A program made the translations under genes and the position numbers. This document shows positions 1 through 64,000 of a DNA stretch of 64,000 bases, piece by piece. The DNA comes from Streptomycetaceae bacterium (GTDB taxonomy: Bacteria > Actinomycetota > Actinomycetes > Nanopelagicales > Nanopelagicaceae). The DNA is taken from the NCBI GenBank assembly GCA_027483765.1, contig JAIXTW010000006.1:1-64000 (forward strand). Reading direction: 5' to 3'. The notes beneath the pieces were generated by a model, which saw only the letters and a program-made list of their open reading frames with translations, did no database searches and was not told the origin of the DNA. Positions within the stretch are counted from its first letter, which is position 1, and each line of letters begins with the position of its first letter.

Positions 1-150
1 ATTCGGTACTAGCTTATGCAGCTAGGGCGAAATCACTGCGACTGTTGTCTGCAGTTATTTGTGCACAGGTTTCATGGTTTACGAGATCATCCCGGCTTCC
101 TCGGCCCGCTTCCCCTGCCCCAACAACTAAAGTCGAGACCGTTCACCCCC
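1..150 (-). ncRNA. ssrA: tmRNA (ssrA), 5' part, cut by window edge
   Basis: Transfer-messenger RNA rescues ribosomes stalled on broken mRNAs and tags the nascent peptide for proteolysis. Read on the minus strand, the 5' end starts near 150 with the conserved tmRNA opening GGGGGTGAACGGTCTCGACT. The tag reading frame is at 52 down to 14: Ala-Asp-Asn-Ser-Arg-Ser-Asp-Phe-Ala-Leu-Ala-Ala then TAA. The resume codon is GCA and the tag ends in the standard ALAA degradation signal. The later pseudoknots and the 3' tRNA-like half lie outside the window. Its protein partner smpB is the next gene upstream on the same strand. Confidence 0.95.
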
Positions 151-168
151 AAGTTTTTTAATCTTGGA

Positions 169-191
169 GAATTACGTGGAAAACGTAATTC
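169..191. promoter_or_regulatory. Perfect 9-bp inverted repeat in the ssrA promoter region
   Basis: GAATTACGT at 169-177 and its exact complement ACGTAATTC at 183-191 flank a 5-bp spacer. The element lies 19 to 41 bp upstream of the tmRNA 5' end, overlapping where a -35 box would sit. It may be an operator or a small hairpin. No known regulator is recognised. Confidence 0.4.
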
Positions 192-200
192 ACACTATTT

Positions 201-234
201 AATTGTGTCGTACTTATAATTGTGTCGTACTTAT
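201..234. repeat. Exact tandem duplication of a 17-bp unit upstream of ssrA
   Basis: The unit AATTGTGTCGTACTTAT occurs at 201-217 and again at 218-234 with no mismatch. It lies about 50-85 bp upstream of the tmRNA start, outside any plausible gene. It could be a duplicated regulator site or simple slippage. Confidence 0.8.
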
Positions 235-242
235 TTTTTCGA

Positions 243-287
243 CAATTCACCCTTGGATTTCCGCTAGGAAATGTTTTGCGTGAATTG
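243..287. other. Compound hairpin between smpB and ssrA
   Basis: An 8-bp perfect outer stem (CAATTCAC 243-250, GTGAATTG 280-287) encloses a 6-bp perfect inner stem (ATTTCC 257-262, GGAAAT 267-272) with a 4-nt loop. No T-tract follows on either strand, so it is not a standard intrinsic terminator. It may be a processing site on a joint smpB-ssrA transcript. No gene is recognised between 151 and 425. Confidence 0.4.
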
Positions 288-425
288 GTTATCTGGCGAA
301 GTATGGAGCGGCATTCTTGTCTGCCAAACTCGATCGTGCCAAATGGTATGCACCAAGTATAGAGAGGGGTCCCGAGTTCTACAAAATGCGCATGCGGTGC
401 CGGCCAGGCACTGCCTCGTTGCGCG

Positions 426-905
426 TTAGATATCTTTGCCAGATTGGCGGCGTGAAAGTTCGCGGTTTATCTCGCGTGTGGCCTGCTGTTCCATCAAAGT
501 CGAGCGCTTGTCGTGGGCTTTTTTACCCTTTGCAATAGCGACTTCTATCTTCGCTTTTCCATCCTTAAAGTAGAGCTGCAACGGAACCAGCGTGATTCCT
601 GAATCTTTGGTGCGTGCAGCAATCTTTCGCAATTCGATTTTATTGACAAGCAACTTCCGCTTACGACGAGGTGTGTGATTAGTCCACGTACCTTCGGTGT
701 ATTCAGGAATATGCACACCGTGTAGCCAGAGTTCGCCATTTTCAATCATCGCAAAACCGTCAATTAGTGAAGCGCGACCTGCACGAAGTGATTTCACCTC
801 AGTGCCCATCAGGACGATTCCACATTCATAGACATCTTCAATTGCAAAGTCATGACGAGCCTTCTTGTTCTGCGCAATCAGCTTTTGTCCGACTTCTTTA
901 ACCAT
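426..905 (-). CDS. smpB: SsrA-binding protein SmpB
   Basis: SmpB binds tmRNA and delivers it to the empty A site of stalled ribosomes during trans-translation. The 159-residue product has the usual family length. It carries the conserved core motif GTEVKSLR at residues 34-41 and ends in the basic tail KGKKAHDKR (about 126-134), which inserts into the mRNA channel. The gene starts only 4 bp after the ftsX stop, so it is probably translationally coupled to ftsX and co-transcribed in an ftsE-ftsX-smpB unit. Its RNA partner ssrA lies downstream on the same strand. The ftsEX-smpB-ssrA order is common in Actinobacteria. Confidence 0.97.
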
Positions 906-909
906 AGAA

Positions 910-1812
910 CTACACCTTGAGGTAACGGCGCAAGGTAATTACAGAAGCGACAGTTGAGACCACGAGACCAGTGGCAAGTAGCCAGCCGGATGCGATTGCA
1001 ACCTCTCCCCAACCAAAGAATTTGGTAAAGGTAAGTAGTGGTTCGACTTTTGTCTCAACAACATATTTAAGGGAGGCAAGTAATCCACTGGCAAGGATCC
1101 AGCCAATAAATGCAGCGAAGACACCTTCAAGCAAGAATGGAAGTTGGATTGACCAAGAAGATGCACCGACTAATCGCATCACGCCGGTTTCACGACGGCG
1201 GTTAAATGCCGCAATGCGAAGTGTGTTACTTATCAGAAGTGCTGCGGTAAGTACCGAAAGTAGACCGACAATCAGCGCGCCATTGCGAAGTACGGCAAGT
1301 AGTTGGAAGAATTTCTCCAGGATGCTGCGTTGGTCTTGCACGACATCCACACCAGGGCGACCGCTAAATGCGCTGACGACTACATCGAACTGTGTTGGGT
1401 CTTTTAACTTAACGCGGAATGATTCTGGTAATTGATCAGCAGTTACATTCTGCGCAATTGCCGACTCCTTGAAGCGTTCTTTAAATCGAGCAAATGCTTC
1501 AGTCTGGGACTCATAGAAAACGCTCTGCACTACTGGCAACGCATCCAACTCTGTCTTAATTGAAGTTCGCTGCTCTGGTGTTACAACACCCGCGCTACAT
1601 GAAGGAGATTCAGAGAGAGATCCGCAGAGAAATACTGAAACTTCAATCTTGTCATACCAATAATCTTTCATCGCATTTACTTGGGAATTAGCAAGAAGGC
1701 CGATTCCAAGAAGTGACAGTGAGATGGCAACGGTGACGATGACGGCAAATGTCATTGTGAGGTTACGACGAAGTCCAATACGAACTTCGCTGAAGAGAAA
1801 TCCTGCGCGCAT
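910..1812 (-). CDS. ftsX: Cell division protein FtsX
   Basis: FtsX is the membrane subunit of the FtsEX complex, which couples division to activation of peptidoglycan hydrolases outside the cell. The 300-residue protein has one N-terminal membrane segment (about 20-43), a large extracytoplasmic domain containing two cysteines ([10 protein letters not shown] region) and three C-terminal membrane segments, matching the FtsX fold. The ATG at 1812 (MRAGFLF) is preferred because AAGGAG stands just upstream. A longer in-frame extension to 1914 overlaps ftsE and has no such signal. The start lies 10 bp after the ftsE stop. Confidence 0.95.
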
Positions 1813-1822
1813 TGTCTTCTCC

Positions 1823-2512
1823 TTATCCCGTGTATCCGTAGACGCCGCGAACTTGATCGCGAATAACATGGCCACCATCGAGCTCGATAACGCGCTTGCG
1901 CATCTGATCCACAATTCCGGAATCGTGCGTTGCCATCAAAACTGTGGTGCCCTCACGGTTGATGCGATCAAGTAACTTCATAATTCCTACAGATAGCGCT
2001 GGGTCAAGGTTTCCGGTTGGTTCATCGGCGATGATGATTGCCGGACGTGTTACATACGCGCGCGCAATGGCCACACGCTGCTGCTCTCCACCTGAAATCT
2101 CTGATGGCAAGCGATCGCCTTTATCTTCAAGGCCCACAAGTTCTAGCATCTCGGGAACTTCGCGGTTAATTTCCTTCTGTGAATATCCGAGTACGTGAAG
2201 TGAGAATGCAATGTTCTCGGAAATTGTCTTATTGGGAAGCAATCTAAAATCCTGGAAGACGGTTCCTACCTGGCGACGAAGTTCTGGAACTTTATGGGTA
2301 GAAAGTTTTCCTAGGTCTTTACCCGCAACGTGAATGACTCCAGATGTCGGACGCTCTTCGCGCAGAATCAGACGCAAGAATGTCGATTTACCAGAACCGG
2401 ACATACCCACCAAGAAAACAAATTCGCCCTTGGTAATTTCCAGGCTGGCATTGTCTAGGGCAGGGCGTTCCTGACCTGAGTAAATCTTCGTTACATTCTC
2501 AAACTTAATCAC
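1823..2512 (-). CDS. ftsE: Cell division ATP-binding protein FtsE
   Basis: FtsE is the ABC-type ATPase partner of FtsX at the division site. The 229-residue product shows Walker [10 protein letters not shown] (about 36-44), the signature [13 protein letters not shown] and Walker [14 protein letters not shown] start at 2512 (reading [13 protein letters not shown], typical of FtsE) is chosen because AAGGAG lies 6 bp upstream. The upstream in-frame ATG at 2536 lacks a ribosome-binding site. It is first in an ftsE-ftsX-smpB operon, and prfB lies upstream on the same strand. Confidence 0.95.
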
Positions 2513-2672
2513 TGACTGCTCCTTATATAGGCGCATGGTGATGCGCTCGTGAGACCTAGCCCTAGTTTATGTAGGCGAGCTGGAAATTCTCGGTTGATTC
2601 GGGGTTTTTATGGCAATTCACAGAGGAAAGAAGAATCACAGCACGCGTGAAGTAGCCGATAACTGCCAAGAA

Positions 2673-3776
2673 TTATTGCGATGCGCTACGGCGCCAGCGA
2701 ATTCCGGCTTCGATGAAATCATCGATTTCACCGTTTAATACCGCTGATGTGTTGCCGGTTTCATGGTTATTCCGGAGATCCTTCACCATTTGATACGGAG
2801 CCAACACATAGGAACGCATCTGATTTCCCCATGACCCTGAATTATCGCCCTTGAGTGCATTGATCTTCGCCTGCTCTTCTTGGCGACGGCGTTCTAATAA
2901 CTTTGATTGCAAGACAGCCATGGCTGTTGCTTTGTTCTGTATCTGCGAACGTTCGTTCTGGCATGAAACAACAATCCCTGTTGGCACGTGAGTTAATCGC
3001 ACCGCAGAGTCTGTTGTATTTACGCCCTGCCCACCTGGGCCAGATGAGCGATACACATCTACCCGCACTTCTTTCTCATCAATTTCAATGTGATCGCTCT
3101 GCTCTACCACCGGAACAATTTCCACGCCAGCAAATGAAGTATGTCTGCGCGATTGTGAATCGAATGGCGAAATACGCACCAAGCGATGAGTTCCCTGCTC
3201 CACTGAAAGCGTGCCATATGCGTAAGGGGCGCTTACTCTAAATGTGGTTGATTTGATTCCTGCTTCTTCGGCGTAGGAAGTTTCAAGTACATCGACTTTA
3301 AATTCATGACGTTCGCAATAACGCAGATACATGCGCATCAACATTTCAGCCCAGTCAGCAGCTTCAACACCACCAGCTTCAGAACGAATAGTGATCAGCG
3401 CATCACGGGCGTCATATTCACCGTTGAGCAGCGTTGTTACTTCTAACTCGCTAATCGCTTTCTTCGCTGAATCTAATTCGCCTTCTGCATCACCGAGGGC
3501 AGATCCATCTGGTTCGTCAGCAGCTAGTTCAAAGAGAAGTGGTAAATCATCAACGCGACGACGTAGCCCAGTAAGTCGTGCAATTGTTGCTTGCACTCGA
3601 GATAGTTTGCTTGTTACCGCTTGTGCTTTTTCAGGGTCATCCCACAAATTCGGAACACCTGCTGCCGCTTCAAGTTCAACTGCCTCTGCCTCAAGCTTCG
3701 GCAGGTCCAAGACCTTTTCAATGGATGTGAGGGTCGCGCTAATCTCACTAATCTCTAAGGTGTAATCGCGAGCCAT
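2673..3776 (-). CDS. prfB: Peptide chain release factor 2
   Basis: RF2 recognises UGA and UAA stop codons and triggers peptide release. The 367-residue product has the stop-codon recognition tripeptide SPF at 203-205 and the peptidyl-tRNA hydrolysis motif GGQ at 248-250, within [14 protein letters not shown]. The reading frame is continuous, so the programmed +1 frameshift with an early in-frame UGA, found in many bacteria, is absent, as is usual in Actinobacteria. prfB followed by ftsE-ftsX-smpB is a conserved actinobacterial order. A 160-bp gap separates it from ftsE. Confidence 0.97.
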
Positions 3777-3874
3777 GGATGAAGGATAGCGAGAAGTCCC
3801 GCAAAGTATTCTCCTCGTTGACGTTCCTCTAGTTGATTGTGGCTCTACGTAAGGAGCTATGAAATGCTCATACC

Positions 3875-4462
3875 CTAACCAAGGTTCAGACCATAGTAAT
3901 TCGTAGTTCTTTTACGTTCCGCAAAAGTCCCGACTCGTGAAGAAATATCTACTTCTTCGATACCAATAAATGGAAGTACAAATGGGAGCGCAACCTTGGC
4001 CGAGGAGCGAATTCCAATCTCATAACCATCACACTGGAACTCTTCAACTTTAATTTGGCTTAAGTTTTTATGCGAGACAGGACCTCCCAATAAATTCCAA
4101 TCACGTAAAGCGCCAATTGAATCCACTCGCCCCTTTTCGCAATCAATTGGAATTCCCGGATCTTGCTCACCATTTCCAAAGAGATTAACGACAAATCTAT
4201 TCGCGTTGTATTCCCTGGTGTAATACCTCTCCAAGTCTAAATTCTTAACACCTCTCTGAGCTGCAGATTCCGTGGCTTGCGTGAGTGCCCGCTTTGCAAT
4301 ATAGATCGACGAAATATCGGAGAGAATAATGAGAGTGATAAGAGTCAACATAAAAAGCCCAAGTATCAGTATGGATATTGAGCCGCGCTGATTATTCAGA
4401 ATTTTCTTTGCCGAGAACGAACTTTTCAGCCACGATAAAGCGAGTGTTCGACTCAGGCCCAT
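3875..4462 (-). CDS. TadG-like Flp pilus protein
   Basis: This 195-residue protein has a cytoplasmic basic N-terminus, the pilin-like entry [15 protein letters not shown] and one hydrophobic helix (about 28-50), then an extracytoplasmic domain with two cysteines. That layout is typical of the pilus-assembly TadE/TadG-like proteins that close actinobacterial Tad loci. It overlaps the upstream TadE gene by 10 bp and is the last gene of the cluster. Its exact job is unknown. By family it is a minor pilin or assembly factor. Confidence 0.75.
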
Positions 4463-4908
4463 GGTGAGACATACTCGATAGCTGCCACTTCGACATCAAT
4501 TCCATTGGGAGACTTCATCCGCAGTTCAACGAGAATGCGGTTATCTGGTGCAATGCATGGACGTGCTCCACAAGTGATTTTCATGGCGATGGGTTTATCC
4601 GCCGAGTCGATGTCGTAACCAAGTAAGTCAGCGCCTTTGATCAGTATTTGATTAGCTACAAAGTGCGCGGTCTCATCATCTTTACTTGTAACGAAGGCAC
4701 GGGCAGTTTCACGAGCTAAAGTTCTAAGTGAATCCTGAGCATCACTCGCGTGAGAAAATTGAGACATAAAGATAAAGAGGGGAATAAACAATGGAATTGC
4801 CAGAAGCGAGAATTCAATCGACGCGCTACCTTTCTCGCTCTTCGAAATCTTGTTAATGAATAGGTTCAAAGTTCGATAACCTCGCGTGTTCCTCTCTTTT
4901 AAGGTCAT
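4453..4908 (-). CDS. tadE: TadE-like pilus protein
   Basis: This 151-residue protein has a TadE signature: KGSASIEF followed directly by a long hydrophobic helix (LLAIPLFIPLFIFM), preceded by about 26 polar and basic residues. The Glu after the Ser-Ile pair matches the conserved pilin position. The rest is extracytoplasmic, with a cysteine pair (CGARPC) that could form a disulphide. It starts 5 bp after the preceding tadE-like gene and overlaps the next gene. It is probably a minor pilin of the Flp/Tad pilus. Confidence 0.82.
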   Translation of the reverse strand: MTLKERNTRGYRTLNLFINKISKSEKGSASIEFSLLAIPLFIPLFIFMSQFSHASDAQDSLRTLARETARAFVTSKDDETAHFVANQILIKGADLLGYDIDSADKPIAMKITCGARPCIAPDNRILVELRMKSPNGIDVEVAAIEYVSPWA

Positions 4909-4913
4909 AAGAA

Positions 4914-5279
4914 CTACCTTTGATTTTCTATAACTGCTATCCCATTTACGTCTATCCCTTTTCCTGGACCCAACAGTTGATTTAACCCAGGAACTAGTTG
5001 AGGCAGGCCTCGCTTCTCGCGGCTAATGAGGAGATCGAGATTTTGATTTGGATCCGGCGAGTAAATGTGCAAATACGTATCAGAATCATCGAATTCTCCT
5101 GAGATGGCTCGCGTTGAAGCTGCATCTTGTGCGGTCATTTTTGTCATGTTTCGCCCATGAATTGCAATTGTTATCTGAGATGCCACTAAGAAGAGAGTGA
5201 GCAATGGGATCAAAACCAGAGCACTCTCTACATTTCCGCTATCACCTCGAAGTAGATTTCTGGGATTTACCAGCTTCAC
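4914..5279 (-). CDS. TadE-like pilus protein
   Basis: This 121-residue protein resembles TadE: DSGNVESALVLIPLLTLF has a pilin-like Gly/Glu entry followed by a membrane helix near the N-terminus, then a short extracytoplasmic domain without cysteines. Its start directly abuts the stop of the pilin-like gene upstream (5280), which suggests translational coupling. It is probably a minor pilin, and the assignment rests on the N-terminal helix and its place in the operon. Confidence 0.72.
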   Translation of the reverse strand: MKLVNPRNLLRGDSGNVESALVLIPLLTLFLVASQITIAIHGRNMTKMTAQDAASTRAISGEFDDSDTYLHIYSPDPNQNLDLLISREKRGLPQLVPGLNQLLGPGKGIDVNGIAVIENQR

Positions 5280-5528
5280 TTATCGGATCCCGTTCATTGT
5301 GTCTAGCGAATTTTTTAGAATTGCGGTTAGCCGCGGAGCAGCGATAGTCCAAATTGCCGTCACTAAACCGGTTGTCATCAAGACGACCAATACCCAACCC
5401 GGCACATCTCCTCGATCATTATTGAGCAGCTGATAAAAACGAGTTTTCCTCAAAACAATTAGCTTGCTACTTAGATAACTATTTAAATGAAGACTCTGAT
5501 TAAATATTGCTACTCCTATTTTGTTCAT
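5280..5528 (-). CDS. Flp-pilin-like small membrane protein (DUF4244 type)
   Basis: The 82-residue protein has a long polar leader, then NDRGDVPGWVLVVLMTTGLV and a hydrophobic helix, then a short tail. The RGDVPGWV pattern is characteristic of the small Flp-like proteins (DUF4244) found in the same place in actinobacterial Tad loci. It probably forms the pilus shaft after prepilin processing. The ATG has AGGAAG 6-7 bp upstream. No prepilin peptidase gene lies in the window, so processing would depend on a gene elsewhere. Confidence 0.72.
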   Translation of the reverse strand: MNKIGVAIFNQSLHLNSYLSSKLIVLRKTRFYQLLNNDRGDVPGWVLVVLMTTGLVTAIWTIAAPRLTAILKNSLDTMNGIR

Positions 5529-5592
5529 TTTTTTCTTCCTATTCTCTGGTTGTGGATATATGGCTTGTCTTTGCTTGGCTTACTTTTTGCTA

Positions 5593-6390
5593 TTAACTTG
5601 CTGCAAATAGATTTAAATTGGAAAGAGAAGGCCAGAGGGCAAATAGAATCGAGATTGGGAGAATGAGAAAGACCACTGGAATCATCATGGAAACTTCAGA
5701 CTTTCCCGCGGCGCTAAGAACGCGATTACGTTGAAGATTCTGGGCCTCTCGCGCTTGGCTATGCAGTACTTCAATGAGTGGAGCGCCACGACTGATTGCG
5801 ATAACAAGGGCATCAACAAATCTTCGGACTGCTGCAGATTCAACTCTGCGACCTAACAAATCTAATGAGTGCTGGAAAGGAGAACCACGCTTTACATCCA
5901 CTACAACCCTGTTCAGCTCATCAACCAGTGGTCCAGCTCCTCTTTTTCCTATTCTCTCTAAGGAGCTCAGGGGTGTCTCTCCTGCAGAGATGGCCAAAGT
6001 CATCATCTCGATGACACTTGGAAAGTCGGCATCGATTCTGATTCGATATTCCTTCACCCTATTGCTGAGTGATCTCTCACAATAAACAATTACAAGGAAA
6101 CTAATCAGAACGAGACTTACGATTAAAAACGCTAAGGATTTTCCAAGGAAGAGCAAGATGAGAATCATTGGAAATGTGATTACAGTGGTGATGAGTAGTT
6201 GTCTCAATCGGAAATCCTCGTAATCTATTTCGCTAGATTTTCCCAACTCCTGTAATTTGTCGCGCACTCCCGTTCGGTCTCCAAGGGATCGCACTGTTGT
6301 CAAAGCAAAGTTTTCCCAAGAAAAATCTTCATTAATTAGGATCAGAGCCGGGATGAGAAAAAGAACTACGACCAGGGTTGTAGCGCTCAT
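5593..6390 (-). CDS. tadC: Tad pilus inner-membrane protein TadC
   Basis: TadC and TadB form the membrane platform on which the TadA ATPase acts. The 265-residue product has two N-terminal membrane segments, a cytoplasmic helical domain typical of the type II secretion F (GspF) family (IEMMTLAISAGETPLSSLE region) and two C-terminal membrane segments. Its first codon overlaps the end of tadB by 4 bp (ATGA type). A 64-bp gap separates it from the pilin-like gene. Confidence 0.85.
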   Translation of the reverse strand: MSATTLVVVLFLIPALILINEDFSWENFALTTVRSLGDRTGVRDKLQELGKSSEIDYEDFRLRQLLITTVITFPMILILLFLGKSLAFLIVSLVLISFLVIVYCERSLSNRVKEYRIRIDADFPSVIEMMTLAISAGETPLSSLERIGKRGAGPLVDELNRVVVDVKRGSPFQHSLDLLGRRVESAAVRRFVDALVIAISRGAPLIEVLHSQAREAQNLQRNRVLSAAGKSEVSMMIPVVFLILPISILFALWPSLSNLNLFAAS

Positions 6391-7169
6391 CTGTTACCCG
6401 AAAAAACTCTGGATTGTTGAGGAAGTCGACTTAATCGATTCATCCAGGTATATGCCAGACAAGTCATTACGAGTCCAGAGATTAAAACCAGAGCGCCAGA
6501 GGGAGTGGAAAATGACGCGGCGGTGGCGGGTTGAGTGGATAGAAGAATCAAGAGAATCCAAGGAGCCCCAGCTGATAGGTGGGCGGAATTTTTTATCCAA
6601 TTCTGCTTTACCGAAATCTCCCTCCTCAACGTCAAATCTTCCCGAATAAAGTTCGCCAGCAATCTCAGGATGTTGATCAGTTCTGGACCACCTAAAGTTT
6701 TTGAAATCAGAAGTGCCTCAATTATTTGATCAGTGCTGGGCTCGCCGAGGAGGGATTTGACTCGTTCAAGTGCACCAACAAAATCGCCAGTATTAAAAAC
6801 ATCTTCCCGAAATATCTCAAAATATGGCCGCATTAACATCGGCCCCCGCACAGAAAGTCCCACAAGCGATTCATTTAACGACAAGCCAGATTGCATTCCA
6901 GAAATCAAGTGATCAATTATTTCTGGACAAGCAGATTGAATCGCACTCGAACGCTTACTCTCATTTTTCTGCTGAGCAAGAAGCATAAAAATTGCAACAA
7001 ATAGTGAGAGCGCTATAGCTATCACTAGGGAATGTGAAAAAATATAAACCACAAATGCCGAGAGAAGCATGGACGTTGCCGTCTTAAAAGTGCGAAAATC
7101 CTTTCTCGAAATTAATCGCACGAGATGACACCCAATCCTTTTTCGTAATTTGCTCCATTCCATCTCCAT
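6387..7169 (-). CDS. tadB: Tad pilus inner-membrane protein TadB
   Basis: This 260-residue protein has hydrophobic segments near 33-65, a GspF-type cytoplasmic domain with the pattern CPEIIDHLISGMQSGLSLNES, and two C-terminal membrane segments, as expected for TadB. The predicted start overlaps the tadA coding end by 58 bp. The next in-frame ATG is at 7163, so the overlap stands unless translation starts much later. The tadA-tadB-tadC order is canonical. Confidence 0.83.
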   Translation of the reverse strand: MEMEWSKLRKRIGCHLVRLISRKDFRTFKTATSMLLSAFVVYIFSHSLVIAIALSLFVAIFMLLAQQKNESKRSSAIQSACPEIIDHLISGMQSGLSLNESLVGLSVRGPMLMRPYFEIFREDVFNTGDFVGALERVKSLLGEPSTDQIIEALLISKTLGGPELINILRLLANFIREDLTLRREISVKQNWIKNSAHLSAGAPWILLILLSTQPATAASFSTPSGALVLISGLVMTCLAYTWMNRLSRLPQQSRVFSGNR

Positions 7170-8107
7170 ACATTCTCAATTTCAGCTCTATCATTTTCAT
7201 AACGTCCAGTTACATTCGCTATCTCTACAATCCGCCTTGTTCCATCTGCCGCTAGCGAGACCTGAATGACTAGATCTATTGCGGATGCAACTGTGGGTGC
7301 AATGAATTTGTGGGAGATGTTCTCGCCGGCAAGCAAAGGGAGTGTTTGTAGTTTAGTAATTGCATCCCTCGCTGAATTAGCATGAAGTGTTCCCATTCCC
7401 GGCAGGCCGGAATTCAGTGCAATTAACAAATCTAAAGCTTCTGCTTCACGAACTTCACCGACGATAATTCGCGACGGACGCATTCGCAGCGCTTCTTTGA
7501 TGAGTTTGCGCAAAGGTATTGCACCCTCACCCTGCAAGTTCGCTCCCCTGGTCTGCATTTGTACAAGATCTGGAACATTGGGCTTCAACTCAAATACTTC
7601 CTCCATGGTGATGACGCGCTGAGAAAGCGGAATCTCTGAAGCTAACGCATTTAGCAACGTGGTCTTTCCTGCCTGAGTACCACCGCTCACAAGAATGTTT
7701 AAGCCGTGCTTCACTGCGCTCGTTAACTGGTTTGCTATCTCTTCTGACATCACACCGATGCGTGCTAAGTCTTGTAATCCAAAATGGCGCAGTAAATGCT
7801 TTCGAATATTAACTGCCCAGTTCTCGGCCGTGATTTCTGGAATAACGACGTGCAATCGGCTCCCATCGGGTAATTGCGCATCCACAAATGGCTGGGATAA
7901 ATCCAACCTTCTGCCGCTCCAAAGGAGAGTTCTATCGACTAATTCCCTAACTGATTCAGAGGTCAGAACTAGATTTGTGAGATGGCTTTTACCTGCTCGA
8001 GCGATAAAAATTCTTTCGGGAGAATTAATCCAAATCTCTTCTACCGTAGGGTCCTTGATGAACTCGGCAATAGGTCCGAATACAACATCTGGATCCATGG
8101 TTTCCAT
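7112..8107 (-). CDS. tadA: Tad/Flp pilus assembly ATPase TadA (CpaF family)
   Basis: TadA is the hexameric secretion ATPase that powers Flp pilus assembly. In the 331-residue protein I see Walker A GGTQAGKTT (about 142-150), the aspartate/glutamate box around ITMEEVFEL, Walker B RIIVGEVR (213-220) and the histidine box TLHANSA (240-246). The length is short for CpaF proteins (often above 400) because the N-terminal extension is minimal. The start at 8107 or the ATG at 8098 is undecided, as neither has a strong ribosome-binding site. Confidence 0.9.
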   Translation of the reverse strand: METMDPDVVFGPIAEFIKDPTVEEIWINSPERIFIARAGKSHLTNLVLTSESVRELVDRTLLWSGRRLDLSQPFVDAQLPDGSRLHVVIPEITAENWAVNIRKHLLRHFGLQDLARIGVMSEEIANQLTSAVKHGLNILVSGGTQAGKTTLLNALASEIPLSQRVITMEEVFELKPNVPDLVQMQTRGANLQGEGAIPLRKLIKEALRMRPSRIIVGEVREAEALDLLIALNSGLPGMGTLHANSARDAITKLQTLPLLAGENISHKFIAPTVASAIDLVIQVSLAADGTRRIVEIANVTGRYENDRAEIENVWRWNGANYEKGLGVISCD

Positions 8108-8185
8108 GTGGGGAAGTTAGATGTCCGGCGACAAGTTCTGGGCCTCTGCAGATTTGACTGTGGATAATTCGAAGACTTAACAACT

Positions 8186-8650
8186 CTAAGTTGCTGACTG
8201 TAACTCCTGGTTATCAAGGCGGTTAAGGATCTCGAGTGAACTTTCTGCGCTATCAACTGCGAGGACTGAGTAACGACAGGCAAATCCTTCAAAGTTCCAA
8301 GAACGAAGGACTCGCTCTGCAAGAGAGGTTGCGATTTCGGGTGAACCTTTCAAAATAAGAGTGAACTCAAGTTGCCCAAGGCGAGCACATAAATCTTCTG
8401 ACCGAATGGATGCTTTAAGAATTTCAGAGAACGAAAGAATCGCTACTTCATAGTATGACTCTGATGGTTCACTCGCATTCTTAGGAGTTAGATTTTCCAG
8501 CTCGTATTGAGATAACAAGAATCGCACCAGGCTTAGTTTCGATTTATTGCGTTGCGCAATGCTCAATTCTCTGCGCAAGTTTTCATAAAAATATGGTGGT
8601 GCAGCCAAGTGAGTGAGCGAATCACGCAATCCATCGTGTGAAAAAGTCAT
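8186..8650 (-). CDS. Degenerate GGDEF-domain protein at head of Tad locus
   Basis: The 154-residue protein aligns by eye with a diguanylate cyclase domain. It has D10-S-L-T-H-L near the N-terminus (family D-x-L-T-x-L), a middle segment, then RSEDLCARLGQLEFTLIL, which occupies the RxxDxxARxGGDEFxxLL position. The catalytic signature GG(D/E)EF reads GQLEF (residues 92-96), so cyclase activity is very unlikely. Binding of c-di-GMP or GTP is possible but unproven. It is the first gene of the pilus cluster, 78 bp upstream of tadA, which suggests a role in controlling pilus assembly. Confidence 0.72.
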   Translation of the reverse strand: MTFSHDGLRDSLTHLAAPPYFYENLRRELSIAQRNKSKLSLVRFLLSQYELENLTPKNASEPSESYYEVAILSFSEILKASIRSEDLCARLGQLEFTLILKGSPEIATSLAERVLRSWNFEGFACRYSVLAVDSAESSLEILNRLDNQELQSAT

Positions 8651-8695
8651 CTAGTGAGGGGTTGAATTAAGTAGGACGCTGATAATGTTCGGTAC

Positions 8696-9118
8696 ATGGC
8701 GAAAAAATCCAACAGTTCAAAATCGTCGAAAGTGAATGTCACAAAAAGCAATGATGCCAATCTCTCCCCTCGCCGCTCAACAGTGGCAGCACTCCTCTAT
8801 GTCGAAGCAAGTCTCGTACTTGCCCTAGGCCTTTGGCTGGTGGTGCTTGGTTTCACTCATGAGAAGAAAGAGTTGCCCCCACTTATCGGCGTTGTCATCT
8901 TCGCATTTCTTGGAGCTGCTGGACTTTTCGCGTGTGCTCGCGGATACGTCAATGGAAAGAGTTTTGGAAGATCGCCAACGGTTTTGGCTAATTTAATTGC
9001 CGTGGGTGTTGCTTACTATCAAATACAAGGTCAGTTCTATATCGGTGCCGTAATTATCCTGGCACTTGCGCTACCAACGTTGTACTTCGCAATCATGATT
9101 GCGAAAGAAGAGGGCTAG
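8696..9118 (+). CDS. Four-helix membrane protein of unknown function
   Basis: The 140-residue product has a Lys/Ser/Asn-rich tail of about 27 residues and then four hydrophobic helices (about 32-52, 60-80, 93-108, 112-133), ending in KEEG. I do not recognise a family. It is divergent from the pilus cluster with only 45 bp between starts. A GATAAT box at 8681-8686 would place transcription within a few bases of the ATG, so the mRNA may be leaderless. Confidence 0.7.
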   Translation: MAKKSNSSKSSKVNVTKSNDANLSPRRSTVAALLYVEASLVLALGLWLVVLGFTHEKKELPPLIGVVIFAFLGAAGLFACARGYVNGKSFGRSPTVLANLIAVGVAYYQIQGQFYIGAVIILALALPTLYFAIMIAKEEG

Positions 9119-9154
9119 CAATAAACATTGGTGTTTTTGTAATCGAGCTTCGCA

Positions 9155-9916
9155 CTACCAAGGAACTATCTGATTATCTTCCCAGAGCACACCAGTAACT
9201 TTTTCTGCATCACTTGCTCCCGCTGGATCAAATGCGCGAGTCGCTAACCAAATGGCGGTAGCTGCGCCTTCTGCCGCAGAGCGCAGTGCATCAGGGCCAC
9301 CCATATCTGTGCGCGAATGATTAGGACAGATTGCATCGACAAGAAATCCGCGAGCGCCAAGTCCGGTTTCATGTGCCAGGTTTCGAACCAACGCGTTTAC
9401 ACCGGCTTTACTAATTCGATATGGCGCAAGTCCTCCAGCATTTCCAGGACCAGACATGCGACCTAAACATGCAGAGAAGATAATGACGCGACCATTCCGG
9501 GCATCGGCCATGGCTGGTGCGATTCCATTGACGAGTTGAAATACTGAATCAAGATTAATTGCCATCACTCTGCGCCATTCGGCATCATTTGTCTTCAGTG
9601 TCTTTGACATCTTCTCGCTCATCACACCGTGGGCAAGAATGAGAAGTTGCGGGGTTGGCAGCGATTGCTTGATTGAATCAATAAGTTCGCGCACCAAGTG
9701 TGGCTGCTCAAGATCACAGGCAAATGTTGAGATGTTAATTTGGGCAGCGCTGCTCGCCTCGTGAATCATCTGCGCTGCTGATGTCAGGCGCGCTGAATCT
9801 TTTGCAACGAGTGCCAGATCAAAACCTTGCAGCGCCAGCGCTTTAGCTGTCTCGAAACCTAGGCCGCGACTTCCGCCAGAGATAACGGCTAAGGGGCGCG
9901 CGCTCGTTGCATCCAT
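9155..9916 (-). CDS. Short-chain dehydrogenase/reductase
   Basis: This 253-residue protein is a classical SDR with a Rossmann fold. It has the nucleotide-binding SGGSRGLGFE motif near residues 13-22, the NAG-equivalent LAHG, the catalytic Ser in IIFSACLG and the catalytic pair Tyr-x-x-x-Lys in PYRISKAG. It oxidises or reduces an unknown alcohol or ketone with NAD(P)H. The C-terminal half contains CPNHSRTDM, the usual PGxxxT region. It lies alone, divergent from kgd, so context does not define the substrate. The start codon has no clear ribosome-binding site. Confidence 0.85.
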   Translation of the reverse strand: MDATSARPLAVISGGSRGLGFETAKALALQGFDLALVAKDSARLTSAAQMIHEASSAAQINISTFACDLEQPHLVRELIDSIKQSLPTPQLLILAHGVMSEKMSKTLKTNDAEWRRVMAINLDSVFQLVNGIAPAMADARNGRVIIFSACLGRMSGPGNAGGLAPYRISKAGVNALVRNLAHETGLGARGFLVDAICPNHSRTDMGGPDALRSAAEGAATAIWLATRAFDPAGASDAEKVTGVLWEDNQIVPW

Positions 9917-10191
9917 GGGAGAACTGTCTCAAGAAATGGATACGGGCGCTGCTTGGGAAACGGGCGCTGCTCGGTGCCGCGGCTTAGGAGAACCGCCATT
10001 TTGGAAGCCGGTGAAAGGTGGAAAATGTGCCCAATCTCGCGCTGGACGAGCGAGATATCCCATTTAAGTGCAGCGTGGAGAGCCGATAGTCTTAGCCACG
10101 TTCAGTTACGGGATTTATATCTAGGTTCGCCTCTTGTAGATAGAGAAGTGAACACAATAGATATGTACGCAGGAACGCAAGGGAGCGCTCA
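9917..10191. other. Divergent intergenic region between SDR and kgd
   Basis: These 275 bp separate two divergent genes and presumably hold both promoters. A 12-bp direct repeat, ACGGGCGCTGCT, occurs at 9942-9953 and 9960-9971. Possible -35/-10 boxes for kgd (TTGTAG near 10134, ATAGAT 17 bp on) are weak. No gene is supported here. Confidence 0.4.
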
Positions 10192-13100
10192 GTGTCGCAA
10201 TCAGGACAAGATTTTGGAGCAAATGATTGGCTCGTTGAAGAAATGTACGAGCGATATCAAGCAGATCCATCCTCTGTACCGACCGAATGGGTTGCACACT
10301 TCCAAAATAATCCGCAGGTAGCCCAAGCGCCAAAAGGTGGAACACCACCAACACCAAAGCCAGTAACACCACCAAATATTTCTGTTCAAAGTTCTATGCA
10401 ACCAAGTGCACCTGCACCTGTTGCAACTCCGATCGCCCCTGTGGCTGCAGCGCCGGCACCTGTTGCACAACCAACTCCAGCAGCTCCAGTAGTTGCCGCA
10501 CCCGTTGCACAACCAATCGTTCGCACCGTGACAACGACTCCAGCGACACCTGCTGATCCTGTTGCAAAACCAATACCAACTTTAGTAACACCAAGTGCTT
10601 CAACTCTTGAACCAATTCGCGGTGTATCTGCTCGCGTTGTTCAGAGTATGGAAGCTTCGCTGACAGTTCCAACTGCAACATCAGTACGCGCGATTCCAGC
10701 AAAGCTCATGATTGATAACCGCATCGTGATTAATAATCACTTAAAGCGTGGCCGCGGTGGAAAAGTTTCATTTACTCACATCATCGCCTACGCAATGATT
10801 AAAGCGTTACGCGCGATGCCAGAGATGAATGCCTTCTACGGCGAACTCGATGGAAAGCCAGCCCTTGGAAAACCTGAACATATCAACCTCGGAATCGCTA
10901 TCGATTTAGCAAAGCCAGATGGAACGCGTCAGTTATTGGTTCCATCCATTAAGGGTTGCGAAGAACTTGAATTCGGCCAGTTCTGGTCGGCATATGAAGC
11001 CATTGTGAAAAAGGCTCGCGCCGGCACACTCACCGTTGAAGATTATGCGGGCACAACTGTTTCACTCACAAACCCAGGAACTATCGGAACTGTGCACTCT
11101 GTTCCACGTTTGGTGCAGGGACAAGGGCTCATCATTGGCGTGGGTGCGATGGATTACCCAGCAGAGTTCCAAGGAGCAAGTGATGAAACCCTTGCTCGCC
11201 TTGCGATCAGCAAGACAATTACTCTGACAAGCACATACGATCACCGCGTTATTCAAGGTGCTCAATCTGGTGACTTCCTTCGCCGCATCAACGAGTACTT
11301 ACTTGGCGAAGATCACTTCTACGACGAAATCTTTACCGCACTTCGTATTCCATACGAGCCAATTCGCTGGGCATCAGATTTTGCAGTAACCAAGGATGAA
11401 GAGATTGATAAGACTGCCCGCGTTCAGCAGTTGATTCACGCCTATCGCACATGGGGACACCTCATGGCCGACATTGACCCACTTGTTTATATTCAACGTA
11501 ACCATCCAGATCTCGATGTGCGCACACATGGATTAACGCTCTGGGATCTTGATCGCGAATTTGCTACAGGTGGTTTCGGTGGAAAGAAGTTCTTGCCGCT
11601 CCGTAAAATTCTTGGAATTCTGCGCGATGCGTACTGCCGCTCTGTCGGACTTGAGTACATGCATATTTCAAACCCAGAAGAGCGCGCCTGGTTCCAGCAA
11701 CATGTGGAAGGCGTCTCGGATGTACTAGACCGCGGAGAACAACTTCGCATCTTACGTAAACTCAATAGCGCCGAAGCATTTGAATCTTTCTTGCAGACAA
11801 AGTTTGTGGGTCAAAAGCGATTCTCACTTGAAGGTGGCGAATCTGTTATTCCACTGACCGATGCAATTGTCTCTGCCGCTGCAGAACGTGGCCTGGATGA
11901 AGTCTGTATCGGTATGCCGCACCGCGGGCGCCTCAATATGTTGGCAAATATCGCTGGCAAATCTGTTGGCCAGATTTTCCAAGAGTTCCAAGGGCACTAT
12001 GCCGAGAACCAAGTCCATGGTTCAGGCGATGTGAAGTACCACTTAGGTACCGAAGGAATATTCACCACTGAATCAGGTGCAAAGACCAAGATTTACTTAG
12101 CTGCTAACCCATCACACTTGGAAGCAGTCAACCCAGTACTAGAAGGAATTGTGCGCGCTAAGCAAGATCGCCTCAATACCAAGGGTGCGTACACAGTCTT
12201 GCCGATCTTGCTCCACGGCGATGCATCTTTTGCTGGTCAAGGAATCAACGCGGAAACTCTTCAGCTTTCCCAGCTTCCGGGCTACCGCACCGGCGGAACA
12301 ATTCACATTGTTGTTAATAACCAAGTTGGATTTACTACATCTCCTCATTCATCACGAACTTCACGTTATTCAACAGATGTTGCGAAGTTAATCGAAGCAC
12401 CTGTACTTCACGTCAATGGTGATGATCCAGAAGCATGTGTGCGCGTTGCACGTATGGCATTTGAATACCGCCAAGCATTTAATAAAGATATTGTCATCGA
12501 TATGGTCTGCTACCGCAGACGTGGTCACAACGAAGGTGATGAACCAAGCTTCACACAGCCATTGATGTACAAGCTCATCGATGCCAAGCGCACCACACGT
12601 ACTTTGTATACCGAAGCCCTCGTTGGTCGTGGCGACATTACGCCAGAAGAAGCTGATGAAATCGCCCGCGATTATCAGATGCAATTAGAAGAGGTATTTG
12701 CCTCCGTTGCCAACTATGAAGAACATAGCGATCCAAACTTTGTGGTTCCAGTTGTTCCAAAAGCCGAATCTGTACCGACCTTTATCTCAGAGGAACTCGT
12801 CCGAGAAATTGCAGCCACTCAGATTGCAATTCCAGAAGGTTTCCATATCCATCCGAAACTTCTTCCGCAGTTGCAAAAGCGTGCTGAATCAATCAACGAT
12901 GGAACTATCGACTGGTCAACCGGTGAAATGCTCGCCTTCGGTTCACTTCTCAAAGAAGGCCGCCCAGTTCGTTTAGCTGGCCAAGATTCACGCCGCGGAA
13001 CATTCTCCAATCGTCACGCTGTGATTATTGATAAGGAAAATGGAAGTGAGTGGACACCACTTCGCTCATTGATTTCAGATGCAAATCAATTCTTCGTAGT

Positions 13101-13935
13101 TGACTCATTGCTCAGCGAATATGCGGCAATGGGATTTGAATACGGATATTCAGTTGTGCGCGATGAGGCGCTTGTGCTTTGGGAAGGTCAGTTCGGTGAC
13201 TTCGCAAATGGTGCGCAGACAATCATCGATGAATTCATCTCATCTGCACTCCAAAAGTGGGGCGAGCGTTCATCGGTAGTTCTACTACTTCCACATGGAT
13301 ATGAAGGACAAGGACCAGATCACTCCTCCGCGCGTATCGAGCGATTCCTTGCTCTCTGTGCCGAGAAGAATCTCACCGTTGCGCAGCCTTCAACGCCTGC
13401 CTCTTACTTCCACTTGCTTCGTTTCCACGCCGCGAATCCAAAGCGTCGCCCAATGGTTGTCTTCACTCCAAAGTCGATGTTGCGCCTGAAGGCCGCAGCG
13501 TCGTCAATCAGTGACTTCACATCAGGAACATTCTTGCCTGTCATTGGCGATCCGACTGTCAATAATGCAGCTCGCATCATTTTCTGTTCTGGAAAGATTT
13601 ATCACGACCTCGTTGCAGAACGTACTCGCCTGAACGACAGCAGCACTGCCATCGTTCGAGTCGAGCGCCTCTACCCACTGCCAATCGCGCAGATGGAAGT
13701 TGAAGCGAAGAAGCATCCAAATGCGAACTTGCTCTGGGTACAAGATGAACCTGCCAACCAAGGTCCATGGCCACACGTTGCCTTAAGCACCACCGAATCA
13801 ATTGGCGGAACTGGTGTCGATGCCCGCGTGTTACGTCGTATCTCTCGTCGCGCATCAGCTTCTCCTGCAACTGGCAGCCATCACTTGCACGAAGATGAGG
13901 CAAAGGCGTTACTCGATGAGGCATTTACCCGATAG
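10192..13935 (+). CDS. kgd: Multifunctional 2-oxoglutarate decarboxylase/dehydrogenase Kgd
   Basis: Kgd is the actinobacterial fusion acting at the 2-oxoglutarate step of the TCA cycle: thiamine-diphosphate-dependent decarboxylase (E1o), carboligase, and succinyl transfer with E2/E3 partners. The 1247-residue protein has the conserved N-terminal FGANDWLVEEMY segment, a long Ala/Pro/Thr/Val linker (about 43-138), an E2-type catalytic domain with YDHRVIQGA (His near 351), then the E1 domain with GMPHRGRLNM (near 574) and HGDASFAGQG (near 675). There is no lipoyl domain, as usual for this family. The GTG at 10192 has GGGAG 7 bp upstream. mrx1 follows after 12 bp and may be co-transcribed. Confidence 0.95.
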   Translation: MSQSGQDFGANDWLVEEMYERYQADPSSVPTEWVAHFQNNPQVAQAPKGGTPPTPKPVTPPNISVQSSMQPSAPAPVATPIAPVAAAPAPVAQPTPAAPVVAAPVAQPIVRTVTTTPATPADPVAKPIPTLVTPSASTLEPIRGVSARVVQSMEASLTVPTATSVRAIPAKLMIDNRIVINNHLKRGRGGKVSFTHIIAYAMIKALRAMPEMNAFYGELDGKPALGKPEHINLGIAIDLAKPDGTRQLLVPSIKGCEELEFGQFWSAYEAIVKKARAGTLTVEDYAGTTVSLTNPGTIGTVHSVPRLVQGQGLIIGVGAMDYPAEFQGASDETLARLAISKTITLTSTYDHRVIQGAQSGDFLRRINEYLLGEDHFYDEIFTALRIPYEPIRWASDFAVTKDEEIDKTARVQQLIHAYRTWGHLMADIDPLVYIQRNHPDLDVRTHGLTLWDLDREFATGGFGGKKFLPLRKILGILRDAYCRSVGLEYMHISNPEERAWFQQHVEGVSDVLDRGEQLRILRKLNSAEAFESFLQTKFVGQKRFSLEGGESVIPLTDAIVSAAAERGLDEVCIGMPHRGRLNMLANIAGKSVGQIFQEFQGHYAENQVHGSGDVKYHLGTEGIFTTESGAKTKIYLAANPSHLEAVNPVLEGIVRAKQDRLNTKGAYTVLPILLHGDASFAGQGINAETLQLSQLPGYRTGGTIHIVVNNQVGFTTSPHSSRTSRYSTDVAKLIEAPVLHVNGDDPEACVRVARMAFEYRQAFNKDIVIDMVCYRRRGHNEGDEPSFTQPLMYKLIDAKRTTRTLYTEALVGRGDITPEEADEIARDYQMQLEEVFASVANYEEHSDPNFVVPVVPKAESVPTFISEELVREIAATQIAIPEGFHIHPKLLPQLQKRAESINDGTIDWSTGEMLAFGSLLKEGRPVRLAGQDSRRGTFSNRHAVIIDKENGSEWTPLRSLISDANQFFVVDSLLSEYAAMGFEYGYSVVRDEALVLWEGQFGDFANGAQTIIDEFISSALQKWGERSSVVLLLPHGYEGQGPDHSSARIERFLALCAEKNLTVAQPSTPASYFHLLRFHAANPKRRPMVVFTPKSMLRLKAAASSISDFTSGTFLPVIGDPTVNNAARIIFCSGKIYHDLVAERTRLNDSSTAIVRVERLYPLPIAQMEVEAKKHPNANLLWVQDEPANQGPWPHVALSTTESIGGTGVDARVLRRISRRASASPATGSHHLHEDEAKALLDEAFTR

Positions 13936-13947
13936 GGAGTTGAAACG

Positions 13948-14217
13948 ATGACATATTCAGTTGAGTTAACCGGCCAAGAGTTTGTAATGTTTAGTACCGA
14001 ATGGTGCGGGTATTGCAAGCGACTCAAGAGCCAACTTGGTGAAATCGGAATCACATTTCGCGAAATTAACGTGGAAGAAGAACCAGATTCCGCTGAATTT
14101 GTGGAACAAGTTAATGGCGGAAATCGTGTTGTTCCAACGCTCCTCTTCTCTGACGGTACTGCGCTGACAAATCCATCAGCGATTGCGGTTAAAGAGAAGT
14201 TAGCTTCGCTCGCTTAA
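13948..14217 (+). CDS. mrx1: Mycoredoxin / glutaredoxin-like protein
   Basis: This 89-residue thioredoxin-fold protein has the active site WCGYC (cysteines 20 and 23) and the cis-Pro loop RVVPTLLF (Pro 63). The CGYC motif is that of mycoredoxin-1, which reduces mycothiol mixed disulphides in Actinobacteria. A role as a general glutaredoxin-like reductase cannot be excluded from sequence. It follows kgd by 12 bp. Its 3' end overlaps the convergent sodX gene by 29 bp. The nearby sigR-rsrA and sodN genes fit a thiol and oxidative-stress role. Confidence 0.85.
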   Translation: MTYSVELTGQEFVMFSTEWCGYCKRLKSQLGEIGITFREINVEEEPDSAEFVEQVNGGNRVVPTLLFSDGTALTNPSAIAVKEKLASLA

Positions 14218-14608
14218 CTCTGCAATCAACTCGCGCTTTAACTGTTTCAAGGGGAAGCCAACCCCACGTGCGCGAATCTGTTCCCTCTGGATTATCACTG
14301 AGCAAAAAGACCAACTCACCTTTTTCCAATGTATTACCTGATTGATTTGATTTCGATTTACTCTGATTCGCTGCCACCTTTACGGCGTCAATGCGCTTGA
14401 TGAAATAGATACCGGGTTGTTCTGCTCGCTCAATGACAACTGCATCGCCAACTTCAATGTAATTTCCGATACGCAGTCGGTGCAGTAACTTCGCAGGTGC
14501 AGAGCTAGCGAGCGAGTACTCCGCCCAACGTGCCAGCAGCCAGTCGCCGGCGTTATATGTCGGGGTCATTGAGTTTCCCTCAACCAGAACTGTCGCGCGC
14601 TTGGCCAT
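14189..14608 (-). CDS. sodX: Nickel-type superoxide dismutase maturation protease SodX
   Basis: SodX is an S26-type signal-peptidase-like enzyme thought to remove the N-terminal propeptide of nickel SOD so that nickel can bind. The 139-residue form has the catalytic Ser motif VEGNSMTPTY near the N-terminus, the Lys region FIKRIDAV, and the C-terminal box LSDNPEGTDSRTWGWLP typical of S26 enzymes. There is no strong membrane anchor. The ATG at 14608 is preferred because AGGA lies 8 bp upstream. It is divergent from sodN and convergent with mrx1, overlapping it by 29 bp. Confidence 0.88.
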   Translation of the reverse strand: MAKRATVLVEGNSMTPTYNAGDWLLARWAEYSLASSAPAKLLHRLRIGNYIEVGDAVVIERAEQPGIYFIKRIDAVKVAANQSKSKSNQSGNTLEKGELVFLLSDNPEGTDSRTWGWLPLETVKARVDCRVKRAKLTSL

Positions 14609-14659
14609 GGCGGTCATCCTAGGATGCACCAACTCGCGCTGTGGAGTACCCTGCCGCAC

Positions 14660-15058
14660 ATGAGAAACTTTCTTACACCTAAGGTAACTGTTCACGCACA
14701 CTGCGATCTTCCATGTGGTGTCTACGATCCAGCTCAAGCAAAGATTGAGGCGCTCTCAGTCAAGGCTTGCATGGAGAAGTACGCTGCAAATACAGATGCA
14801 GATTTCCGATCACGTTCTGTTGCAATTAAAGAAGAGCGTTCACACCAAGTTAAAGAGCACCTATGGGTTCTCTGGACCGATTATTTCAAGGCACCACATT
14901 TCGAGGCGTACCCACAATTGCACTCACTCTTTAATGAGGCAACAAAGCTCGCCGGAGCTGCAGGAACAAAAGGAACTCAGGATGTAAAGGTTGCAGATCA
15001 GCTCATCGCAAAGATTGATGAGATTGCTGAAATTTTCTGGGCAACTAAGAAGGCTTAA
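14660..15058 (+). CDS. sodN: Superoxide dismutase, nickel type
   Basis: SodN converts superoxide to oxygen and hydrogen peroxide with a nickel centre. The 132-residue precursor has a 13-residue propeptide (MRNFLTPKVTVHA) followed by the nickel hook HCDLPCGVYDP. After cleavage, His1, Cys2 and Cys6 would bind nickel. The ATG at 14660 is chosen because it gives the standard NiSOD propeptide; an upstream in-frame ATG at 14624 adds residues unlike the family. The start lies 51 bp from the divergent sodX start, so the two promoters must be compact or overlapping. Confidence 0.96.
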   Translation: MRNFLTPKVTVHAHCDLPCGVYDPAQAKIEALSVKACMEKYAANTDADFRSRSVAIKEERSHQVKEHLWVLWTDYFKAPHFEAYPQLHSLFNEATKLAGAAGTKGTQDVKVADQLIAKIDEIAEIFWATKKA

Positions 15059-15069
15059 TACCCAAGATT

Positions 15070-15094
15070 AAAAATCACTCGTTAATGAGTGATT
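15070..15094 (-). terminator. Intrinsic terminator overlapping the thioesterase stop
   Basis: AATCACTC at 15073-15080 pairs perfectly with GAGTGATT at 15087-15094 across a 6-nt loop. Read on the minus strand the stem runs into a short T-run (GATTTTTAATC). The hairpin contains the thioesterase stop codon, so termination is built into the gene end. It also lies 12 bp after the sodN stop, though no T-run serves the plus strand. Confidence 0.65.
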
Positions 15095-15482
15095 GAGCGG
15101 CAGTTCGAGCGAGGAAAGATAATCGCTCGACTGTCGCTCTTTTAATTGAAGCCCGCGCTAAATGCCGATCTCCATCATAGACATCGCACTCAAAGGTGAG
15201 ATTACGACCGTCAATCTCAATCAACCGTGAATTAGCGCGGATCTCGGTGCCGCTTGTGGCAGAGCCAACAATCTCAAGTGATGAGTGTGTAAGAAAAGTT
15301 GTTTCTCCCAGATCTAAATACTCCGAGAGTGATGCCACGCATGCATTCTCCATCAGCGTTAAATAGTGCGACGGTGCAACAACAGGTAAGTCAGAAATTC
15401 CCATGGTCACGCAAGTATCTCCAGGACGAACTGTCATCATGGAGAAGCCGACTGTCCCTAGGACTTCATCCGCCGATTTCAT
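15075..15482 (-). CDS. Hotdog-fold thioesterase (FlK-like)
   Basis: The 135-residue form resembles the small thioesterases related to fluoroacetyl-CoA thioesterase. It has HYLTLMENACVASLSEYLDLGETT, where a Glu sits in the hotdog helix, then HSSLEIVGSATSGTEI and a C-terminal strand pattern ending in RASIKRATV. It probably hydrolyses an acyl-CoA of unknown identity. The ATG at 15482 (MKSADEV) starts 10 bp after the rsrA stop. The longer frame to 15581 would overlap rsrA and is rejected. It is the last gene of the sigR-rsrA unit, so it may belong to the SigR regulon. Confidence 0.75.
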   Translation of the reverse strand: MKSADEVLGTVGFSMMTVRPGDTCVTMGISDLPVVAPSHYLTLMENACVASLSEYLDLGETTFLTHSSLEIVGSATSGTEIRANSRLIEIDGRNLTFECDVYDGDRHLARASIKRATVERLSFLARTAAQSLINE

Positions 15483-15492
15483 GCTTTGAAGG

Positions 15493-15891
15493 CTAGTCCT
15501 CGTCGTCGATAAAGTGTTGGATATGCGTCTGTTCGATTTGAATCTCGCGGTGCGCCACATTCCCAAATTCATCAATTTCAATTGAAATTTCAGTCATACT
15601 GAATTGGGTTACAACTTCGGTGGCGCCGGCAAAATTGCCCGCCTGCTCGCGAATTTGGCGATGAATGCTCTGCTGCAGATCTTCCGGCGCCTGCTCATCG
15701 CATGAACGCTTCAATACATCTGCCAGCATCTGGTGCATCAATCGCTCGTGCTCAATTTCGGCAGCGCAAGGTTGGCAGATAGAAAGGTGTGAATTAATTG
15801 CCGCGGCCTGAGGCACTGCTTCTAGCTCGCCCTCAATGATGAAAATGACAGAGGAAAGAACTTCGCCACATTGAATTTCAATGAAACTCAT
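15493..15891 (-). CDS. rsrA: Zinc anti-sigma factor RsrA
   Basis: RsrA is a redox-sensing zinc anti-sigma factor that holds SigR until thiol oxidation releases it. The 132-residue protein has the ZAS motif His35-x3-Cys39-x2-Cys42 (HLSICQPC), plus Cys8 and Cys64, close to the positions of the redox cysteines in Streptomyces RsrA. A longer-than-usual acidic C-terminal tail follows (ends HFIDDED). It overlaps sigR by 4 bp (ATGA), the usual coupling of sigma and anti-sigma genes. Confidence 0.9.
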
Positions 15892-16490
15892 TTGTCGACC
15901 TCCTGCTCCGTCGAATACCCGAGTTCTTTTGCGTAATCGGCAAGTTTTTCTCGCAGTTGTTTGCGACCTCTGTGGAGCCGTGACATCACCGTTCCGGCAG
16001 GGGATCCAACAATTTCGGCAATCTCTTTATAGGAAAAACCCTCGACATCAGCGAGGTAGACAACAATGCGGAACTCTTCTGGAATTTCTTGCAGCGCACG
16101 TTTAATATCGCTATCCGGTAGCGATTCCAGGGCAACTGTTTCGGCAGATTTTCCTTGATCACTTGTATGACTCTGTGCTTGTGCAAGTTGCCAATCTTCA
16201 AGTTCGTTATCGGCAATCAACGGTTGGCGTTGGCCTTTGCGATAGGAGTTAATAAAAGTTGTTGTAAGTACTCGATAGAGCCATGCCCGAAGGTTTGTTC
16301 CCTCTTCAAATTGATGAAAAGAGGTGAAGGCCTTGAGGTAGGTGTCTTGCACTAAATCGCGTGCATCCTCAGGATTACGGGTATAACGAAGAGCTGCTGC
16401 ATAGAGTTGATTTGTAAACACAAGGGCATCGCGCTCGAACCGACTTGTGCGATCGGCGGCGCTTTCTAGAACTAAATCTTTCGATGCCAT
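15888..16490 (-). CDS. sigR: ECF sigma factor SigR/SigH
   Basis: This 200-residue ECF sigma factor has region 2 with [14 protein letters not shown] and [19 protein letters not shown], and region 4 with [19 protein letters not shown] and [14 protein letters not shown]. The RsrA-type anti-sigma gene directly downstream identifies it as the SigR/SigH thiol-stress sigma factor. Region 2 sits 50-100 residues from the N-terminus. It is preceded by the SRAP gene with only 15 bp between. I could not find a clear GGAAT/GTT-type autoregulated promoter in front of it. Confidence 0.92.
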
Positions 16491-16505
16491 TGACCCAAGG
16501 TTATA

Positions 16506-17228
16506 TTAGAAAAGGGTTTCGGGCTCGCCAAGTTCTATCGGAGTAATCAACTCCGGACCATTATTGGCCACCACGTTAACGCGCGAGGAAACAGGCTGCG
16601 CCACTAACCCAGCATCTGGTTGCGCAACATCCATTAATTTCACCAACCGGTTGATATCCCGCGCCTCTGTATCTAGCCAACCTTGCCAACGATCTCGCGG
16701 CATAAATACCGGCATCCGACTATGAATAGTTGCTAACTCTCCCACCGCTTCGCGAGTAATGATCGCCGCACTTTGAATCACTACCCCTTTCTCACTCTGC
16801 CAAGAACTCCAGATCCCGGCAATCGAAAGTTGATCGCCATCTTCGCGTGATATGTAAAAAGGTTGCTTCGGAGAATATTTTCCTAACGACGTTGCCCATT
16901 CGTAATAACCAGTTGCTGGAATCAGGCAACGAGATGTTCTAAATGCATGTCGAAAAGTTGGCTTCTCATGAATGGACTCACTGCGTGCATTGATTGCGTG
17001 CGACTGAGAGGCTCGGGCATCGACCAGAGATTTCTGCCATGGAGCGATAATCCCCCAGGACGCTGAGTCGAGTATCCGTGAATCTGACTCACTTCTAATA
17101 ATGTAAATCTCGTTAGTAGGTGCAATATTCCAATTCAGTGGAAGTGATTGATCAAGTGTGGAGCCGGCTAAATCAAAGCTCTCCACTAACTCTTCGGCGC
17201 CGAGTGATTGCGCATATCTTCCACACAT
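16506..17228 (-). CDS. SRAP (YedK/HMCES) abasic-site protein
   Basis: SRAP proteins form a thiazolidine crosslink with abasic sites in single-stranded DNA through Cys2. The 240-residue form starts MCGRYAQ, placing the catalytic Cys directly after the initiator Met. It contains the family motifs NIAPTNE, SWGIIAPW, NARSES, CLIPATGYYEW and IHSRMPVF, the last holding the conserved His. The ATG at 17228 is required for Cys2, so the longer frame to 17414 is rejected. It is first in the SRAP-sigR-rsrA-thioesterase run and divergent from aroA. Confidence 0.93.
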   Translation of the reverse strand: MCGRYAQSLGAEELVESFDLAGSTLDQSLPLNWNIAPTNEIYIIRSESDSRILDSASWGIIAPWQKSLVDARASQSHAINARSESIHEKPTFRHAFRTSRCLIPATGYYEWATSLGKYSPKQPFYISREDGDQLSIAGIWSSWQSEKGVVIQSAAIITREAVGELATIHSRMPVFMPRDRWQGWLDTEARDINRLVKLMDVAQPDAGLVAQPVSSRVNVVANNGPELITPIELGEPETLF

Positions 17229-17299
17229 ACTGCGCATCCTAACTTTGTTACAGCTTTTCTCAGTCTCATCGCACCCCACGCACGCGTTAGACTCTGCAG

Positions 17300-18583
17300 G
17301 TGCAAGAACTATGGCCCGCTCCTTTTCGCGGACGAAAGCCAATTTCATCTCAGGTAACAATCCCGGGATCAAAATCGGTGACGAACCGCGCTTTAATTCT
17401 TGCTGCCCAGGCAACTTCGCGATCCGTTATCCGCAAACCGCTCATCTCGCGCGATTCCGAATTGATGTCAGCAGGACTTAACTCACTTGGTATTGGTGTG
17501 GAAGTAGTTGGTAGTGAAGCAGATGCGCGATGGGTGGTAACGCCGGCACCTCTGAAGGGGCCAGCCCAGATCGATGTTGGAAATGCCGGCACTGTGATGC
17601 GTTTTCTACCACCACTTGCTGCAATGGCCCACGGTGAGATTGCATTTGATGGCGACCCCCGCTCTTATGAACGTCCAATCGGTCCCGTAATTAGGGCACT
17701 TGAAGAACTTGGAATTGAAATTGAACATCAAGGTCGTTACTCGCTACCGATGATTATCAAAGGTCGTGGCGCAATCCCGGGCGGAAATTTAACAATTGAT
17801 GCAAGTAAGTCGAGTCAATTTTTGTCGGCGCTCTTACTAGTTGGACCAAGCATGACAAATGGAATTACTGTCACACATGAAGGTGGCGTGCTTCCTTCTA
17901 TGCCACATATCGATATGACGGTACAGATGCTCCGTGATTTTGGGGCAGTTGTTGAGGTTGATAAAGCTGGACAACGATGGAGTGTGAAAGCTGGAGCGCT
18001 GCACAGGCAAGATTTTATTATCGAACCAGATCTTTCCAATGCTTCACCATTCTTATCTATTGCCATGGTTTGTGGTGGAAAAATCACGATTGCCGATTGG
18101 CCACAGCACACAACGCAACCAGGTGATTACCTGCGTGAGATTTTTACGAAGATGGGAGCTACGGTCGAATTTAGCGCAGCCGGCCTTACTCTCACAGGCG
18201 GTGAATCTATTCATGGAATCGATATTGATCTACACGATGTTGGTGAATTAACGCCATCGATTGCCGCTCTGGCCGCACTTGCAGATTCACCTTCGCATCT
18301 GCGCGGCATCGGCCATCTACGTTTGCATGAAACAGATCGGTTAGCCGCCCTTACTCGCGAAATAAACTCACTTGGCGGAAATGTCACCGAAGATGAGAGC
18401 TCGCTACACATTACGCCAGCACCACTTCATGGTGGGACTTTCCATACCTATGAAGATCATCGCCTAGCAACTGCTGGCGCAGTCATTGGCCTCGTTACCG
18501 CCGATGTGCAGATTGAAAATGTCGCCACTACCCGTAAGACCCTGCCAGATTTCCCAGGGCTCTGGAAGAGTTTGGTTGTATGA
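17300..18583 (+). CDS. aroA: 3-phosphoshikimate 1-carboxyvinyltransferase (EPSP synthase)
   Basis: AroA transfers enolpyruvyl from PEP to shikimate-3-phosphate in the shikimate pathway. The 427-residue protein has the PEP-binding loop IPGSKSVTNR, the segment NAGTVMRFLPP, GDPRSYERPI and the C-terminal HETDRLAAL and YEDHRLAT motifs. The product begins at a GTG (17300) with no strong ribosome-binding site. It overlaps rsgA by 4 bp. The aroA-rsgA-hisN order next to sigR-rsrA is a familiar actinobacterial neighbourhood (seen in Streptomyces). Confidence 0.95.
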   Translation: MQELWPAPFRGRKPISSQVTIPGSKSVTNRALILAAQATSRSVIRKPLISRDSELMSAGLNSLGIGVEVVGSEADARWVVTPAPLKGPAQIDVGNAGTVMRFLPPLAAMAHGEIAFDGDPRSYERPIGPVIRALEELGIEIEHQGRYSLPMIIKGRGAIPGGNLTIDASKSSQFLSALLLVGPSMTNGITVTHEGGVLPSMPHIDMTVQMLRDFGAVVEVDKAGQRWSVKAGALHRQDFIIEPDLSNASPFLSIAMVCGGKITIADWPQHTTQPGDYLREIFTKMGATVEFSAAGLTLTGGESIHGIDIDLHDVGELTPSIAALAALADSPSHLRGIGHLRLHETDRLAALTREINSLGGNVTEDESSLHITPAPLHGGTFHTYEDHRLATAGAVIGLVTADVQIENVATTRKTLPDFPGLWKSLVV

Positions 18584-19590
18584 GTCCTCGCGAATATGAC
18601 GAATCCGATGCCCGAATTCGGCCATCTCGAACTACTCGCAGGCGCACAAAAGATAGACCAGCACATTTAGATTCAATCACAGCATTCGTCACCACAGTTG
18701 ATCGCGGCCGCACCACATGCGTTACCGATGACGGCGTCATCATCACCGCCATGAAAGCGCGCGAGCTAGGTCCTAAATCTGTTGTCGTTGGTGATTTGGT
18801 AGAAATTGTTGGAGATGTCACCGGAACAGAGGGTTCACTGGCGCGCATTGTGGCTGTCAACGAGCGAACGAATTCACTGAGCAGAACAGTTGATGATGTT
18901 GCTCGAGTTGAACGTACTATCGTTGCAAATATTGATCAATTGCTCATAGTTGTTGCTTCAGCAAATCCAGAACCGCGTCGAGGACTCATCGATAGATTTC
19001 TAGTCAGTGCATTTCACGAATCAATTAAGCCAATCATCATTGTAACCAAGGTCGATGTTTCGCCAGTGCCTGACTTTATTGAAGAATACAAAGCGCTCGG
19101 CGTAGATATTGTGACAACGTCAGCTAAATCTGAAAATCGAGCCCAGGATATTCAAGGCATTCTTGAGATCCTCGATGACAAGATTTCAGTTCTTGTCGGA
19201 CATTCAGGTGTTGGAAAATCCACTCTGATAAATGATTTGGTTCCTCACTCCGATCGTATGACAGGGGATGTTAACGATGTGACGGGTCGAGGCCGTCATA
19301 CCTCTTCCAGTGCGATTGCACTCCCCTTGGAAAACGGTGGATGGATTATCGATACCCCGGGTATTCGTGCATTTGGACTCTCCCATTTAAATAAAGATCG
19401 GATGATTGAATCCTTTCCAGATATTTATCAAGTGACCCAAACCTGCATGCCTAACTGTTCTCATCATGAAGTTTCATGTTCACTCAATCGGTGGATTGAA
19501 TCCGACCCTGCTCTGAAAGTTGAGCGATTGCGGCGAGTGACGAGTCTGCGCTCTTTACTTGAAGTAAAGCTAGCCGAGGACGAGGGTTAG
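18580..19590 (+). CDS. rsgA: Ribosome small subunit GTPase RsgA
   Basis: RsgA is a circularly permuted GTPase that helps late maturation of the 30S subunit. In the 336-residue protein the GTPase motifs occur in permuted order: G4 TKVD first, then G1 GHSGVGKST (about 206-214), then G3 DTPG. An OB-like N-terminal domain precedes them, and a zinc-binding segment (CMPNCSHHEVSC) follows near the C-terminus. The start overlaps the aroA stop (ATGA), so translation is coupled. Confidence 0.94.
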   Translation: MSPREYDESDARIRPSRTTRRRTKDRPAHLDSITAFVTTVDRGRTTCVTDDGVIITAMKARELGPKSVVVGDLVEIVGDVTGTEGSLARIVAVNERTNSLSRTVDDVARVERTIVANIDQLLIVVASANPEPRRGLIDRFLVSAFHESIKPIIIVTKVDVSPVPDFIEEYKALGVDIVTTSAKSENRAQDIQGILEILDDKISVLVGHSGVGKSTLINDLVPHSDRMTGDVNDVTGRGRHTSSSAIALPLENGGWIIDTPGIRAFGLSHLNKDRMIESFPDIYQVTQTCMPNCSHHEVSCSLNRWIESDPALKVERLRRVTSLRSLLEVKLAEDEG

Positions 19591-19599
19591 ACTGCATCC

Positions 19600-20406
19600 A
19601 TGAGCATCGACCATGGTGATGATTTAGCTCTCGCACAACGGTTAGCAGATGCAGCCGATGCAATCACGCTCTCCCGATACCAGGCACTCGATTTAACCTT
19701 CGTTAATAAACCAGATAACACTCCCGTCACTGATGCCGATAAATCTGCTGAAGTTGCAATTCGAGCGCTACTCCATGAACACCGCCCGGAAGATGGAATC
19801 GTTGGTGAAGAGTTTGGTAATGAAGGTCTAGAAAGAGATCGATACTGGGTAATTGATCCAATTGATGGTACGAAAAATTTCTTACGTGGAGTGCCAACAT
19901 GGGCGACACTTATTGGGCTGGTTGAAAAGCAGAGTGATGGAAGTGAAGTTGTAATTGCTGGAGTAGTCAGCGCCCCTGCCCTCTTTCGCCGTTGGTCTGC
20001 ATCAGCAGGTAATGGAGCATTCGTGAGTGTTAATGGGGATCAACCGAAGCGAATCTCAGTATCCAAAGTTGCAACGATAGAAGATGCATCTATTTCTTAC
20101 TCTGACTTAATTGGTTGGGGTAGCCGCTTAGGAAGTTTCCAAGCCCTACTTCAGAGTGCATGGCGCACTCGCGCTCATGGAGATTTTTGGTCGCATATGT
20201 TGGTTGCAGAAGGCGCAGTCGATGTTGCTGCTGAGCCGTCACTTGCACTCTGGGATATGGCCGCGCTCGACATTATTGTGCGCGAGGCAGGTGGACGCTT
20301 TACCAACCTCGATGGAAAAGATGGATCGCATGGCGGCAATGCACTCTCCACAAACGCTGCGCTGCACAACTATGTTGTTCAATCTCTTGCAGTAAAGAGT
20401 TCATAA
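19600..20406 (+). CDS. hisN: Histidinol-phosphatase, inositol monophosphatase family
   Basis: HisN removes phosphate from L-histidinol phosphate in histidine synthesis. The 268-residue protein has the metal-binding motifs of the IMPase family: GEEFG, WVIDPIDGTKNFLRG and WDMAALDIIVREAGG. Placement after aroA-rsgA matches actinobacterial hisN. A broader inositol-phosphate phosphatase activity cannot be ruled out. It starts 9 bp after rsgA and is followed 9 bp later by the copper ATPase, so the four genes form one run. Confidence 0.88.
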   Translation: MSIDHGDDLALAQRLADAADAITLSRYQALDLTFVNKPDNTPVTDADKSAEVAIRALLHEHRPEDGIVGEEFGNEGLERDRYWVIDPIDGTKNFLRGVPTWATLIGLVEKQSDGSEVVIAGVVSAPALFRRWSASAGNGAFVSVNGDQPKRISVSKVATIEDASISYSDLIGWGSRLGSFQALLQSAWRTRAHGDFWSHMLVAEGAVDVAAEPSLALWDMAALDIIVREAGGRFTNLDGKDGSHGGNALSTNAALHNYVVQSLAVKSS

Positions 20407-20415
20407 GGTCTACAT

Positions 20416-22710
20416 GTGATGAGTCAAGAATTCTCTGATGTAGCTGCAACGCAAGCAAAAAAAGCACTAATAGCTCAGACTTTTTCCGTTAGCGGCATGA
20501 CATGTTCATCATGTGTAAACACCATTGAGAGCAAACTCAATGAGCTGCCTGGGGTAACTGCTTCAGTTAATTTTGCTTCCGAAACGGTCCATGTTCTTGG
20601 ACCATCGGATTTATCTGCCCAAGAAATCATTAAAGCTGTGAAATCTACCGGTTACTCAGCCACACTCCTTCGCGATAACTCTGATCCGGCTTTGCATCGT
20701 AGAGGCGCCGCCCGAGCGCTCTTCTTCGCAACAATCTTTGCTCTTCCCGCTATCGCAATCTCGATGGTGATGAGTTGGCACCAAAGTATTAATGACTGGC
20801 TTATTGCACTCTTTGAAAATTACGAGATTGCCCAACCGCCTCATGCCGAGCATCTCTTTACAGCGTGGTTAGTTCTTCTGATTACCACTCCGCTCATCTT
20901 TTTTGTCGCCTGGCCTATTCATAGAGCAGCACTTCGCAACATCATCCATCCAACTATGGATACTTTAATATCACTGGGTTCCATCAGTGCATATAGCTGG
21001 TCTATCTACGCAACCTATACGGGTGAAGGCGATAGCTATACCGAGGTCGCTGCTGGGGTTCTCTACTTTGTCATTCTTGGCCGCTATCTAGAATCGCGTG
21101 CTAAGCGCAACGCGAGCAGTGCGCTCTCATCCCTGTTGGCTCTGGGATCAAAAGAGGTTTCGGCGTTACGCGGTGGAGTAGAAGTGCTCATTCCAATTTC
21201 ACATCTCGTCATTGGAGATGAATTTGTCGTACGCCCAGGTGCGCGTATTGCCACCGATGGAATTGTTATTTCAGGACAGAGCTCGGTTAACAATTCACTG
21301 ATTACTGGTGAATCAGCACCAGTAGAAGTTGCACCAGGATCTCGCGTAATTGGCTCAGCCATGAATAACAATGGCCGAATCATTGTTCGTGCGACCCGAA
21401 TAGGTAGTGATACCGAGTTGGCGCGCATCACCGCCATGGTTGTGACCGCGCAAGGTAGTAAAGCACCGATTCAAAAACTCGCGGATAAAATTGCATCCAT
21501 CTTTGTTCCAGTTGTTACTGTGTTGGCGCTAGCGACTTTCGCTTACTGGTACTACGCGGCCAATAAATCGCTCTCATTCGCCATCTCTACCGCCATCACC
21601 GTTCTAGTAATCGCCTGTCCGTGCGCGCTCGGATTAGCCACCCCGGTAGCGCTTTTGGTGGCATCCGGACGTGGGGCGCTGCGGGGCATTGTTATTCGCA
21701 ACCCGCAAGCGCTCGAGATTTCTAGAAAAATCGATGTCGCAGTCTTGGATAAGACTGGAACTCTCACCGATGGCTCAATGCATATTCGCGACGTTGTCAT
21801 TCCAGTATCGGCCCAGAAAGTTCTGGGAGCAGAGTTTGCCGGCTTACTGACCGAACAGAACATTCTTGCAACTGCGCTTGCTCTGGAAAGTCAGAGTGAT
21901 CACCCGACTGCACAATCAATAGTTGCGTACGCGCTTTCTCATACCACAACACAATTGCCGGTAACGGAATTTATGCAGACACCTGGAGCTGGTGTTGCCG
22001 GACGAGTCAACATTGGAACCAAATCACCAGTTGTTCTGATTGGCTCCCCGGCATCAATTGCACATAGCTGTATCGCTTTTGATAGCGAGATATCGGAAGC
22101 GATAGCGCGGGCAGAGGCGAACTCTCATGCCGTCTCAGTACTTGCGTGGGATGGAGTAGCGATTGCAGTCTTTGCATCAGGGGACCTAATAAAAGATGAT
22201 GCCGCAAAAACTATCTCGACTTTTGCCGAGCGCGGAATCACAACCTGGTTGCTTACTGGCGATAACTCAGAAAGTGCCGCCACTGTTGCAGCTCAGGTCG
22301 GAATTTCACCTGAGCGAGTTATTGCTCATGTGCGTCCAGAAGATAAGTTGGCAAAAATCTCTTCCTTGCAGAGCCAGGGTCATCGAGTTCTGATGATTGG
22401 TGATGGCGTTAATGATGCAGCAGCTTTGGCACAAGCCGATCTGAGTATTGCGATGGGCACCGGAACAGATGTAGCAATTTCAACTGCTGACATCACGGTG
22501 ATGCGTCCAGCGCTGATGGGAACAATTGATGCGCTTGATTTATCAAAGCGCACACTCTCGACGATTAAGGGAAATCTCACCTGGGCTTTTGCCTATAACG
22601 TGATTGGTATTCCGATTGCGGCCCTTGGATTCGCTTCACCGGTCTATGCCGCTGCTGCGATGGCTATCAGTAGTCTCTTTGTTGTAACGCACTCTCTGAG
22701 AATTAGATAA
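20416..22710 (+). CDS. copA: P1B-type copper-transporting ATPase
   Basis: This 764-residue P-type ATPase exports Cu(I) or a related soft metal. It has one N-terminal heavy-metal domain with GMTCSSC (about 27-33), membrane segments, the actuator motif TGES, the transmembrane metal site CPC (401-403), the phosphorylation site DKTGT (Asp445) and the hinge GDGVNDAA (about 662-669). A single metal-binding domain and CPC are typical of Cu(I) ATPases. No copper chaperone or CsoR-type repressor is adjacent. The first ATG at 20416 is followed by a second ATG. Confidence 0.92.
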   Translation: MMSQEFSDVAATQAKKALIAQTFSVSGMTCSSCVNTIESKLNELPGVTASVNFASETVHVLGPSDLSAQEIIKAVKSTGYSATLLRDNSDPALHRRGAARALFFATIFALPAIAISMVMSWHQSINDWLIALFENYEIAQPPHAEHLFTAWLVLLITTPLIFFVAWPIHRAALRNIIHPTMDTLISLGSISAYSWSIYATYTGEGDSYTEVAAGVLYFVILGRYLESRAKRNASSALSSLLALGSKEVSALRGGVEVLIPISHLVIGDEFVVRPGARIATDGIVISGQSSVNNSLITGESAPVEVAPGSRVIGSAMNNNGRIIVRATRIGSDTELARITAMVVTAQGSKAPIQKLADKIASIFVPVVTVLALATFAYWYYAANKSLSFAISTAITVLVIACPCALGLATPVALLVASGRGALRGIVIRNPQALEISRKIDVAVLDKTGTLTDGSMHIRDVVIPVSAQKVLGAEFAGLLTEQNILATALALESQSDHPTAQSIVAYALSHTTTQLPVTEFMQTPGAGVAGRVNIGTKSPVVLIGSPASIAHSCIAFDSEISEAIARAEANSHAVSVLAWDGVAIAVFASGDLIKDDAAKTISTFAERGITTWLLTGDNSESAATVAAQVGISPERVIAHVRPEDKLAKISSLQSQGHRVLMIGDGVNDAAALAQADLSIAMGTGTDVAISTADITVMRPALMGTIDALDLSKRTLSTIKGNLTWAFAYNVIGIPIAALGFASPVYAAAAMAISSLFVVTHSLRIR

Positions 22711-22730
22711 GAAGCACGCTTCTCAGTTAG

Positions 22731-22755
22731 TGCACCAAACAGGTATTGAACCTGT
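22731..22755 (-). other. tRNA T-arm-like fragment next to tRNA-fMet
   Basis: On the minus strand, ACAGG-TTCAATA-CCTGT (22755 to 22739) has the 5-bp stem and 7-nt loop of a tRNA TΨC arm (TTCAA core) and is followed by a short acceptor-like TTGGTGCAC. It lies 12 nt beyond the tRNA-fMet 3' end, in the same orientation. No D-arm or anticodon arm precedes it. It may be a decayed tRNA or a simple hairpin. Confidence 0.35.
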
Positions 22756-22767
22756 CATTTACTACAT

Positions 22768-22844
<77 letters not shown>

Positions 22845-22880
22845 TCGGAAGTGCAATCATAAGCGCAACTACAACACTTC

Positions 22881-22904
22881 ACCAAATCGGTGACCAAATC
22901 GGTG
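22881..22904. repeat. Tandem 12-bp repeat inside a 6-bp stem
   Basis: ACCAAATCGGTG occurs twice in tandem. The flanks CTTCAC (22877-22882) and GTGAAG (22914-22919) are complementary. It lies between the UPF0182 stop and the tRNA-fMet gene. No T-run follows, so it is not a typical terminator. Confidence 0.5.
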
Positions 22905-22936
22905 ACTAATTTAGTGAAGCGTGTAGATGTAACTGA

Positions 22937-25741
22937 TTACTTGCGCGATTGCGCTGCAATTGCAGCAGCGATAGCTGATTTAAGTCGATCTTGTGCACGA
23001 CCATAAGCTGAGAAGTCGCCCTTAGCAAGTGCGGCTTGTCCATCTGCAATTGCTTGCTTAGCACTTTGTAGCGCACTTGCAAGATCTGCAGAACTGTTGC
23101 TCGTTGTGGGATTTGCTGTCGATGATGATGTTCCCGAGTTACCACCGAATACTTGATCCAGCGCTCCCTTAAGTGAACTATCAAAACCAATCACATCTCC
23201 AAATGACACCAATACTTTCTGGAGTAGTGGATATGCAGCCGAGTTAGCTGTCGCCAATACATAGACCGGTTGCACGTAGAGCAAACCATTTCCAACTGGA
23301 AGTGTCAGCAAGTTACCGAGGACTACATCAGATCCACCTTGTCGCAAGAGTGAAAGTGCGTTTGCAACTTCCGGCTTTGCTTCAAAGTTTGATGCAACCT
23401 GAGATGGTCCAGCAATCGCCGTACTGCGTGGCAATTGAAGCACAGTGATTTTTCCATAATCAGGTCCAGCCGTTGAATTCACAGCTGCGAAAGCTGAAAG
23501 GTTTTCACGTCCGCCTCGTGGCACAAATGGGGTGGTTAGCGAGTATGCCGGAGTCTTTGTACCTGGCATCTGCACAGTCATGTAATACGGAGGTTGGGCA
23601 CCAGCATTTGCTCCGAAGGTAGAAGGATCTCGCGGTACACGCCAGAAGTCTTGTCCGCCGTAGAAGGCAGCTGCGTTATTGACGTGATACGAACTAAGAA
23701 TGTCGCGTTGAACACGGAACATATCTTCTGGGTAGCGAACGTGCTCCAGCAGCCCCTTAGACATGGTGCTCTTGGCCTTTACCGTATTTGGAAACGCCTT
23801 CATCCAAGTCTTAAGGACTGGGTCTTTTTCATCCCATTGATAAAGCGTGACTGTTCCATCGTATGCGTCAACAGTTGCTTTGACGGAGTTGCGGATGTAA
23901 TTCACTTTTCTATTTGTCTGAGCTGTGACAGATGTTGAATTAATTGTCACAGCATCAGCAGTTGCTGTGGAAAGTGATGTGGTTTGAGAATATGGGTATC
24001 CAGCACTTGTTGTGTAGCCGTCGATAATCCATAGGACTTTGCCATCGACAATCGATGGGTATGGATCTCCATCAAGGGTGAGCCATGGCGCAACTTTTGC
24101 TACACGTTCACGAGGTGAGCGGTTGTAGAGAATCTTGGAATCAGAGTTAATCAGATTGGAGAGCAAAATACGCTGCTCTTGATATTTAATCGCAAAGAGC
24201 AACTTATTAATGGTGCTGCCGACGTTTACTCCGCCAGTTCCAGTGTAGGTGTAATTCTTTTGACCGTTTTCAGATGCATCATCTGGATAGTCGAATTCGA
24301 CTGGAGAATCAGTCTTCTTTCCACCAATAATTGAATAGTCAGGAACATTCTCACCGAAGTAGATTCTTGGTTGGAACTCACCGAGTCCCTTTGTTGGTGG
24401 CAAGTCTCCTACTGCAAAGCTTGGCTTTCCATCGGCGTCGACGGTATTTGCATAAGCTGCAACGTAGCCAAAGCCGTGGGTGTAGACCAAGTGATCGTTA
24501 ATCCAGTTACGACTTGGGTTACCGTCGATATTCAATTCACGAACACCAACTACGGTGTCGCGAGATACGCCATTAATTGTGTAGCGATCGACATCTAGTG
24601 ACTGTGGGAAGGTGTAGTAAGGCTTAATCTGCTGAAGCTGGCGGAAGGTGGCAGAGATTACGTTGGGATCCATCAAGCGAATGTTGGCGATTGTTGCTGC
24701 ATCCTTGGCTAGTTGGCCAGCGTTGGTAGAGAGCGTCGCGTCATAATCACGGATCTCTACGCCATTGAGGTCATATGCCGCACGAGTAGCCGCGATATTG
24801 CGCTCAATATATGGGGCTTCCTTCGATGATTCAGAAGGCTTGACCTGAAATTGCTGGATAGCTGCTGGATAAATTCCAGCAATCAGCACGGAGGAAATTA
24901 CAAGTAGCACTGATCCGGCGGCCGGCAATAGCCAGGAACGACGGACAATATTTGCAAAGAAGAGGAGTGAGCAGACCACAGCGATAGCGGCCAAGATTGC
25001 TTTGGCGGGCAGCAAGGCATTTACATCTGCATATTTAAGTCCCGTGATGAGTGTGCTCTCTTTAAGTGAGAGTGCGAAGCGATCAAACCAATAAGCAACC
25101 GCTTTCAGCAGAACCATAAGTCCAAGCAGAATTGATATCTGAATTCGCGCTGCAACAGTTGTGCGATCACTTTGCACAGCGGTACGAATTCCACCGTACA
25201 TGTAATGGATAAATGCGCTAGCTAGAGCAGCCAGAATCAGAGTAGAAATTCCCCAACCAATGAGGGCTTGGTAAATAGGAAGCTTAAATGCGAAGAAGGA
25301 GATGTCGAGATTAAATTGTGCATCCTTGACGCCGAACTCCGTTGAATTTCTAAAGAGAAGCCATTCATTCCAGAACGACACTCCAGATGAACCAGCAAAG
25401 TAGGTAAGCAGCAGCGCGACTCCGGCAAATACCAAGAGGCGAATTGGTTCAATCTGTGCCCGCAGCCGCTCGAGGCCATTGACTTCAATACTGGTTGGGA
25501 CGTAGAGCGGACGGGTTCGGTAGGCGATGAAAATATTGAGCGAAATAATTAGCGATGTAATGAGGCCCGTTACTAAGAAGAGTTGAATCTTTGTGGAAAG
25601 GACCGTGGTCCAGACTGATGTGAAATCGACCGAGTTAAACCAGAGCCAGTCGATATAGAAATTGCTGAAGTAGAGAATTGCAGCTGCCACCGCAACTAAA
25701 ATTCCGGCAGTAATGACGAGCGGGCTACGATTTCTATTCAT
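22937..25741 (-). CDS. UPF0182 family membrane protein
   Basis: The 934-residue protein has about seven hydrophobic segments in the first 330 residues, then a long extracytoplasmic region with the family segments LMDPNVISATFRQLQQ, RNWINDHLVYTHGFG and NKLLFAIKYQEQRILL. It ends in a Ser/Asn/Ala-rich linker and a helical, charged tail (about 860-934). This matches UPF0182, whose biochemical role is unknown. The mycobacterial counterpart is Rv3193c. It overlaps the upstream Lon-type protease gene by 4 bp, suggesting a shared transcript and possibly a shared envelope function. Confidence 0.93.
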   Translation of the reverse strand: MNRNRSPLVITAGILVAVAAAILYFSNFYIDWLWFNSVDFTSVWTTVLSTKIQLFLVTGLITSLIISLNIFIAYRTRPLYVPTSIEVNGLERLRAQIEPIRLLVFAGVALLLTYFAGSSGVSFWNEWLLFRNSTEFGVKDAQFNLDISFFAFKLPIYQALIGWGISTLILAALASAFIHYMYGGIRTAVQSDRTTVAARIQISILLGLMVLLKAVAYWFDRFALSLKESTLITGLKYADVNALLPAKAILAAIAVVCSLLFFANIVRRSWLLPAAGSVLLVISSVLIAGIYPAAIQQFQVKPSESSKEAPYIERNIAATRAAYDLNGVEIRDYDATLSTNAGQLAKDAATIANIRLMDPNVISATFRQLQQIKPYYTFPQSLDVDRYTINGVSRDTVVGVRELNIDGNPSRNWINDHLVYTHGFGYVAAYANTVDADGKPSFAVGDLPPTKGLGEFQPRIYFGENVPDYSIIGGKKTDSPVEFDYPDDASENGQKNYTYTGTGGVNVGSTINKLLFAIKYQEQRILLSNLINSDSKILYNRSPRERVAKVAPWLTLDGDPYPSIVDGKVLWIIDGYTTSAGYPYSQTTSLSTATADAVTINSTSVTAQTNRKVNYIRNSVKATVDAYDGTVTLYQWDEKDPVLKTWMKAFPNTVKAKSTMSKGLLEHVRYPEDMFRVQRDILSSYHVNNAAAFYGGQDFWRVPRDPSTFGANAGAQPPYYMTVQMPGTKTPAYSLTTPFVPRGGRENLSAFAAVNSTAGPDYGKITVLQLPRSTAIAGPSQVASNFEAKPEVANALSLLRQGGSDVVLGNLLTLPVGNGLLYVQPVYVLATANSAAYPLLQKVLVSFGDVIGFDSSLKGALDQVFGGNSGTSSSTANPTTSNSSADLASALQSAKQAIADGQAALAKGDFSAYGRAQDRLKSAIAAAIAAQSRK

Positions 25742-26580
25742 GCCGATAGATTAGTACACCCCTGGACACCCCGATAATTAGAATTTCCTGAGTTTTTCAG
25801 CGCCAGATAGGCCTCTTCCAGCGTTGAGACGGCAATCACTTTCAATCCCGTTACCTCCGCTGGGAGTTCATCGCAGTTTTCTCGAGCGATGAAAAGTAGC
25901 TGCACTCCAGCGAAACGGGCCGCCACAATTTTCTCTTGGACACCACCAATTGGTCCCACTTTGCCAGATTTAGAAATTGTTCCGGTTGCTGCAATCTTTC
26001 TTCCATTGAGTAGGTTCTCGGGCGACAAAAGTTCAGTGAGTCCTAACGCAAAGATCAACCCACCACTTGGTCCACCAGTATTTTTTAGCGAAACTTTTAG
26101 CGAGTTGTCGGTAACTCCACGGAGATCAACATCTGGATATTTCTTGGCAAAGAGTTGCTTTGTTGAAGCTAGCGCAGAACTCTGCGACTGTTTCATCTCT
26201 TTCGCACCCAATGCCAACTCTTCATCGTCATTAGTCTGCTTTGGGTAAATAACTTTTCGGGGATTAACGACGCAGGTCGGCTCGGCCCAACATCGAAGAA
26301 CTTGGAATCCAAGGACCGCGGTTTCCGGGTTGGTGACCCAGATAGATAAGAGGAACATCTGACCATCAACCGGATATGTTTGTGAAGATGTTGTTTTAAG
26401 CATCTTTGGAAAGAGTGGAGTTCCTTCACCTGGATTAATCAAGACGAAGTTAACCGGAATCAGAAGCGGTGCCATGAGAAAGAGTGACAATGCGATTCGG
26501 GAGAATCTAGATGTGCGGCTAAAGCCAACTCTATTTCGTGAGCCGAGCGTTCGGAGAGACGAAATTCGAGGACGATGCAT
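25738..26580 (-). CDS. Membrane-anchored Lon-type serine protease lacking a PDZ domain
   Basis: The 280-residue protein has an N-terminal membrane anchor (about 29-47) and a C-terminal Lon-type S16 domain with the catalytic Ser in GGPSGGL and the catalytic Lys in IGGVQEKIVAAR. This is the YlbL/Rv3194c family, normally about 340 residues with a PDZ domain between anchor and protease. Here the stretch after SQSSAL passes almost directly to the protease core, so the PDZ domain appears to be missing. It is encoded with UPF0182 (4-bp overlap). Confidence 0.88.
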   Translation of the reverse strand: MHRPRISSLRTLGSRNRVGFSRTSRFSRIALSLFLMAPLLIPVNFVLINPGEGTPLFPKMLKTTSSQTYPVDGQMFLLSIWVTNPETAVLGFQVLRCWAEPTCVVNPRKVIYPKQTNDDEELALGAKEMKQSQSSALASTKQLFAKKYPDVDLRGVTDNSLKVSLKNTGGPSGGLIFALGLTELLSPENLLNGRKIAATGTISKSGKVGPIGGVQEKIVAARFAGVQLLFIARENCDELPAEVTGLKVIAVSTLEEAYLALKNSGNSNYRGVQGCTNLSA

Positions 26581-26590
26581 AAATTACGTG

Positions 26591-26854
26591 CTAATTGTCT
26601 CGTTGTTCTGGTGACTGGTTCTCTGGATCTTGGGTATCGGATACTGGAGTCTCGTTGCGAAAGGATTCTTGAAAGCGCTGGAAATTTCCAACCGATCTCG
26701 ATGTTTCAGATTCAAATCTTCCTTTGAATTTTGTAATCCAGATTACGTAGCCAATGCCCCCAATGAGTGCACCGACAGGAACTACCCACCAGATAAGCGC
26801 GGCAAAAGTGCTGCTTCCCGCTGCTATTGCAGAGCTGCCACCAAAGAGAACCAT
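26591..26854 (-). CDS. Small membrane protein, hypothetical
   Basis: The 87-residue product has one hydrophobic hairpin (about 5-43; IWWVVPVGALIGGIGYVIW) and a polar, Glu/Gln/Asn-rich C-terminal half. Only this portion of a longer open frame is likely coding, because the upstream part lies antisense to the DUF2342 gene. The start at 26854 has no strong ribosome-binding site. It follows the DUF2342 start divergently and precedes the Lon-type protease gene by 10 bp, so it probably shares its transcript. I do not recognise the family. Confidence 0.55.
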   Translation of the reverse strand: MVLFGGSSAIAAGSSTFAALIWWVVPVGALIGGIGYVIWITKFKGRFESETSRSVGNFQRFQESFRNETPVSDTQDPENQSPEQRDN

Positions 26855-26945
26855 AGAAAAGAGCCTATCTGTTCTGGGAAGAAAGTGCCCACTGACATGG
26901 TTGTATCCTTTTAGAATCGGTCGCTGGCAATAATGGAAAGAGGAG

Positions 26946-28265
26946 TTGCACATGTCACCTTTTGGATTTACTCCGAATGATGGAGATGAAGAAGGTAACA
27001 AGCCAGAAGATTTCTCAGCGATGATGCGCCAGATGCAAGAACAAATCCAAAAACAGTTTGAGCAGATGGGAATAAACCCAGCAGGTTTCGTCAATCCATT
27101 TGCCGCATTTACTGGTGGACGCACTGATGCTCTTCCTAAGAACGTTGTCAGAGATACCGCAAAGAAGTTTGTACAGCTCCAAGGTTCAGAACCGATCGGC
27201 ACAAAAGATGTCAGTGTGGTCGCCAGCGCTTTTGAAATTACCGATCTCTGGCTCAACGAAGCAACCGTCTTTCCGGCAACACAATCATCCGCAGCCCCAC
27301 GCGCAGTAAGTCGGCTCGACTGGGTCGATCTCACACTCGATGGTTGGCACCAGACTATGGAGCCCCTTGCCACCGGCCTCTCCAGCGCAATTTCTGGGCT
27401 GCTCGATGAAGCATCCGGAAGTTCAGAAGAGATGGCTAACTCCATGGGCGCAATCACTGGCCTACTGCGCACATTTATTGGCTCCATGATTGCAACCCAA
27501 TTAGGTCAAGCCGTTGGCTCAATCTCGACCACGGCAACGGGTGTACACGACGCCGGTCTGCCACTGCTTACGCCAGCTCACCCAGTGTTGATTCCGGAGA
27601 ACATTGAAAAGTGGAGCACGGATCTTGAGATTCCTAAGAGCGAGGTCTACATATTTCATGCGCTTCGAGAGGCGGCAGTTGCCCGCCTATTTGAACATAA
27701 CCCATGGATAGTTGCCTACATCCGTAGCGCCATCGTTGAGTATGGCCGCGGTATCCATATTGATATGGATGCAATTCAACGCCAAGCCGAAGAAGCTATG
27801 CAGGGTTTTGATCCTTTCCAGATGAATCCCGAAGCGGGCGAAAACTCTTTCTCCATTGCACTTAATAAAGGAATCTTCACACCGGAGGAAACACCGGCTC
27901 AACGCGCTGCACTTTCTAAACTTGAAACCGTGCTTGCACTGGTCGATGGCTGGGCCGATGAGGTCACTACCTGTGCCGCTGCAGATCGATTGCCTTCACT
28001 TGCACAACTTCGCGAAATTTATCGTCGCCAGCGAGCAACGAATGCGCCATCACAACAACTCTTCGCAACACTTCTTGGATTGCAAGTAACGCCACGTCTT
28101 GCTCGAGAGGCGAGCGCCTTCTGGCAGAAGCTTCGTGAGGTCAAAGATGTCGCAGCTCGCGATCAGATTTGGAGTGGAATTTTGCCAAGTGCCGAAGAGC
28201 TCCTTGATCCTGAAAAATTTATGAAATCTGCGCAGATTCCAGATGACCTCAGTGGGTTGCTCTAA
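26946..28265 (+). CDS. DUF2342 (Zincin_2) family protein
   Basis: The 439-residue protein matches the actinobacterial DUF2342 family, often annotated as a zinc-dependent metalloprotease: an N-terminal Met/Gln-rich region, LGQAVGSISTTATGVHDAGLP, then HALREAAVARLFEHNPWI and EYGRGI. No canonical HExxH motif is visible. The nearest candidate is HALREAAV, so zinc-dependent catalysis cannot be assumed. The mycobacterial counterpart is Rv3195 by position. The start may be 26946 or the ATG at 26952 (MSPFGF), with a GAAAGAGGAG segment just upstream. Confidence 0.85.
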   Translation: MHMSPFGFTPNDGDEEGNKPEDFSAMMRQMQEQIQKQFEQMGINPAGFVNPFAAFTGGRTDALPKNVVRDTAKKFVQLQGSEPIGTKDVSVVASAFEITDLWLNEATVFPATQSSAAPRAVSRLDWVDLTLDGWHQTMEPLATGLSSAISGLLDEASGSSEEMANSMGAITGLLRTFIGSMIATQLGQAVGSISTTATGVHDAGLPLLTPAHPVLIPENIEKWSTDLEIPKSEVYIFHALREAAVARLFEHNPWIVAYIRSAIVEYGRGIHIDMDAIQRQAEEAMQGFDPFQMNPEAGENSFSIALNKGIFTPEETPAQRAALSKLETVLALVDGWADEVTTCAAADRLPSLAQLREIYRRQRATNAPSQQLFATLLGLQVTPRLAREASAFWQKLREVKDVAARDQIWSGILPSAEELLDPEKFMKSAQIPDDLSGLL

Positions 28266-28329
28266 ATATTTGCACAGTAATCGCTAGCCCGCGAGCGCTC
28301 ATTGGCGAGATGCATTCCTGGAAGAAAAG

Positions 28330-28401
28330 CGAAGTCCCCGGGCGCACATTTTAATATCTGCCTTCCCCTTGCAGATATCAAACGGTTATCCGAGGACTTC
28401 G
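28330..28401. other. Nested perfect inverted repeats upstream of M48-like gene
   Basis: An 8-bp outer stem (CGAAGTCC 28330-28337, GGACTTCG 28394-28401) encloses an 8-bp inner stem (ATATCTGC 28354-28361, GCAGATAT 28371-28378, 9-nt loop). The arms are separated by 16 and 15 nt. Together they form an almost symmetrical two-storey structure in the 260-bp gap 28266-28525. No T-run follows. It could be a structured leader or a small RNA. Confidence 0.45.
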
Positions 28402-28454
28402 TAAGCGCAAAATACGAGAATTGTTTGCCGGAATCAAATGTAAATCACTAAGAC

Positions 28455-28472
28455 ACAAGAAAAATTTCTTGT
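28455..28472. promoter_or_regulatory. Palindrome ACAAGAAA-AA-TTTCTTGT
   Basis: Perfect 8-bp arms separated by 2 bp, about 55 bp upstream of the M48-like start codon. The symmetry suits a dimeric repressor operator, but no regulator is identified. Confidence 0.35.
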
Positions 28473-28525
28473 CAAGAATTCTGAAATCACGATGCAATTT
28501 CTGCAATCTCTATTACATTTCCTCA

Positions 28526-29110
28526 ATGACAACTTCAGAGTTTCCGGGAGAGTTTGAGGAAGAGACTCTGCCGGGGCTGGGCGAGGGTGAAATCATCGTG
28601 ATTCGCTCTGCCAGACGGAAGAAAAGTATCTCCGCCTATCGACAAGGTGGAAGAATTGTCATCTCTATTCCGGCTCGCTTGAGTAAGGCCGATGAAAGAG
28701 CGATTGTGCCCGAGATGATTGCCAAGATTCGAAGTCAGGAAGCTGCCGCCACCCCCGGAGAGGCAGATCTGGCCAAGCGAATCGATGAGCTGCTGACCGA
28801 ATTAGCCCCGGAGATCACTCTTCGACCGATTTCAGTGAGCTGGAAGCCGATGCGCGAGCGCTGGGGATCATGTACCAGCGTCGATCGCACCATCAGAATC
28901 TCTGACCGACTCAAATTAGCCCCCCAGTTCGCCCTGGATTACGTGCTCTTTCATGAGGCTATCCACCTTCAATTCTCTGACCATGGCGAAGGATTTACCG
29001 AGGTCCTATCCCGATTTGAGGATTCCGAGCTGGCAACTGCCTATCTAGATGGCTACGAGGCGGCCGAAAGGGCGCTGCTGGCCCCGACCGAACTCTCAAA
29101 ACTCCCCTAA
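28526..29110 (+). CDS. YgjP-like metallopeptidase (M48/DUF45 type)
   Basis: This 194-residue protein has the zinc motif HEAIH (FHEAIHLQFSDHG) with a further downstream His, and the preceding signature RWGSCTSVDRTIRIS of the YgjP/DUF45 family. It is probably a cytoplasmic metal-dependent hydrolase of unknown substrate. The ATG at 28526 (MTTSEFPGE) is preferred over an upstream extension rich in Cys, Lys and Phe. It sits between the DUF2342 and DUF5679 genes on the same strand. Confidence 0.82.
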   Translation: MTTSEFPGEFEEETLPGLGEGEIIVIRSARRKKSISAYRQGGRIVISIPARLSKADERAIVPEMIAKIRSQEAAATPGEADLAKRIDELLTELAPEITLRPISVSWKPMRERWGSCTSVDRTIRISDRLKLAPQFALDYVLFHEAIHLQFSDHGEGFTEVLSRFEDSELATAYLDGYEAAERALLAPTELSKLP

Positions 29111-29173
29111 ATCCTCACAAGAAAGATGTAAGGAAATCTACGCGTGAATTCCCGCATTTGAGCGTGGCTAAGA

Positions 29174-29192
29174 GTACTGTTTTGACCAGTAC
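29174..29192. promoter_or_regulatory. 6-bp inverted repeat upstream of DUF5679 gene
   Basis: GTACTG (29174-29179) and CAGTAC (29187-29192) form a perfect inverted repeat with a 7-bp spacer, about 40 bp upstream of the ATG. Possible operator, weakly supported. Confidence 0.3.
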
Positions 29193-29229
29193 GCATGGCG
29201 CCGAGCTCATGGGTCGAACGGAGGCAACA

Positions 29230-29400
29230 ATGGCAGAGGTAGAGACATACAAGGGTGACGCTTACTGCGTTAAGTGCAAAGAGAAGCGTGATTTCGAAGG
29301 AACAGTAAAGATCTCCGAGTCTGGTCGCCGCATGGCACAGGGTATTTGCCCAGTGTGTGGCACCAAGGTAAATCGCATTCTCGGCAAGAAGCCAGAATAA
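29230..29400 (+). CDS. DUF5679 zinc-ribbon protein
   Basis: This 56-residue protein has two CxxC knuckles, YCVKCKEKRDF and ICPVCGTKVNRI, with the conserved segment SGRRMAQG between them. It matches the small actinobacterial DUF5679 family, likely a zinc ribbon. The ATG at 29230 follows a strong GGAGG (5 bp spacing), so the longer frame from 29158 is rejected. A strong intrinsic terminator follows the gene. Function unknown. Confidence 0.88.
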   Translation: MAEVETYKGDAYCVKCKEKRDFEGTVKISESGRRMAQGICPVCGTKVNRILGKKPE

Positions 29401-29420
29401 GTCACCACTTATACGTAGAG

Positions 29421-29454
29421 ATAACCCTCGCTCACTGAGCGGGGGTTATTTTTT
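29421..29454 (+). terminator. Intrinsic terminator after DUF5679 gene
   Basis: ATAACCC-T-CGCTCACTGAGCG-G-GGGTTAT forms a stable stem with a short loop and is followed by TTTTTT (29449-29454). It lies about 20 bp beyond the DUF5679 stop and ends transcription before the TOMM-like gene. Confidence 0.92.
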
Positions 29455-29561
29455 ACCCTCAGTACAGACTCCGACGCGCAGTGTGGGCAATCGCCCACCT
29501 TACGCACAGCGCGGCTCCATCTATCAGGATCAATGTCAGGGCGCAGCGCATCCTTTGCCGC

Positions 29562-30665
29562 ATGAGAGAACTCAAGCGCGGCGTTGCATTAAGTCAGAGC
29601 ACTACTCCCGGCGAATATTTCATCGGTACGCGCAAGCGAGTCATTCGAATCTCTACCCCCGAACAGAAGGCGATTGCGATTGCGCTCGCTTCCGGAAAGT
29701 CCGAAGCGCAAATCCTGCAATCACCTGATGTACAGAGCGCAACGGTGCATGCTCTGCTCACCGAACTTGAGTCAGAAGAATTAATCAATAGTAAGCAGGG
29801 CATACTCAAAGTTTCACAACGCTTTATCTCCAAGCTAGATAACCGGGTAAAGAAAAATAGTAGGCCCGCAGTTGATGCCGGAGTTCAGCAGTTACAACGC
29901 AGATGCGCACCCGAGTTAAATCAGAGTAATTGGATCAACGGTGTAACAGATGGTGGAGTTGAAATATTAAGTGCACGGCAAAATTATCTCTGCGAAATTT
30001 CCGGAAACAATCGAGTTGCAACTCTGCTCTATTCGCTCCTACTCGCCAGCGGTTTCACGCAGGTTCGTTTTGCTGCCACTGCACGTCGCACATCCCCACT
30101 CATTGGTGATCTTGATATGGCGCTCTCCATCTTTCGGCAATCAGATATGGGAGCGCCATTTACAGAGCACTGCGAAAAGATGCGCCGAGAACTTTCACTT
30201 TTTCCGCTCGATCGCGAGCAGAACTACCTCGATGAAGCATCAACGCCCGACCTGCATATTCACTGCGGTGATATTGATACAGAAACTCTTTCCCACTGGA
30301 TGAGTACTGGTGAAACCTTTTTTATGATTCCAGCACCTCGCGCAGATAGCGCCCAAATTGGTCCGCTAGTAATTCCTGGGGAAAGTCCTTGCTTGCGCTG
30401 TCTGGAACTTTCAGCAAAAGATCAACGCGGTGTTAAAGATCAGCTCGAATTTGCTCACGATGCACAAGATGAATATCCGCAGATTGCAGCTCACTTTGTA
30501 GCAGCGCTTGCCGCGTCACAGATTGTTCAATTCTGTGACGCAATCACGGCATCACAAGATTCATCGGCGCTCTTGGGGCTCGCAATTACAGTTGACTACC
30601 AAGTACTTGCCGGGCCACAGGTGGTGGCGATTGCCCGCCACCCCCTGTGTGGATGTGCTTTTTAA
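29562..30665 (+). CDS. TOMM cyclodehydratase / ThiF-like partner protein (orphan)
   Basis: The 367-residue form resembles the bacteriocin-biosynthesis cyclodehydratase (TOMM precursor leader-binding) family. The N-terminal winged-helix-like part is followed by an E1-like region, with the motif IGPLVIPGESPCLRC (C277, C280), and C-terminal HPLCGC (C363, C365). The four cysteines form the CxxC...CxC zinc site of E1-type folds. No YcaO gene or precursor peptide lies nearby, so the partner is unknown. The ATG at 29562 lacks a clear ribosome-binding site; a GTG at 29481 is possible. It is convergent with whiB7. Confidence 0.75.
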   Translation: MRELKRGVALSQSTTPGEYFIGTRKRVIRISTPEQKAIAIALASGKSEAQILQSPDVQSATVHALLTELESEELINSKQGILKVSQRFISKLDNRVKKNSRPAVDAGVQQLQRRCAPELNQSNWINGVTDGGVEILSARQNYLCEISGNNRVATLLYSLLLASGFTQVRFAATARRTSPLIGDLDMALSIFRQSDMGAPFTEHCEKMRRELSLFPLDREQNYLDEASTPDLHIHCGDIDTETLSHWMSTGETFFMIPAPRADSAQIGPLVIPGESPCLRCLELSAKDQRGVKDQLEFAHDAQDEYPQIAAHFVAALAASQIVQFCDAITASQDSSALLGLAITVDYQVLAGPQVVAIARHPLCGCAF

Positions 30666-30684
30666 TCCGGTTTAACCAAGTGCG

Positions 30685-30709
30685 TTATGCCTGTGCCTTA
30701 TGCCTGTGC
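30685..30709. repeat. Tandem 12-bp duplication at the whiB7 stop codon
   Basis: TTATGCCTGTGC occurs twice (30685-30696, 30698-30709) with 1 bp between. The second copy carries the whiB7 stop codon (TTA, read as TAA on the minus strand). Confidence 0.5.
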
Positions 30710-31069
30710 GCTCTGCTCTTGCAGAATGCGAGCTGCGGCAATCACCTGACGTGGCGGCCTGCCGGCGCGACGCTTACGTTCGATGATCACGCCATCTTCA
30801 ATGAGTTGGCCGCCCCAGACACCACATGGTTCTTGGCGTGAGAGCGCACCATCGAGACACTTATTGCGCACCGGGCATGTGCCACAGAGCGCCTTCGCTT
30901 CTGCAATCCCCTGATCTGTCTCTGAGTAGAAGAGTTCAGGGTCAGCTAGATGGCATGGCAGGGTGAAAGCCTTGGCGTTGTCATATGTGAATGTCACATC
31001 GTTAAGGCCAATCTTTTCGCCGGTCTCTGCCCAGCCTGGTACCTGTAGTTCGCTGAAGAGAACTGTCAT
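30698..31069 (-). CDS. whiB7: WhiB7-type iron-sulphur transcriptional regulator
   Basis: WhiB7 binds a [4Fe-4S] cluster and the primary sigma factor and switches on intrinsic antibiotic-resistance genes. The 123-residue protein has the four cluster cysteines C39, C62, C65 and C71, the beta-turn GVWGG (83-87) and an AT-hook-like tail RRAGRPPRQ (101-108), a feature of the WhiB7 subfamily. The neighbouring uvrD2 and nudC match the mycobacterial whiB7 neighbourhood. The ATG at 31069 has a G-rich site (GGGGGTGAG) just upstream. A long leader with an upstream ORF and attenuator controls it. Confidence 0.88.
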   Translation of the reverse strand: MTVLFSELQVPGWAETGEKIGLNDVTFTYDNAKAFTLPCHLADPELFYSETDQGIAEAKALCGTCPVRNKCLDGALSRQEPCGVWGGQLIEDGVIIERKRRAGRPPRQVIAAARILQEQSAQA

Positions 31070-31152
31070 AGCTCTCACCCCCTGTTATCTCTCTCTAGTC
31101 GGTCTTGCTCTTTTTCTTTCTTTATTTATCTTTTTCTTTTGATGTAGGTAAT

Positions 31153-31192
31153 AAAAAAGGACCTCCAAATCCATTGAGTGGATTTGAGGCCC
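31153..31192 (-). terminator. Attenuator terminator in the whiB7 leader
   Basis: On the minus strand GGGCCTCAAATCCA (31192-31179) pairs with TGGATTTGGAGGTCC (31173-31159) through about 14 base pairs with one bulged G and a 5-nt loop. T6 (31158-31153) follows. It lies 84 bp before the whiB7 ATG and just after the upstream ORF, so it would stop transcription before whiB7 unless bypassed. Confidence 0.92.
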
Positions 31193-31243
31193 TTGTGGGA
31201 CTGTTCGGTCTTATCCGATTAGTACTCCAGCGGCCTCATCCAC
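31178..31243 (-). promoter_or_regulatory. Antiterminator alternative pairing in whiB7 leader
   Basis: GTGGATGAGGCC inside the upstream ORF (31243-31232) is complementary to GGCCTC and ATCCAC (31191-31178) on the 5' arm of the terminator. This gives 12 pairs with a 2-nt bulge. The two structures exclude each other. A ribosome moving along the upstream ORF would cover the 5' arm and leave the terminator free. A ribosome stalled earlier would allow the antiterminator and read-through. Confidence 0.8.
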
Positions 31244-31402
31244 TGCATAAAAGTTGGCGTAAAACGCTGACTTCGTAGCTGTGGGCCAAACTGTTCGCTT
31301 ATGTGAACGCTTGGTTGCAGAGGCTGTTGAATGTGTGAAGGCAGCAGAAGGTGCAGCAGCGCATGCGCCTGCTGTGATGACTGAAGTAACGACATTAGCC
31401 AT
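31211..31402 (-). CDS. whiB7 leader ORF (63 residues)
   Basis: The frame begins with ATG at 31402, with AAGGGG 7 bp upstream, and ends TAA at 31211, 19 nt before the attenuator. The predicted peptide is rich in Ala, Thr and Ser with a basic middle (ATKRSHKRTVW) and the end AVDEAAGVLIG. No family is recognised. Codons for Val-Asp-Glu-Ala near the end form the 5' arm of the antiterminator. It probably senses ribosome speed rather than making a functional protein. Confidence 0.75.
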   Translation of the reverse strand: MANVVTSVITAGACAAAPSAAFTHSTASATKRSHKRTVWPTATKSAFYANFYAVDEAAGVLIG

Positions 31403-31433
31403 TTTCAATCCCCTTCTCTGTTTTCGAACCCTA

Positions 31434-31476
31434 AGGGTACAAGATGGGTATTGATTCGTGCAAGGTAATTAAATAA
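31434..31476 (-). promoter_or_regulatory. WhiB7-type promoter of the whiB7 leader
   Basis: On the minus strand TTGCAC (31463-31458) is followed after 18 bp by TACCCT (31439-31434), a plausible -35/-10 pair. Directly upstream of -35 is an AT-rich stretch (TTATTTAATTA, 31476-31466), the feature contacted by the WhiB7 AT-hook in mycobacteria. Transcription from here would give a leader of roughly 350 nt. It overlaps the uvrD2 stop. Confidence 0.65.
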
Positions 31477-33121
31477 GCCCTGATTCACGCAGGAATTGGC
31501 TTGGATTTCCTCGATAGGAAATGTGTAGATCCGCCTTCGCCCGCGTGATTCCCACATAAAAGAGCCGGCGCTCTTCTTCGACAGCGCTTTCACCAGAGCT
31601 ATTGGTCAGCGGTAGTTGGCCATCTGATGCGCCGATGAGAAATACCCGCTCCCATTCAAGGCCTTTAGCCGCATGCAAAGTCGCGAGTGTAACTACTGGC
31701 ATGGTGGGAGGATTGTTCTGTTGTACGCGATCTTCTACTTCACGTAAATATGTGCGCAAAGTTTTTGGAGTGAAATTATCATCGTCATCAAGTTCGCGCG
31801 CTAAATGCAGCAGCGCCGCAATTCCATCGATGGCTTCCCCCGTTAAATATGGTTGGGCCAACGAACGTAATTCATCTATCCACCCTTGGCCTTCAGCTGG
31901 AATCACTGATGCTTTACGCACCTGGCCAAGAAAATCGCGGACTTCGCGACGATCAAAGAATCGTTCGGTATTGCGCACTTGATATGGAATGTTCTGCGCC
32001 AACATCGCTCGCTCTGCGACTTTGAGTTGGGCATTTGTGCGCGCCAAAATAGCAATCTCTTGTGGCTGGGTGCCACCAATCAAAAGCGCATTGATTTCAT
32101 CCATGACTCCACGGATTTCAGCTGATTCATCGCCATAACCAGTAACTATCGGTTTAGAACCATGGCCATTGAAAGCAATGAGTTCTTGGCCCATGGTGCC
32201 GTGGCGCAGCAGCGCATTTGCAGCGAAAGTGATTTCCGGGGTCGAGCGATATCCAGTTGTTAACCGGATGACTTCAGCATCTGGAAAACGTTGGGTAAAT
32301 GAATTAAGAAATACCGGAGTAGCGCCAGCGAATGAGTAAATAGTCTGCGCCGGATCTCCCACTACGCAGATGTCGGTGCGAGTTCCAAGCCACGCATTGA
32401 TGAGCCGTTGTTGAATCGGTGAAATATCCTGATACTCATCGATGGTGAAATAGCGATACTGATCCTGCACGCGTTCGCGCACTTCTCGCTCTTCTTCTAA
32501 CATCGCCGCACATAAAAGCAAAACATCTTCAAAATCAATCGCGAGCTCTTGCTTCTTGATTGATTCATAGGCCGTGTAAATCTGCACCATTTGTTCCGGG
32601 CTCACTCTAGGTTTCTGTCCACGTTTTGCTACTTCATTGATGTAATCCGTCGGGCCCACTTGCGAGACTTTCGCCCACTCAATCTCCGATGCGATATCGC
32701 GCATCAATTCTCTGCTCGTTGCACGTAGTGAGTTACTTAAACCTGCGCGATTAATTGCTTCGGTAAGAAATCCGGTCTTGGTCGTCATTAAATCAGGTGT
32801 GCGACCGCCAAAGACAGTTGGCCAGAAGTAGAGCAACTGCTTAAGCGCTGCTGAGTGAATCGTGCGCGCAGCAACCGTAGGCACGCCTAGGGTGCGAAGC
32901 CGGGCCCGCATTTCACCAGCAGCTTTGGCAGTAAATGTCAGCGCCAATACTTTCTGCGGATCCATGGTTCCGATTGCTGCTGCATATGCAATGCGATGAG
33001 TAATTGCTCGAGTCTTTCCAGTGCCAGCGCCGGCAATAACGCAGACGGGGCCACGTGTAGCAAGTGCTACTGCACGTTGATCGGGATCAAGGGCTGCAAG
33101 TATTGAATCCTCTAGCGCCAT
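31469..33121 (-). CDS. uvrD2: UvrD2-like superfamily 1 helicase, short form
   Basis: The 550-residue protein has SF1A motifs: Q-motif LDPDQRAV, Walker A GAGTGKTR, motif Ia TFTAKAAGEM, motif II DEYQDISP, GDPAQTIYSFAG, TTGYRSTPE and the C-terminal TLHAAKGLEW and YVGITRAK. Position next to whiB7 and nudC identifies UvrD2. Mycobacterial UvrD2 is about 700 residues with an HRDC domain and a tetracysteine C-terminal domain. Here the protein ends soon after motif VI, so those domains are absent. The frame continues to a normal stop with no frameshift seen. Confidence 0.9.
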   Translation of the reverse strand: MALEDSILAALDPDQRAVALATRGPVCVIAGAGTGKTRAITHRIAYAAAIGTMDPQKVLALTFTAKAAGEMRARLRTLGVPTVAARTIHSAALKQLLYFWPTVFGGRTPDLMTTKTGFLTEAINRAGLSNSLRATSRELMRDIASEIEWAKVSQVGPTDYINEVAKRGQKPRVSPEQMVQIYTAYESIKKQELAIDFEDVLLLCAAMLEEEREVRERVQDQYRYFTIDEYQDISPIQQRLINAWLGTRTDICVVGDPAQTIYSFAGATPVFLNSFTQRFPDAEVIRLTTGYRSTPEITFAANALLRHGTMGQELIAFNGHGSKPIVTGYGDESAEIRGVMDEINALLIGGTQPQEIAILARTNAQLKVAERAMLAQNIPYQVRNTERFFDRREVRDFLGQVRKASVIPAEGQGWIDELRSLAQPYLTGEAIDGIAALLHLARELDDDDNFTPKTLRTYLREVEDRVQQNNPPTMPVVTLATLHAAKGLEWERVFLIGASDGQLPLTNSSGESAVEEERRLFYVGITRAKADLHISYRGNPSQFLRESGLI

Positions 33122-33149
33122 TACTTAAGCGCCATCACTAACGTTAGCT

Positions 33150-34079
33150 CTAGCGCCATGTTTCGCCACCGGGCGAAGTCTCACCCAACCAACCTTCAAT
33201 CATCTTGCGTGCAACTGAAATTCTTGGTGGAAGTAAGAGTGAGCCATCTTGGGCAGCAGCTTTAAGTTCAGCGCGAGTAAACCATTTAACTTCCGTAATC
33301 TCTTCGCCATCGCCTTTAGCGCTCTCTGGATTATCTGTCACTGCTTCAAATGCAATCATGATGCTGGCCGGAAATGGCCACGGTTGTGAACCTAAATATT
33401 TAAGTTCAGTAACTGAAACTGAAGACTCTTCTAAAACTTCACGGGCTACACATTGTTCAAAAGTTTCACCCGGCTCAAGGAAACCAGCGAAGGTAGAGAA
33501 GCGACCTTCTGGCCAAATTGGTTGATGGCCAAGCAAGATTCGATCACTGCGATCTTTGACCAGCACAATTACTGCCGAATCAGTACGTGGATGATGTTGG
33601 CTACCATCTGCATCACAGGTGCGTGCGGCCCCACCGATATCAACTCGAGTTGCGCCTCCACATCGCGGACAACGCGGATGTGCACGATGCCAATTACTGA
33701 GCCCCATCGCATGCAGTGAAATCTCTAACTCTTGCTCGCTCAGCCGAGAACCAATCTCGCGCGCAGTAGAGAATCCGACCTCTTTTGCCGCATCTTCGAT
33801 TGTGCCAACCCACTCGGTATCCCATGCAAAAAAAGGCGCCTTAGTTTCAAGATCTAAGCCTAAGAAGTAACGACTTCCTTCAGTAAATGTACCTGCGGCG
33901 ATGTGTGCGGCGACATCGTGGGCGCTGATTAGGGCGAGTGCGTTATCAACTGCTGCAACGCGACCTTCTGCAATATGAAGAATCCGTGCGCGTTGCCATA
34001 ATTGATCAAGAGTCTCTTGGTTTACCCGAAGTTCACCGGCGCGATCAATGCGGGAGGTGTGTTGGTTAATCGCGCTCAC
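33150..34079 (-). CDS. nudC: NAD+ diphosphatase NudC (Nudix family)
   Basis: NudC cleaves NADH or NAD+ and removes NAD caps from RNA in some bacteria. The 309-residue protein has a zinc ribbon opening with CPRCGG, the Nudix box GFLEPGETFEQCVAREVLEE (within Gx5Ex7REUxEE) and the NudC-specific SQPWPFP motif. It lies 28 bp upstream of uvrD2 on the same strand, as in mycobacteria. Start at an ATG at 34079, divergent from the EEP gene. Confidence 0.93.
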   Translation of the reverse strand: MSAINQHTSRIDRAGELRVNQETLDQLWQRARILHIAEGRVAAVDNALALISAHDVAAHIAAGTFTEGSRYFLGLDLETKAPFFAWDTEWVGTIEDAAKEVGFSTAREIGSRLSEQELEISLHAMGLSNWHRAHPRCPRCGGATRVDIGGAARTCDADGSQHHPRTDSAVIVLVKDRSDRILLGHQPIWPEGRFSTFAGFLEPGETFEQCVAREVLEESSVSVTELKYLGSQPWPFPASIMIAFEAVTDNPESAKGDGEEITEVKWFTRAELKAAAQDGSLLLPPRISVARKMIEGWLGETSPGGETWR

Positions 34080-34098
34080 GGGTGCAGGTTACTAGTGT

Positions 34099-34932
34099 GT
34101 GGGGGTGCGCATCACCTCGTGGAATATCCTGCATGGAATGGCAATTCCGCCTAGGAATTCGCCCGATTTAGCCGCTGAACTTGCCGCGGCAGTGCAGTCC
34201 TTGAACGCAGATGTGATGGGCTTTCAGGAAGTCGATCACTTCCTGCCTCGTTCGAATTCACGTCCACAGATTCGCGATATCGCAGAGAGCGTAGGCGCCC
34301 GAGACTGGGCGATGGGTCCCAGTGTGATTGGAACACCTGGCGAATCATGGCGAAAATTACATGAGCACGAACCGGAAATAATTACTGATAAAAGTTCACA
34401 TACCGAATTGATGCACGAGTGTTATGGAATCGGAATAGTTTCTAAAATTCCGGTGATCTCATGGCATCGGCTAAATCTTGGTCGTTCATTTCTTGGGCTA
34501 CCACTTATTGTTCCTGGTGATGAAAGTGGAAAAGGTAAACCACGTTTTATCTACGTCAAAGATGAACCACGCCTTGCAATTGCGGCGGTGCTAGAAAATG
34601 GTTGGACCGTTGTTAATACACATCTCTCTTTTGTACCTGGGCTAAATCTGCGCCAACTTCGCCGACTTAAAAAATGGACGTTAGAGATTGCCGAAGCAAG
34701 TGGGACCCAGGCGATAGTGATGGGTGATCTCAACCTGCCTAAAGATTTGCCCACTGTATTCTCAACCTGGAAATCACTCGCGCCCGGCAATACCTACCCC
34801 AGTTGGAAGCCTTCGATTAAGTTCGATTACCTCCTCTCACAAGCTCTTCACAGAAATGAGTTTTCGGTGATGCGCCTCTCACCCACTGGGATAAGTGACC
34901 ATCTACCGCTTGGTATAGAACTTTCGAATTAA
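34099..34932 (+). CDS. Endonuclease/exonuclease/phosphatase family protein
   Basis: This 277-residue protein has the EEP fold motifs: SWNILHG near the N-terminus (metal-binding Asn), GFQEVD (catalytic Glu), NTHLSF, GDLNLPKD (Asp/Asn pair) and the terminal SDHLPL (catalytic Asp-His). It is probably a metal-dependent phosphodiesterase or nuclease of unknown substrate. There is no signal peptide. The start is GTG at 34099 or GTG at 34105. It is divergent from nudC (19 bp) and 78 bp upstream of katG. Confidence 0.85.
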   Translation: MGVRITSWNILHGMAIPPRNSPDLAAELAAAVQSLNADVMGFQEVDHFLPRSNSRPQIRDIAESVGARDWAMGPSVIGTPGESWRKLHEHEPEIITDKSSHTELMHECYGIGIVSKIPVISWHRLNLGRSFLGLPLIVPGDESGKGKPRFIYVKDEPRLAIAAVLENGWTVVNTHLSFVPGLNLRQLRRLKKWTLEIAEASGTQAIVMGDLNLPKDLPTVFSTWKSLAPGNTYPSWKPSIKFDYLLSQALHRNEFSVMRLSPTGISDHLPLGIELSN

Positions 34933-34995
34933 CAATTTTTCGCCCTTCGGCTAGCCTTTAGCCACACTCGGACCACCGATTTCTCGCTCTTCTAA

Positions 34996-37212
<2,217 letters not shown>

Positions 37213-37213
37213 T

Positions 37214-40200
37214 TCACCCGAGTAATAACAGGCCGGTGAGTTGATCTTCGCTAAGAAGATTCACTCGCCGGTCTGTTTTATTAATCGGCACATAATGAAA
37301 GGCCGCTGAGACCTGATCGACCTCAATTCCTTGCAACTTGGCCCACGCAAGTCGGTAGACCGCTAACTGCACCGCCGATGACTCACCTAAAGTTTTAGAG
37401 CCAGTCTTCCAGTCAACGACTTCGTAGCCGTTACTAGTTTTATAGACCGCATCGATACGTCCGCGCACAAGTACTCCGGCGATGACGGTTTCAAAGGGGA
37501 CCTCCACCGCATGCGGTTGTAAATTTGCCCACTCAGATTGCAGCCAAGAATTTTTAAGATCTTCAAGTTTTTGGTCTTCTTCAAAGGGTGTGAGTAAATC
37601 AAAATCTTCATCATCAAAGAGGGTCTTGGCGTTGAAATGATTTTCAATCCATAAGTGGAAAGCAGTTCCGCGATGAGAGTACTCATCCATGGCGCGCGGC
37701 ATAGGGCGGCGAATTGTGCGGGCAAGTTCTGCCGGATCTTCGTGAAGTGCAATCAAAGTTGAAGTAGAAAGGCGTGCAGGTAAGGTGACATCGCGTGCAC
37801 CCAACTTAAACTCTTCGAACTCGGCGATGATGGCGCGAGCATCATCGATGAACTCTGCAAAATCTTCCGATGTTGGCTCAGTTAAATTCAGCGGGGTTGC
37901 AGATTCAACGAGCGCAACCGTGCGATCAAAATCTGCTCGTTTATCGCCCAGCGGATCTCGCGGCCATAGCGCTGTGAGCTCAATATCTCTCGCCGGATTT
38001 CTATCCGTACTCTCTGGTGCAGTGGGGGTAGAAAGCACTGTTCCACGCTCACTTGCCACCTGCTGCGCCTTCTCATAGAGCAGTGACGGTGAGACTGGTT
38101 TTGCACCATCGCGCCAGAATGAAGTCGATGCAAATAAGTGGGTACGGGCACGCGTCATCGCAACGTAGCCAAGTCGAATCTCTTCTCGCTGCTTAAAGTC
38201 CACACACTCTTGTGCAAAATCTTCAATTGCCTTTTTAGCCTGCGCGTTAGTTGTGGCGGCTTTCCATGAAAATGTTGGCAGGATGTCAGCATCGCCGCGC
38301 AGCGCAAATGGAATGTGACGCTCATTGGTAATCCAGTTATCTGGATCAGAGGAATTAGCGCTAGGAAATGCGCCTTGCGCTAACCCCGGAACTGCAACGA
38401 CATCCCATTCGGCGCCCTTAGACATGTGGATTGTCAGAATCTGAACCACACTGGCGTCAACTTCCGGTGCACCTGCTTTTAGGCCACCTTCTTCTTCACT
38501 TGCGACATCGAGCCACTGTAAGAACGCTGAGAGCGAACCGCCGCTTCGAGCAAACTTGGCAGCTTCATCCATAAAGCGATCCAGGTGACGGCGACCGCGG
38601 GTGCCACCATCGCGCAGCATTACTTCGCTCTCTAGATTCAGGTACCTCTCAATTTCAACAATGAGATCAGTAATTGGAGCCGATGCACGCGAACGCAATC
38701 GACGTAAATCAGATGCAAAGGTGGATAGACGTTGGTAGCCGGCAGTGCTGAACTTAGATTTATCACACTTTTCAATTTCATCGAGTGCGTCGATAACACT
38801 TCCAATGAATTGATCATCAGCTTCTGCCGATGTCGGGTTTCCGGCCACAATGTTTTTTACAATGCTACGACTATCTGCCGAAAGTGCTGCAGAGCGGGAA
38901 CGGGCAAAGCCACCCAAGGCTGCAATGTCGCGTGCGCCCAAATTGATGCGTGGCCCAGTTAAATGACGCATCAACGAAGCACCAGAATCGGGATTGTTAA
39001 TAATCTTTAACATCGCCACCAGGTCAGATACTTCGGGTACATGCACAAGTCCGCCTAAACCAAGGACTTCAGCGGGTATTCCAGCCTTAGCTAGCGCTTC
39101 TTGAATGAGGGCGATTTGTGCGCGCTTTCGTACCAAGACCGCAAATGTCTTAGGAACTTTTGCTCCCGGTGTCATGCGCCCGGCGTTGTGCCAGAGCGGT
39201 GCGAAATATTCTGCGATAGCGGTACTTTCCGCCTCTAGATTTTCAAATACGCCACAAGTGAGATCGCCCTTACCTGCACCCGTGCGCGGCTTGAGTGCTG
39301 CCACGTTGATGCCCTCGAGTTCACGTACACCGGATGAGATTTCGTTTGCAAGCGCAAGAATTGATTGATCGTTGCGATACGTGGTCAGTAACTCATAGAC
39401 CTGTTTACCCGTTGCTCCTTCTGCCTTAGGGAAGTTGGTATTAAATGCACTGATAGTTCCAGAAGATGCCCCGCGCCAGGTGTAGATAGATTGGCATGGG
39501 TCGCCCACTGCAGTGACGGGATGGCCACCACCAAAGAGAGCCGAGAGTAAACGCACCTGAGATTGTGAGGTGTCTTGATATTCATCGAGTAGCACTATCG
39601 GATACTTTGCACGTTCTAGAACTCCCACATCTGCAAAGTTCACTGCAATATCTGCCGCTAACGATATTTGATCATCAAAGGAGAGTTCACCCGACTGTCT
39701 TCGGGATGCGAGAAATGCTTCCACCATCGGCAACATGGCGATACGTTGATTGAGTACCTTTGCAACTCGACGAGTCTCTTCATTCGTTGCACCTGTCATC
39801 TGGGCAAGTTGCTCGAGAACTTTCTCATCAGCGCTTCGAATCTGATCAGCGCTCACGCGATGTTCTAGGACCATGGAAGTAAGCCCGAGTAAATCTTTAA
39901 CAACGGTGCTAGCAGCATCACTTGTATTAAATACTCCGTCATCCCATTCGCGCACCAACTTGTTGGCCGAGATCCAGAGCGCTGCTTCTCCCATCGGTTG
40001 CACATCGGCATCTATTCCATAACGAATTGCATGCTCGCTCAGCAACCGCCCAGCATAAGAGTGATAGGTAGTTACCGCTGTCTCTAAGCTGCTGAAAGTG
40101 CGTGCCAGGCCTTGTTTATCGGCAGCTTGCTGAAATTGGCGTAAACGTTTGCGAATACGAGTGTTGAGTTCGCCCGCTGCTTTACGAGTAAAGGTAAGTC

Positions 40201-40426
40201 CCAGAATTTGATCAGGGCGAGCAAATTCATTTGCGACCAGATAGACAACGCGCGCCGCCATCGTCTCGGTCTTTCCTGACCCAGCACCTGCAATAACAAC
40301 TGCTGGCTCGAGCGGATTATCGTGAATTGAAATGATCGGGCGTTGTTCATCAGATGGCAGATGGAAGGTTGGGTCGATAGAAATAATCATCTCGGCCACT
40401 TGATCCGGTGTGTACTTCTCAATCAT
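37214..40426 (-). CDS. adnB: AdnB, RecB-like nuclease/helicase subunit
   Basis: AdnAB is the actinobacterial double-strand break resection motor-nuclease, replacing RecBCD/AddAB. The 1070-residue protein has an N-terminal UvrD-like motor (GAGSGKTETM, DEYQDTS, TYRNDQS, TIHMSKG, YVAMTRA) and a C-terminal RecB-like nuclease with VVDWKTG and QLAVYRLAW. No iron-sulphur cysteines are seen. It overlaps adnA by 4 bp. The order adnA-adnB upstream of the katG-EEP-nudC-uvrD2 block corresponds to Rv3202c-Rv3201c. Confidence 0.93.
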   Translation of the reverse strand: MIEKYTPDQVAEMIISIDPTFHLPSDEQRPIISIHDNPLEPAVVIAGAGSGKTETMAARVVYLVANEFARPDQILGLTFTRKAAGELNTRIRKRLRQFQQAADKQGLARTFSSLETAVTTYHSYAGRLLSEHAIRYGIDADVQPMGEAALWISANKLVREWDDGVFNTSDAASTVVKDLLGLTSMVLEHRVSADQIRSADEKVLEQLAQMTGATNEETRRVAKVLNQRIAMLPMVEAFLASRRQSGELSFDDQISLAADIAVNFADVGVLERAKYPIVLLDEYQDTSQSQVRLLSALFGGGHPVTAVGDPCQSIYTWRGASSGTISAFNTNFPKAEGATGKQVYELLTTYRNDQSILALANEISSGVRELEGINVAALKPRTGAGKGDLTCGVFENLEAESTAIAEYFAPLWHNAGRMTPGAKVPKTFAVLVRKRAQIALIQEALAKAGIPAEVLGLGGLVHVPEVSDLVAMLKIINNPDSGASLMRHLTGPRINLGARDIAALGGFARSRSAALSADSRSIVKNIVAGNPTSAEADDQFIGSVIDALDEIEKCDKSKFSTAGYQRLSTFASDLRRLRSRASAPITDLIVEIERYLNLESEVMLRDGGTRGRRHLDRFMDEAAKFARSGGSLSAFLQWLDVASEEEGGLKAGAPEVDASVVQILTIHMSKGAEWDVVAVPGLAQGAFPSANSSDPDNWITNERHIPFALRGDADILPTFSWKAATTNAQAKKAIEDFAQECVDFKQREEIRLGYVAMTRARTHLFASTSFWRDGAKPVSPSLLYEKAQQVASERGTVLSTPTAPESTDRNPARDIELTALWPRDPLGDKRADFDRTVALVESATPLNLTEPTSEDFAEFIDDARAIIAEFEEFKLGARDVTLPARLSTSTLIALHEDPAELARTIRRPMPRAMDEYSHRGTAFHLWIENHFNAKTLFDDEDFDLLTPFEEDQKLEDLKNSWLQSEWANLQPHAVEVPFETVIAGVLVRGRIDAVYKTSNGYEVVDWKTGSKTLGESSAVQLAVYRLAWAKLQGIEVDQVSAAFHYVPINKTDRRVNLLSEDQLTGLLLLG
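37228..37282 (+). terminator. katG terminator inside adnB coding end
   Basis: ACAGGCCGGTGAGT (37228-37241) pairs with ACTCGCCGGTCTGT (37263-37276) through 14 pairs, two of them G·U. A further inner stem (ATCTT/AAGAT) sits in the loop, and TTTTATT follows. It starts 16 bp after the katG stop and lies wholly within the last codons of adnB. Confidence 0.85.
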
Positions 40427-43400
40427 TGATGCACCGCCTTACCCTCTAGGTAGAGCGGACAAGAAGGTTTGACCTTGCAACCTTTGCACATATCGTTTTT
40501 GCGCGCAGTAAATGTGGCACCGCCCATTCCTACGGCAATTTCTTCCAGAATACTCGTTGTCGCATCCACATCCACTAGTGCATCTTGTTCGCGCGTGCTG
40601 TAACTCTTATTTTTACTGGCCAAATAGACAAGTTGCGCACCCGATACGGCAGTGGATTCCAACTTCGCTTCGAAACCATTAAGGACGACGCCTAGCTGAT
40701 AACAGGCAAGTTGTAAGTTGGTCTTGGCATCCTCTGCCGAAATCTCTTTCTTGCCAGTTTTAAAGTCGATGATGTAGTGCTTGCCATCGCTATCAACTTC
40801 AATGCGATCTACATTTCCACGGATCTTCGCGCGCCCTACCGTGATTTCAAAGCTCTGTTCAACACCAGCCACTCTTCGATCATTATCGGTCAGTGATTTA
40901 CTATGAAAAATTGAGAAGCGTTCGAGCATCTTCTGAGCCCGCGATAGCGCTGCTTTACTAATCCAGCCTTGGCTATCATCGATCAGCGGCCATGATTCAA
41001 GAAGCTTACGCTGCAGTTGATCATCGGTAATTTCTGGTTGTTCAACTTTTAAACGAGCGAATTCGTGAATGACAGAGCCCAGTAATTGCGCAGTGGAATC
41101 GCCATCAGTGCCGCCACTTTTTTCCAGGAACCACTTAAGTCCGCACTCTCTAAAGCTCTCTGCTCCCGATGGCGACACTGGCACAAGTGATTCAGCGCTG
41201 ATTACAGGTGCATCGGTAGTGATGGGCACTGCTCCTAGCCACTGCGATGGTTGGGCTAGATAGATTCCGCTGTTACTTAAGGATTTAAGCAGAGCGGCGG
41301 CCTGGGTGTTGCCAGAAAGATTTACTTCTCGTCGCAGTGTGGCCACGAGTGCCGCCGCAGTCAGCGGTCGAGCAACAGCGACCGGCTGGGCCGATGCGCC
41401 GTGAAGTTCTGCGAAATCTTCAAAAAATATTGATGGGCTTTGATCCTCACCAGTTGTTGCGGTGACGAGCAATGAATCACTGGCTCGGGTTGTCGCCACG
41501 TGAAATAAACGAGCTTCATCTTCTGCCAAAGATGATGCGGCAATCATGTCCAGCGTTGTTTGGGCAAGCTCATCACCATGTCGAACGCGTTCGACTAAAC
41601 GTTCGGCGCCAAGCAGTGAGCTACGTTGTTTCAGATTTGGCCAACTGCCTTCTTGCACACCGGCAACTGCAACATAACGCCACTGGCGTCCTTTTGCAGA
41701 ATGCACGGTGAGAATTTCTACAACATCAGGACGCACTCCTCGGGAAGTAATGAGGTCAGTGACAATTGTTTCATTCTCAATCTCTTGCAAAAATATTTGG
41801 GGTTTTGCACCCGGAAAACGTTCAATATGACGCGCGGCAGAATCAAAGAGTTGAATCATGGCATCGAGATCTCGATCTGCAGATGCTCCGCGAGCACCGC
41901 CCTTGAGTGCAGATGCGCGCCAGGATTCTGAAATCTTCTCATTTTCGCTATTAACCGCGCTGCTCCAGATTGCCCACAACAAATCATGAATCGTGGCGCT
42001 CTTCTTTGCAATTGATTTCTTAGCCGCAGTGAGCAGGTTGTGAATGCGAAGTAGCTCCGCCGAATCTTCGATTGCAACGTCTCCGGTAGTAATGGCATCG
42101 AGAATTAATTGCGTACCAGAACGCTTATCCTGTGATTCATCGCGGGCAGCAAGTAGCGCCGCGCGAGTACGACGGAGCGAGACTGAGGTAGCGCCGCCGA
42201 ATTCGCTGGTGAGTAACTTCTCTGCAGTGTCTAAGTTCAGTGGCTGCTCTCCGCAAGCCACCTTCGCCATCAGCAGAAAGGGCGCAATCGCAGCGTTGTT
42301 GGCTAGCGCCTCGATATCGCCAGCGGTGGGAATGGAGACCTGCGCAAATGCTCTACGAATAGCAGCTGAGCTCTGTCCATGCGATCGCACAATGACTGCC
42401 ATCTGCGAATAGGCAATACCGTGCATGAGATGAGCGCGCTTACATTGATGAGCGATAAATTGTGCTTCTTCTGATTCTGAGAGCAAACGAGCGGCTTGCA
42501 CTGCCGGAACCCCTCTGAAATTTGATGTTAGCTCAATCTTTGTCGCACCTTGCGCGAGATATGAATCTAGAACTGCCGCTATTCCCTCTGGGTCAGCGCC
42601 ACGGAATCGTCCCACTGCACTTGCGGCATCAGCGACAATCACAAGATCTTGCCCAGCGAGCAATTGCAATAAATTTCGCTGCGCCGGATCGCTTTCCTGA
42701 AATTCATCAACAATGATTGTGGTAAATCGCGCCCGTAACTCTGCCAGAAGTTCTGGATTTGCTTTCAAGTAGTTAATTGCAGAGTTAATGATTTCTGATG
42801 GATCGATTCGTACCTTTGCATCACCGGCCAACACTTCTTGCAAAGTCATTGCGCCCAAGTAGCGTTCCCAGAATTGAGCAGCACCTGGCCAGTACTTTTC
42901 ACCTAGTTGTTTTCCGCGCGCAGCTAGTACTTCCGGAGTAATTCCGCGTTCGTTAGCACGCATAATCAAATCGCGAAGTTCGCGCACAAAGCCCTGGGTC
43001 TGCAGCGGTTCACCTAAGGATTGCTCAGTTCGATGTAAATCTTCATGCCACTGCTGATATCCATCTTCGATATCTCCCGCGAGCAGCTGTGCAATAAAAG
43101 TTTCTTGTTCAGCGCCAGAGAGCAAGATGATGTCTCGGAAATTATCGCCGGTGCGCATCTTTAATATGGAATATGCCAGCGAATGAAATGTTCGCGCCAA
43201 TGGTTCGTAGGCGGTTTTAGCAGAGCGCGTAACAATTGCATCGCGCATTTCAGAGGCGCGTTCACGTCCGTATGCGATCAAGAGAATGGAATCAGGGCTC
43301 TGGCCCGCTGCGATTCGCGACAAGGCGGCCTCAATTAAGACCGATGTCTTACCGGTGCCGGTAGCGCCAGTAACAATCAGTGGAGCGCCTCGATGGGCAA

Positions 43401-43509
43401 CAACGGCTTGCTGTTCGGCGCTCAGTGAGATCTTTCGCGTGAAAGGCAGAAACCCCTCATCGCTACTGCGCACGAGGCGAAGTGGCGATGAAGGGCTCTG
43501 CTTACTCAC
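40423..43509 (-). CDS. adnA: AdnA, RecB-like nuclease/helicase subunit
   Basis: The 1028-residue partner of AdnB. It has a UvrD-like motor (GATGTGKTSV, DEFQESDP, TSNFRG, TVHSAKGRQW, HVATTRA) and a RecB-like nuclease with YIIDFKTGKKE. Three terminal cysteines (MCKGCKVKPSC) and an earlier FRECGLKWF cysteine form the iron-sulphur clamp of AddB/RecB-type nucleases. The first gene of the two-gene adnAB unit. Start at 43509 (MSKQSPSS). Confidence 0.93.
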   Translation of the reverse strand: MSKQSPSSPLRLVRSSDEGFLPFTRKISLSAEQQAVVAHRGAPLIVTGATGTGKTSVLIEAALSRIAAGQSPDSILLIAYGRERASEMRDAIVTRSAKTAYEPLARTFHSLAYSILKMRTGDNFRDIILLSGAEQETFIAQLLAGDIEDGYQQWHEDLHRTEQSLGEPLQTQGFVRELRDLIMRANERGITPEVLAARGKQLGEKYWPGAAQFWERYLGAMTLQEVLAGDAKVRIDPSEIINSAINYLKANPELLAELRARFTTIIVDEFQESDPAQRNLLQLLAGQDLVIVADAASAVGRFRGADPEGIAAVLDSYLAQGATKIELTSNFRGVPAVQAARLLSESEEAQFIAHQCKRAHLMHGIAYSQMAVIVRSHGQSSAAIRRAFAQVSIPTAGDIEALANNAAIAPFLLMAKVACGEQPLNLDTAEKLLTSEFGGATSVSLRRTRAALLAARDESQDKRSGTQLILDAITTGDVAIEDSAELLRIHNLLTAAKKSIAKKSATIHDLLWAIWSSAVNSENEKISESWRASALKGGARGASADRDLDAMIQLFDSAARHIERFPGAKPQIFLQEIENETIVTDLITSRGVRPDVVEILTVHSAKGRQWRYVAVAGVQEGSWPNLKQRSSLLGAERLVERVRHGDELAQTTLDMIAASSLAEDEARLFHVATTRASDSLLVTATTGEDQSPSIFFEDFAELHGASAQPVAVARPLTAAALVATLRREVNLSGNTQAAALLKSLSNSGIYLAQPSQWLGAVPITTDAPVISAESLVPVSPSGAESFRECGLKWFLEKSGGTDGDSTAQLLGSVIHEFARLKVEQPEITDDQLQRKLLESWPLIDDSQGWISKAALSRAQKMLERFSIFHSKSLTDNDRRVAGVEQSFEITVGRAKIRGNVDRIEVDSDGKHYIIDFKTGKKEISAEDAKTNLQLACYQLGVVLNGFEAKLESTAVSGAQLVYLASKNKSYSTREQDALVDVDATTSILEEIAVGMGGATFTARKNDMCKGCKVKPSCPLYLEGKAVHQ

Positions 43510-43590
43510 AGTTGCTATTTAACCCTACGGCGGTGACAAGTCAGGTGAGCCGAAGGTGAATTAAGCAAATTTGAGTTAGTTCTGGTTGCG

Positions 43591-45531
43591 TTAGTTCTGG
43601 TTGTTCTTCTTTGCCCGAGATGTAGCGCGTGCGCGCTCTGCTCCATCGAGGACAACCTTTCGAATACGAACAACGGCTGGAGTTACTTCCACGCATTCAT
43701 CCTCGCGACAGTACTCGAGTGCACCTTCCATGTTGAGCTTCTTAGGTGGAATCAACTTTTCAGAATCATCGGTACCTGATGCGCGCATATTGGTAAGTTT
43801 CTTTTCGCGAACACAGTTGACATCCATATCATCAGCGCGTGAATTCTCACCGATAACCATGCCTTCATAGACTTCATCACCAGGTTCTACGAAGATTGAT
43901 CCTCGCTCTTGAATTCCGGCCAGCGCATATGAAGTCACAGTACCGATACGGTCTGAGACAAGTGAACCTGTGCCACGTGTACGAAGTTCACCAAACCAAG
44001 GTTCGTAAGAATCGAATACATGGTGCAGCAGACCAGTTCCGCGAGTTTCAGTCAGGAACTCGGTACGGAAACCAATCAGGCCGCGTGATGGAACTTTGTA
44101 ATCAAGACGAATCCAACCGGTGCCGTGATTAACCATTTGTTCCATGCGACCCTTACGTAGCGCCATCAACTGTGTGAGGACACCTAAGTAATCTTCAGGT
44201 GCATCAATAGATAAGCGCTCCATTGGTTCGTGCAGTTTTCCATCAATCATCTTGGTAACCACTTGTGGCTTACCGACGGTGAGTTCAAAACTTTCGCGTT
44301 TCATAATTTCAACGAGCACTGCTAGCTGAAGCTCTCCACGACCCTGAACTTCCCAAGTATCAGGACGTTCGGTATTGAGTACGCGCAGCGAAACGTTACC
44401 GATGAGCTCTTTATCAAGACGATCTTTTACCTGGCGCGCAGTAAGCATCTTGCCGCTCTTGCCCGCTAGTGGCGATGTATTGATACCAATGGTCATCGAA
44501 ATTGATGGCTCATCAACGGTAATTAGTGGCAGCGCATGTGCATTATCAAGCTCTGCCAAGGTTTCACCGAGGGTAATTGTTTCAATACCAGCAACGGCGA
44601 TGATGTCGCCTGGGTGAGCTTCTAACGCTGGAACGCGCTCGAGCGCTTCCGTCATGAGTAGCTCTGAAATTTTCACTCGCTCAGTAGTGCCATCTGTCTT
44701 AATCCACGAAACAGTCTGACCTTTCTTAATCACACCTTCGTGAACGCGGCAGAGTGCAAGGCGTCCAAGGAATGGTGAAGAGTCAAGGTTTGTTACGTGC
44801 GCTTGTAATGGTGCGCCTTCGTGATAGACCGGTGCTGGAATTGCAGAGAAGATAGTGTCGAACAAAACGTCGAGGTTCTCTTCTTCTGGCATTCCACCAT
44901 CTGCCGGACGTGTCAATGATGCACGCCCTGCTTTTGCAGATGCATAGACAACTGGGAATTCAATCTGCTCTTCATTAGCATCGAGATCGAGGAAGAGTGC
45001 ATATGCCTCATCGACAACCTCTGCGATACGTGAATCGGGGCGGTCCACCTTATTGATAAGGAGAATTACCGGCAGATTTTTCTGTAGCGCTTTGCGCAAT
45101 ACGAAACGTGTTTGTGGCAGCGGACCTTCGGATGCATCGACGAGCAAGATAACGCCGTCAACCATTTCTAGACCACGTTCAACTTCGCCACCGAAATCTG
45201 CGTGGCCTGGTGTATCAATAATGTTGATGATGGTGTCACCGCGACGAACCGCAGTGTTCTTAGCAAGAATGGTAATTCCCTTTTCGCGTTCAAGATCCAT
45301 CGAATCCATCATGCGGTCTTGGCCTTCTTCTTGCTTTTTGTGGGCCGCAAAAGCTCCGGATTGCCACAACATCGCATCAACGAGTGTTGTCTTTCCGTGG
45401 TCAACGTGCGCGATGATCGCTACGTTGCGAAGGTTGTCGCGAGTCTTCTTGGGAAGCTCTTTTAAGTGCGGCTGATTAAGGCGCGCACGCGCTGTATTGA
45501 GCATTTGGCCAGTTGAATTTATATTAGACAT
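43591..45531 (-). CDS. typA: GTPase TypA/BipA
   Basis: TypA is a ribosome-binding translational GTPase linked to stress and cold adaptation. The 646-residue protein has G1 AHVDHGKTTL, G2/G3 DTPGHADFGGEVERGL, G4 NKVDRPDSR, domains II and III, the EF-G-like V domain and the TypA-specific C-terminal domain ending with YCREDECVEVTP. It overlaps the end of ychF by 8 bp. The alternative ATG at MLNTARAR (nine codons on) lacks a better site. Confidence 0.95.
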   Translation of the reverse strand: MSNINSTGQMLNTARARLNQPHLKELPKKTRDNLRNVAIIAHVDHGKTTLVDAMLWQSGAFAAHKKQEEGQDRMMDSMDLEREKGITILAKNTAVRRGDTIINIIDTPGHADFGGEVERGLEMVDGVILLVDASEGPLPQTRFVLRKALQKNLPVILLINKVDRPDSRIAEVVDEAYALFLDLDANEEQIEFPVVYASAKAGRASLTRPADGGMPEEENLDVLFDTIFSAIPAPVYHEGAPLQAHVTNLDSSPFLGRLALCRVHEGVIKKGQTVSWIKTDGTTERVKISELLMTEALERVPALEAHPGDIIAVAGIETITLGETLAELDNAHALPLITVDEPSISMTIGINTSPLAGKSGKMLTARQVKDRLDKELIGNVSLRVLNTERPDTWEVQGRGELQLAVLVEIMKRESFELTVGKPQVVTKMIDGKLHEPMERLSIDAPEDYLGVLTQLMALRKGRMEQMVNHGTGWIRLDYKVPSRGLIGFRTEFLTETRGTGLLHHVFDSYEPWFGELRTRGTGSLVSDRIGTVTSYALAGIQERGSIFVEPGDEVYEGMVIGENSRADDMDVNCVREKKLTNMRASGTDDSEKLIPPKKLNMEGALEYCREDECVEVTPAVVRIRKVVLDGAERARATSRAKKNNQN

Positions 45532-46597
45532 TGAATCTGAACTCCACTACGTCTCCGTCTTGCATGATGTATTCCTTGCCTTCCATACGCACTTTGCCCC
45601 TTGCTTTCGCTTCAGCCATTGTGCCCGCTTCTACCAAGTCGGCAAAAGAAACGATTTCAGCTTTAATGAAACCTTTTTGGAAATCTGTGTGAATGACGCC
45701 GGCAGCCATCGGCGCCGTATCGCCCTTATGAATAGTCCAAGCACGCGCTTCTTTTGGACCTGCTGTTAAGTAAGTTTGTAGCCCCAAAGTATCGAAACCA
45801 ACGCGAGCAAGTGTTGCTAAACCCGGCTCTGTTAAACCAATCGCCTGTAAAAGTTCGAGCGCATCTTCATCTGAGAGTTCGGCAAGTTCGGCTTCGGTCT
45901 TGGCATCAAGAAAAATCGCTTCAGCTGGCGCAACGAGTGCGGATAACTTTGTGCGCAGTTCTTGGTCGGCAAGTTCGGCCGCATCAACGTTAAATACATA
46001 TAAGAATGGTTTTGCGGTGAGCAGGTGAAGTTCGTGCAAAAGTTCGCGATCAATTTTTGATTGCGATAAAGGTTTGCCCGATTGCAACCATTCATTAGCA
46101 GCCTTTACTGCTTCCAGAACTGGTGCCTTGTCCTTAGCAACGCGCGCCTCTTTCTCAAGTCGCGGAATCGCCTTCTCAATGGTCTGTAAATCTGCGAGCG
46201 CTAGCTCCATATTGATTGTTTCCATGTCACTGGAAGGATCGATTCGACCATCGACGTGAACCACATCGCCATCGGTGAAGACGCGGATGACCTGACAGAT
46301 AGCGTCAGTCTCGCGAATATTTGCCAGAAATTTATTTCCCAGGCCCGCACCTTCCGATGCGCCCTTAACAATGCCGGCGATATCAACGAAGGAGAGCGCT
46401 GCCGGAAGGAGTTTTTCGGAGGAGAAGATTGTGGCCAGCTTTGCAAGCCGCTCATCAGGAACTCCGACAACTCCTACGTTGGGTTCGATGGTGGCGAAGG
46501 GGTAGTTGGCAGCCAAAACATTGTTCTTGGTGAGAGCGTTAAAAAGGGTCGACTTTCCTACATTGGGCAGGCCGACGATTCCAATTGAGAGGCTCAT
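45524..46597 (-). CDS. ychF: Redox-regulated ATPase YchF
   Basis: YchF is an OBG-family P-loop ATPase that associates with ribosomes and ROS responses. The 357-residue protein has G1 [26 protein letters not shown], the modified G4 (NVDAAEL) and a C-terminal TGS domain ([17 protein letters not shown] ending in [10 protein letters not shown]). Its stop lies inside typA's first codons (8-bp overlap). It is divergent from rmuC (51 bp). Confidence 0.95.
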
Positions 46598-46648
46598 AAG
46601 TAGGACAGCCTACGCGGGATTGTCAGCCCCTCCTGCCACGATTGCCCC

Positions 46649-47851
46649 ATGTCCAGCACCCTCGTGACCTTAATTACCCTGATTCTCGGCCTCTTTATTG
46701 GCCTCGTACTTGGACTCTGGATTTCCAGAATCAAATCTGCAGCGAGCGGCGGAAACGCATCTGCCATCGCCCAAGAACTCAACGATGTAAAGGTCTTGCT
46801 CAAAGCATCTGATGATCGCCTCAAAATGGCAGAGGCGAAGAGTGAGAATGAAACAAAGATTGCAACGCAGATGGAAGAGATGAAGAGCACTGTTGAGCGA
46901 ATGAGATTGCAGGCGCAAGAAGCATCCGAGAAGCGAATCGCATCCGAGGTGCAATTGGTAGGCACCATCGATGAGATGCGTAAAGCATCTACCACTTTCT
47001 TCGATGAAACTAAGAAGATTGCTGGCGCACTCGCTAGTTCGCAAACTCGTGGAAAATTTGGTGAAGCGCAATTAGAACTTCTGCTTGAGCAAGCCGGTCT
47101 GCGCGAAGGGCATGAATATGTTGCACAACGTTCTACTACCGATTCAGATTCCTCTGGAATTCCCGATATCACCGTCGCCATGCCTGGTGGCTCCAAGTTA
47201 TTTATCGACTCAAAGTTTCCCTTTGATCGCTTCCTAGAAGCATTTGGCACAGAGGATCAAGGCCAGCGCGATGAACTTCTCCTTTTGCACACTAAAGATT
47301 TACTCAAGCATGTCGATGCACTGGCAAAGCGCGGTTATCACAAATCGCAGAACTCCCCTGATTTTGTAGTGCTCTTCCTCCCCTTTGAGACTCTGCTCGC
47401 GGAATCGCTACGCCTTGATCCGCTACTGCTGGAGAAAGCATTTAAAGTCGGCGTCACGCTCGCCACACCTACTTCAATGATGGCGCTACTACGCACCGTG
47501 GGACATATTTTTACGCGCAATAAGTTGGCCGAGAATGCTGATGACATCACAAAGGTAGCGGCAACGTTTCTGAAGAACATCACGCTCTTGCACTCAAAGA
47601 TTGTCGCCGTCGGCAAAGCAATTAATCAAACTTCCAAGGCCTATGAAGATCTCATTCCTACCGCTGAGAAGACTGTCCTTGCCCCTGCTCGTCGAATCAA
47701 TAAACTAGGCGTAGCTGGCGATAAAGATAAACTTGCTATCGAATACCCGGAATCACCGGCAGATGTACGGGCCCTAAATAATCCAGATTTGGACAATCCA
47801 GATTTGGATTCGCAAGATGATTTCATTGATGTTGAAGTAGTAGAGGAGTAA
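46649..47851 (+). CDS. rmuC: DNA recombination protein RmuC
   Basis: RmuC is a membrane-anchored, coiled-coil protein with a predicted nuclease-like fold that limits certain recombination events. The 400-residue protein has an N-terminal membrane helix (about 4-23), a long helical coiled coil to about residue 110, then the RmuC core: RGKFGEAQLELLLEQAGL, DSKFPFDRFLEAF and TPTSMMALLRTVGHIF. A repetitive acidic tail (NPDLDNPDLDS) ends the protein. It starts 51 bp from the divergent ychF start. Confidence 0.92.
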   Translation: MSSTLVTLITLILGLFIGLVLGLWISRIKSAASGGNASAIAQELNDVKVLLKASDDRLKMAEAKSENETKIATQMEEMKSTVERMRLQAQEASEKRIASEVQLVGTIDEMRKASTTFFDETKKIAGALASSQTRGKFGEAQLELLLEQAGLREGHEYVAQRSTTDSDSSGIPDITVAMPGGSKLFIDSKFPFDRFLEAFGTEDQGQRDELLLLHTKDLLKHVDALAKRGYHKSQNSPDFVVLFLPFETLLAESLRLDPLLLEKAFKVGVTLATPTSMMALLRTVGHIFTRNKLAENADDITKVAATFLKNITLLHSKIVAVGKAINQTSKAYEDLIPTAEKTVLAPARRINKLGVAGDKDKLAIEYPESPADVRALNNPDLDNPDLDSQDDFIDVEVVEE

Positions 47852-47854
47852 GTG

Positions 47855-48274
47855 ATGAGCACACCCCCAATCCGCAAAGCTATTGTCAATGGTCCCGGGC
47901 TAAAGAAGCAGGGCGTTGTATTTCTGCAGTCATTCTTCATCTTTATCTTTGTCTCACTTGAAATCTGGATTCGCTCCGGCGCTGGAATTGCTTCTGGGCT
48001 AGTAATTGCTCTCGTTACATATGGCGGTGTTAACTATGGCCGCACCGGAACCCGCTACGTTGCAGCGGTAACTCCACCACTTGCATATGGCGCCACAGTT
48101 CTTCTCATCACAATTCTCAACGATGGACTTTCGCCAGCCAGAGTTGGAATCGATTTCATTGGTTCACTTGCCAGCGTTGCGCCATACCTACTTGTGAGCG
48201 CGCTCTATGCCTGGTTTATGTTTCTTAATGAAAAGGCAAAGAGCCGTCCTTCAAAGCGTGCCGTTTCGGCCTAG
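47855..48274 (+). CDS. DUF6542-like membrane protein
   Basis: The 139-residue protein has four hydrophobic segments (about 19-38, 45-63, 75-90, 104-125) and a basic tail ending KSRPSKRAVSA. It matches the small membrane proteins (DUF6542-like) that sit beside ispH and xseA in Actinobacteria. The GAGGAG end of rmuC serves as ribosome-binding site for the ATG at 47855; the GTG at 47852 is a possible alternative. It is convergent with ispH, 5 bp apart. Function unknown. Confidence 0.7.
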   Translation: MSTPPIRKAIVNGPGLKKQGVVFLQSFFIFIFVSLEIWIRSGAGIASGLVIALVTYGGVNYGRTGTRYVAAVTPPLAYGATVLLITILNDGLSPARVGIDFIGSLASVAPYLLVSALYAWFMFLNEKAKSRPSKRAVSA

Positions 48275-48279
48275 TTAAT

Positions 48280-49230
48280 TTACTTCGCTGCTTTTAAATC
48301 TGCGCGGAGCTCTTTAGGTAAGGCAAAGAGCAGCGTCTCCTCCGATGATCGCACTTCTTCCACATCGCTATAGCCATGTTCATCAAGGTATTTCAATAGG
48401 TCATTAACAAGGATTTCTGGAACGGATGCGCCACTTGTTACACCGATAACCTCAACGCCTTTAAACCACTCATCTTTAACTTCGCTCGCATAATCAACAA
48501 GATAGGCAGCTTTTGCGCCGTATTCGAGTGCAACTTCAACCAGCCGGACAGAGTTCGAGGAGTTAGTTGATCCCACGACGATAACGAGATCTGCTTGTGG
48601 GGCGATAGCTTTGATTGCTTCTTGGCGATTCTGAGTTGCATAACAGATGTCATCTGACGGCGGGTTGGCAATCTCGGGGAAACGATCTTTAAGAATTGCA
48701 ACAGATTGCATCGTTTCATCGACTGAAAGCGTGGTCTGGGTTAGCCAGACCAACTTCTTACCGGGCGTCGGCACGATAGTGCGCGCTTCATCTAAGCCAT
48801 CAACGATACGTACTTTGCCAGGTGCTTCACCAGCAGTTCCCTCAACTTCTTCGTGACCATTGTGGCCAATCAATAGAATTTCAGTTTCATCATCGGCAAA
48901 ACGTTTTACTTCATTATGTACTTTGGTAACTAAAGGACAGGTGGCATCGATGGTCTTGAGATTGCGGGCGGCCGCTTGCTCGTGCACCGCAGGTGAAACT
49001 CCGTGGGCTGAGAAGACAACGGTGGCACCTTCTGGAACTTCATCGGTCTCATTGACAAAGATCACGCCGCGCTTTTCCAGAGTTGAGACGACGTGCTTGT
49101 TGTGGACAATCTCTTTACGCACATAGACCGGCGCCCCGTATAGCTCGAGTGATTTTTCAACGGCGATCACTGCGCGATCAACGCCGGCGCAGTATCCGCG
49201 AGGCGCGGCTAAGAGAACTCTCTTGCTCAT
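48280..49230 (-). CDS. ispH: 4-hydroxy-3-methylbut-2-enyl diphosphate reductase IspH
   Basis: IspH makes IPP and DMAPP from HMBPP, the last step of the MEP pathway, using an iron-sulphur cluster. The 316-residue protein has the three cluster cysteines: [10 protein letters not shown] (C14), DATCPLVTK and [11 protein letters not shown]. The catalytic Glu region is [10 protein letters not shown]. It is divergent from xseA by 26 bp. Confidence 0.96.
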
Positions 49231-49256
49231 GGTGGTCAGTCTAATAGGCTCATCCC

Positions 49257-50462
49257 ATGTTCGAAACTTCTAGTGACTCGCCAGCGCCAGTGCGCGTGGT
49301 CTCAGAAGCGATTAAAGAGTATGTAGATCGCCTTGGCCCTATCTGGATTGAGGGCGAGATTTCAGAACTTAATGAACGTAGTGGTGGCATGGCATTTATG
49401 CGCCTGCGCGATACCAGCGCAGATATGAGCCTTTCGGTGATGTGCCATAAATCAGTATTGGCCAGCGTGCAACCACTGCCGGCAAATGCTCGCGTTGTGA
49501 TTTATGCAAAACCTTCCTGGTTTACCAAAAATGGTTCGCTCACAATGTCTGCCAAAGAGATTCGCCAAGTAGGTGTGGGTGAACTTCTTGCGCGTTTGGA
49601 AGCGCTGAAAGAGAAGTTAGCCGCCGAAGGTTTATTTAGCGCTGATCGAAAGATTGCACTGCCCAGACTGCCACGGAAAGTTGGTCTGATCTGCGGACGC
49701 AATACTGATGCCGAGAAAGATGTTGTGGAAAATGCGCGACGTCGTTGGCCGGCAGTTGAATTTGAAATTCGGGAAGTTGCGGTTCAGGGCGCTGCCGCAG
49801 TTGTAGAAGTCTCGGCGGCACTTACCGAGTTAGAGGCAGACCCTAACGTTGATGTCATCATCATTACTCGTGGTGGTGGATCTTTTGAAGATCTACTGCC
49901 GTTTAGTGATGAGTCACTTGTGCGACTAGCATCAGAATGCACTACTCCGATTGTGAGCGCCATTGGCCACGAAAAAGATGCTCCGCTATTGGATTACGTC
50001 GCCGACTATCGGGCATCGACTCCGACAGATGCAGCCAAACGCGTGGTGCCAGATATTGCGCAGGAGATTAGTGATATCGAAAAGATTCGTGATCGTATGT
50101 ATCGCACCTTGGTTTCGACCATTGGCTATGAAATCAATCTCATTGCACAATTGCGAAATCGTCCGGTGATGAAAGACCCCGGTGTCATGGTCAGTTCGCG
50201 CCGCGATGAAGTAAAGGCGCTTCGAGATCGTTCCATTCGTAGCTTTGGCTCGATTATTGAAATTGAGAAGAAGGAGTTGACCGGCGTACGAGCGCACCTA
50301 CGTTCACTTTCTCCGCAATCAACAATGGATCGTGGGTATTCGGTAGTGCAGTTGGATGACGGCACCATCTTGCGCGATGCCACAAAGGTGAAGGTCGGCA
50401 CTCGCTTGCGAATTCGGGTTGCTAAGGGCGAGACCGGGGCCATCGTTAGTTCTCCAGAGTAA
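49257..50462 (+). CDS. xseA: Exodeoxyribonuclease VII large subunit XseA
   Basis: XseA with XseB forms exonuclease VII, which degrades single-stranded DNA. The 401-residue protein has an N-terminal OB fold ([12 protein letters not shown]), the nuclease core with [16 protein letters not shown] and [44 protein letters not shown], and a C-terminal helical region with the terminal [12 protein letters not shown]. XseB follows after 23 bp. Confidence 0.95.
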
Positions 50463-50485
50463 GTTCAAGAGAGTAGATTGTGCTC

Positions 50486-50701
50486 ATGGCCGCTAAAGAT
50501 GCACAGCCCTCCTATGAAGCCGCTCGTGATGAGCTCGCCGAGATTGTGGAATCACTTGAAGATGGCAGCGCAACCCTAGAAGAGTCTTTGAAACTCTGGG
50601 AGCGCGGTGAAGAGCTCGCCAAGATCTGTCAGCAATGGCTGGATGGTGCGAAGAAGAAACTTGATGCCGCCAAGAGTTCTGCTAAATCTGAGGACCAGTA
50701 G
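50486..50701 (+). CDS. xseB: Exodeoxyribonuclease VII small subunit XseB
   Basis: The 71-residue small subunit is a helical hairpin that binds several per XseA. It shows the family pattern SYEAARDELAEIVESLEDG and LEESLKLWERGEELAKIC. The ATG at 50486 is chosen; the GTG at 50480 is also in frame. The fumarase gene starts directly after its stop, so the unit is xseA-xseB-fumarase. Confidence 0.93.
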   Translation: MAAKDAQPSYEAARDELAEIVESLEDGSATLEESLKLWERGEELAKICQQWLDGAKKKLDAAKSSAKSEDQ

Positions 50702-52360
50702 ATGTCACCAAATTTTTCCTACTCAGACCTACTACCGATTGGCGAAGATACAACTAAGTATCGCCTGCTGACGAAAGAGGGCGTGAGCGTTGAGAAATTA
50801 GGCGATAAGGAATTTCTCACCGTCACACCAGAGGCGCTCACGCTGCTTACTGAAACTGCGATGCACGATATTTCGCATTACTTACGTAGCGAGCATTTAG
50901 GGCAGTTGGCCAAGATTCTTACCGATCCAGAAGCATCAGCTAACGATCGATTTGTGGCACTTGATCTCCTGAAGAATGCCAATATTGCCGCCGGCGGAAT
51001 CTTGCCGATGTGCCAAGACACCGGCACTGCTCTGATCATGGGCAAGAAGGGTCAATACGTCTTAACAAGTTCAAAAGATGAAGTTGCACTGGCACAAGGT
51101 GTGTATGACGCGTTTACAAAGTTAAACCTGCGATATTCCCAGATGGCCCCTGTGACTACCTGGGAAGAGAAAAACACTGGCAATAACTTGCCGGCCCAGA
51201 TTGAAATATTTGCAGATAGCGATCATCCAAATGAGTACAACTTTATGTTTATTGCTAAGGGTGGTGGCAGCGCCAATAAATCATTCTTATATCAAGAGAC
51301 GAAGGCGGTCTTAAACCCTGCCTCATTTATGAATTGGCTTGATGAAAAATTGCGCTCGATTGGTACCGCTGCATGTCCGCCGTATCACTTGGCTATTGTG
51401 ATTGGTGGCACTAGCGCCGAGCACACAGTGAAAACGTCAAAGCTTGCCAGCACGCATTACCTCGATAGTTTGCCTACTTCAGGTGATGCTGCAACGGGCC
51501 ATGGCTTCCGTGATCTTGAGTTAGAAGAAGAAGTCTTTAAACTTACTCAGAAGTTAGGAATTGGCGCACAGTTTGGCGGCAAGTACTTCTGTCACGATGT
51601 GCGCGTTGTTCGCTTACCTCGACACGGTGCATCTCTTCCTATCGCGATTGCAGTTTCGTGCTCTGCAGATCGCCAAGCAAAGGCGAAGATCACAAAAGAT
51701 GGAATCTTCCTGGAGCAGTTAGAGACCGAGCCAGCACACTTCTTACCTGAGACCACCGATGAACATCTCAATGATGATGTGGTCAATATCGATCTCAACC
51801 AACCGATGGCTGCAATTCGTGCTGAGCTTTCTAAGCACCCAATTAGAACTCGTCTCTCACTCAGTGGAACCATCGTTGTGGCCCGCGATATCGCACACGC
51901 CAGAATTAAATCGATGCTCGATGCCGGTAAAGAGATGCCTGATTACTTAAAGCAGCATGTCGTTTATTACGCCGGCCCGGCAAAGACTCCAACCGGAATG
52001 GCATCAGGTTCATTTGGACCAACAACTGCCGGCCGAATGGATTCTTATGTCGACCAATTCCAGGCAGCGGGCGGTTCATTTGTCATGCTGGCAAAAGGCA
52101 ATCGATCCAAGGTTGTTACCGATGCCTGCGCTACCCATAAAGGTTTCTATCTGGGATCTATCGGCGGACCAGCTGCTCGACTTGCACAGGATTGCATTAA
52201 GAAAGTTGAAGTTCTTGATTTTGAAGATCTCGGCATGGAAGCGGTCTGGAAAATTGATGTCGTAGATTTCCCAGCATTTATCGTGGTTGACGACAAGGGA
52301 AATGATTTCTTTGCTGAGACGATGCGGCCTTTAACAATCGGCAAGAAGCCTGCCAACTGA
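50702..52360 (+). CDS. Fumarate hydratase, class I (iron-sulphur)
   Basis: Class I fumarase interconverts fumarate and malate in the TCA cycle with an oxygen-sensitive [4Fe-4S] cluster. The 552-residue single-chain protein contains N- and C-terminal halves of the family, with cysteines in [19 protein letters not shown] and [10 protein letters not shown], and the conserved [12 protein letters not shown]. Its cluster makes it sensitive to superoxide, which may explain the NiSOD nearby. Its start abuts the xseB stop. Confidence 0.93.
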
Positions 52361-52377
52361 TCTATCAAGCTCGGGGT

Positions 52378-52995
52378 CTAGTAATAACGATGGCGCTTGA
52401 ATTTAGACCAAGCCCCGCACGGTGTGTCATAACGGTCTTCGATATATCGAAGCCCCCAACGAATCTGGGTGACCGGGTTGGTACGCCAATCATCGGCGAT
52501 GAGATCCATCTTTGATGCCGGGAGCGCTTGTGGAATTCCATGAGCTCCGGAGCGATAGTTATGCGCCTTGTAATTCCAGTGGCTCTCTTTAGTCCACAAA
52601 TTATTGAGGCAGCGATACTGATCTTCGCTCCAGTCGTATTCATCGGCCATGATCGCCTTGGTGACAACCTTGGCGCCAACGATGGTGCGGGCCATTTCGA
52701 CCTGGCGGCTGATCTTGGCAACGATTGCCATCTCAGACATCTGGCTAGAAAGTGATGCCATTGGTAGCCCGCTCTTGACTCTCAGATACTTCGCCATCGG
52801 GGTCTGGCTGGTCAGATTTGATGAGTCGGGCAGAGCTAGCCGACTGGTCATAGGAAATTCCAGACCGTAGGCACTTGGCTGAGCCGAGGCCAGGATCAGC
52901 ATTGAGCCGACAGTGACCCAGAGCGCCGGCTTTGTTACTCGCCCCGTGGTGAAGGAGGCAAGGGCGGCGAAGAATTCGCGCAGGTTAGCTTTCAT
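52378..52995 (-). CDS. Lytic transglycosylase-like secreted protein
   Basis: The 205-residue protein has an N-terminal hydrophobic segment (about 25-42) serving as signal or anchor, a low-complexity linker, and a C-terminal lysozyme-like domain with CLNNLWTKESHWNY, where the Glu is the probable catalytic acid, SGAHGIPQALP and a final disulphide-type cysteine (DTPCGAW). It probably cuts peptidoglycan glycan strands. The ATG at 52995 follows AAAGGAG at 8 bp; the ATG at 53013 has a poor site. Convergent with fumarase. Confidence 0.8.
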   Translation of the reverse strand: MKANLREFFAALASFTTGRVTKPALWVTVGSMLILASAQPSAYGLEFPMTSRLALPDSSNLTSQTPMAKYLRVKSGLPMASLSSQMSEMAIVAKISRQVEMARTIVGAKVVTKAIMADEYDWSEDQYRCLNNLWTKESHWNYKAHNYRSGAHGIPQALPASKMDLIADDWRTNPVTQIRWGLRYIEDRYDTPCGAWSKFKRHRYY

Positions 52996-53060
52996 CTTCG
53001 TTACTCCTTTCATCCTTGTTCATCTCCGGTTCATATTTCTAGTACGACTTCGAGGCATAG

Positions 53061-53113
53061 ACTCGCAATTAGGAGGGTGGGTCGCAAATTTAAGCCCGCG
53101 TGGGTCGCAAATT
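53061..53113. repeat. Repeated AATTTGCGACCCAC elements upstream of transglycosylase
   Basis: On the minus strand the 14-bp element AATTTGCGACCCAC occurs at 53113-53100 and 53090-53077 (23-bp period), and a partial copy AATTGCGAGT at 53070-53061. They lie 66-118 bp upstream of the transglycosylase ATG. The roughly two-turn spacing suits cooperative regulator binding. Nothing else is recognised between 52996 and 53223. Confidence 0.5.
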
Positions 53114-53223
53114 CACAGAGAATGGTGAGGGTGTGGACAGGTAAAAGTGCAGGTCAGATAGGGCGAAGTCCTAAATGTCCGAATTGTTACTGTGAGATTT
53201 AAATGGGGTGCAACACGCCCGGC

Positions 53224-54543
53224 TTAGGCTTGCGGACCCTCGAGCATTTCGGTGACCAGCGCAGCAATTGGCGAGCGCTCAGATCGGGTGAGAGTCACGT
53301 GGGCAAAGAGCGGGTGGCCCTTGAGCGTTTCCACCACCGCGACCACGCCATCGTGGCGGCCAACGCGCAAGTTATCGCGCTGGGCCACGTCATGGGTGAG
53401 AACTACACGTGATGCCTGGCCGATTCTGGATAGAACGGTGAGCAGAACTCCGCGCTCTAGCGATTGAGCTTCATCGACGATGACAAATGAGTCGTGCAAC
53501 GAGCGCCCACGGATATGGGTCAGCGGCAGAACTTCAATGAGACCTCGATCGATGATTTCATCGATGACAGCTTGGCTAACTAACGCCCCCAAAGTATCGA
53601 AGACCGCTTGCGCCCACGGCGACATCTTCTCGCCTTCACTGCCCGGCAAGTATCCAAGCTCTTGTCCCCCAACTGGGTAGAGCGGGCGGAAGATGACAAC
53701 TTTCTTATGTAGACGCTTCTCCATCACCGCTTCAAGTCCGGCGCAGAGAGCCAAAGCAGATTTACCGGTTCCGGCTCGGCCACCGAGTGAGACGATGCCG
53801 ATTGTTTCATCGAGCAAGAGATCCAGTGCGATCCGTTGCTCGGCGCTGCGACCATGAAGGCCAAATGCTTGTCGGTCTCCGCGGACTAATTGCAACTGCT
53901 TATTCTCTGTTACTCGGGCGAGTGCGCTCCCTTTTTCAGAGTGGAGCACGATTCCGGTGTGGACTGGAAACTTATGGGCGCATTCGTGATCGGCGCGATC
54001 AGATGAGTAGAGCTCGTCGATGATGTTGTGGCCTACTGAAACTTCTTCGATGCCGGTCCAGCCACTATTGGATACAAGTTCGGCTAAATACTCTTGCGCT
54101 TCCACACCTACTGAAGATGCCTTCACGCGCAGAGGTAGATCTTTGGTAACGAGAACCACGCTCTTGCCATCAGACATCAGGTTCTTGGCAATCGCCAGGA
54201 TGCGCGAATCATTGGTGCCATCGCGTAAGAAGCCGTGGGGCAGAGTGCTCAAATCTGTGTGATTAAGTTCGACTGAAAGGGTGCCACCCTCAGGTGTAAT
54301 GGTCAGAGCTGAATCAAGGCGTCCGTGTTCAATCCGAAGGTCATCTAGGGCGCGAAGTGCGGCGCGGGCAAAGTAGCCAAGTTCAGGATGGTCGCGTTTG
54401 GTTTCTAATTCACCGATAACAGCTATCGGAATAATGACTTCATGTTCTTCAAATTTGGTTATCGCCCCGGGGTCTGCCAACAGGACTGAGGTATCTAAAA
54501 CATAGGTTTTACGGGCGGAATTGCTCTTCTTTGAAGTAGCCAA
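53224..54543 (-). CDS. phoH2: PIN-PhoH fusion protein PhoH2 (YlaK type)
   Basis: The 439-residue protein fuses an N-terminal PIN ribonuclease domain (DTSVLLADP, Asp17; [22 protein letters not shown]) to a C-terminal PhoH ATPase (Walker [12 protein letters not shown] about 254-264, VDEAQS, the PhoH-specific [13 protein letters not shown]). PhoH2 proteins unwind and cut RNA and are linked to toxin-like control in mycobacteria. No antitoxin gene lies upstream. The start at 54543 is clear. Confidence 0.93.
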
Positions 54544-54687
54544 GGCCTAACCATTCTCTGTAGTTGTATCTGGGGGAAGAGACTGGGTGGTGCTTCTGAC
54601 TTGCAAAAGATAGAACGAAAGAAATGGACTTTTGGTACGACACGCCATTAGTGGTTCAGATGTAATACAACGTTTACCTAACGGGAA

Positions 54688-55011
54688 CTACTTGGCGGCG
54701 CCGTACTTCTTCGTGATTCTGCGCTCTGCGATAAATGATGCAACCGGAAGAGTTCCGGCGGCAATCAGGGCAATGATGGTCACGAACTTCATTCGCTTCT
54801 GCACGCCAATCTGGAGCACGGTCAGGATGTAGACGATGTAGAGATAGCCGTGGGCGATCGGGATTGTGATCATCCACGTATTGCTCTCGATGGCGTCAAA
54901 GATGTACTTCGCTGGCATATAAACAAGTACCAGCAAGAGCAGGTTCACACCGCAGAGCACAGCTAGCAGGCGGAATCGGGTCAACGCCCCTGTGGAAGTT
55001 GGTTCAGTCAT
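54688..55011 (-). CDS. DUF3817 membrane protein
   Basis: The 107-residue protein has three hydrophobic segments (about 12-32, 45-65, 74-94) and basic C-terminal RITKKYGAAK. PAKYIFD and IPIAHGYLYIVYILT match the small actinobacterial DUF3817 family. It lies 10 bp downstream of SURF1 on the same strand, so the two are probably co-transcribed. Function unknown. Confidence 0.75.
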   Translation of the reverse strand: MTEPTSTGALTRFRLLAVLCGVNLLLLVLVYMPAKYIFDAIESNTWMITIPIAHGYLYIVYILTVLQIGVQKRMKFVTIIALIAAGTLPVASFIAERRITKKYGAAK

Positions 55012-55021
55012 GGGCGCAACT

Positions 55022-55735
55022 CTATAACTTTTCTTTCCGGCGGCCGTAGAACGGCGCCCAGAGAACGAGTATCGCCAAAACCCACCAGACGACTACGTAT
55101 GAAATATGTTGCCAGTAGTAACCGGGCACGCCAGATGAGAGCTTCGGCTCTAAGACTCTTGTCCGCGAAATCTCGCCGCCTCGAACCTGCTCAGATTTTT
55201 CAATAATGAAGCCGTCATAGAGTTGATAATCCGTTGCTGAAACCAGGATGCTGCTATCAAGTCGCGATAGTTGCGAGGAAGTATTGGTGGCGCGATCATC
55301 GAATTGGCGCGGCATCAGCGTGCCTGTGATCTCTACCTTGGTTGACATCGCAACTTGCGGAGATTGCAGCCGGTCTTTCCACAGACCGCGCACAACAAGA
55401 ATTGCGGTATCGGTTTCATTTTGCAGCAAGGCCACTTCCCAGTCAGCCACCGCGCCATTGCCGTCGATCTGGTTAGGGGCCTTGTAATTTGCGATGTAGT
55501 AGCCGGAGGTTCGAACTTTTTTTCCCACACTTGGTGCTGGGATGGTGCCGGTCGGGGTTGCCAGTTCGAGCAATGGATAAATAGTTCGGTCTATCGGAAT
55601 CACCGGGGGGTTGCGCATTTCATCGGCGCGATCTAGCTGCCAAAGTCCAAGTCCAACAAAGATTGCGGTGAGAAGCAGAACAACAACTACTGCTGCCAGT
55701 CGTCGCGTTACCGACTCTTTAATTGTCGCCTTCAT
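55022..55735 (-). CDS. SURF1 family protein
   Basis: The 237-residue protein has an N-terminal membrane segment (about 12-32, followed by LGLWQLDRADE), an extracytoplasmic beta domain with VRTSGYYIAN and VVRGLWKD, and a C-terminal membrane segment ending WAPFYGRRKEKL. SURF1 helps assemble cytochrome c oxidase. The ATG at 55735 has GGGAGA adjacent. The longer frame beginning at 55825 is rejected because its extension is antisense-like and unlike the family. Its start overlaps the 50-residue small protein. Confidence 0.88.
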   Translation of the reverse strand: MKATIKESVTRRLAAVVVVLLLTAIFVGLGLWQLDRADEMRNPPVIPIDRTIYPLLELATPTGTIPAPSVGKKVRTSGYYIANYKAPNQIDGNGAVADWEVALLQNETDTAILVVRGLWKDRLQSPQVAMSTKVEITGTLMPRQFDDRATNTSSQLSRLDSSILVSATDYQLYDGFIIEKSEQVRGGEISRTRVLEPKLSSGVPGYYWQHISYVVVWWVLAILVLWAPFYGRRKEKL

Positions 55736-55871
55736 TCTCCCGTTGCACCTGGTCACGTTCTTGCATACGGATATAACGTTTGTAGAAATTACGCAGTAAG
55801 AATGCGACGCTCGAGAATAGAACAATCATCGTGAGCGATCCAGCTACACCTACTTCAACGTCTCTTGCCAT
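55719..55871 (-). CDS. Small membrane protein (50 residues), overlapping SURF1 start
   Basis: The frame runs from ATG at 55871 to TAA at 55719 and encodes 50 residues. There is a hydrophobic helix (SLTMIVLFSSVAFLL, about 12-26), then a basic amphipathic tail (RNFYKRYIRMQERD). GGGAGA stands about 8 bp upstream. It overlaps the SURF1 start by 17 bp in another frame, so the two are probably coupled. No family is recognised; context suggests a cytochrome oxidase related role. Confidence 0.6.
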   Translation of the reverse strand: MARDVEVGVAGSLTMIVLFSSVAFLLRNFYKRYIRMQERDQVQRENEGDN

Positions 55872-55885
55872 GAGAAGATTCTCCC

Positions 55886-56281
55886 ATGCCAGCAGAAAAC
55901 GACCAATTCGATTTCAATGATCGATACGGGATTACGCCTGCGCGTTCTTGGGTGAGATATGCAATTGCTTTTGGCGTCGTGGGCGGAGCATGGTTGTTAT
56001 GGGCTGGCCTACATCAAGCCACGCCTGCGCTGCGTTATGAGTTAATCTCATTTACCAATGAAGATCCGCGAAACCCTGAGGTTCGTTTCCTGGTTCAAAG
56101 AGCTGACGGCTCGAAGGAAGTTCAATGCACGCTAGCCGCCCGCGATTACGATAAAAATGTCGTGGGCCAAATCGATATCACTATTGCAGCGGGTGAGACC
56201 TATCTCGAACCAACATTTACCGTTCCTACCCGCGCAGATGCGGTGAATGTAGGCATATCAAGCTGTCGCACTCTGCCCTAA
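55886..56281 (+). CDS. DUF4307 membrane protein
   Basis: The 131-residue protein has NDRYGITPARSW, one membrane helix (about 24-44) and an extracytoplasmic beta-rich domain with a single cysteine pair (VQCTLAARDYDKNVVG and SSCRTLP). This is the DUF4307 family, found next to greA in Actinobacteria. Its stop is 11 bp before the greA ATG. Function unknown. Confidence 0.85.
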   Translation: MPAENDQFDFNDRYGITPARSWVRYAIAFGVVGGAWLLWAGLHQATPALRYELISFTNEDPRNPEVRFLVQRADGSKEVQCTLAARDYDKNVVGQIDITIAAGETYLEPTFTVPTRADAVNVGISSCRTLP

Positions 56282-56292
56282 GATTGCCCTCT

Positions 56293-56772
56293 ATGAGTTC
56301 ACAACAGACATGGCTTACCCAAGAAGCAGCTGATCGCTTAGCTGCCGAACTCGCCACCCTCGAAGGTCCGGGACGTAAAGAAATTACCGCCAAGATTGAA
56401 GCGGCCCGCGCTGAGGGAGATCTGAAAGAGAACGGCGGATATCACGCTGCTCGCGATGAACAAGGCAAGATGGAGGCGCGCATTCGCCAGCTCAAAGCAA
56501 TGTTGGAAAACGCGCACATCGGAACTCCTCCTGCTAGCGCTGATGGAAAAGTTGGTGCAGGCATGGTCGTTACCGCCATCATCGCTGGCGATGAGATGAA
56601 GTTCTTGCTCGGTTCGCGCGAAATTGCATCAGGTGATCTCGATGTTTATTCCGAGAAATCACCATTGGGCGCAGCTGTACTAGGTGCCGAAATCGGAGCA
56701 ACGGTTTCTTACACCGCACCCAATGGGCGCGACATCAAGGTAGAGATTAAGAGCGCCGAGTTCTACGCTTAA
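56293..56772 (+). CDS. greA: Transcription elongation factor GreA
   Basis: GreA rescues backtracked RNA polymerase by stimulating transcript cleavage. The 159-residue form has an N-terminal coiled coil whose tip contains the acidic pair in ARAEGDLKENGGYHAARDEQ, and the C-terminal FKBP-like domain with EKSPLGAAVLGAEIGATVSY. The ATG at 56293 (MSSQQTW) is chosen; an in-frame TTG at 56284 is less likely. Directly follows DUF4307. Confidence 0.95.
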   Translation: MSSQQTWLTQEAADRLAAELATLEGPGRKEITAKIEAARAEGDLKENGGYHAARDEQGKMEARIRQLKAMLENAHIGTPPASADGKVGAGMVVTAIIAGDEMKFLLGSREIASGDLDVYSEKSPLGAAVLGAEIGATVSYTAPNGRDIKVEIKSAEFYA

Positions 56773-56784
56773 ACCAGAGGCTTG

Positions 56785-57576
56785 TTAATCAGCGTAGTTG
56801 CGATATTTACGAACGCTGAGCGGAATAAATATCACCATGATGATGACCATGTAAATCAGCGATGTTAACAACGGGTTCTCACTAGGAAATGAACCGGCAG
56901 TTGCACCAAATTGATTTTCAAGGCCAAAGAGTTCTCGACATGCCGCCACCATTGTTGAAACCGGATTCCACTCTGCAAAGTACTGCAGGGCGCGCGGCAT
57001 TCCGGTTGTTGGCGCAAATGCATTTGATAAGAATGTCAGTGGGAATGTCACGATAAAGCTGACGTTCTGCACCACGCGTGCATCAGATGCCGAGAGTCCA
57101 ACGAGGACTCCCACCCACGAGAGTGCGTAACCAAAGAAGAGTAAGAAGATAAATCCGAGGGCGACGCTGCCAATTCCACTTGATGGGCGCCATCCGACTA
57201 TATAACCAGCGATACCCATGACAGCGAGAACTACAATGTTTAAAAGTGAATCACCAAGTGTGCGACCAATAACAAGTGCTGATTGCGAAATAGGCAGCGA
57301 TCTAAATCGATCAATCAGCCCCTTCTTCATATCTTCAGCTAAGCCAGAAGCAGTGCCGGCTAAGGTAAATGCAACAGTTTGCACAAAGATGCCAGGCATT
57401 AACAACTGCACATATCCACCAGGTTGACCGGTCTCAATCGAGCCACCAAATACATAGCGAAAGAGCAGCACAAACATCACTGGCTGAATAGTGGAGAAGA
57501 TGAGGACTTCCGGAACACGGCTAAGAAGCAGTAACTGCCTGCGAGTAATAATCAATACATCATTGACGGCGCTCAT
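56785..57576 (-). CDS. ABC-2 type transporter permease (DrrB-like)
   Basis: The 263-residue protein has six hydrophobic segments and the ABC-2 permease pattern with PEVLIFSTIQPVMFVLLF and SFIVTFPLTFLSNAFAP. It pairs with the ATPase encoded upstream (4-bp overlap). The family exports drugs, lipids or polysaccharides; the substrate is unknown. It is convergent with greA. Confidence 0.87.
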   Translation of the reverse strand: MSAVNDVLIITRRQLLLLSRVPEVLIFSTIQPVMFVLLFRYVFGGSIETGQPGGYVQLLMPGIFVQTVAFTLAGTASGLAEDMKKGLIDRFRSLPISQSALVIGRTLGDSLLNIVVLAVMGIAGYIVGWRPSSGIGSVALGFIFLLFFGYALSWVGVLVGLSASDARVVQNVSFIVTFPLTFLSNAFAPTTGMPRALQYFAEWNPVSTMVAACRELFGLENQFGATAGSFPSENPLLTSLIYMVIIMVIFIPLSVRKYRNYAD

Positions 57577-58556
57577 TTTCTGCCCTTCTTCTTCTCTTCT
57601 ACTTCTGACTTCTTCTCTTCGGCAACGTGTCCGGTGAGTGCGAGAAATACATCATCTAGCGAAGGACGCTTGAGTCCGACATCGAGTGCATGAATTCCAG
57701 CAGCATCGAGTGATTTCAAAACTTCAAAGAGTGCGGCAGATCCGGTAGATACTGGGGCCGAGACCAGACGAATTCCTTCATCGAGGCTTGCTTTATTTCC
57801 ACTCACCGCACCAACAATTTCAAGTGTCTTTGCAATGTGTGCTTGTTCCACAACTACTTCCAGACGCTCGCCTCCAACCTGCTTTTTGAGAGCATCGGAA
57901 GTGCCGCGAGCAATAACTTTTCCAGTATCGATAACAACAATGTCATCAGCCAACTGATCAGCTTCTTCCAAATATTGAGTTGTGAGCAAGAGCGTTACTC
58001 CACCTTTTACCAACTCCTGAATCACTCCCCACATCTCTTGGCGACCACGTGGATCAAGGCCAGTAGTAGGCTCATCAAGGAAGAGCACCTTTGGTTTTAC
58101 GATCAGGGATGCCGCTAAATCTAAACGACGTCGCATTCCACCTGAATATGTCTTGATCGGGCGCTTGGCAGCCTCTGTGAGTTGAAATCTTTCAAGCAGC
58201 TCATTTGCTCGAACTACTGCGTTCTTTTTCCCCAGGTGATAGAGCTCGCCGAACATGACTAAATTGTCATAGCCGGTAAGAATTTCATCGACGGCGGCAT
58301 ATTGGCCAGATAAACCAATGACTTCGCGCACTTTCTCAGGATTTTTCATGACATCTATTCCTGCAACTGATGCGCTTCCAGAATCAGCGCGCAAGAGAGT
58401 TGTGAGAATTCGTACTACCGTAGTTTTTCCGGCACCATTTGGCCCTAGAACGCTGAGAACAGTGCCTTCTTCAACATCAAGGCTCAATCCATCGAGTGCG
58501 CGAACTTTTCCTTTGTCATAGATTTTAACAAGATTATCTGCAATAACTGATTTCAC
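57573..58556 (-). CDS. ABC transporter ATP-binding protein (DrrA-like)
   Basis: The 327-residue protein has Walker A GPNGAGKTTV (about 39-48), the Q-loop, the signature TYSGGMRRRLDLAASL, Walker B VLFLDEPTTGLD and the C-terminal extension typical of DrrA exporters. It ends with an unusual Lys/Glu-rich tail (EEKKSEVEEKKKGRK). Together with the permease it makes an exporter. The start at 58556 is separated from the divergent MFS gene by 79 bp. Confidence 0.9.
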   Translation of the reverse strand: MKSVIADNLVKIYDKGKVRALDGLSLDVEEGTVLSVLGPNGAGKTTVVRILTTLLRADSGSASVAGIDVMKNPEKVREVIGLSGQYAAVDEILTGYDNLVMFGELYHLGKKNAVVRANELLERFQLTEAAKRPIKTYSGGMRRRLDLAASLIVKPKVLFLDEPTTGLDPRGRQEMWGVIQELVKGGVTLLLTTQYLEEADQLADDIVVIDTGKVIARGTSDALKKQVGGERLEVVVEQAHIAKTLEIVGAVSGNKASLDEGIRLVSAPVSTGSAALFEVLKSLDAAGIHALDVGLKRPSLDDVFLALTGHVAEEKKSEVEEKKKGRK

Positions 58557-58635
58557 CAGGCTAACCTATCAAAATCTTCATGAGTGCAATGTGCTTCTGT
58601 AATTCATTATCGAAGACACACCTTAGAATAGCCAG

Positions 58636-59844
58636 GTGCGCTTCAAATTTTCCAACCCATTCGCAGAATTTCCGCGTGAGGTTGGAGTCATCGTCTTCGC
58701 TTCCTTCTTCGTGGCAGTTGGCTTTGGCATCATCGCCCCAACAATTCCGCTTTTCGCTAGATCATTTGGAGTCAATCACGCTCAAGTTGGTGCAATCGTC
58801 TCCACCTTTGCTTTTGCGCGTTTTGCATCGGGTCTCATCTCCGGAAAGTTAGTCGATAAGTTCGGTGAAAGATGGGTTTACTCAGTCGGTATTGGTTTCG
58901 TAGCTCTCACTTCATTTGCCGCCGGCCTTGCTCAAAGTTACGAACAACTCCTTGTTTTTCGCGCTGTAGGTGGCATCGGTTCTTCCATGTTCTCCGTTGC
59001 AGCGGGTTCAATTCTTGTGCGAGCAGTCGGTGACGATCACCGCGCTCGGGTACAGTCGCTCTATAACGGAACATTTCTACTGGGGATGATTGCTGGACCT
59101 GCAGTAGGTGGAGCGCTCTCCGCGTTTTCACTACGTGCACCACTTCTTATCTATGGCGTTTTCCTGATTGCCGCTAGCGCCTCGGGTGCGATTTTGTTGC
59201 GTCACTCAATGCTCGCCGCAAAACCAAGTGCTAATCAAGAGAAAGATGTGGTCACTCTTAGATCAGCGCTCACACTCAAGCCATATCGAATCGCACTCTT
59301 TGTTTCGTTCTGTGCCGCGTGGACATTCTTCGGAATGAGCCGCTCAATCTTGCCTTTGTTTATCGTAGAAGATCTCAAGATATCCCCCGCAATGATGGGC
59401 TTCGGTTTCACACTGACCACCTTGATTCAAGGAGCCTTCTTGCTTCAAGCTGGAAAAATGTCAGATATTAACGGGCGCAGATTTTCACTCATTGTGGGCA
59501 CTTCGCTCACTGCACTCTTTGCATTCACCCTTGTCTTCACTGTGAATTCCTGGATGTTCTTCCTCGCTAGTGCCATTGTTGGATTAGCTGGTGCATTCCT
59601 ATCAACTACTCCAGCGGCCGTTGTGGGCGATGTTATTGAAGGTAAGGGCGGCCAGGTCATCGGGTTATTTCAAATGTCTGCTGATGCTGGGGCGATGGTT
59701 GCACCCGTACTTCTTGGCGCAATCGCAGATTCTTATGGATATAAACCAGCATTTGCACTCACTGCAGCACTGATGGTTGCAGCTGTCCTGGCATCAATAA
59801 AATTGCCCGAGACGCGGACTTCGCATCTCGGGCAATCTCAGTAA
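58636..59844 (+). CDS. MFS transporter
   Basis: The 402-residue protein has about 12 membrane helices and the MFS motif A segment SGKLVDKFGERW after helix 2, with a second copy KMSDINGRRFSL in the second half. The drug-efflux type motif GPAVGGALS is also present. It is probably a drug or metabolite exporter of unknown substrate. The start is GTG at 58636 with no strong site. Its last codons form part of a terminator hairpin. Confidence 0.88.
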   Translation: MRFKFSNPFAEFPREVGVIVFASFFVAVGFGIIAPTIPLFARSFGVNHAQVGAIVSTFAFARFASGLISGKLVDKFGERWVYSVGIGFVALTSFAAGLAQSYEQLLVFRAVGGIGSSMFSVAAGSILVRAVGDDHRARVQSLYNGTFLLGMIAGPAVGGALSAFSLRAPLLIYGVFLIAASASGAILLRHSMLAAKPSANQEKDVVTLRSALTLKPYRIALFVSFCAAWTFFGMSRSILPLFIVEDLKISPAMMGFGFTLTTLIQGAFLLQAGKMSDINGRRFSLIVGTSLTALFAFTLVFTVNSWMFFLASAIVGLAGAFLSTTPAAVVGDVIEGKGGQVIGLFQMSADAGAMVAPVLLGAIADSYGYKPAFALTAALMVAAVLASIKLPETRTSHLGQSQ

Positions 59845-59850
59845 TTTTTT
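59802..59850. terminator. Bidirectional intrinsic terminator over the MFS stop
   Basis: ATTGCCCGAGA (59802-59812) and TCTCGGGCAAT (59826-59836) form a perfect 11-bp stem. On the plus strand T6 follows at 59845-59850. On the minus strand the hairpin runs into TTTTATT. It therefore serves both the MFS gene and the convergent Bax-inhibitor gene (stop at 59854), and lies inside the MFS coding end. Confidence 0.88.
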
Positions 59851-59853
59851 GAA

Positions 59854-60600
59854 TTAGTCGTTGCTGCGAAGAATTGAGATAAGTCGCAGAACTTCTAAGT
59901 AGAGCCAGACGAGAGTCACCATCAGGCCGAATGCACAGCGCCATGATTCCTCTTCAGGTACGCGGGCCGCAACAGCCTTATCGATCTGGTCTAAATCCAT
60001 CACGATAAACATTGATGCCAGTGCTACGCCACCTACAGAAATAAGTAGACCAAGAGCTCCCCCTGGGAAACCTACAAATAGGGTGAAGACTGCAAAGATC
60101 GCGTATCCGATCAGTGAGCCCATCATGATGCGGCTGAACTTTGGCGTTACGCGGATCTTTCCACTGCGGTATGCAATGAGTACTCCACCAAATGCACATG
60201 CGGTTGCCACAACTGCTTGTCCAACGATTCCGTTGTAAGAATCGTTATAGATGCGGCTGATGGTTCCGAGTGCTAAACCTTGCGCAACAGCATAAGCAAT
60301 AACTAGAGGTGGACGAACCTTCTTAGAAAAAGAGTTGACCATCGCGAGAATGAATCCGCCGATGAATCCGATGAGAGCAAGTGTTGGGCTATTGGTACGC
60401 CAAGCAAAGGCTCCAACAGCAACGACGACTGCAAAGAGTCCAGCCGTCTTGATGACGACGTCGTCAATAGACATTGGTGCTGAAGTTGGGCGACTCTCAA
60501 CTGTATTGAAATCAGTTGTGTTGAGGTCGCGAGTGCCGACTGCATCACCCTTGATACGAGCGAAACCGCGGCCACTAAGGACTGGGTTAGAACTGCGCAT
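59854..60600 (-). CDS. Bax inhibitor-1/YccA family membrane protein
   Basis: The 248-residue protein has a polar N-terminal tail of about 45 residues and seven hydrophobic segments, and ends with EESWRCAFGLMVTLVWLYLEVLRLI, the family C-terminal signature. BI-1/YccA proteins are putative calcium or pH-related channels or FtsH modulators. Function in Actinobacteria is unknown. It has a palindrome-rich upstream region and shares a terminator with the MFS gene. Confidence 0.87.
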   Translation of the reverse strand: MRSSNPVLSGRGFARIKGDAVGTRDLNTTDFNTVESRPTSAPMSIDDVVIKTAGLFAVVVAVGAFAWRTNSPTLALIGFIGGFILAMVNSFSKKVRPPLVIAYAVAQGLALGTISRIYNDSYNGIVGQAVVATACAFGGVLIAYRSGKIRVTPKFSRIMMGSLIGYAIFAVFTLFVGFPGGALGLLISVGGVALASMFIVMDLDQIDKAVAARVPEEESWRCAFGLMVTLVWLYLEVLRLISILRSND

Positions 60601-60640
60601 TAATTTCTCCTTCTAGAGTTTTAAGTTAGTGCTAGCTGTG

Positions 60641-60674
60641 CGAGAACGAGCTCTCGTACGACGTATAACGTACG
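60641..60674. promoter_or_regulatory. Overlapping inverted repeats upstream of BI-1 gene
   Basis: CGAGA (60641-60645) and TCTCG (60652-60656) form one stem. CGTAC (60655-60659) and GTACG (60670-60674) flank ACGT-ATA-ACGT to form another. These lie between the araA stop and the BI-1 start (41-74 bp upstream of it). Possible operator or structured leader; no regulator is recognised. Confidence 0.4.
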
Positions 60675-60704
60675 GCAAAGCCAGAAAATTTCCAGTTTTA
60701 GGAG

Positions 60705-62195
60705 CTAAATGCGCTCAGCGAAGCGGTGGTAGGCCGCATTCCACTGAAGTTCACGCCTAAATTCACGGATTCGGGTGTCTTCATCGATGATCACGTGTTC
60801 GACCTTAGCCATCCGGGCAAAGTCTTCGATACTTTCAAGTGAGACTGCATTGGTGAGAACAGTATGGTGAGAGCCACCAGCGAGCATCCACGCTTCAGCG
60901 CTAATTGCAAGAGTTGGCTTAGGTTCCCACACTGCATGTGCTACCGGCAGATTAGGAAGGGCTTCATTTGGCTCAACAACTTTTATTTCATTACTGATGA
61001 CTCTGAATCGATCGCCCATATCGACAAGACAGACAACTCGTGCCTCAGCTGGTGTTGCAGTAAAGACCATACGGACTGGATCTTCTTTTCCACCAATACC
61101 TAGCGGATGAATCTCGATTTTTGGCTTTGACTTTGTAATCGTTGGACAGACTTCGAGCATATGCGCTCCGAGAATCTTTGCTGGACCAGGACCAAAGTGA
61201 TAAGTGTAGTCCTCCATAAATGAAGTTCCACCGCCTGCAGGTGTCATGGCTTTCAAGATGGCACCGAGTGCAGATGTCTTCCAATCGCCTTCGCCACCGA
61301 AACCATAACCGCGCGCCATTAAACGTTGCACAGCAAGTCCTGGAAGTTGCTTGAGAGCTCCTAAATCTTCAAAGTTGCTAGTAAATGCATCGAAATCTCC
61401 ATCGGTCATAATCTTTTGTAGCGCAAGTTCCTGCTTAGCTGCGTAGACAAGTGAATCGTGACGAGCGCCGCCGCGCTTGAGTTCTGCTGAAACGTCGTAG
61501 AGTTTTTCATATTCATCGCAGAGCGTTTCGGCATCCGCATCCGAGATGGTTGAAAGAACATCAACGAGGTAGTTGACACCGTAATTTTCGACAGACATAC
61601 CGAATTGCAACTGTGCCGAGACTTTATCTCCGTCGGTCACTGAAACAAATCGCATGTTGTCACCAAAACGAGCAAGCTTGAGGTTCTGAGATTTATTCCA
61701 GCCAATAGTTGCCCAGGCCCATGCATCAATATGGCTCTTCACATCTGCCGATCCTGGTTCGCCAACGACCACCTTGTGCGGCAGAGCCACCCGAGCTACT
61801 GCGTGTGCGTATTCACGATCGCCATGTGCAGCTTGATTGAGGTTCATGAAATCCATATCAATTGTTGCCCATGGCAGAGATTGATTGGCTTGAGTATGAA
61901 GATGGAGAAGTGGCTTACGGAGTAGATCTAGGCCTTGAATCCACATCTTGGCAGGCGAGAATGTATGCATCCAAGTGATGACACCAAGGCAGTTGGGATC
62001 ACTGGATGCATCAAGCATCGCTTGCTTGATGTTCGCAGTGTTCTTCAAGGTTGGCTTCCAGATTATTTCGACTGGGGCAGCTAATCCTTGTGAAATCTTA
62101 GACACAACTTCTTTAGATTGCACAGCAACTTTTTCTAACGTTTCTGGACCGTAAAGATCCTGACTACCTGTAAGAAACCAAATCTGCTTTGCCAT
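60705..62195 (-). CDS. araA: L-arabinose isomerase
   Basis: AraA converts L-arabinose to L-ribulose, using Mn2+. The 496-residue protein is of typical length and has the catalytic and metal-binding residues in GYGFGGEGDWKTSALG (Glu), FMEDYTYHFGPG (Glu), LGAHMLEVCP (His) and AGGSHHTVL (His). It lies 43 bp downstream of the sugar ABC permease, suggesting an arabinose uptake and use operon. Ribulokinase and epimerase genes are not in the window. Confidence 0.95.
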   Translation of the reverse strand: MAKQIWFLTGSQDLYGPETLEKVAVQSKEVVSKISQGLAAPVEIIWKPTLKNTANIKQAMLDASSDPNCLGVITWMHTFSPAKMWIQGLDLLRKPLLHLHTQANQSLPWATIDMDFMNLNQAAHGDREYAHAVARVALPHKVVVGEPGSADVKSHIDAWAWATIGWNKSQNLKLARFGDNMRFVSVTDGDKVSAQLQFGMSVENYGVNYLVDVLSTISDADAETLCDEYEKLYDVSAELKRGGARHDSLVYAAKQELALQKIMTDGDFDAFTSNFEDLGALKQLPGLAVQRLMARGYGFGGEGDWKTSALGAILKAMTPAGGGTSFMEDYTYHFGPGPAKILGAHMLEVCPTITKSKPKIEIHPLGIGGKEDPVRMVFTATPAEARVVCLVDMGDRFRVISNEIKVVEPNEALPNLPVAHAVWEPKPTLAISAEAWMLAGGSHHTVLTNAVSLESIEDFARMAKVEHVIIDEDTRIREFRRELQWNAAYHRFAERI

Positions 62196-62238
62196 GTGAA
62201 TCCTCTATCTGTGAGAAGTGAGTTATGCCAAGGTGGAA

Positions 62239-63486
62239 CTATTTGGTACGGCGCTTGCTCCAGACATCGAAAGCAACTGCAAGCAGAAGTACTAGACCCT
62301 TAATGGTCATCTGGAAATCAATTCCGACAGAATTCAAGTTCATACCGTTTCCGAGAACACCTTGAATCATTCCGCCAACGATGGAACCAGTGACAGTTCC
62401 AACACCACCTTGAACCGCAGCGCCACCAATAAATACAGATGAAATTGCGTCGAGTTCAAAGCCGTCGCCAGCCTTTGGCACAGCAGAGTTCATGCGTGCC
62501 GAAATAAGAACACCGGAAAGCGCGGCAAGTGCGCCCATATTTACGAAGAGCCAGAAGTTCACGCGACGAACGTTGATTCCGGAGAGGACTGCTGCGTGAA
62601 GGTTTCCACCAATCGCGTAGATATGGCGACCAAATGTCGTCTTCTTCATGATCATTGTGTACACAACTACTAGGAATGTAAGGAGAACTAGCGTCCATGG
62701 AATTCCATTTGCGCGGCTCAGTTGGATACCAACGTAACCGACCATAACGGCCAAAATCGCATTCTTTACAAAGAACCATGTGCGAGGTTCAACGCTCTGC
62801 TTGTACTTAATGCGTCCTCGGCGCATAGCAACTGATTGCCATAAGAGAGCCAAAACACCAAGTGCGGTGACGATCAGAGCAGCTGCGTTGTAATCTTCAA
62901 TTCCAAGACTTACGCCCAGTGTATTTTCTTTATCAACGAACCCATTACCGATCGCGCGATAGTTATCTGGGAATGGTCCAATATTTGTATTTTGAAGAGT
63001 CATCAGTGCAAGGCCGCGGAACAAGAGCATGCCTGCGAGCGTCACGATAAATGCTGGAATACCGATGTAGGCAACCCAGAAGCCTTGCCACATACCAACT
63101 ATCCCGCCAACGATGATTGCGCCAAGGATTGCTGCCCACCAAGGAAGCGCTGGTAGCCAATCCCATCCATCTTGTTCTAGCGGACGCACGGCGAGGATTC
63201 CGGCAACAGCACCGATGAAGCAAGCGACTGACCCGACCGAAAGATCGATATGGCCAGCAATAATGATCATGACCATACCGATTGCAAGAACCAGGATGTA
63301 ACCGTTTTGCACTACGAGGTTTGACCAGTTATCCGGAGTGATGGATGCATGGTTAGGGGTTGTTATCGCAAAGTAAGCGACAAGCACCACGAGTGCGATA
63401 AAGATTGCATTCTGACGAAGGTCAACTCCATCAAGACGTTGACGGATCTTGCCATCGTTGCCGAACAGTTCTTTTACTTTAGACAT
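62239..63486 (-). CDS. Sugar ABC transporter permease (XylH/GguB-like)
   Basis: The 415-residue protein has about ten hydrophobic segments and the family motifs [36 protein letters not shown] and [10 protein letters not shown]. It belongs to the carbohydrate uptake type 2 permeases (xylose, ribose, multiple sugar). Its start overlaps the ATPase stop by 8 bp. Coupling with araA suggests arabinose or related pentose as substrate. Confidence 0.9.
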
Positions 63487-64000
63487 TGCTTTCTTCCTTT
63501 GCCTTCGTCATATATTGCATGAGCAATTCTGGTGAGAAATCTTTCTTCGCTACTTCGCCGGTAATAACGCCCTCAGCGATCGCATAGATCCGGTCGCAAA
63601 TTCCAATAAGTTCTGGGAGTTCGCTAGAGATAACAAGAATAGCCTTTCCTTTTGCGGCTAACTCTTGAATGATTGTATAAATCTCATACTTCGCGCCCAC
63701 ATCGATTCCGCGTGTAGGTTCATCGAGAATCAAGATTTCTGGGTTGACGTTAATCCATTGGCTTAAAACCACCTTCTGTTGGTTTCCACCAGAGAGCTTG
63801 CCCACGATTGAGTTAGGCGAAGGGGCTTTGATATTCATCGAGTCGCGATATTGGCTTGCTACTCGGTACTCCTCGTTATCGCTGACAAGGCCTCGCTTAA
63901 CAAATTTTTCAAGTGAAGCCAGCGAAATATTGCGTTTGATGTCATCAATCAGATTGAGTCCAAAGCGCTTTCGATCCTCAGTTGAATATGCGATTCCTGA
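63479..64000 (-). CDS. Sugar ABC transporter ATP-binding protein, partial (XylG/GguA-like)
   Basis: Only the C-terminal part is in the window and it continues past 64000. It shows the second ABC domain of a double-domain sugar ATPase: the boundary segment [16 protein letters not shown], the signature [16 protein letters not shown] and Walker [16 protein letters not shown], then the D- and H-loop (VISSELPEL). The start and the first ABC domain are missing. It overlaps the permease gene by 8 bp. Confidence 0.9.

Follow-up and report, generated by a model that had tools for sequence, protein, structure and literature searches.

A PDZ-less YlbL-type Lon protease in Ca. Planktophila and the probable parallel loss of its PDZ domain

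Bacterial membrane-anchored proteases of the YlbL type normally carry a PDZ domain, and the gene described here encodes one that is without it, the Lon proteolytic domain being continuous and the catalytic dyad intact. It lies in a stretch of 64,000 nucleotides (the window) from the freshwater actinobacterium Ca. Planktophila (genus g1). It is likely that the gene descends from a PDZ-bearing actinobacterial YlbL-type protease, that the PDZ was lost, probably in parallel with a second lineage, and that the product, with its continuous Lon domain, cleaves membrane substrates. The gene, its parts and its neighbours are as follows.

25738..26580 (-), PDZ-less YlbL-type S16 protease gene, 280 aa
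26443..26523 (-), membrane anchor region, residues 20-46 (modelled helix 20-40), from sequence and model
26140..26442 (-), N-terminal half of the Lon proteolytic fold, residues 47-147, from model and structure comparison
26107..26139 (-), about residues 148-158, a short linker that takes the PDZ position of relatives
25786..26085 (-), C-terminal half of the Lon proteolytic fold, residues 166-265, from Pfam and structure comparison
26065..26067 (-), codon of catalytic Ser172, in GGPSGG
25930..25932 (-), codon of catalytic Lys217, in GGVQEK
22937..25741 (-), UPF0182 membrane protein gene
26591..26854 (-), gene of a small protein (87 aa) with a single hydrophobic segment, separated from the upstream end of the protease gene by 10 bp

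Domain anatomy and the absence of a PDZ

An earlier, sequence-only reading of this DNA described the frame as a membrane-anchored Lon-type protease, with its Ser in GGPSGG and its Lys in QEK, and as a YlbL-type gene, to which it gave the further label Rv3194c, lacking a PDZ; the Lon-type protease, the YlbL type and the missing PDZ all hold. A Pfam scan (E <= 10) of the protein returns Lon_C at residues 169-256 (1.2e-11), no PDZ family and no AAA family. The same kind of scan detected PDZ families in 8/8 long relatives used as a control (E 3e-5 or better; above the curated cut-off in seven, L095 being the one under it) and in 0/10 short proteins.

What, then, occupies the region between the anchor and the catalytic serine? 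The sequence-only reading saw only a short segment there, and pictured an anchor, a deleted spacer and a catalytic core. The segment is in fact about 120 residues long. Lon_C spans the C-terminal half of the domain alone, but in the model the other half is seen to be residues 47-165. The predicted structure has an anchor helix at 20-40 followed by one continuous Lon proteolytic domain over residues 47-265, which resembles the P-domains of human and E. coli Lon (Z 15.6 and 15.1); the match to 2x36_F (Z 15.6, rmsd 2.8, 154 aligned) brings together the Lon P-domain fold and the dyad that mark an S16 protease. The N-terminal half, residues 47-147, closes with helix alpha-1, which carries an M-x-x-S-Q motif. 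In the PDZ-bearing relative L042 the Lon fold extends across residues 31-333 (6x27_G, Z 14.7, 149 residues aligned), and residues 136-222 match the PDZ of an RseP homologue (Z 14.4, 85 residues). The structure searches listed Lon, ComM, BrxL and RadA chains, with PDZ chains in addition for L042. According to these models the PDZ of the relatives is nested inside the Lon fold, between helix alpha-1 and the strand that precedes the Ser, and not in a spacer ahead of a core. No mention of a PDZ nested within a Lon fold was found in the paper listings searched, nor in passages of PMC6051672, PMC6411480 and PMC11197336. The nested anatomy fixes the boundaries at which the PDZ could be excised cleanly. 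It also means that an S16 domain given as just the last 80-100 residues, as in PMC11197336, where that of SepM is assigned to residues 233-314, omits half of the catalytic domain.

The distance from the helix Met to the Ser gives the same division, with 35-52 residues in 83 short proteins (among them the longer piece of L006, the frame of genome G002 that is split by a TAA), 117-139 in 32 long ones, and no intermediates. The window protease has a spacing of 43, and a natural LonA (L046), counted in sequence, has 44. A hidden or degenerate PDZ, which the earlier reading had proposed to look for by structure prediction and profile search, is ruled out by Pfam, model, structure comparison and spacing, the region in question belonging to the Lon fold; the low-confidence part of the model, at about residues 161-170 near the Ser, is far too small to conceal one.

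Active site, topology and relation to known proteases

Ser and Lys are both present in 120/120 YlbL-type proteins examined, PDZ-less and PDZ-bearing alike, a count in which ten rows were read by eye (L019, L030, L038, L065, L098, L018, L022, L023, L024 and L074, all with Ser and Lys). In two alignments Ser172 and Lys217 are invariant (13/13 and 19/19 proteins), and a dN/dS of about 0.12-0.15 indicates purifying selection. The N-terminus is rich in Arg ahead of the anchor, with 8 Arg and no Asp or Glu in residues 1-28, and by the positive-inside rule the protein would adopt an N-in/C-out topology. The window protein is probably a membrane-anchored and probably extracytoplasmic S16 protease with an intact active site.

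In common with YlbL of B. subtilis, SepM of S. mutans and Rv3194c, the protease has an N-terminal transmembrane segment ahead of an S16 domain with its Ser-Lys dyad, and no AAA+ domain, and its genomic place beside UPF0182 is that seen in other actinobacteria; unlike the YlbL/SepM/Rv3194c type it has no PDZ, and its Lon fold is uninterrupted. Among NCBIfam models it is matched best by that of the SepM family, NF041438 (4.2e-21), at 75.3 bits against a curated cut-off of 200, and since two PDZ-bearing actinobacterial forms that were scanned also fall below that value (125.4 and 138.1), the cut-off separates neither form from the other. The proteolytic domain of LonA and LonB is alike in fold, dyad and helix-to-Ser spacing, but those enzymes have the AAA+ ATPase that the membrane-anchored window protease lacks. 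Another parallel in build is a PDZ-less S16 paralogue in family f19 (for example L100), which at about 266 aa likewise combines a hydrophobic N-terminus with a continuous S16 domain and no PDZ. It differs in being a second gene, accompanied by a PDZ form in those genomes that were read, in its spacing of 35 (11/11 proteins), in its separate grouping in the ylbL tree and, for L100, in having no UPF0182 nearby.

Distribution of PDZ-less forms and number of losses

The comparison with related genomes that the sequence-only reading had called for did yield full-length PDZ forms, in sister genera and in other actinobacterial families, but the deletion is not a private one. PDZ-less forms occur in five genera of the window's family, in 43/43 sampled f19 genomes (matches to the paralogue; one high-GC genus, probably Streptomyces) and in two genomes from other classes. 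Among 17 genera sampled in the window's family, 5 are PDZ-less, 9 are PDZ-bearing, and 3 (g31, g28 and g35) have no ylbL though both of its neighbours are retained. A sequencing artefact or one-off deletion is ruled out by genes 75-77% identical and of the same architecture in other Planktophila genomes. Spanning matches in G323, G607 and G425 all proved to be PDZ forms, and that in G769 is a real PDZ-less form.

The gene is found in 0/16 g31 genomes, and it is missing from between its conserved neighbours in 7/7 g31 stretches, the one of g28 and the one of g35; weak matches in g31 (G093, G247, G135) and g35 (G070) are YifB and RadA. Seven sampled g1 genomes (G003, G008, G020, G024, G027, G248 and G269) also give no ylbL match. 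Four of these were inspected: the G269 contig stops 68 bp upstream of UPF0182; contig ends also carry the UPF0182 gene of G003 and, in G024, both UPF0182 and a fragment of ylbL; and in G248, as in G092, UPF0182 is missing as well. The apparent absences in these five genomes were not scored as losses. The inspection left aside G008, G020 and G027 (41-82% complete), and the g1/g30 absence check also G154, G163 and 23 and 9 genomes outside the match listings.

How many times was the PDZ lost? In a tree of rpoB and rpoC, where four other g1 genomes stand for g1 because rpoB lies at a contig end in the window genome, a single clade of PDZ-less and g31 rows is rejected (AU p 5e-62), which makes at least two losses likely. 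The UPF0182 tree has the same shape, placing g30/g39/g31 with g25/g37 (support 95/94*), and taken alone speaks weakly against one PDZ-less clade (p 0.066). AU tests on the short ylbL gene reject neither grouping (p 0.278 without g26; 0.348 and 0.388 for the organism-tree grouping). There were thus probably at least two independent PDZ losses in the family, one of which would fall in the lineage of g1 and g27 and the other in that of g30 and g39, with the whole gene missing from g35, which was not placed, and from two genera that branch with these lineages, g28 and g31.

One loss alone, the PDZ-less gene then passing horizontally to the g30/g39 lineage or the other way, would agree with the ylbL tree, in which all 20 PDZ-less family rows fall on one side of an unstarred branch (66/88). 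We nevertheless regard it as unlikely, as the UPF0182 grouping would require a transfer that replaced ylbL alone and left its neighbours untouched, and the organism-tree grouping survives the ylbL tests. Less probable again is that the protein has little function without its PDZ and is on its way to being lost, for which the genera without the gene, the seven g1 genomes without a match and the internal TAA in the ylbL frame of G002 (g1) might be cited; against it stand the dyad present in all 120 proteins, the low dN/dS and the state of the four inspected g1 genomes, three with UPF0182 at a contig end and one without UPF0182.

Neighbours, substrates and the role of the PDZ

The TGA of the protease gene and the ATG of UPF0182 share 4 nt (25738-25741). 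UPF0182 is found in 102/106 ylbL-type stretches, some of which overlap, always on the same strand, with gaps of 404-2883 bp in 14 of the 102, and is missing from L038, L044, L045 and the f19 paralogue L100. The small protein is present in 20/20 family ylbL stretches examined (weak in L103) and stays beside UPF0182 in the protease-less genera. UPF0182 is likewise retained in 7/7 g31 genomes in which it was sought, none of which has ylbL, so that of the coupling to UPF0182 proposed earlier the gene order stands and an obligate functional link is not supported. These counts also bear on whether UPF0182 or the small protein is the main substrate or partner of the protease, as the common strand, the 4-nt overlap, the 10-bp gap and the constancy of both neighbours might suggest; the persistence of both where ylbL is gone (7/7 g31 stretches, g28 and g35), and the four stretches without UPF0182, make this improbable. 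That a separate protein supplies the PDZ function in trans is very improbable indeed: the genome does hold three PDZ_2 matches, but all are ordinary PDZ proteases, two of trypsin-PDZ (HtrA) type and one of M50-PDZ (RseP) type, and a PF13180 search of it found no stand-alone PDZ protein.

With loss of the PDZ from an actinobacterial YlbL-type ancestor, the Lon proteolytic domain would have become uninterrupted, and the membrane enzyme would then probably use its transmembrane helix and proximal surface to meet short substrates tethered to the membrane, the Ser172-Lys217 dyad cleaving them without a PDZ step of tail recognition or gating. PMC6051672 and PMC11197336 describe members of the YlbL/SepM family as cleaving membrane or secreted peptide substrates. 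By analogy with B. subtilis YlbL, which the former links to YneA, the best candidate substrate would be the LexA-linked, YneA-like TM-LysM protein, which adjoins lexA in the window's own genome and in 11/12 other family stretches. Its retention in 3/3 g31 genomes without the protease counts against such a link, and for B. subtilis YlbL PMC6051672 reports no in vitro activity on YneA, lysozyme or casein.

It is plausible that PDZ loss alters substrate choice. We put forward more tentatively, as a possibility short of an even chance, that the PDZ is a dispensable control module, at least two parallel removals of which, in streamlined freshwater actinobacteria, gave constitutively open membrane Lon proteases with anchor-based recognition, followed by loss of the whole gene in branches beside each event. 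If so, the PDZ would be a brake or gate, as in DegS, and not an essential substrate receptor. For B. subtilis YlbL the discussion in PMC6051672 asks whether the PDZ serves substrate recognition or enzyme inhibition, and whether recognition is through the transmembrane helix. The PDZ-less forms with an intact dyad in several lineages offer a natural test of this role, and make it directly testable through domain swaps.

Two possible causes of PDZ loss were also considered. Loss of LexA is ruled out, LexA being present in 22/24 genomes regardless of ylbL state and missing from G065 (g30) and G072 (g37). Redundancy with CtpA is unsupported by the distribution of S41 proteases, which are absent from 5/5 g1, 2/2 g27 and also PDZ-bearing g25 genomes (2/2), and present in one g30 and one g39 genome.

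The PDZ-less protease and its fold

The PDZ domain missing from this YlbL-type protein was a nested one, and its loss, which left the rest of the Lon protease complete, is common to several lineages; both the structure and the history of the PDZ-less form are well supported. The gene and its closest neighbour on the same strand are:

25738-26580, minus strand: PDZ-less S16 (Lon-type) protease ORF (ylbL), 280 aa, from ORF reading and Pfam
26591-26854, minus strand: small-protein gene, 87 aa, one hydrophobic stretch; the protease starts 10 bp downstream of its end

The first 28 residues of the protease contain 8 Arg and no acidic residue, and are followed by a single hydrophobic helix and then the S16 region, where the dyad is Ser172 within GGPSGG and Lys217 within GGVQEK. 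The gene shares 4 nt with the UPF0182 gene (overlap 25738-25741), and a Pfam scan of the 87-aa protein gave no match. Among named organisms, the protease has its nearest relatives in Ca. Planktophila versatilis and a second Planktophila record (75-76% identity), and the window is accordingly taken as Planktophila DNA. Divergent from this cluster is a Zincin_2 (PF10103) metallopeptidase gene (26946-28265, plus strand); a PDZ form on a Tsukamurella plasmid is likewise neighboured by a zinc-dependent metalloprotease.

The sequence-only reading of a Lon-type protease without its PDZ was right. Pfam matches Lon_C at residues 169-256 (1.2e-11), and the proposed profile search found no PDZ family in the protein even at E 10. 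PDZ families were detected in all eight long, PDZ-bearing relatives used as controls (L042, L083, L095, L101, P0003 and L182-L184, with L095 giving matches below curated cut-offs only); the 10 short, PDZ-less proteins scanned gave none.

What, then, lies between the membrane anchor and the catalytic serine? An AlphaFold2 model, built from an alignment of 13 proteins (mean pLDDT 78.8, pTM 0.75), gave no PDZ match and instead a Lon fold. With VIA-align, residues 48-263 resemble the human Lon proteolytic domain (2x36_F; Z 15.6, rmsd 2.8, 154/179 aligned) and residues 48-264 E. coli Lon (3wu3_F; Z 15.1, 152 aligned), so that the stretch from anchor to Ser, as modelled, makes up the N-terminal half of that fold. 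The absence of a PDZ thus held, whereas the notion of only a short segment ahead of the catalytic core did not. In the model of L042, a PDZ-bearing actinobacterial relative (pLDDT 88.3), the Lon fold extends across residues 31-333 (149 aligned to 6x27_G, Z 14.7) and residues 136-222 resemble the PDZ of an RseP homologue (3wkm_A; Z 14.4, 85 aligned). On these models the PDZ of the relatives is nested within the fold of the Lon domain: helix alpha-1, with its M-x-x-S-Q motif, comes before it, and the strand preceding Ser follows it.

The spacing agrees with this structure. In L057, a PDZ-less protein of genus g27, Lon_C begins at residue 121 and covers profile positions 67-184, and two separate size classes emerge when the distance is counted from the alpha-1 Met to Ser: 83 short proteins fall at 35-52 and 32 long ones at 117-139, with no value between; the six rows without a value are five short YlbL-type forms with the dyad present and the ATP-dependent LonA L046. 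As the distance in this natural Lon is 44 when counted in sequence, loss of the PDZ restores a Lon-like spacing. Because pLDDT is low at about 161-170, it is uncertain how exactly the new linker runs. Four g27 proteins (L057, L062, L070, L074) keep a longer linker, of 52 residues in the first three, those measured, with a stretch (YDFPIKVSISL in L057) like the strand that sister genera have after the PDZ; this is perhaps a footprint of PDZ excision. By the PDZ criterion the protein does not fully qualify for the PDZ-Lon architecture (YlbL/SepM), for which PMC11197336 gives a SepM layout of TM 10-26, PDZ 131-195 and S16 233-314, but by descent and gene order it belongs with the actinobacterial ylbL-type genes.

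Distribution and history within the family

Matches were obtained in 158 of 201 Nanopelagicaceae genomes from 17 genera (172/201 for the same family in the order-level sample). The matched genes are short in g1 (Ca. Planktophila), g26, g27, g30 and g39; the full-length form sought among related genomes is present in sister genera, with matches split in two around the PDZ in g25, g29, g32, g33, g34, g36, g37, g38 and g40. Proteins were read from one or two genomes per genus for the PDZ genera and for g26, g30 and g39, and from many of g1 and g27. Profile search found ylbL in 0/16 g31 genomes, three weak matches being rejected as YifB and RadA. UPF0182 is present in all seven g31 genomes searched, and in each stretch UPF0182 comes straight after the small protein, with no protease gene between them, as in the single g28 (85% complete, 7% contaminated) and g35 (89% complete) assemblies. 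The small protein adjoins ylbL or UPF0182 in 20/20 family ylbL stretches (weak in L103) and, in addition to these, in seven g31 stretches, one of g28 and one of g35. One Planktophila genome (L006, G002) has its ylbL frame interrupted by TAA, which may reflect either a true pseudogene or a fault in the assembly.

The rpoB+rpoC tree comprises 20 genomes, two without rpoC; the window's own genome is outside it, as are g26, g35 and g36. Here g1 and g27 group with g28 (branch supports 99/98), apart from a group of g30, g39 and g31 (100/99), which is joined by PDZ-bearing g25/g37 (100/99) and next by g34/g32/g40 (100/99). A single clade of all PDZ-less and g31 rows is rejected (p-AU 5.4e-62). The UPF0182 tree is similar in shape; by itself UPF0182 does not reject the single clade (p 0.066). 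Two parallel PDZ losses are the simplest reading of the organism tree and conserved synteny, the main alternative being gene transfer limited to ylbL. The ylbL tree (261 columns, PDZ left out) does not discriminate: it places the PDZ-less family rows together at 66/88, with neither grouping rejected. The placement of g26, on a long branch, is unsure. The tree placement of g31 and g28 suggests that whole-gene loss there came after PDZ loss.

PDZ-less forms outside the family

Class and phylum counts refer to the matches listed, and weaker PDZ-less forms elsewhere may have been missed. Among those listed in the class sample (393 genomes), contiguous PDZ-less matches occur in 43/43 genomes of family f19, and all 11 proteins read from these matches are PDZ-less. 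This family is represented by one genus of 5.8-11 Mb (70-74% GC in four stretches measured), probably Streptomyces. In each of G054, G588 and G410, genes of both forms were read, with and without a PDZ. Among the matches listed in the phylum sample (198 genomes), at least two genomes of other classes carry divergent forms, which match the SepM family model best, though under its cut-off:

G765 (family f70): PDZ-less, 265 aa, scoring over the Lon_C cut-off
G769 (family f92): PDZ-less, about 259 aa, just under the Lon_C cut-off (21.0 vs 21.1)

A Brevibacillus plasmid (L220, 1066-1926) also encodes an S16 protein without a PDZ (286 aa), with IS transposase genes in the same region; unlike the window protein, it has an unusual, different N-terminal half.

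Candidate substrate and conservation

According to PMC6051672, B. subtilis YlbL and CtpA clear YneA, an SOS-induced membrane division inhibitor. That study proposes substrate recognition via the TM helix, leaves the PDZ role open (receptor or DegS-like inhibitor) and found YlbL inactive in vitro. Of the 13 family stretches retrieved for their LexA matches, 12 have a TM-LysM-type protein adjoining lexA, the exception being G014 (L200); it was not found beside lexA in the single f19 stretch. The own-genome protein matches LysM at 2.5e-9 and the YneA model at 7.3e-12 (45.1 bits, under the cut-off of 60). The TM-LysM protein would be the best substrate candidate for the PDZ-less protease; that such a YneA-like protein really is the substrate is a functional hypothesis, possible rather than probable. 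A strict protease-substrate link is countered by g31, which retains the TM-LysM protein in 3/3 genomes without ylbL. Also against it, neither LexA nor CtpA presence tracks PDZ state. A PDZ supplied in trans by a separate protein is unlikely, because the three PDZ_2 proteins found in the own genome are HtrA-type and RseP-type proteases.

The three Lon_C matches in this genome (96% complete) are the window gene, a YifB-type Mg-chelatase ATPase and RadA, with no ATP-dependent Lon found among them. Both dyad residues are present in 120/120 YlbL-type proteins examined, PDZ-less and PDZ alike. For the window gene against three named relatives, Nei-Gojobori dN/dS is 0.13-0.15, at a dS near saturation (1.16-1.31), and 0.12-0.13 between closer pairs. 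N235, C236 and C275 are invariant in 13/13 aligned proteins, and the two cysteines would fit an extracytoplasmic disulfide. A further Cys pair, CWxxxxxC at about residues 97 and 104, is shared by the window protein with its closest g1 relatives (L035, L049, L005, L010) and is missing from the remaining alignment rows shown.
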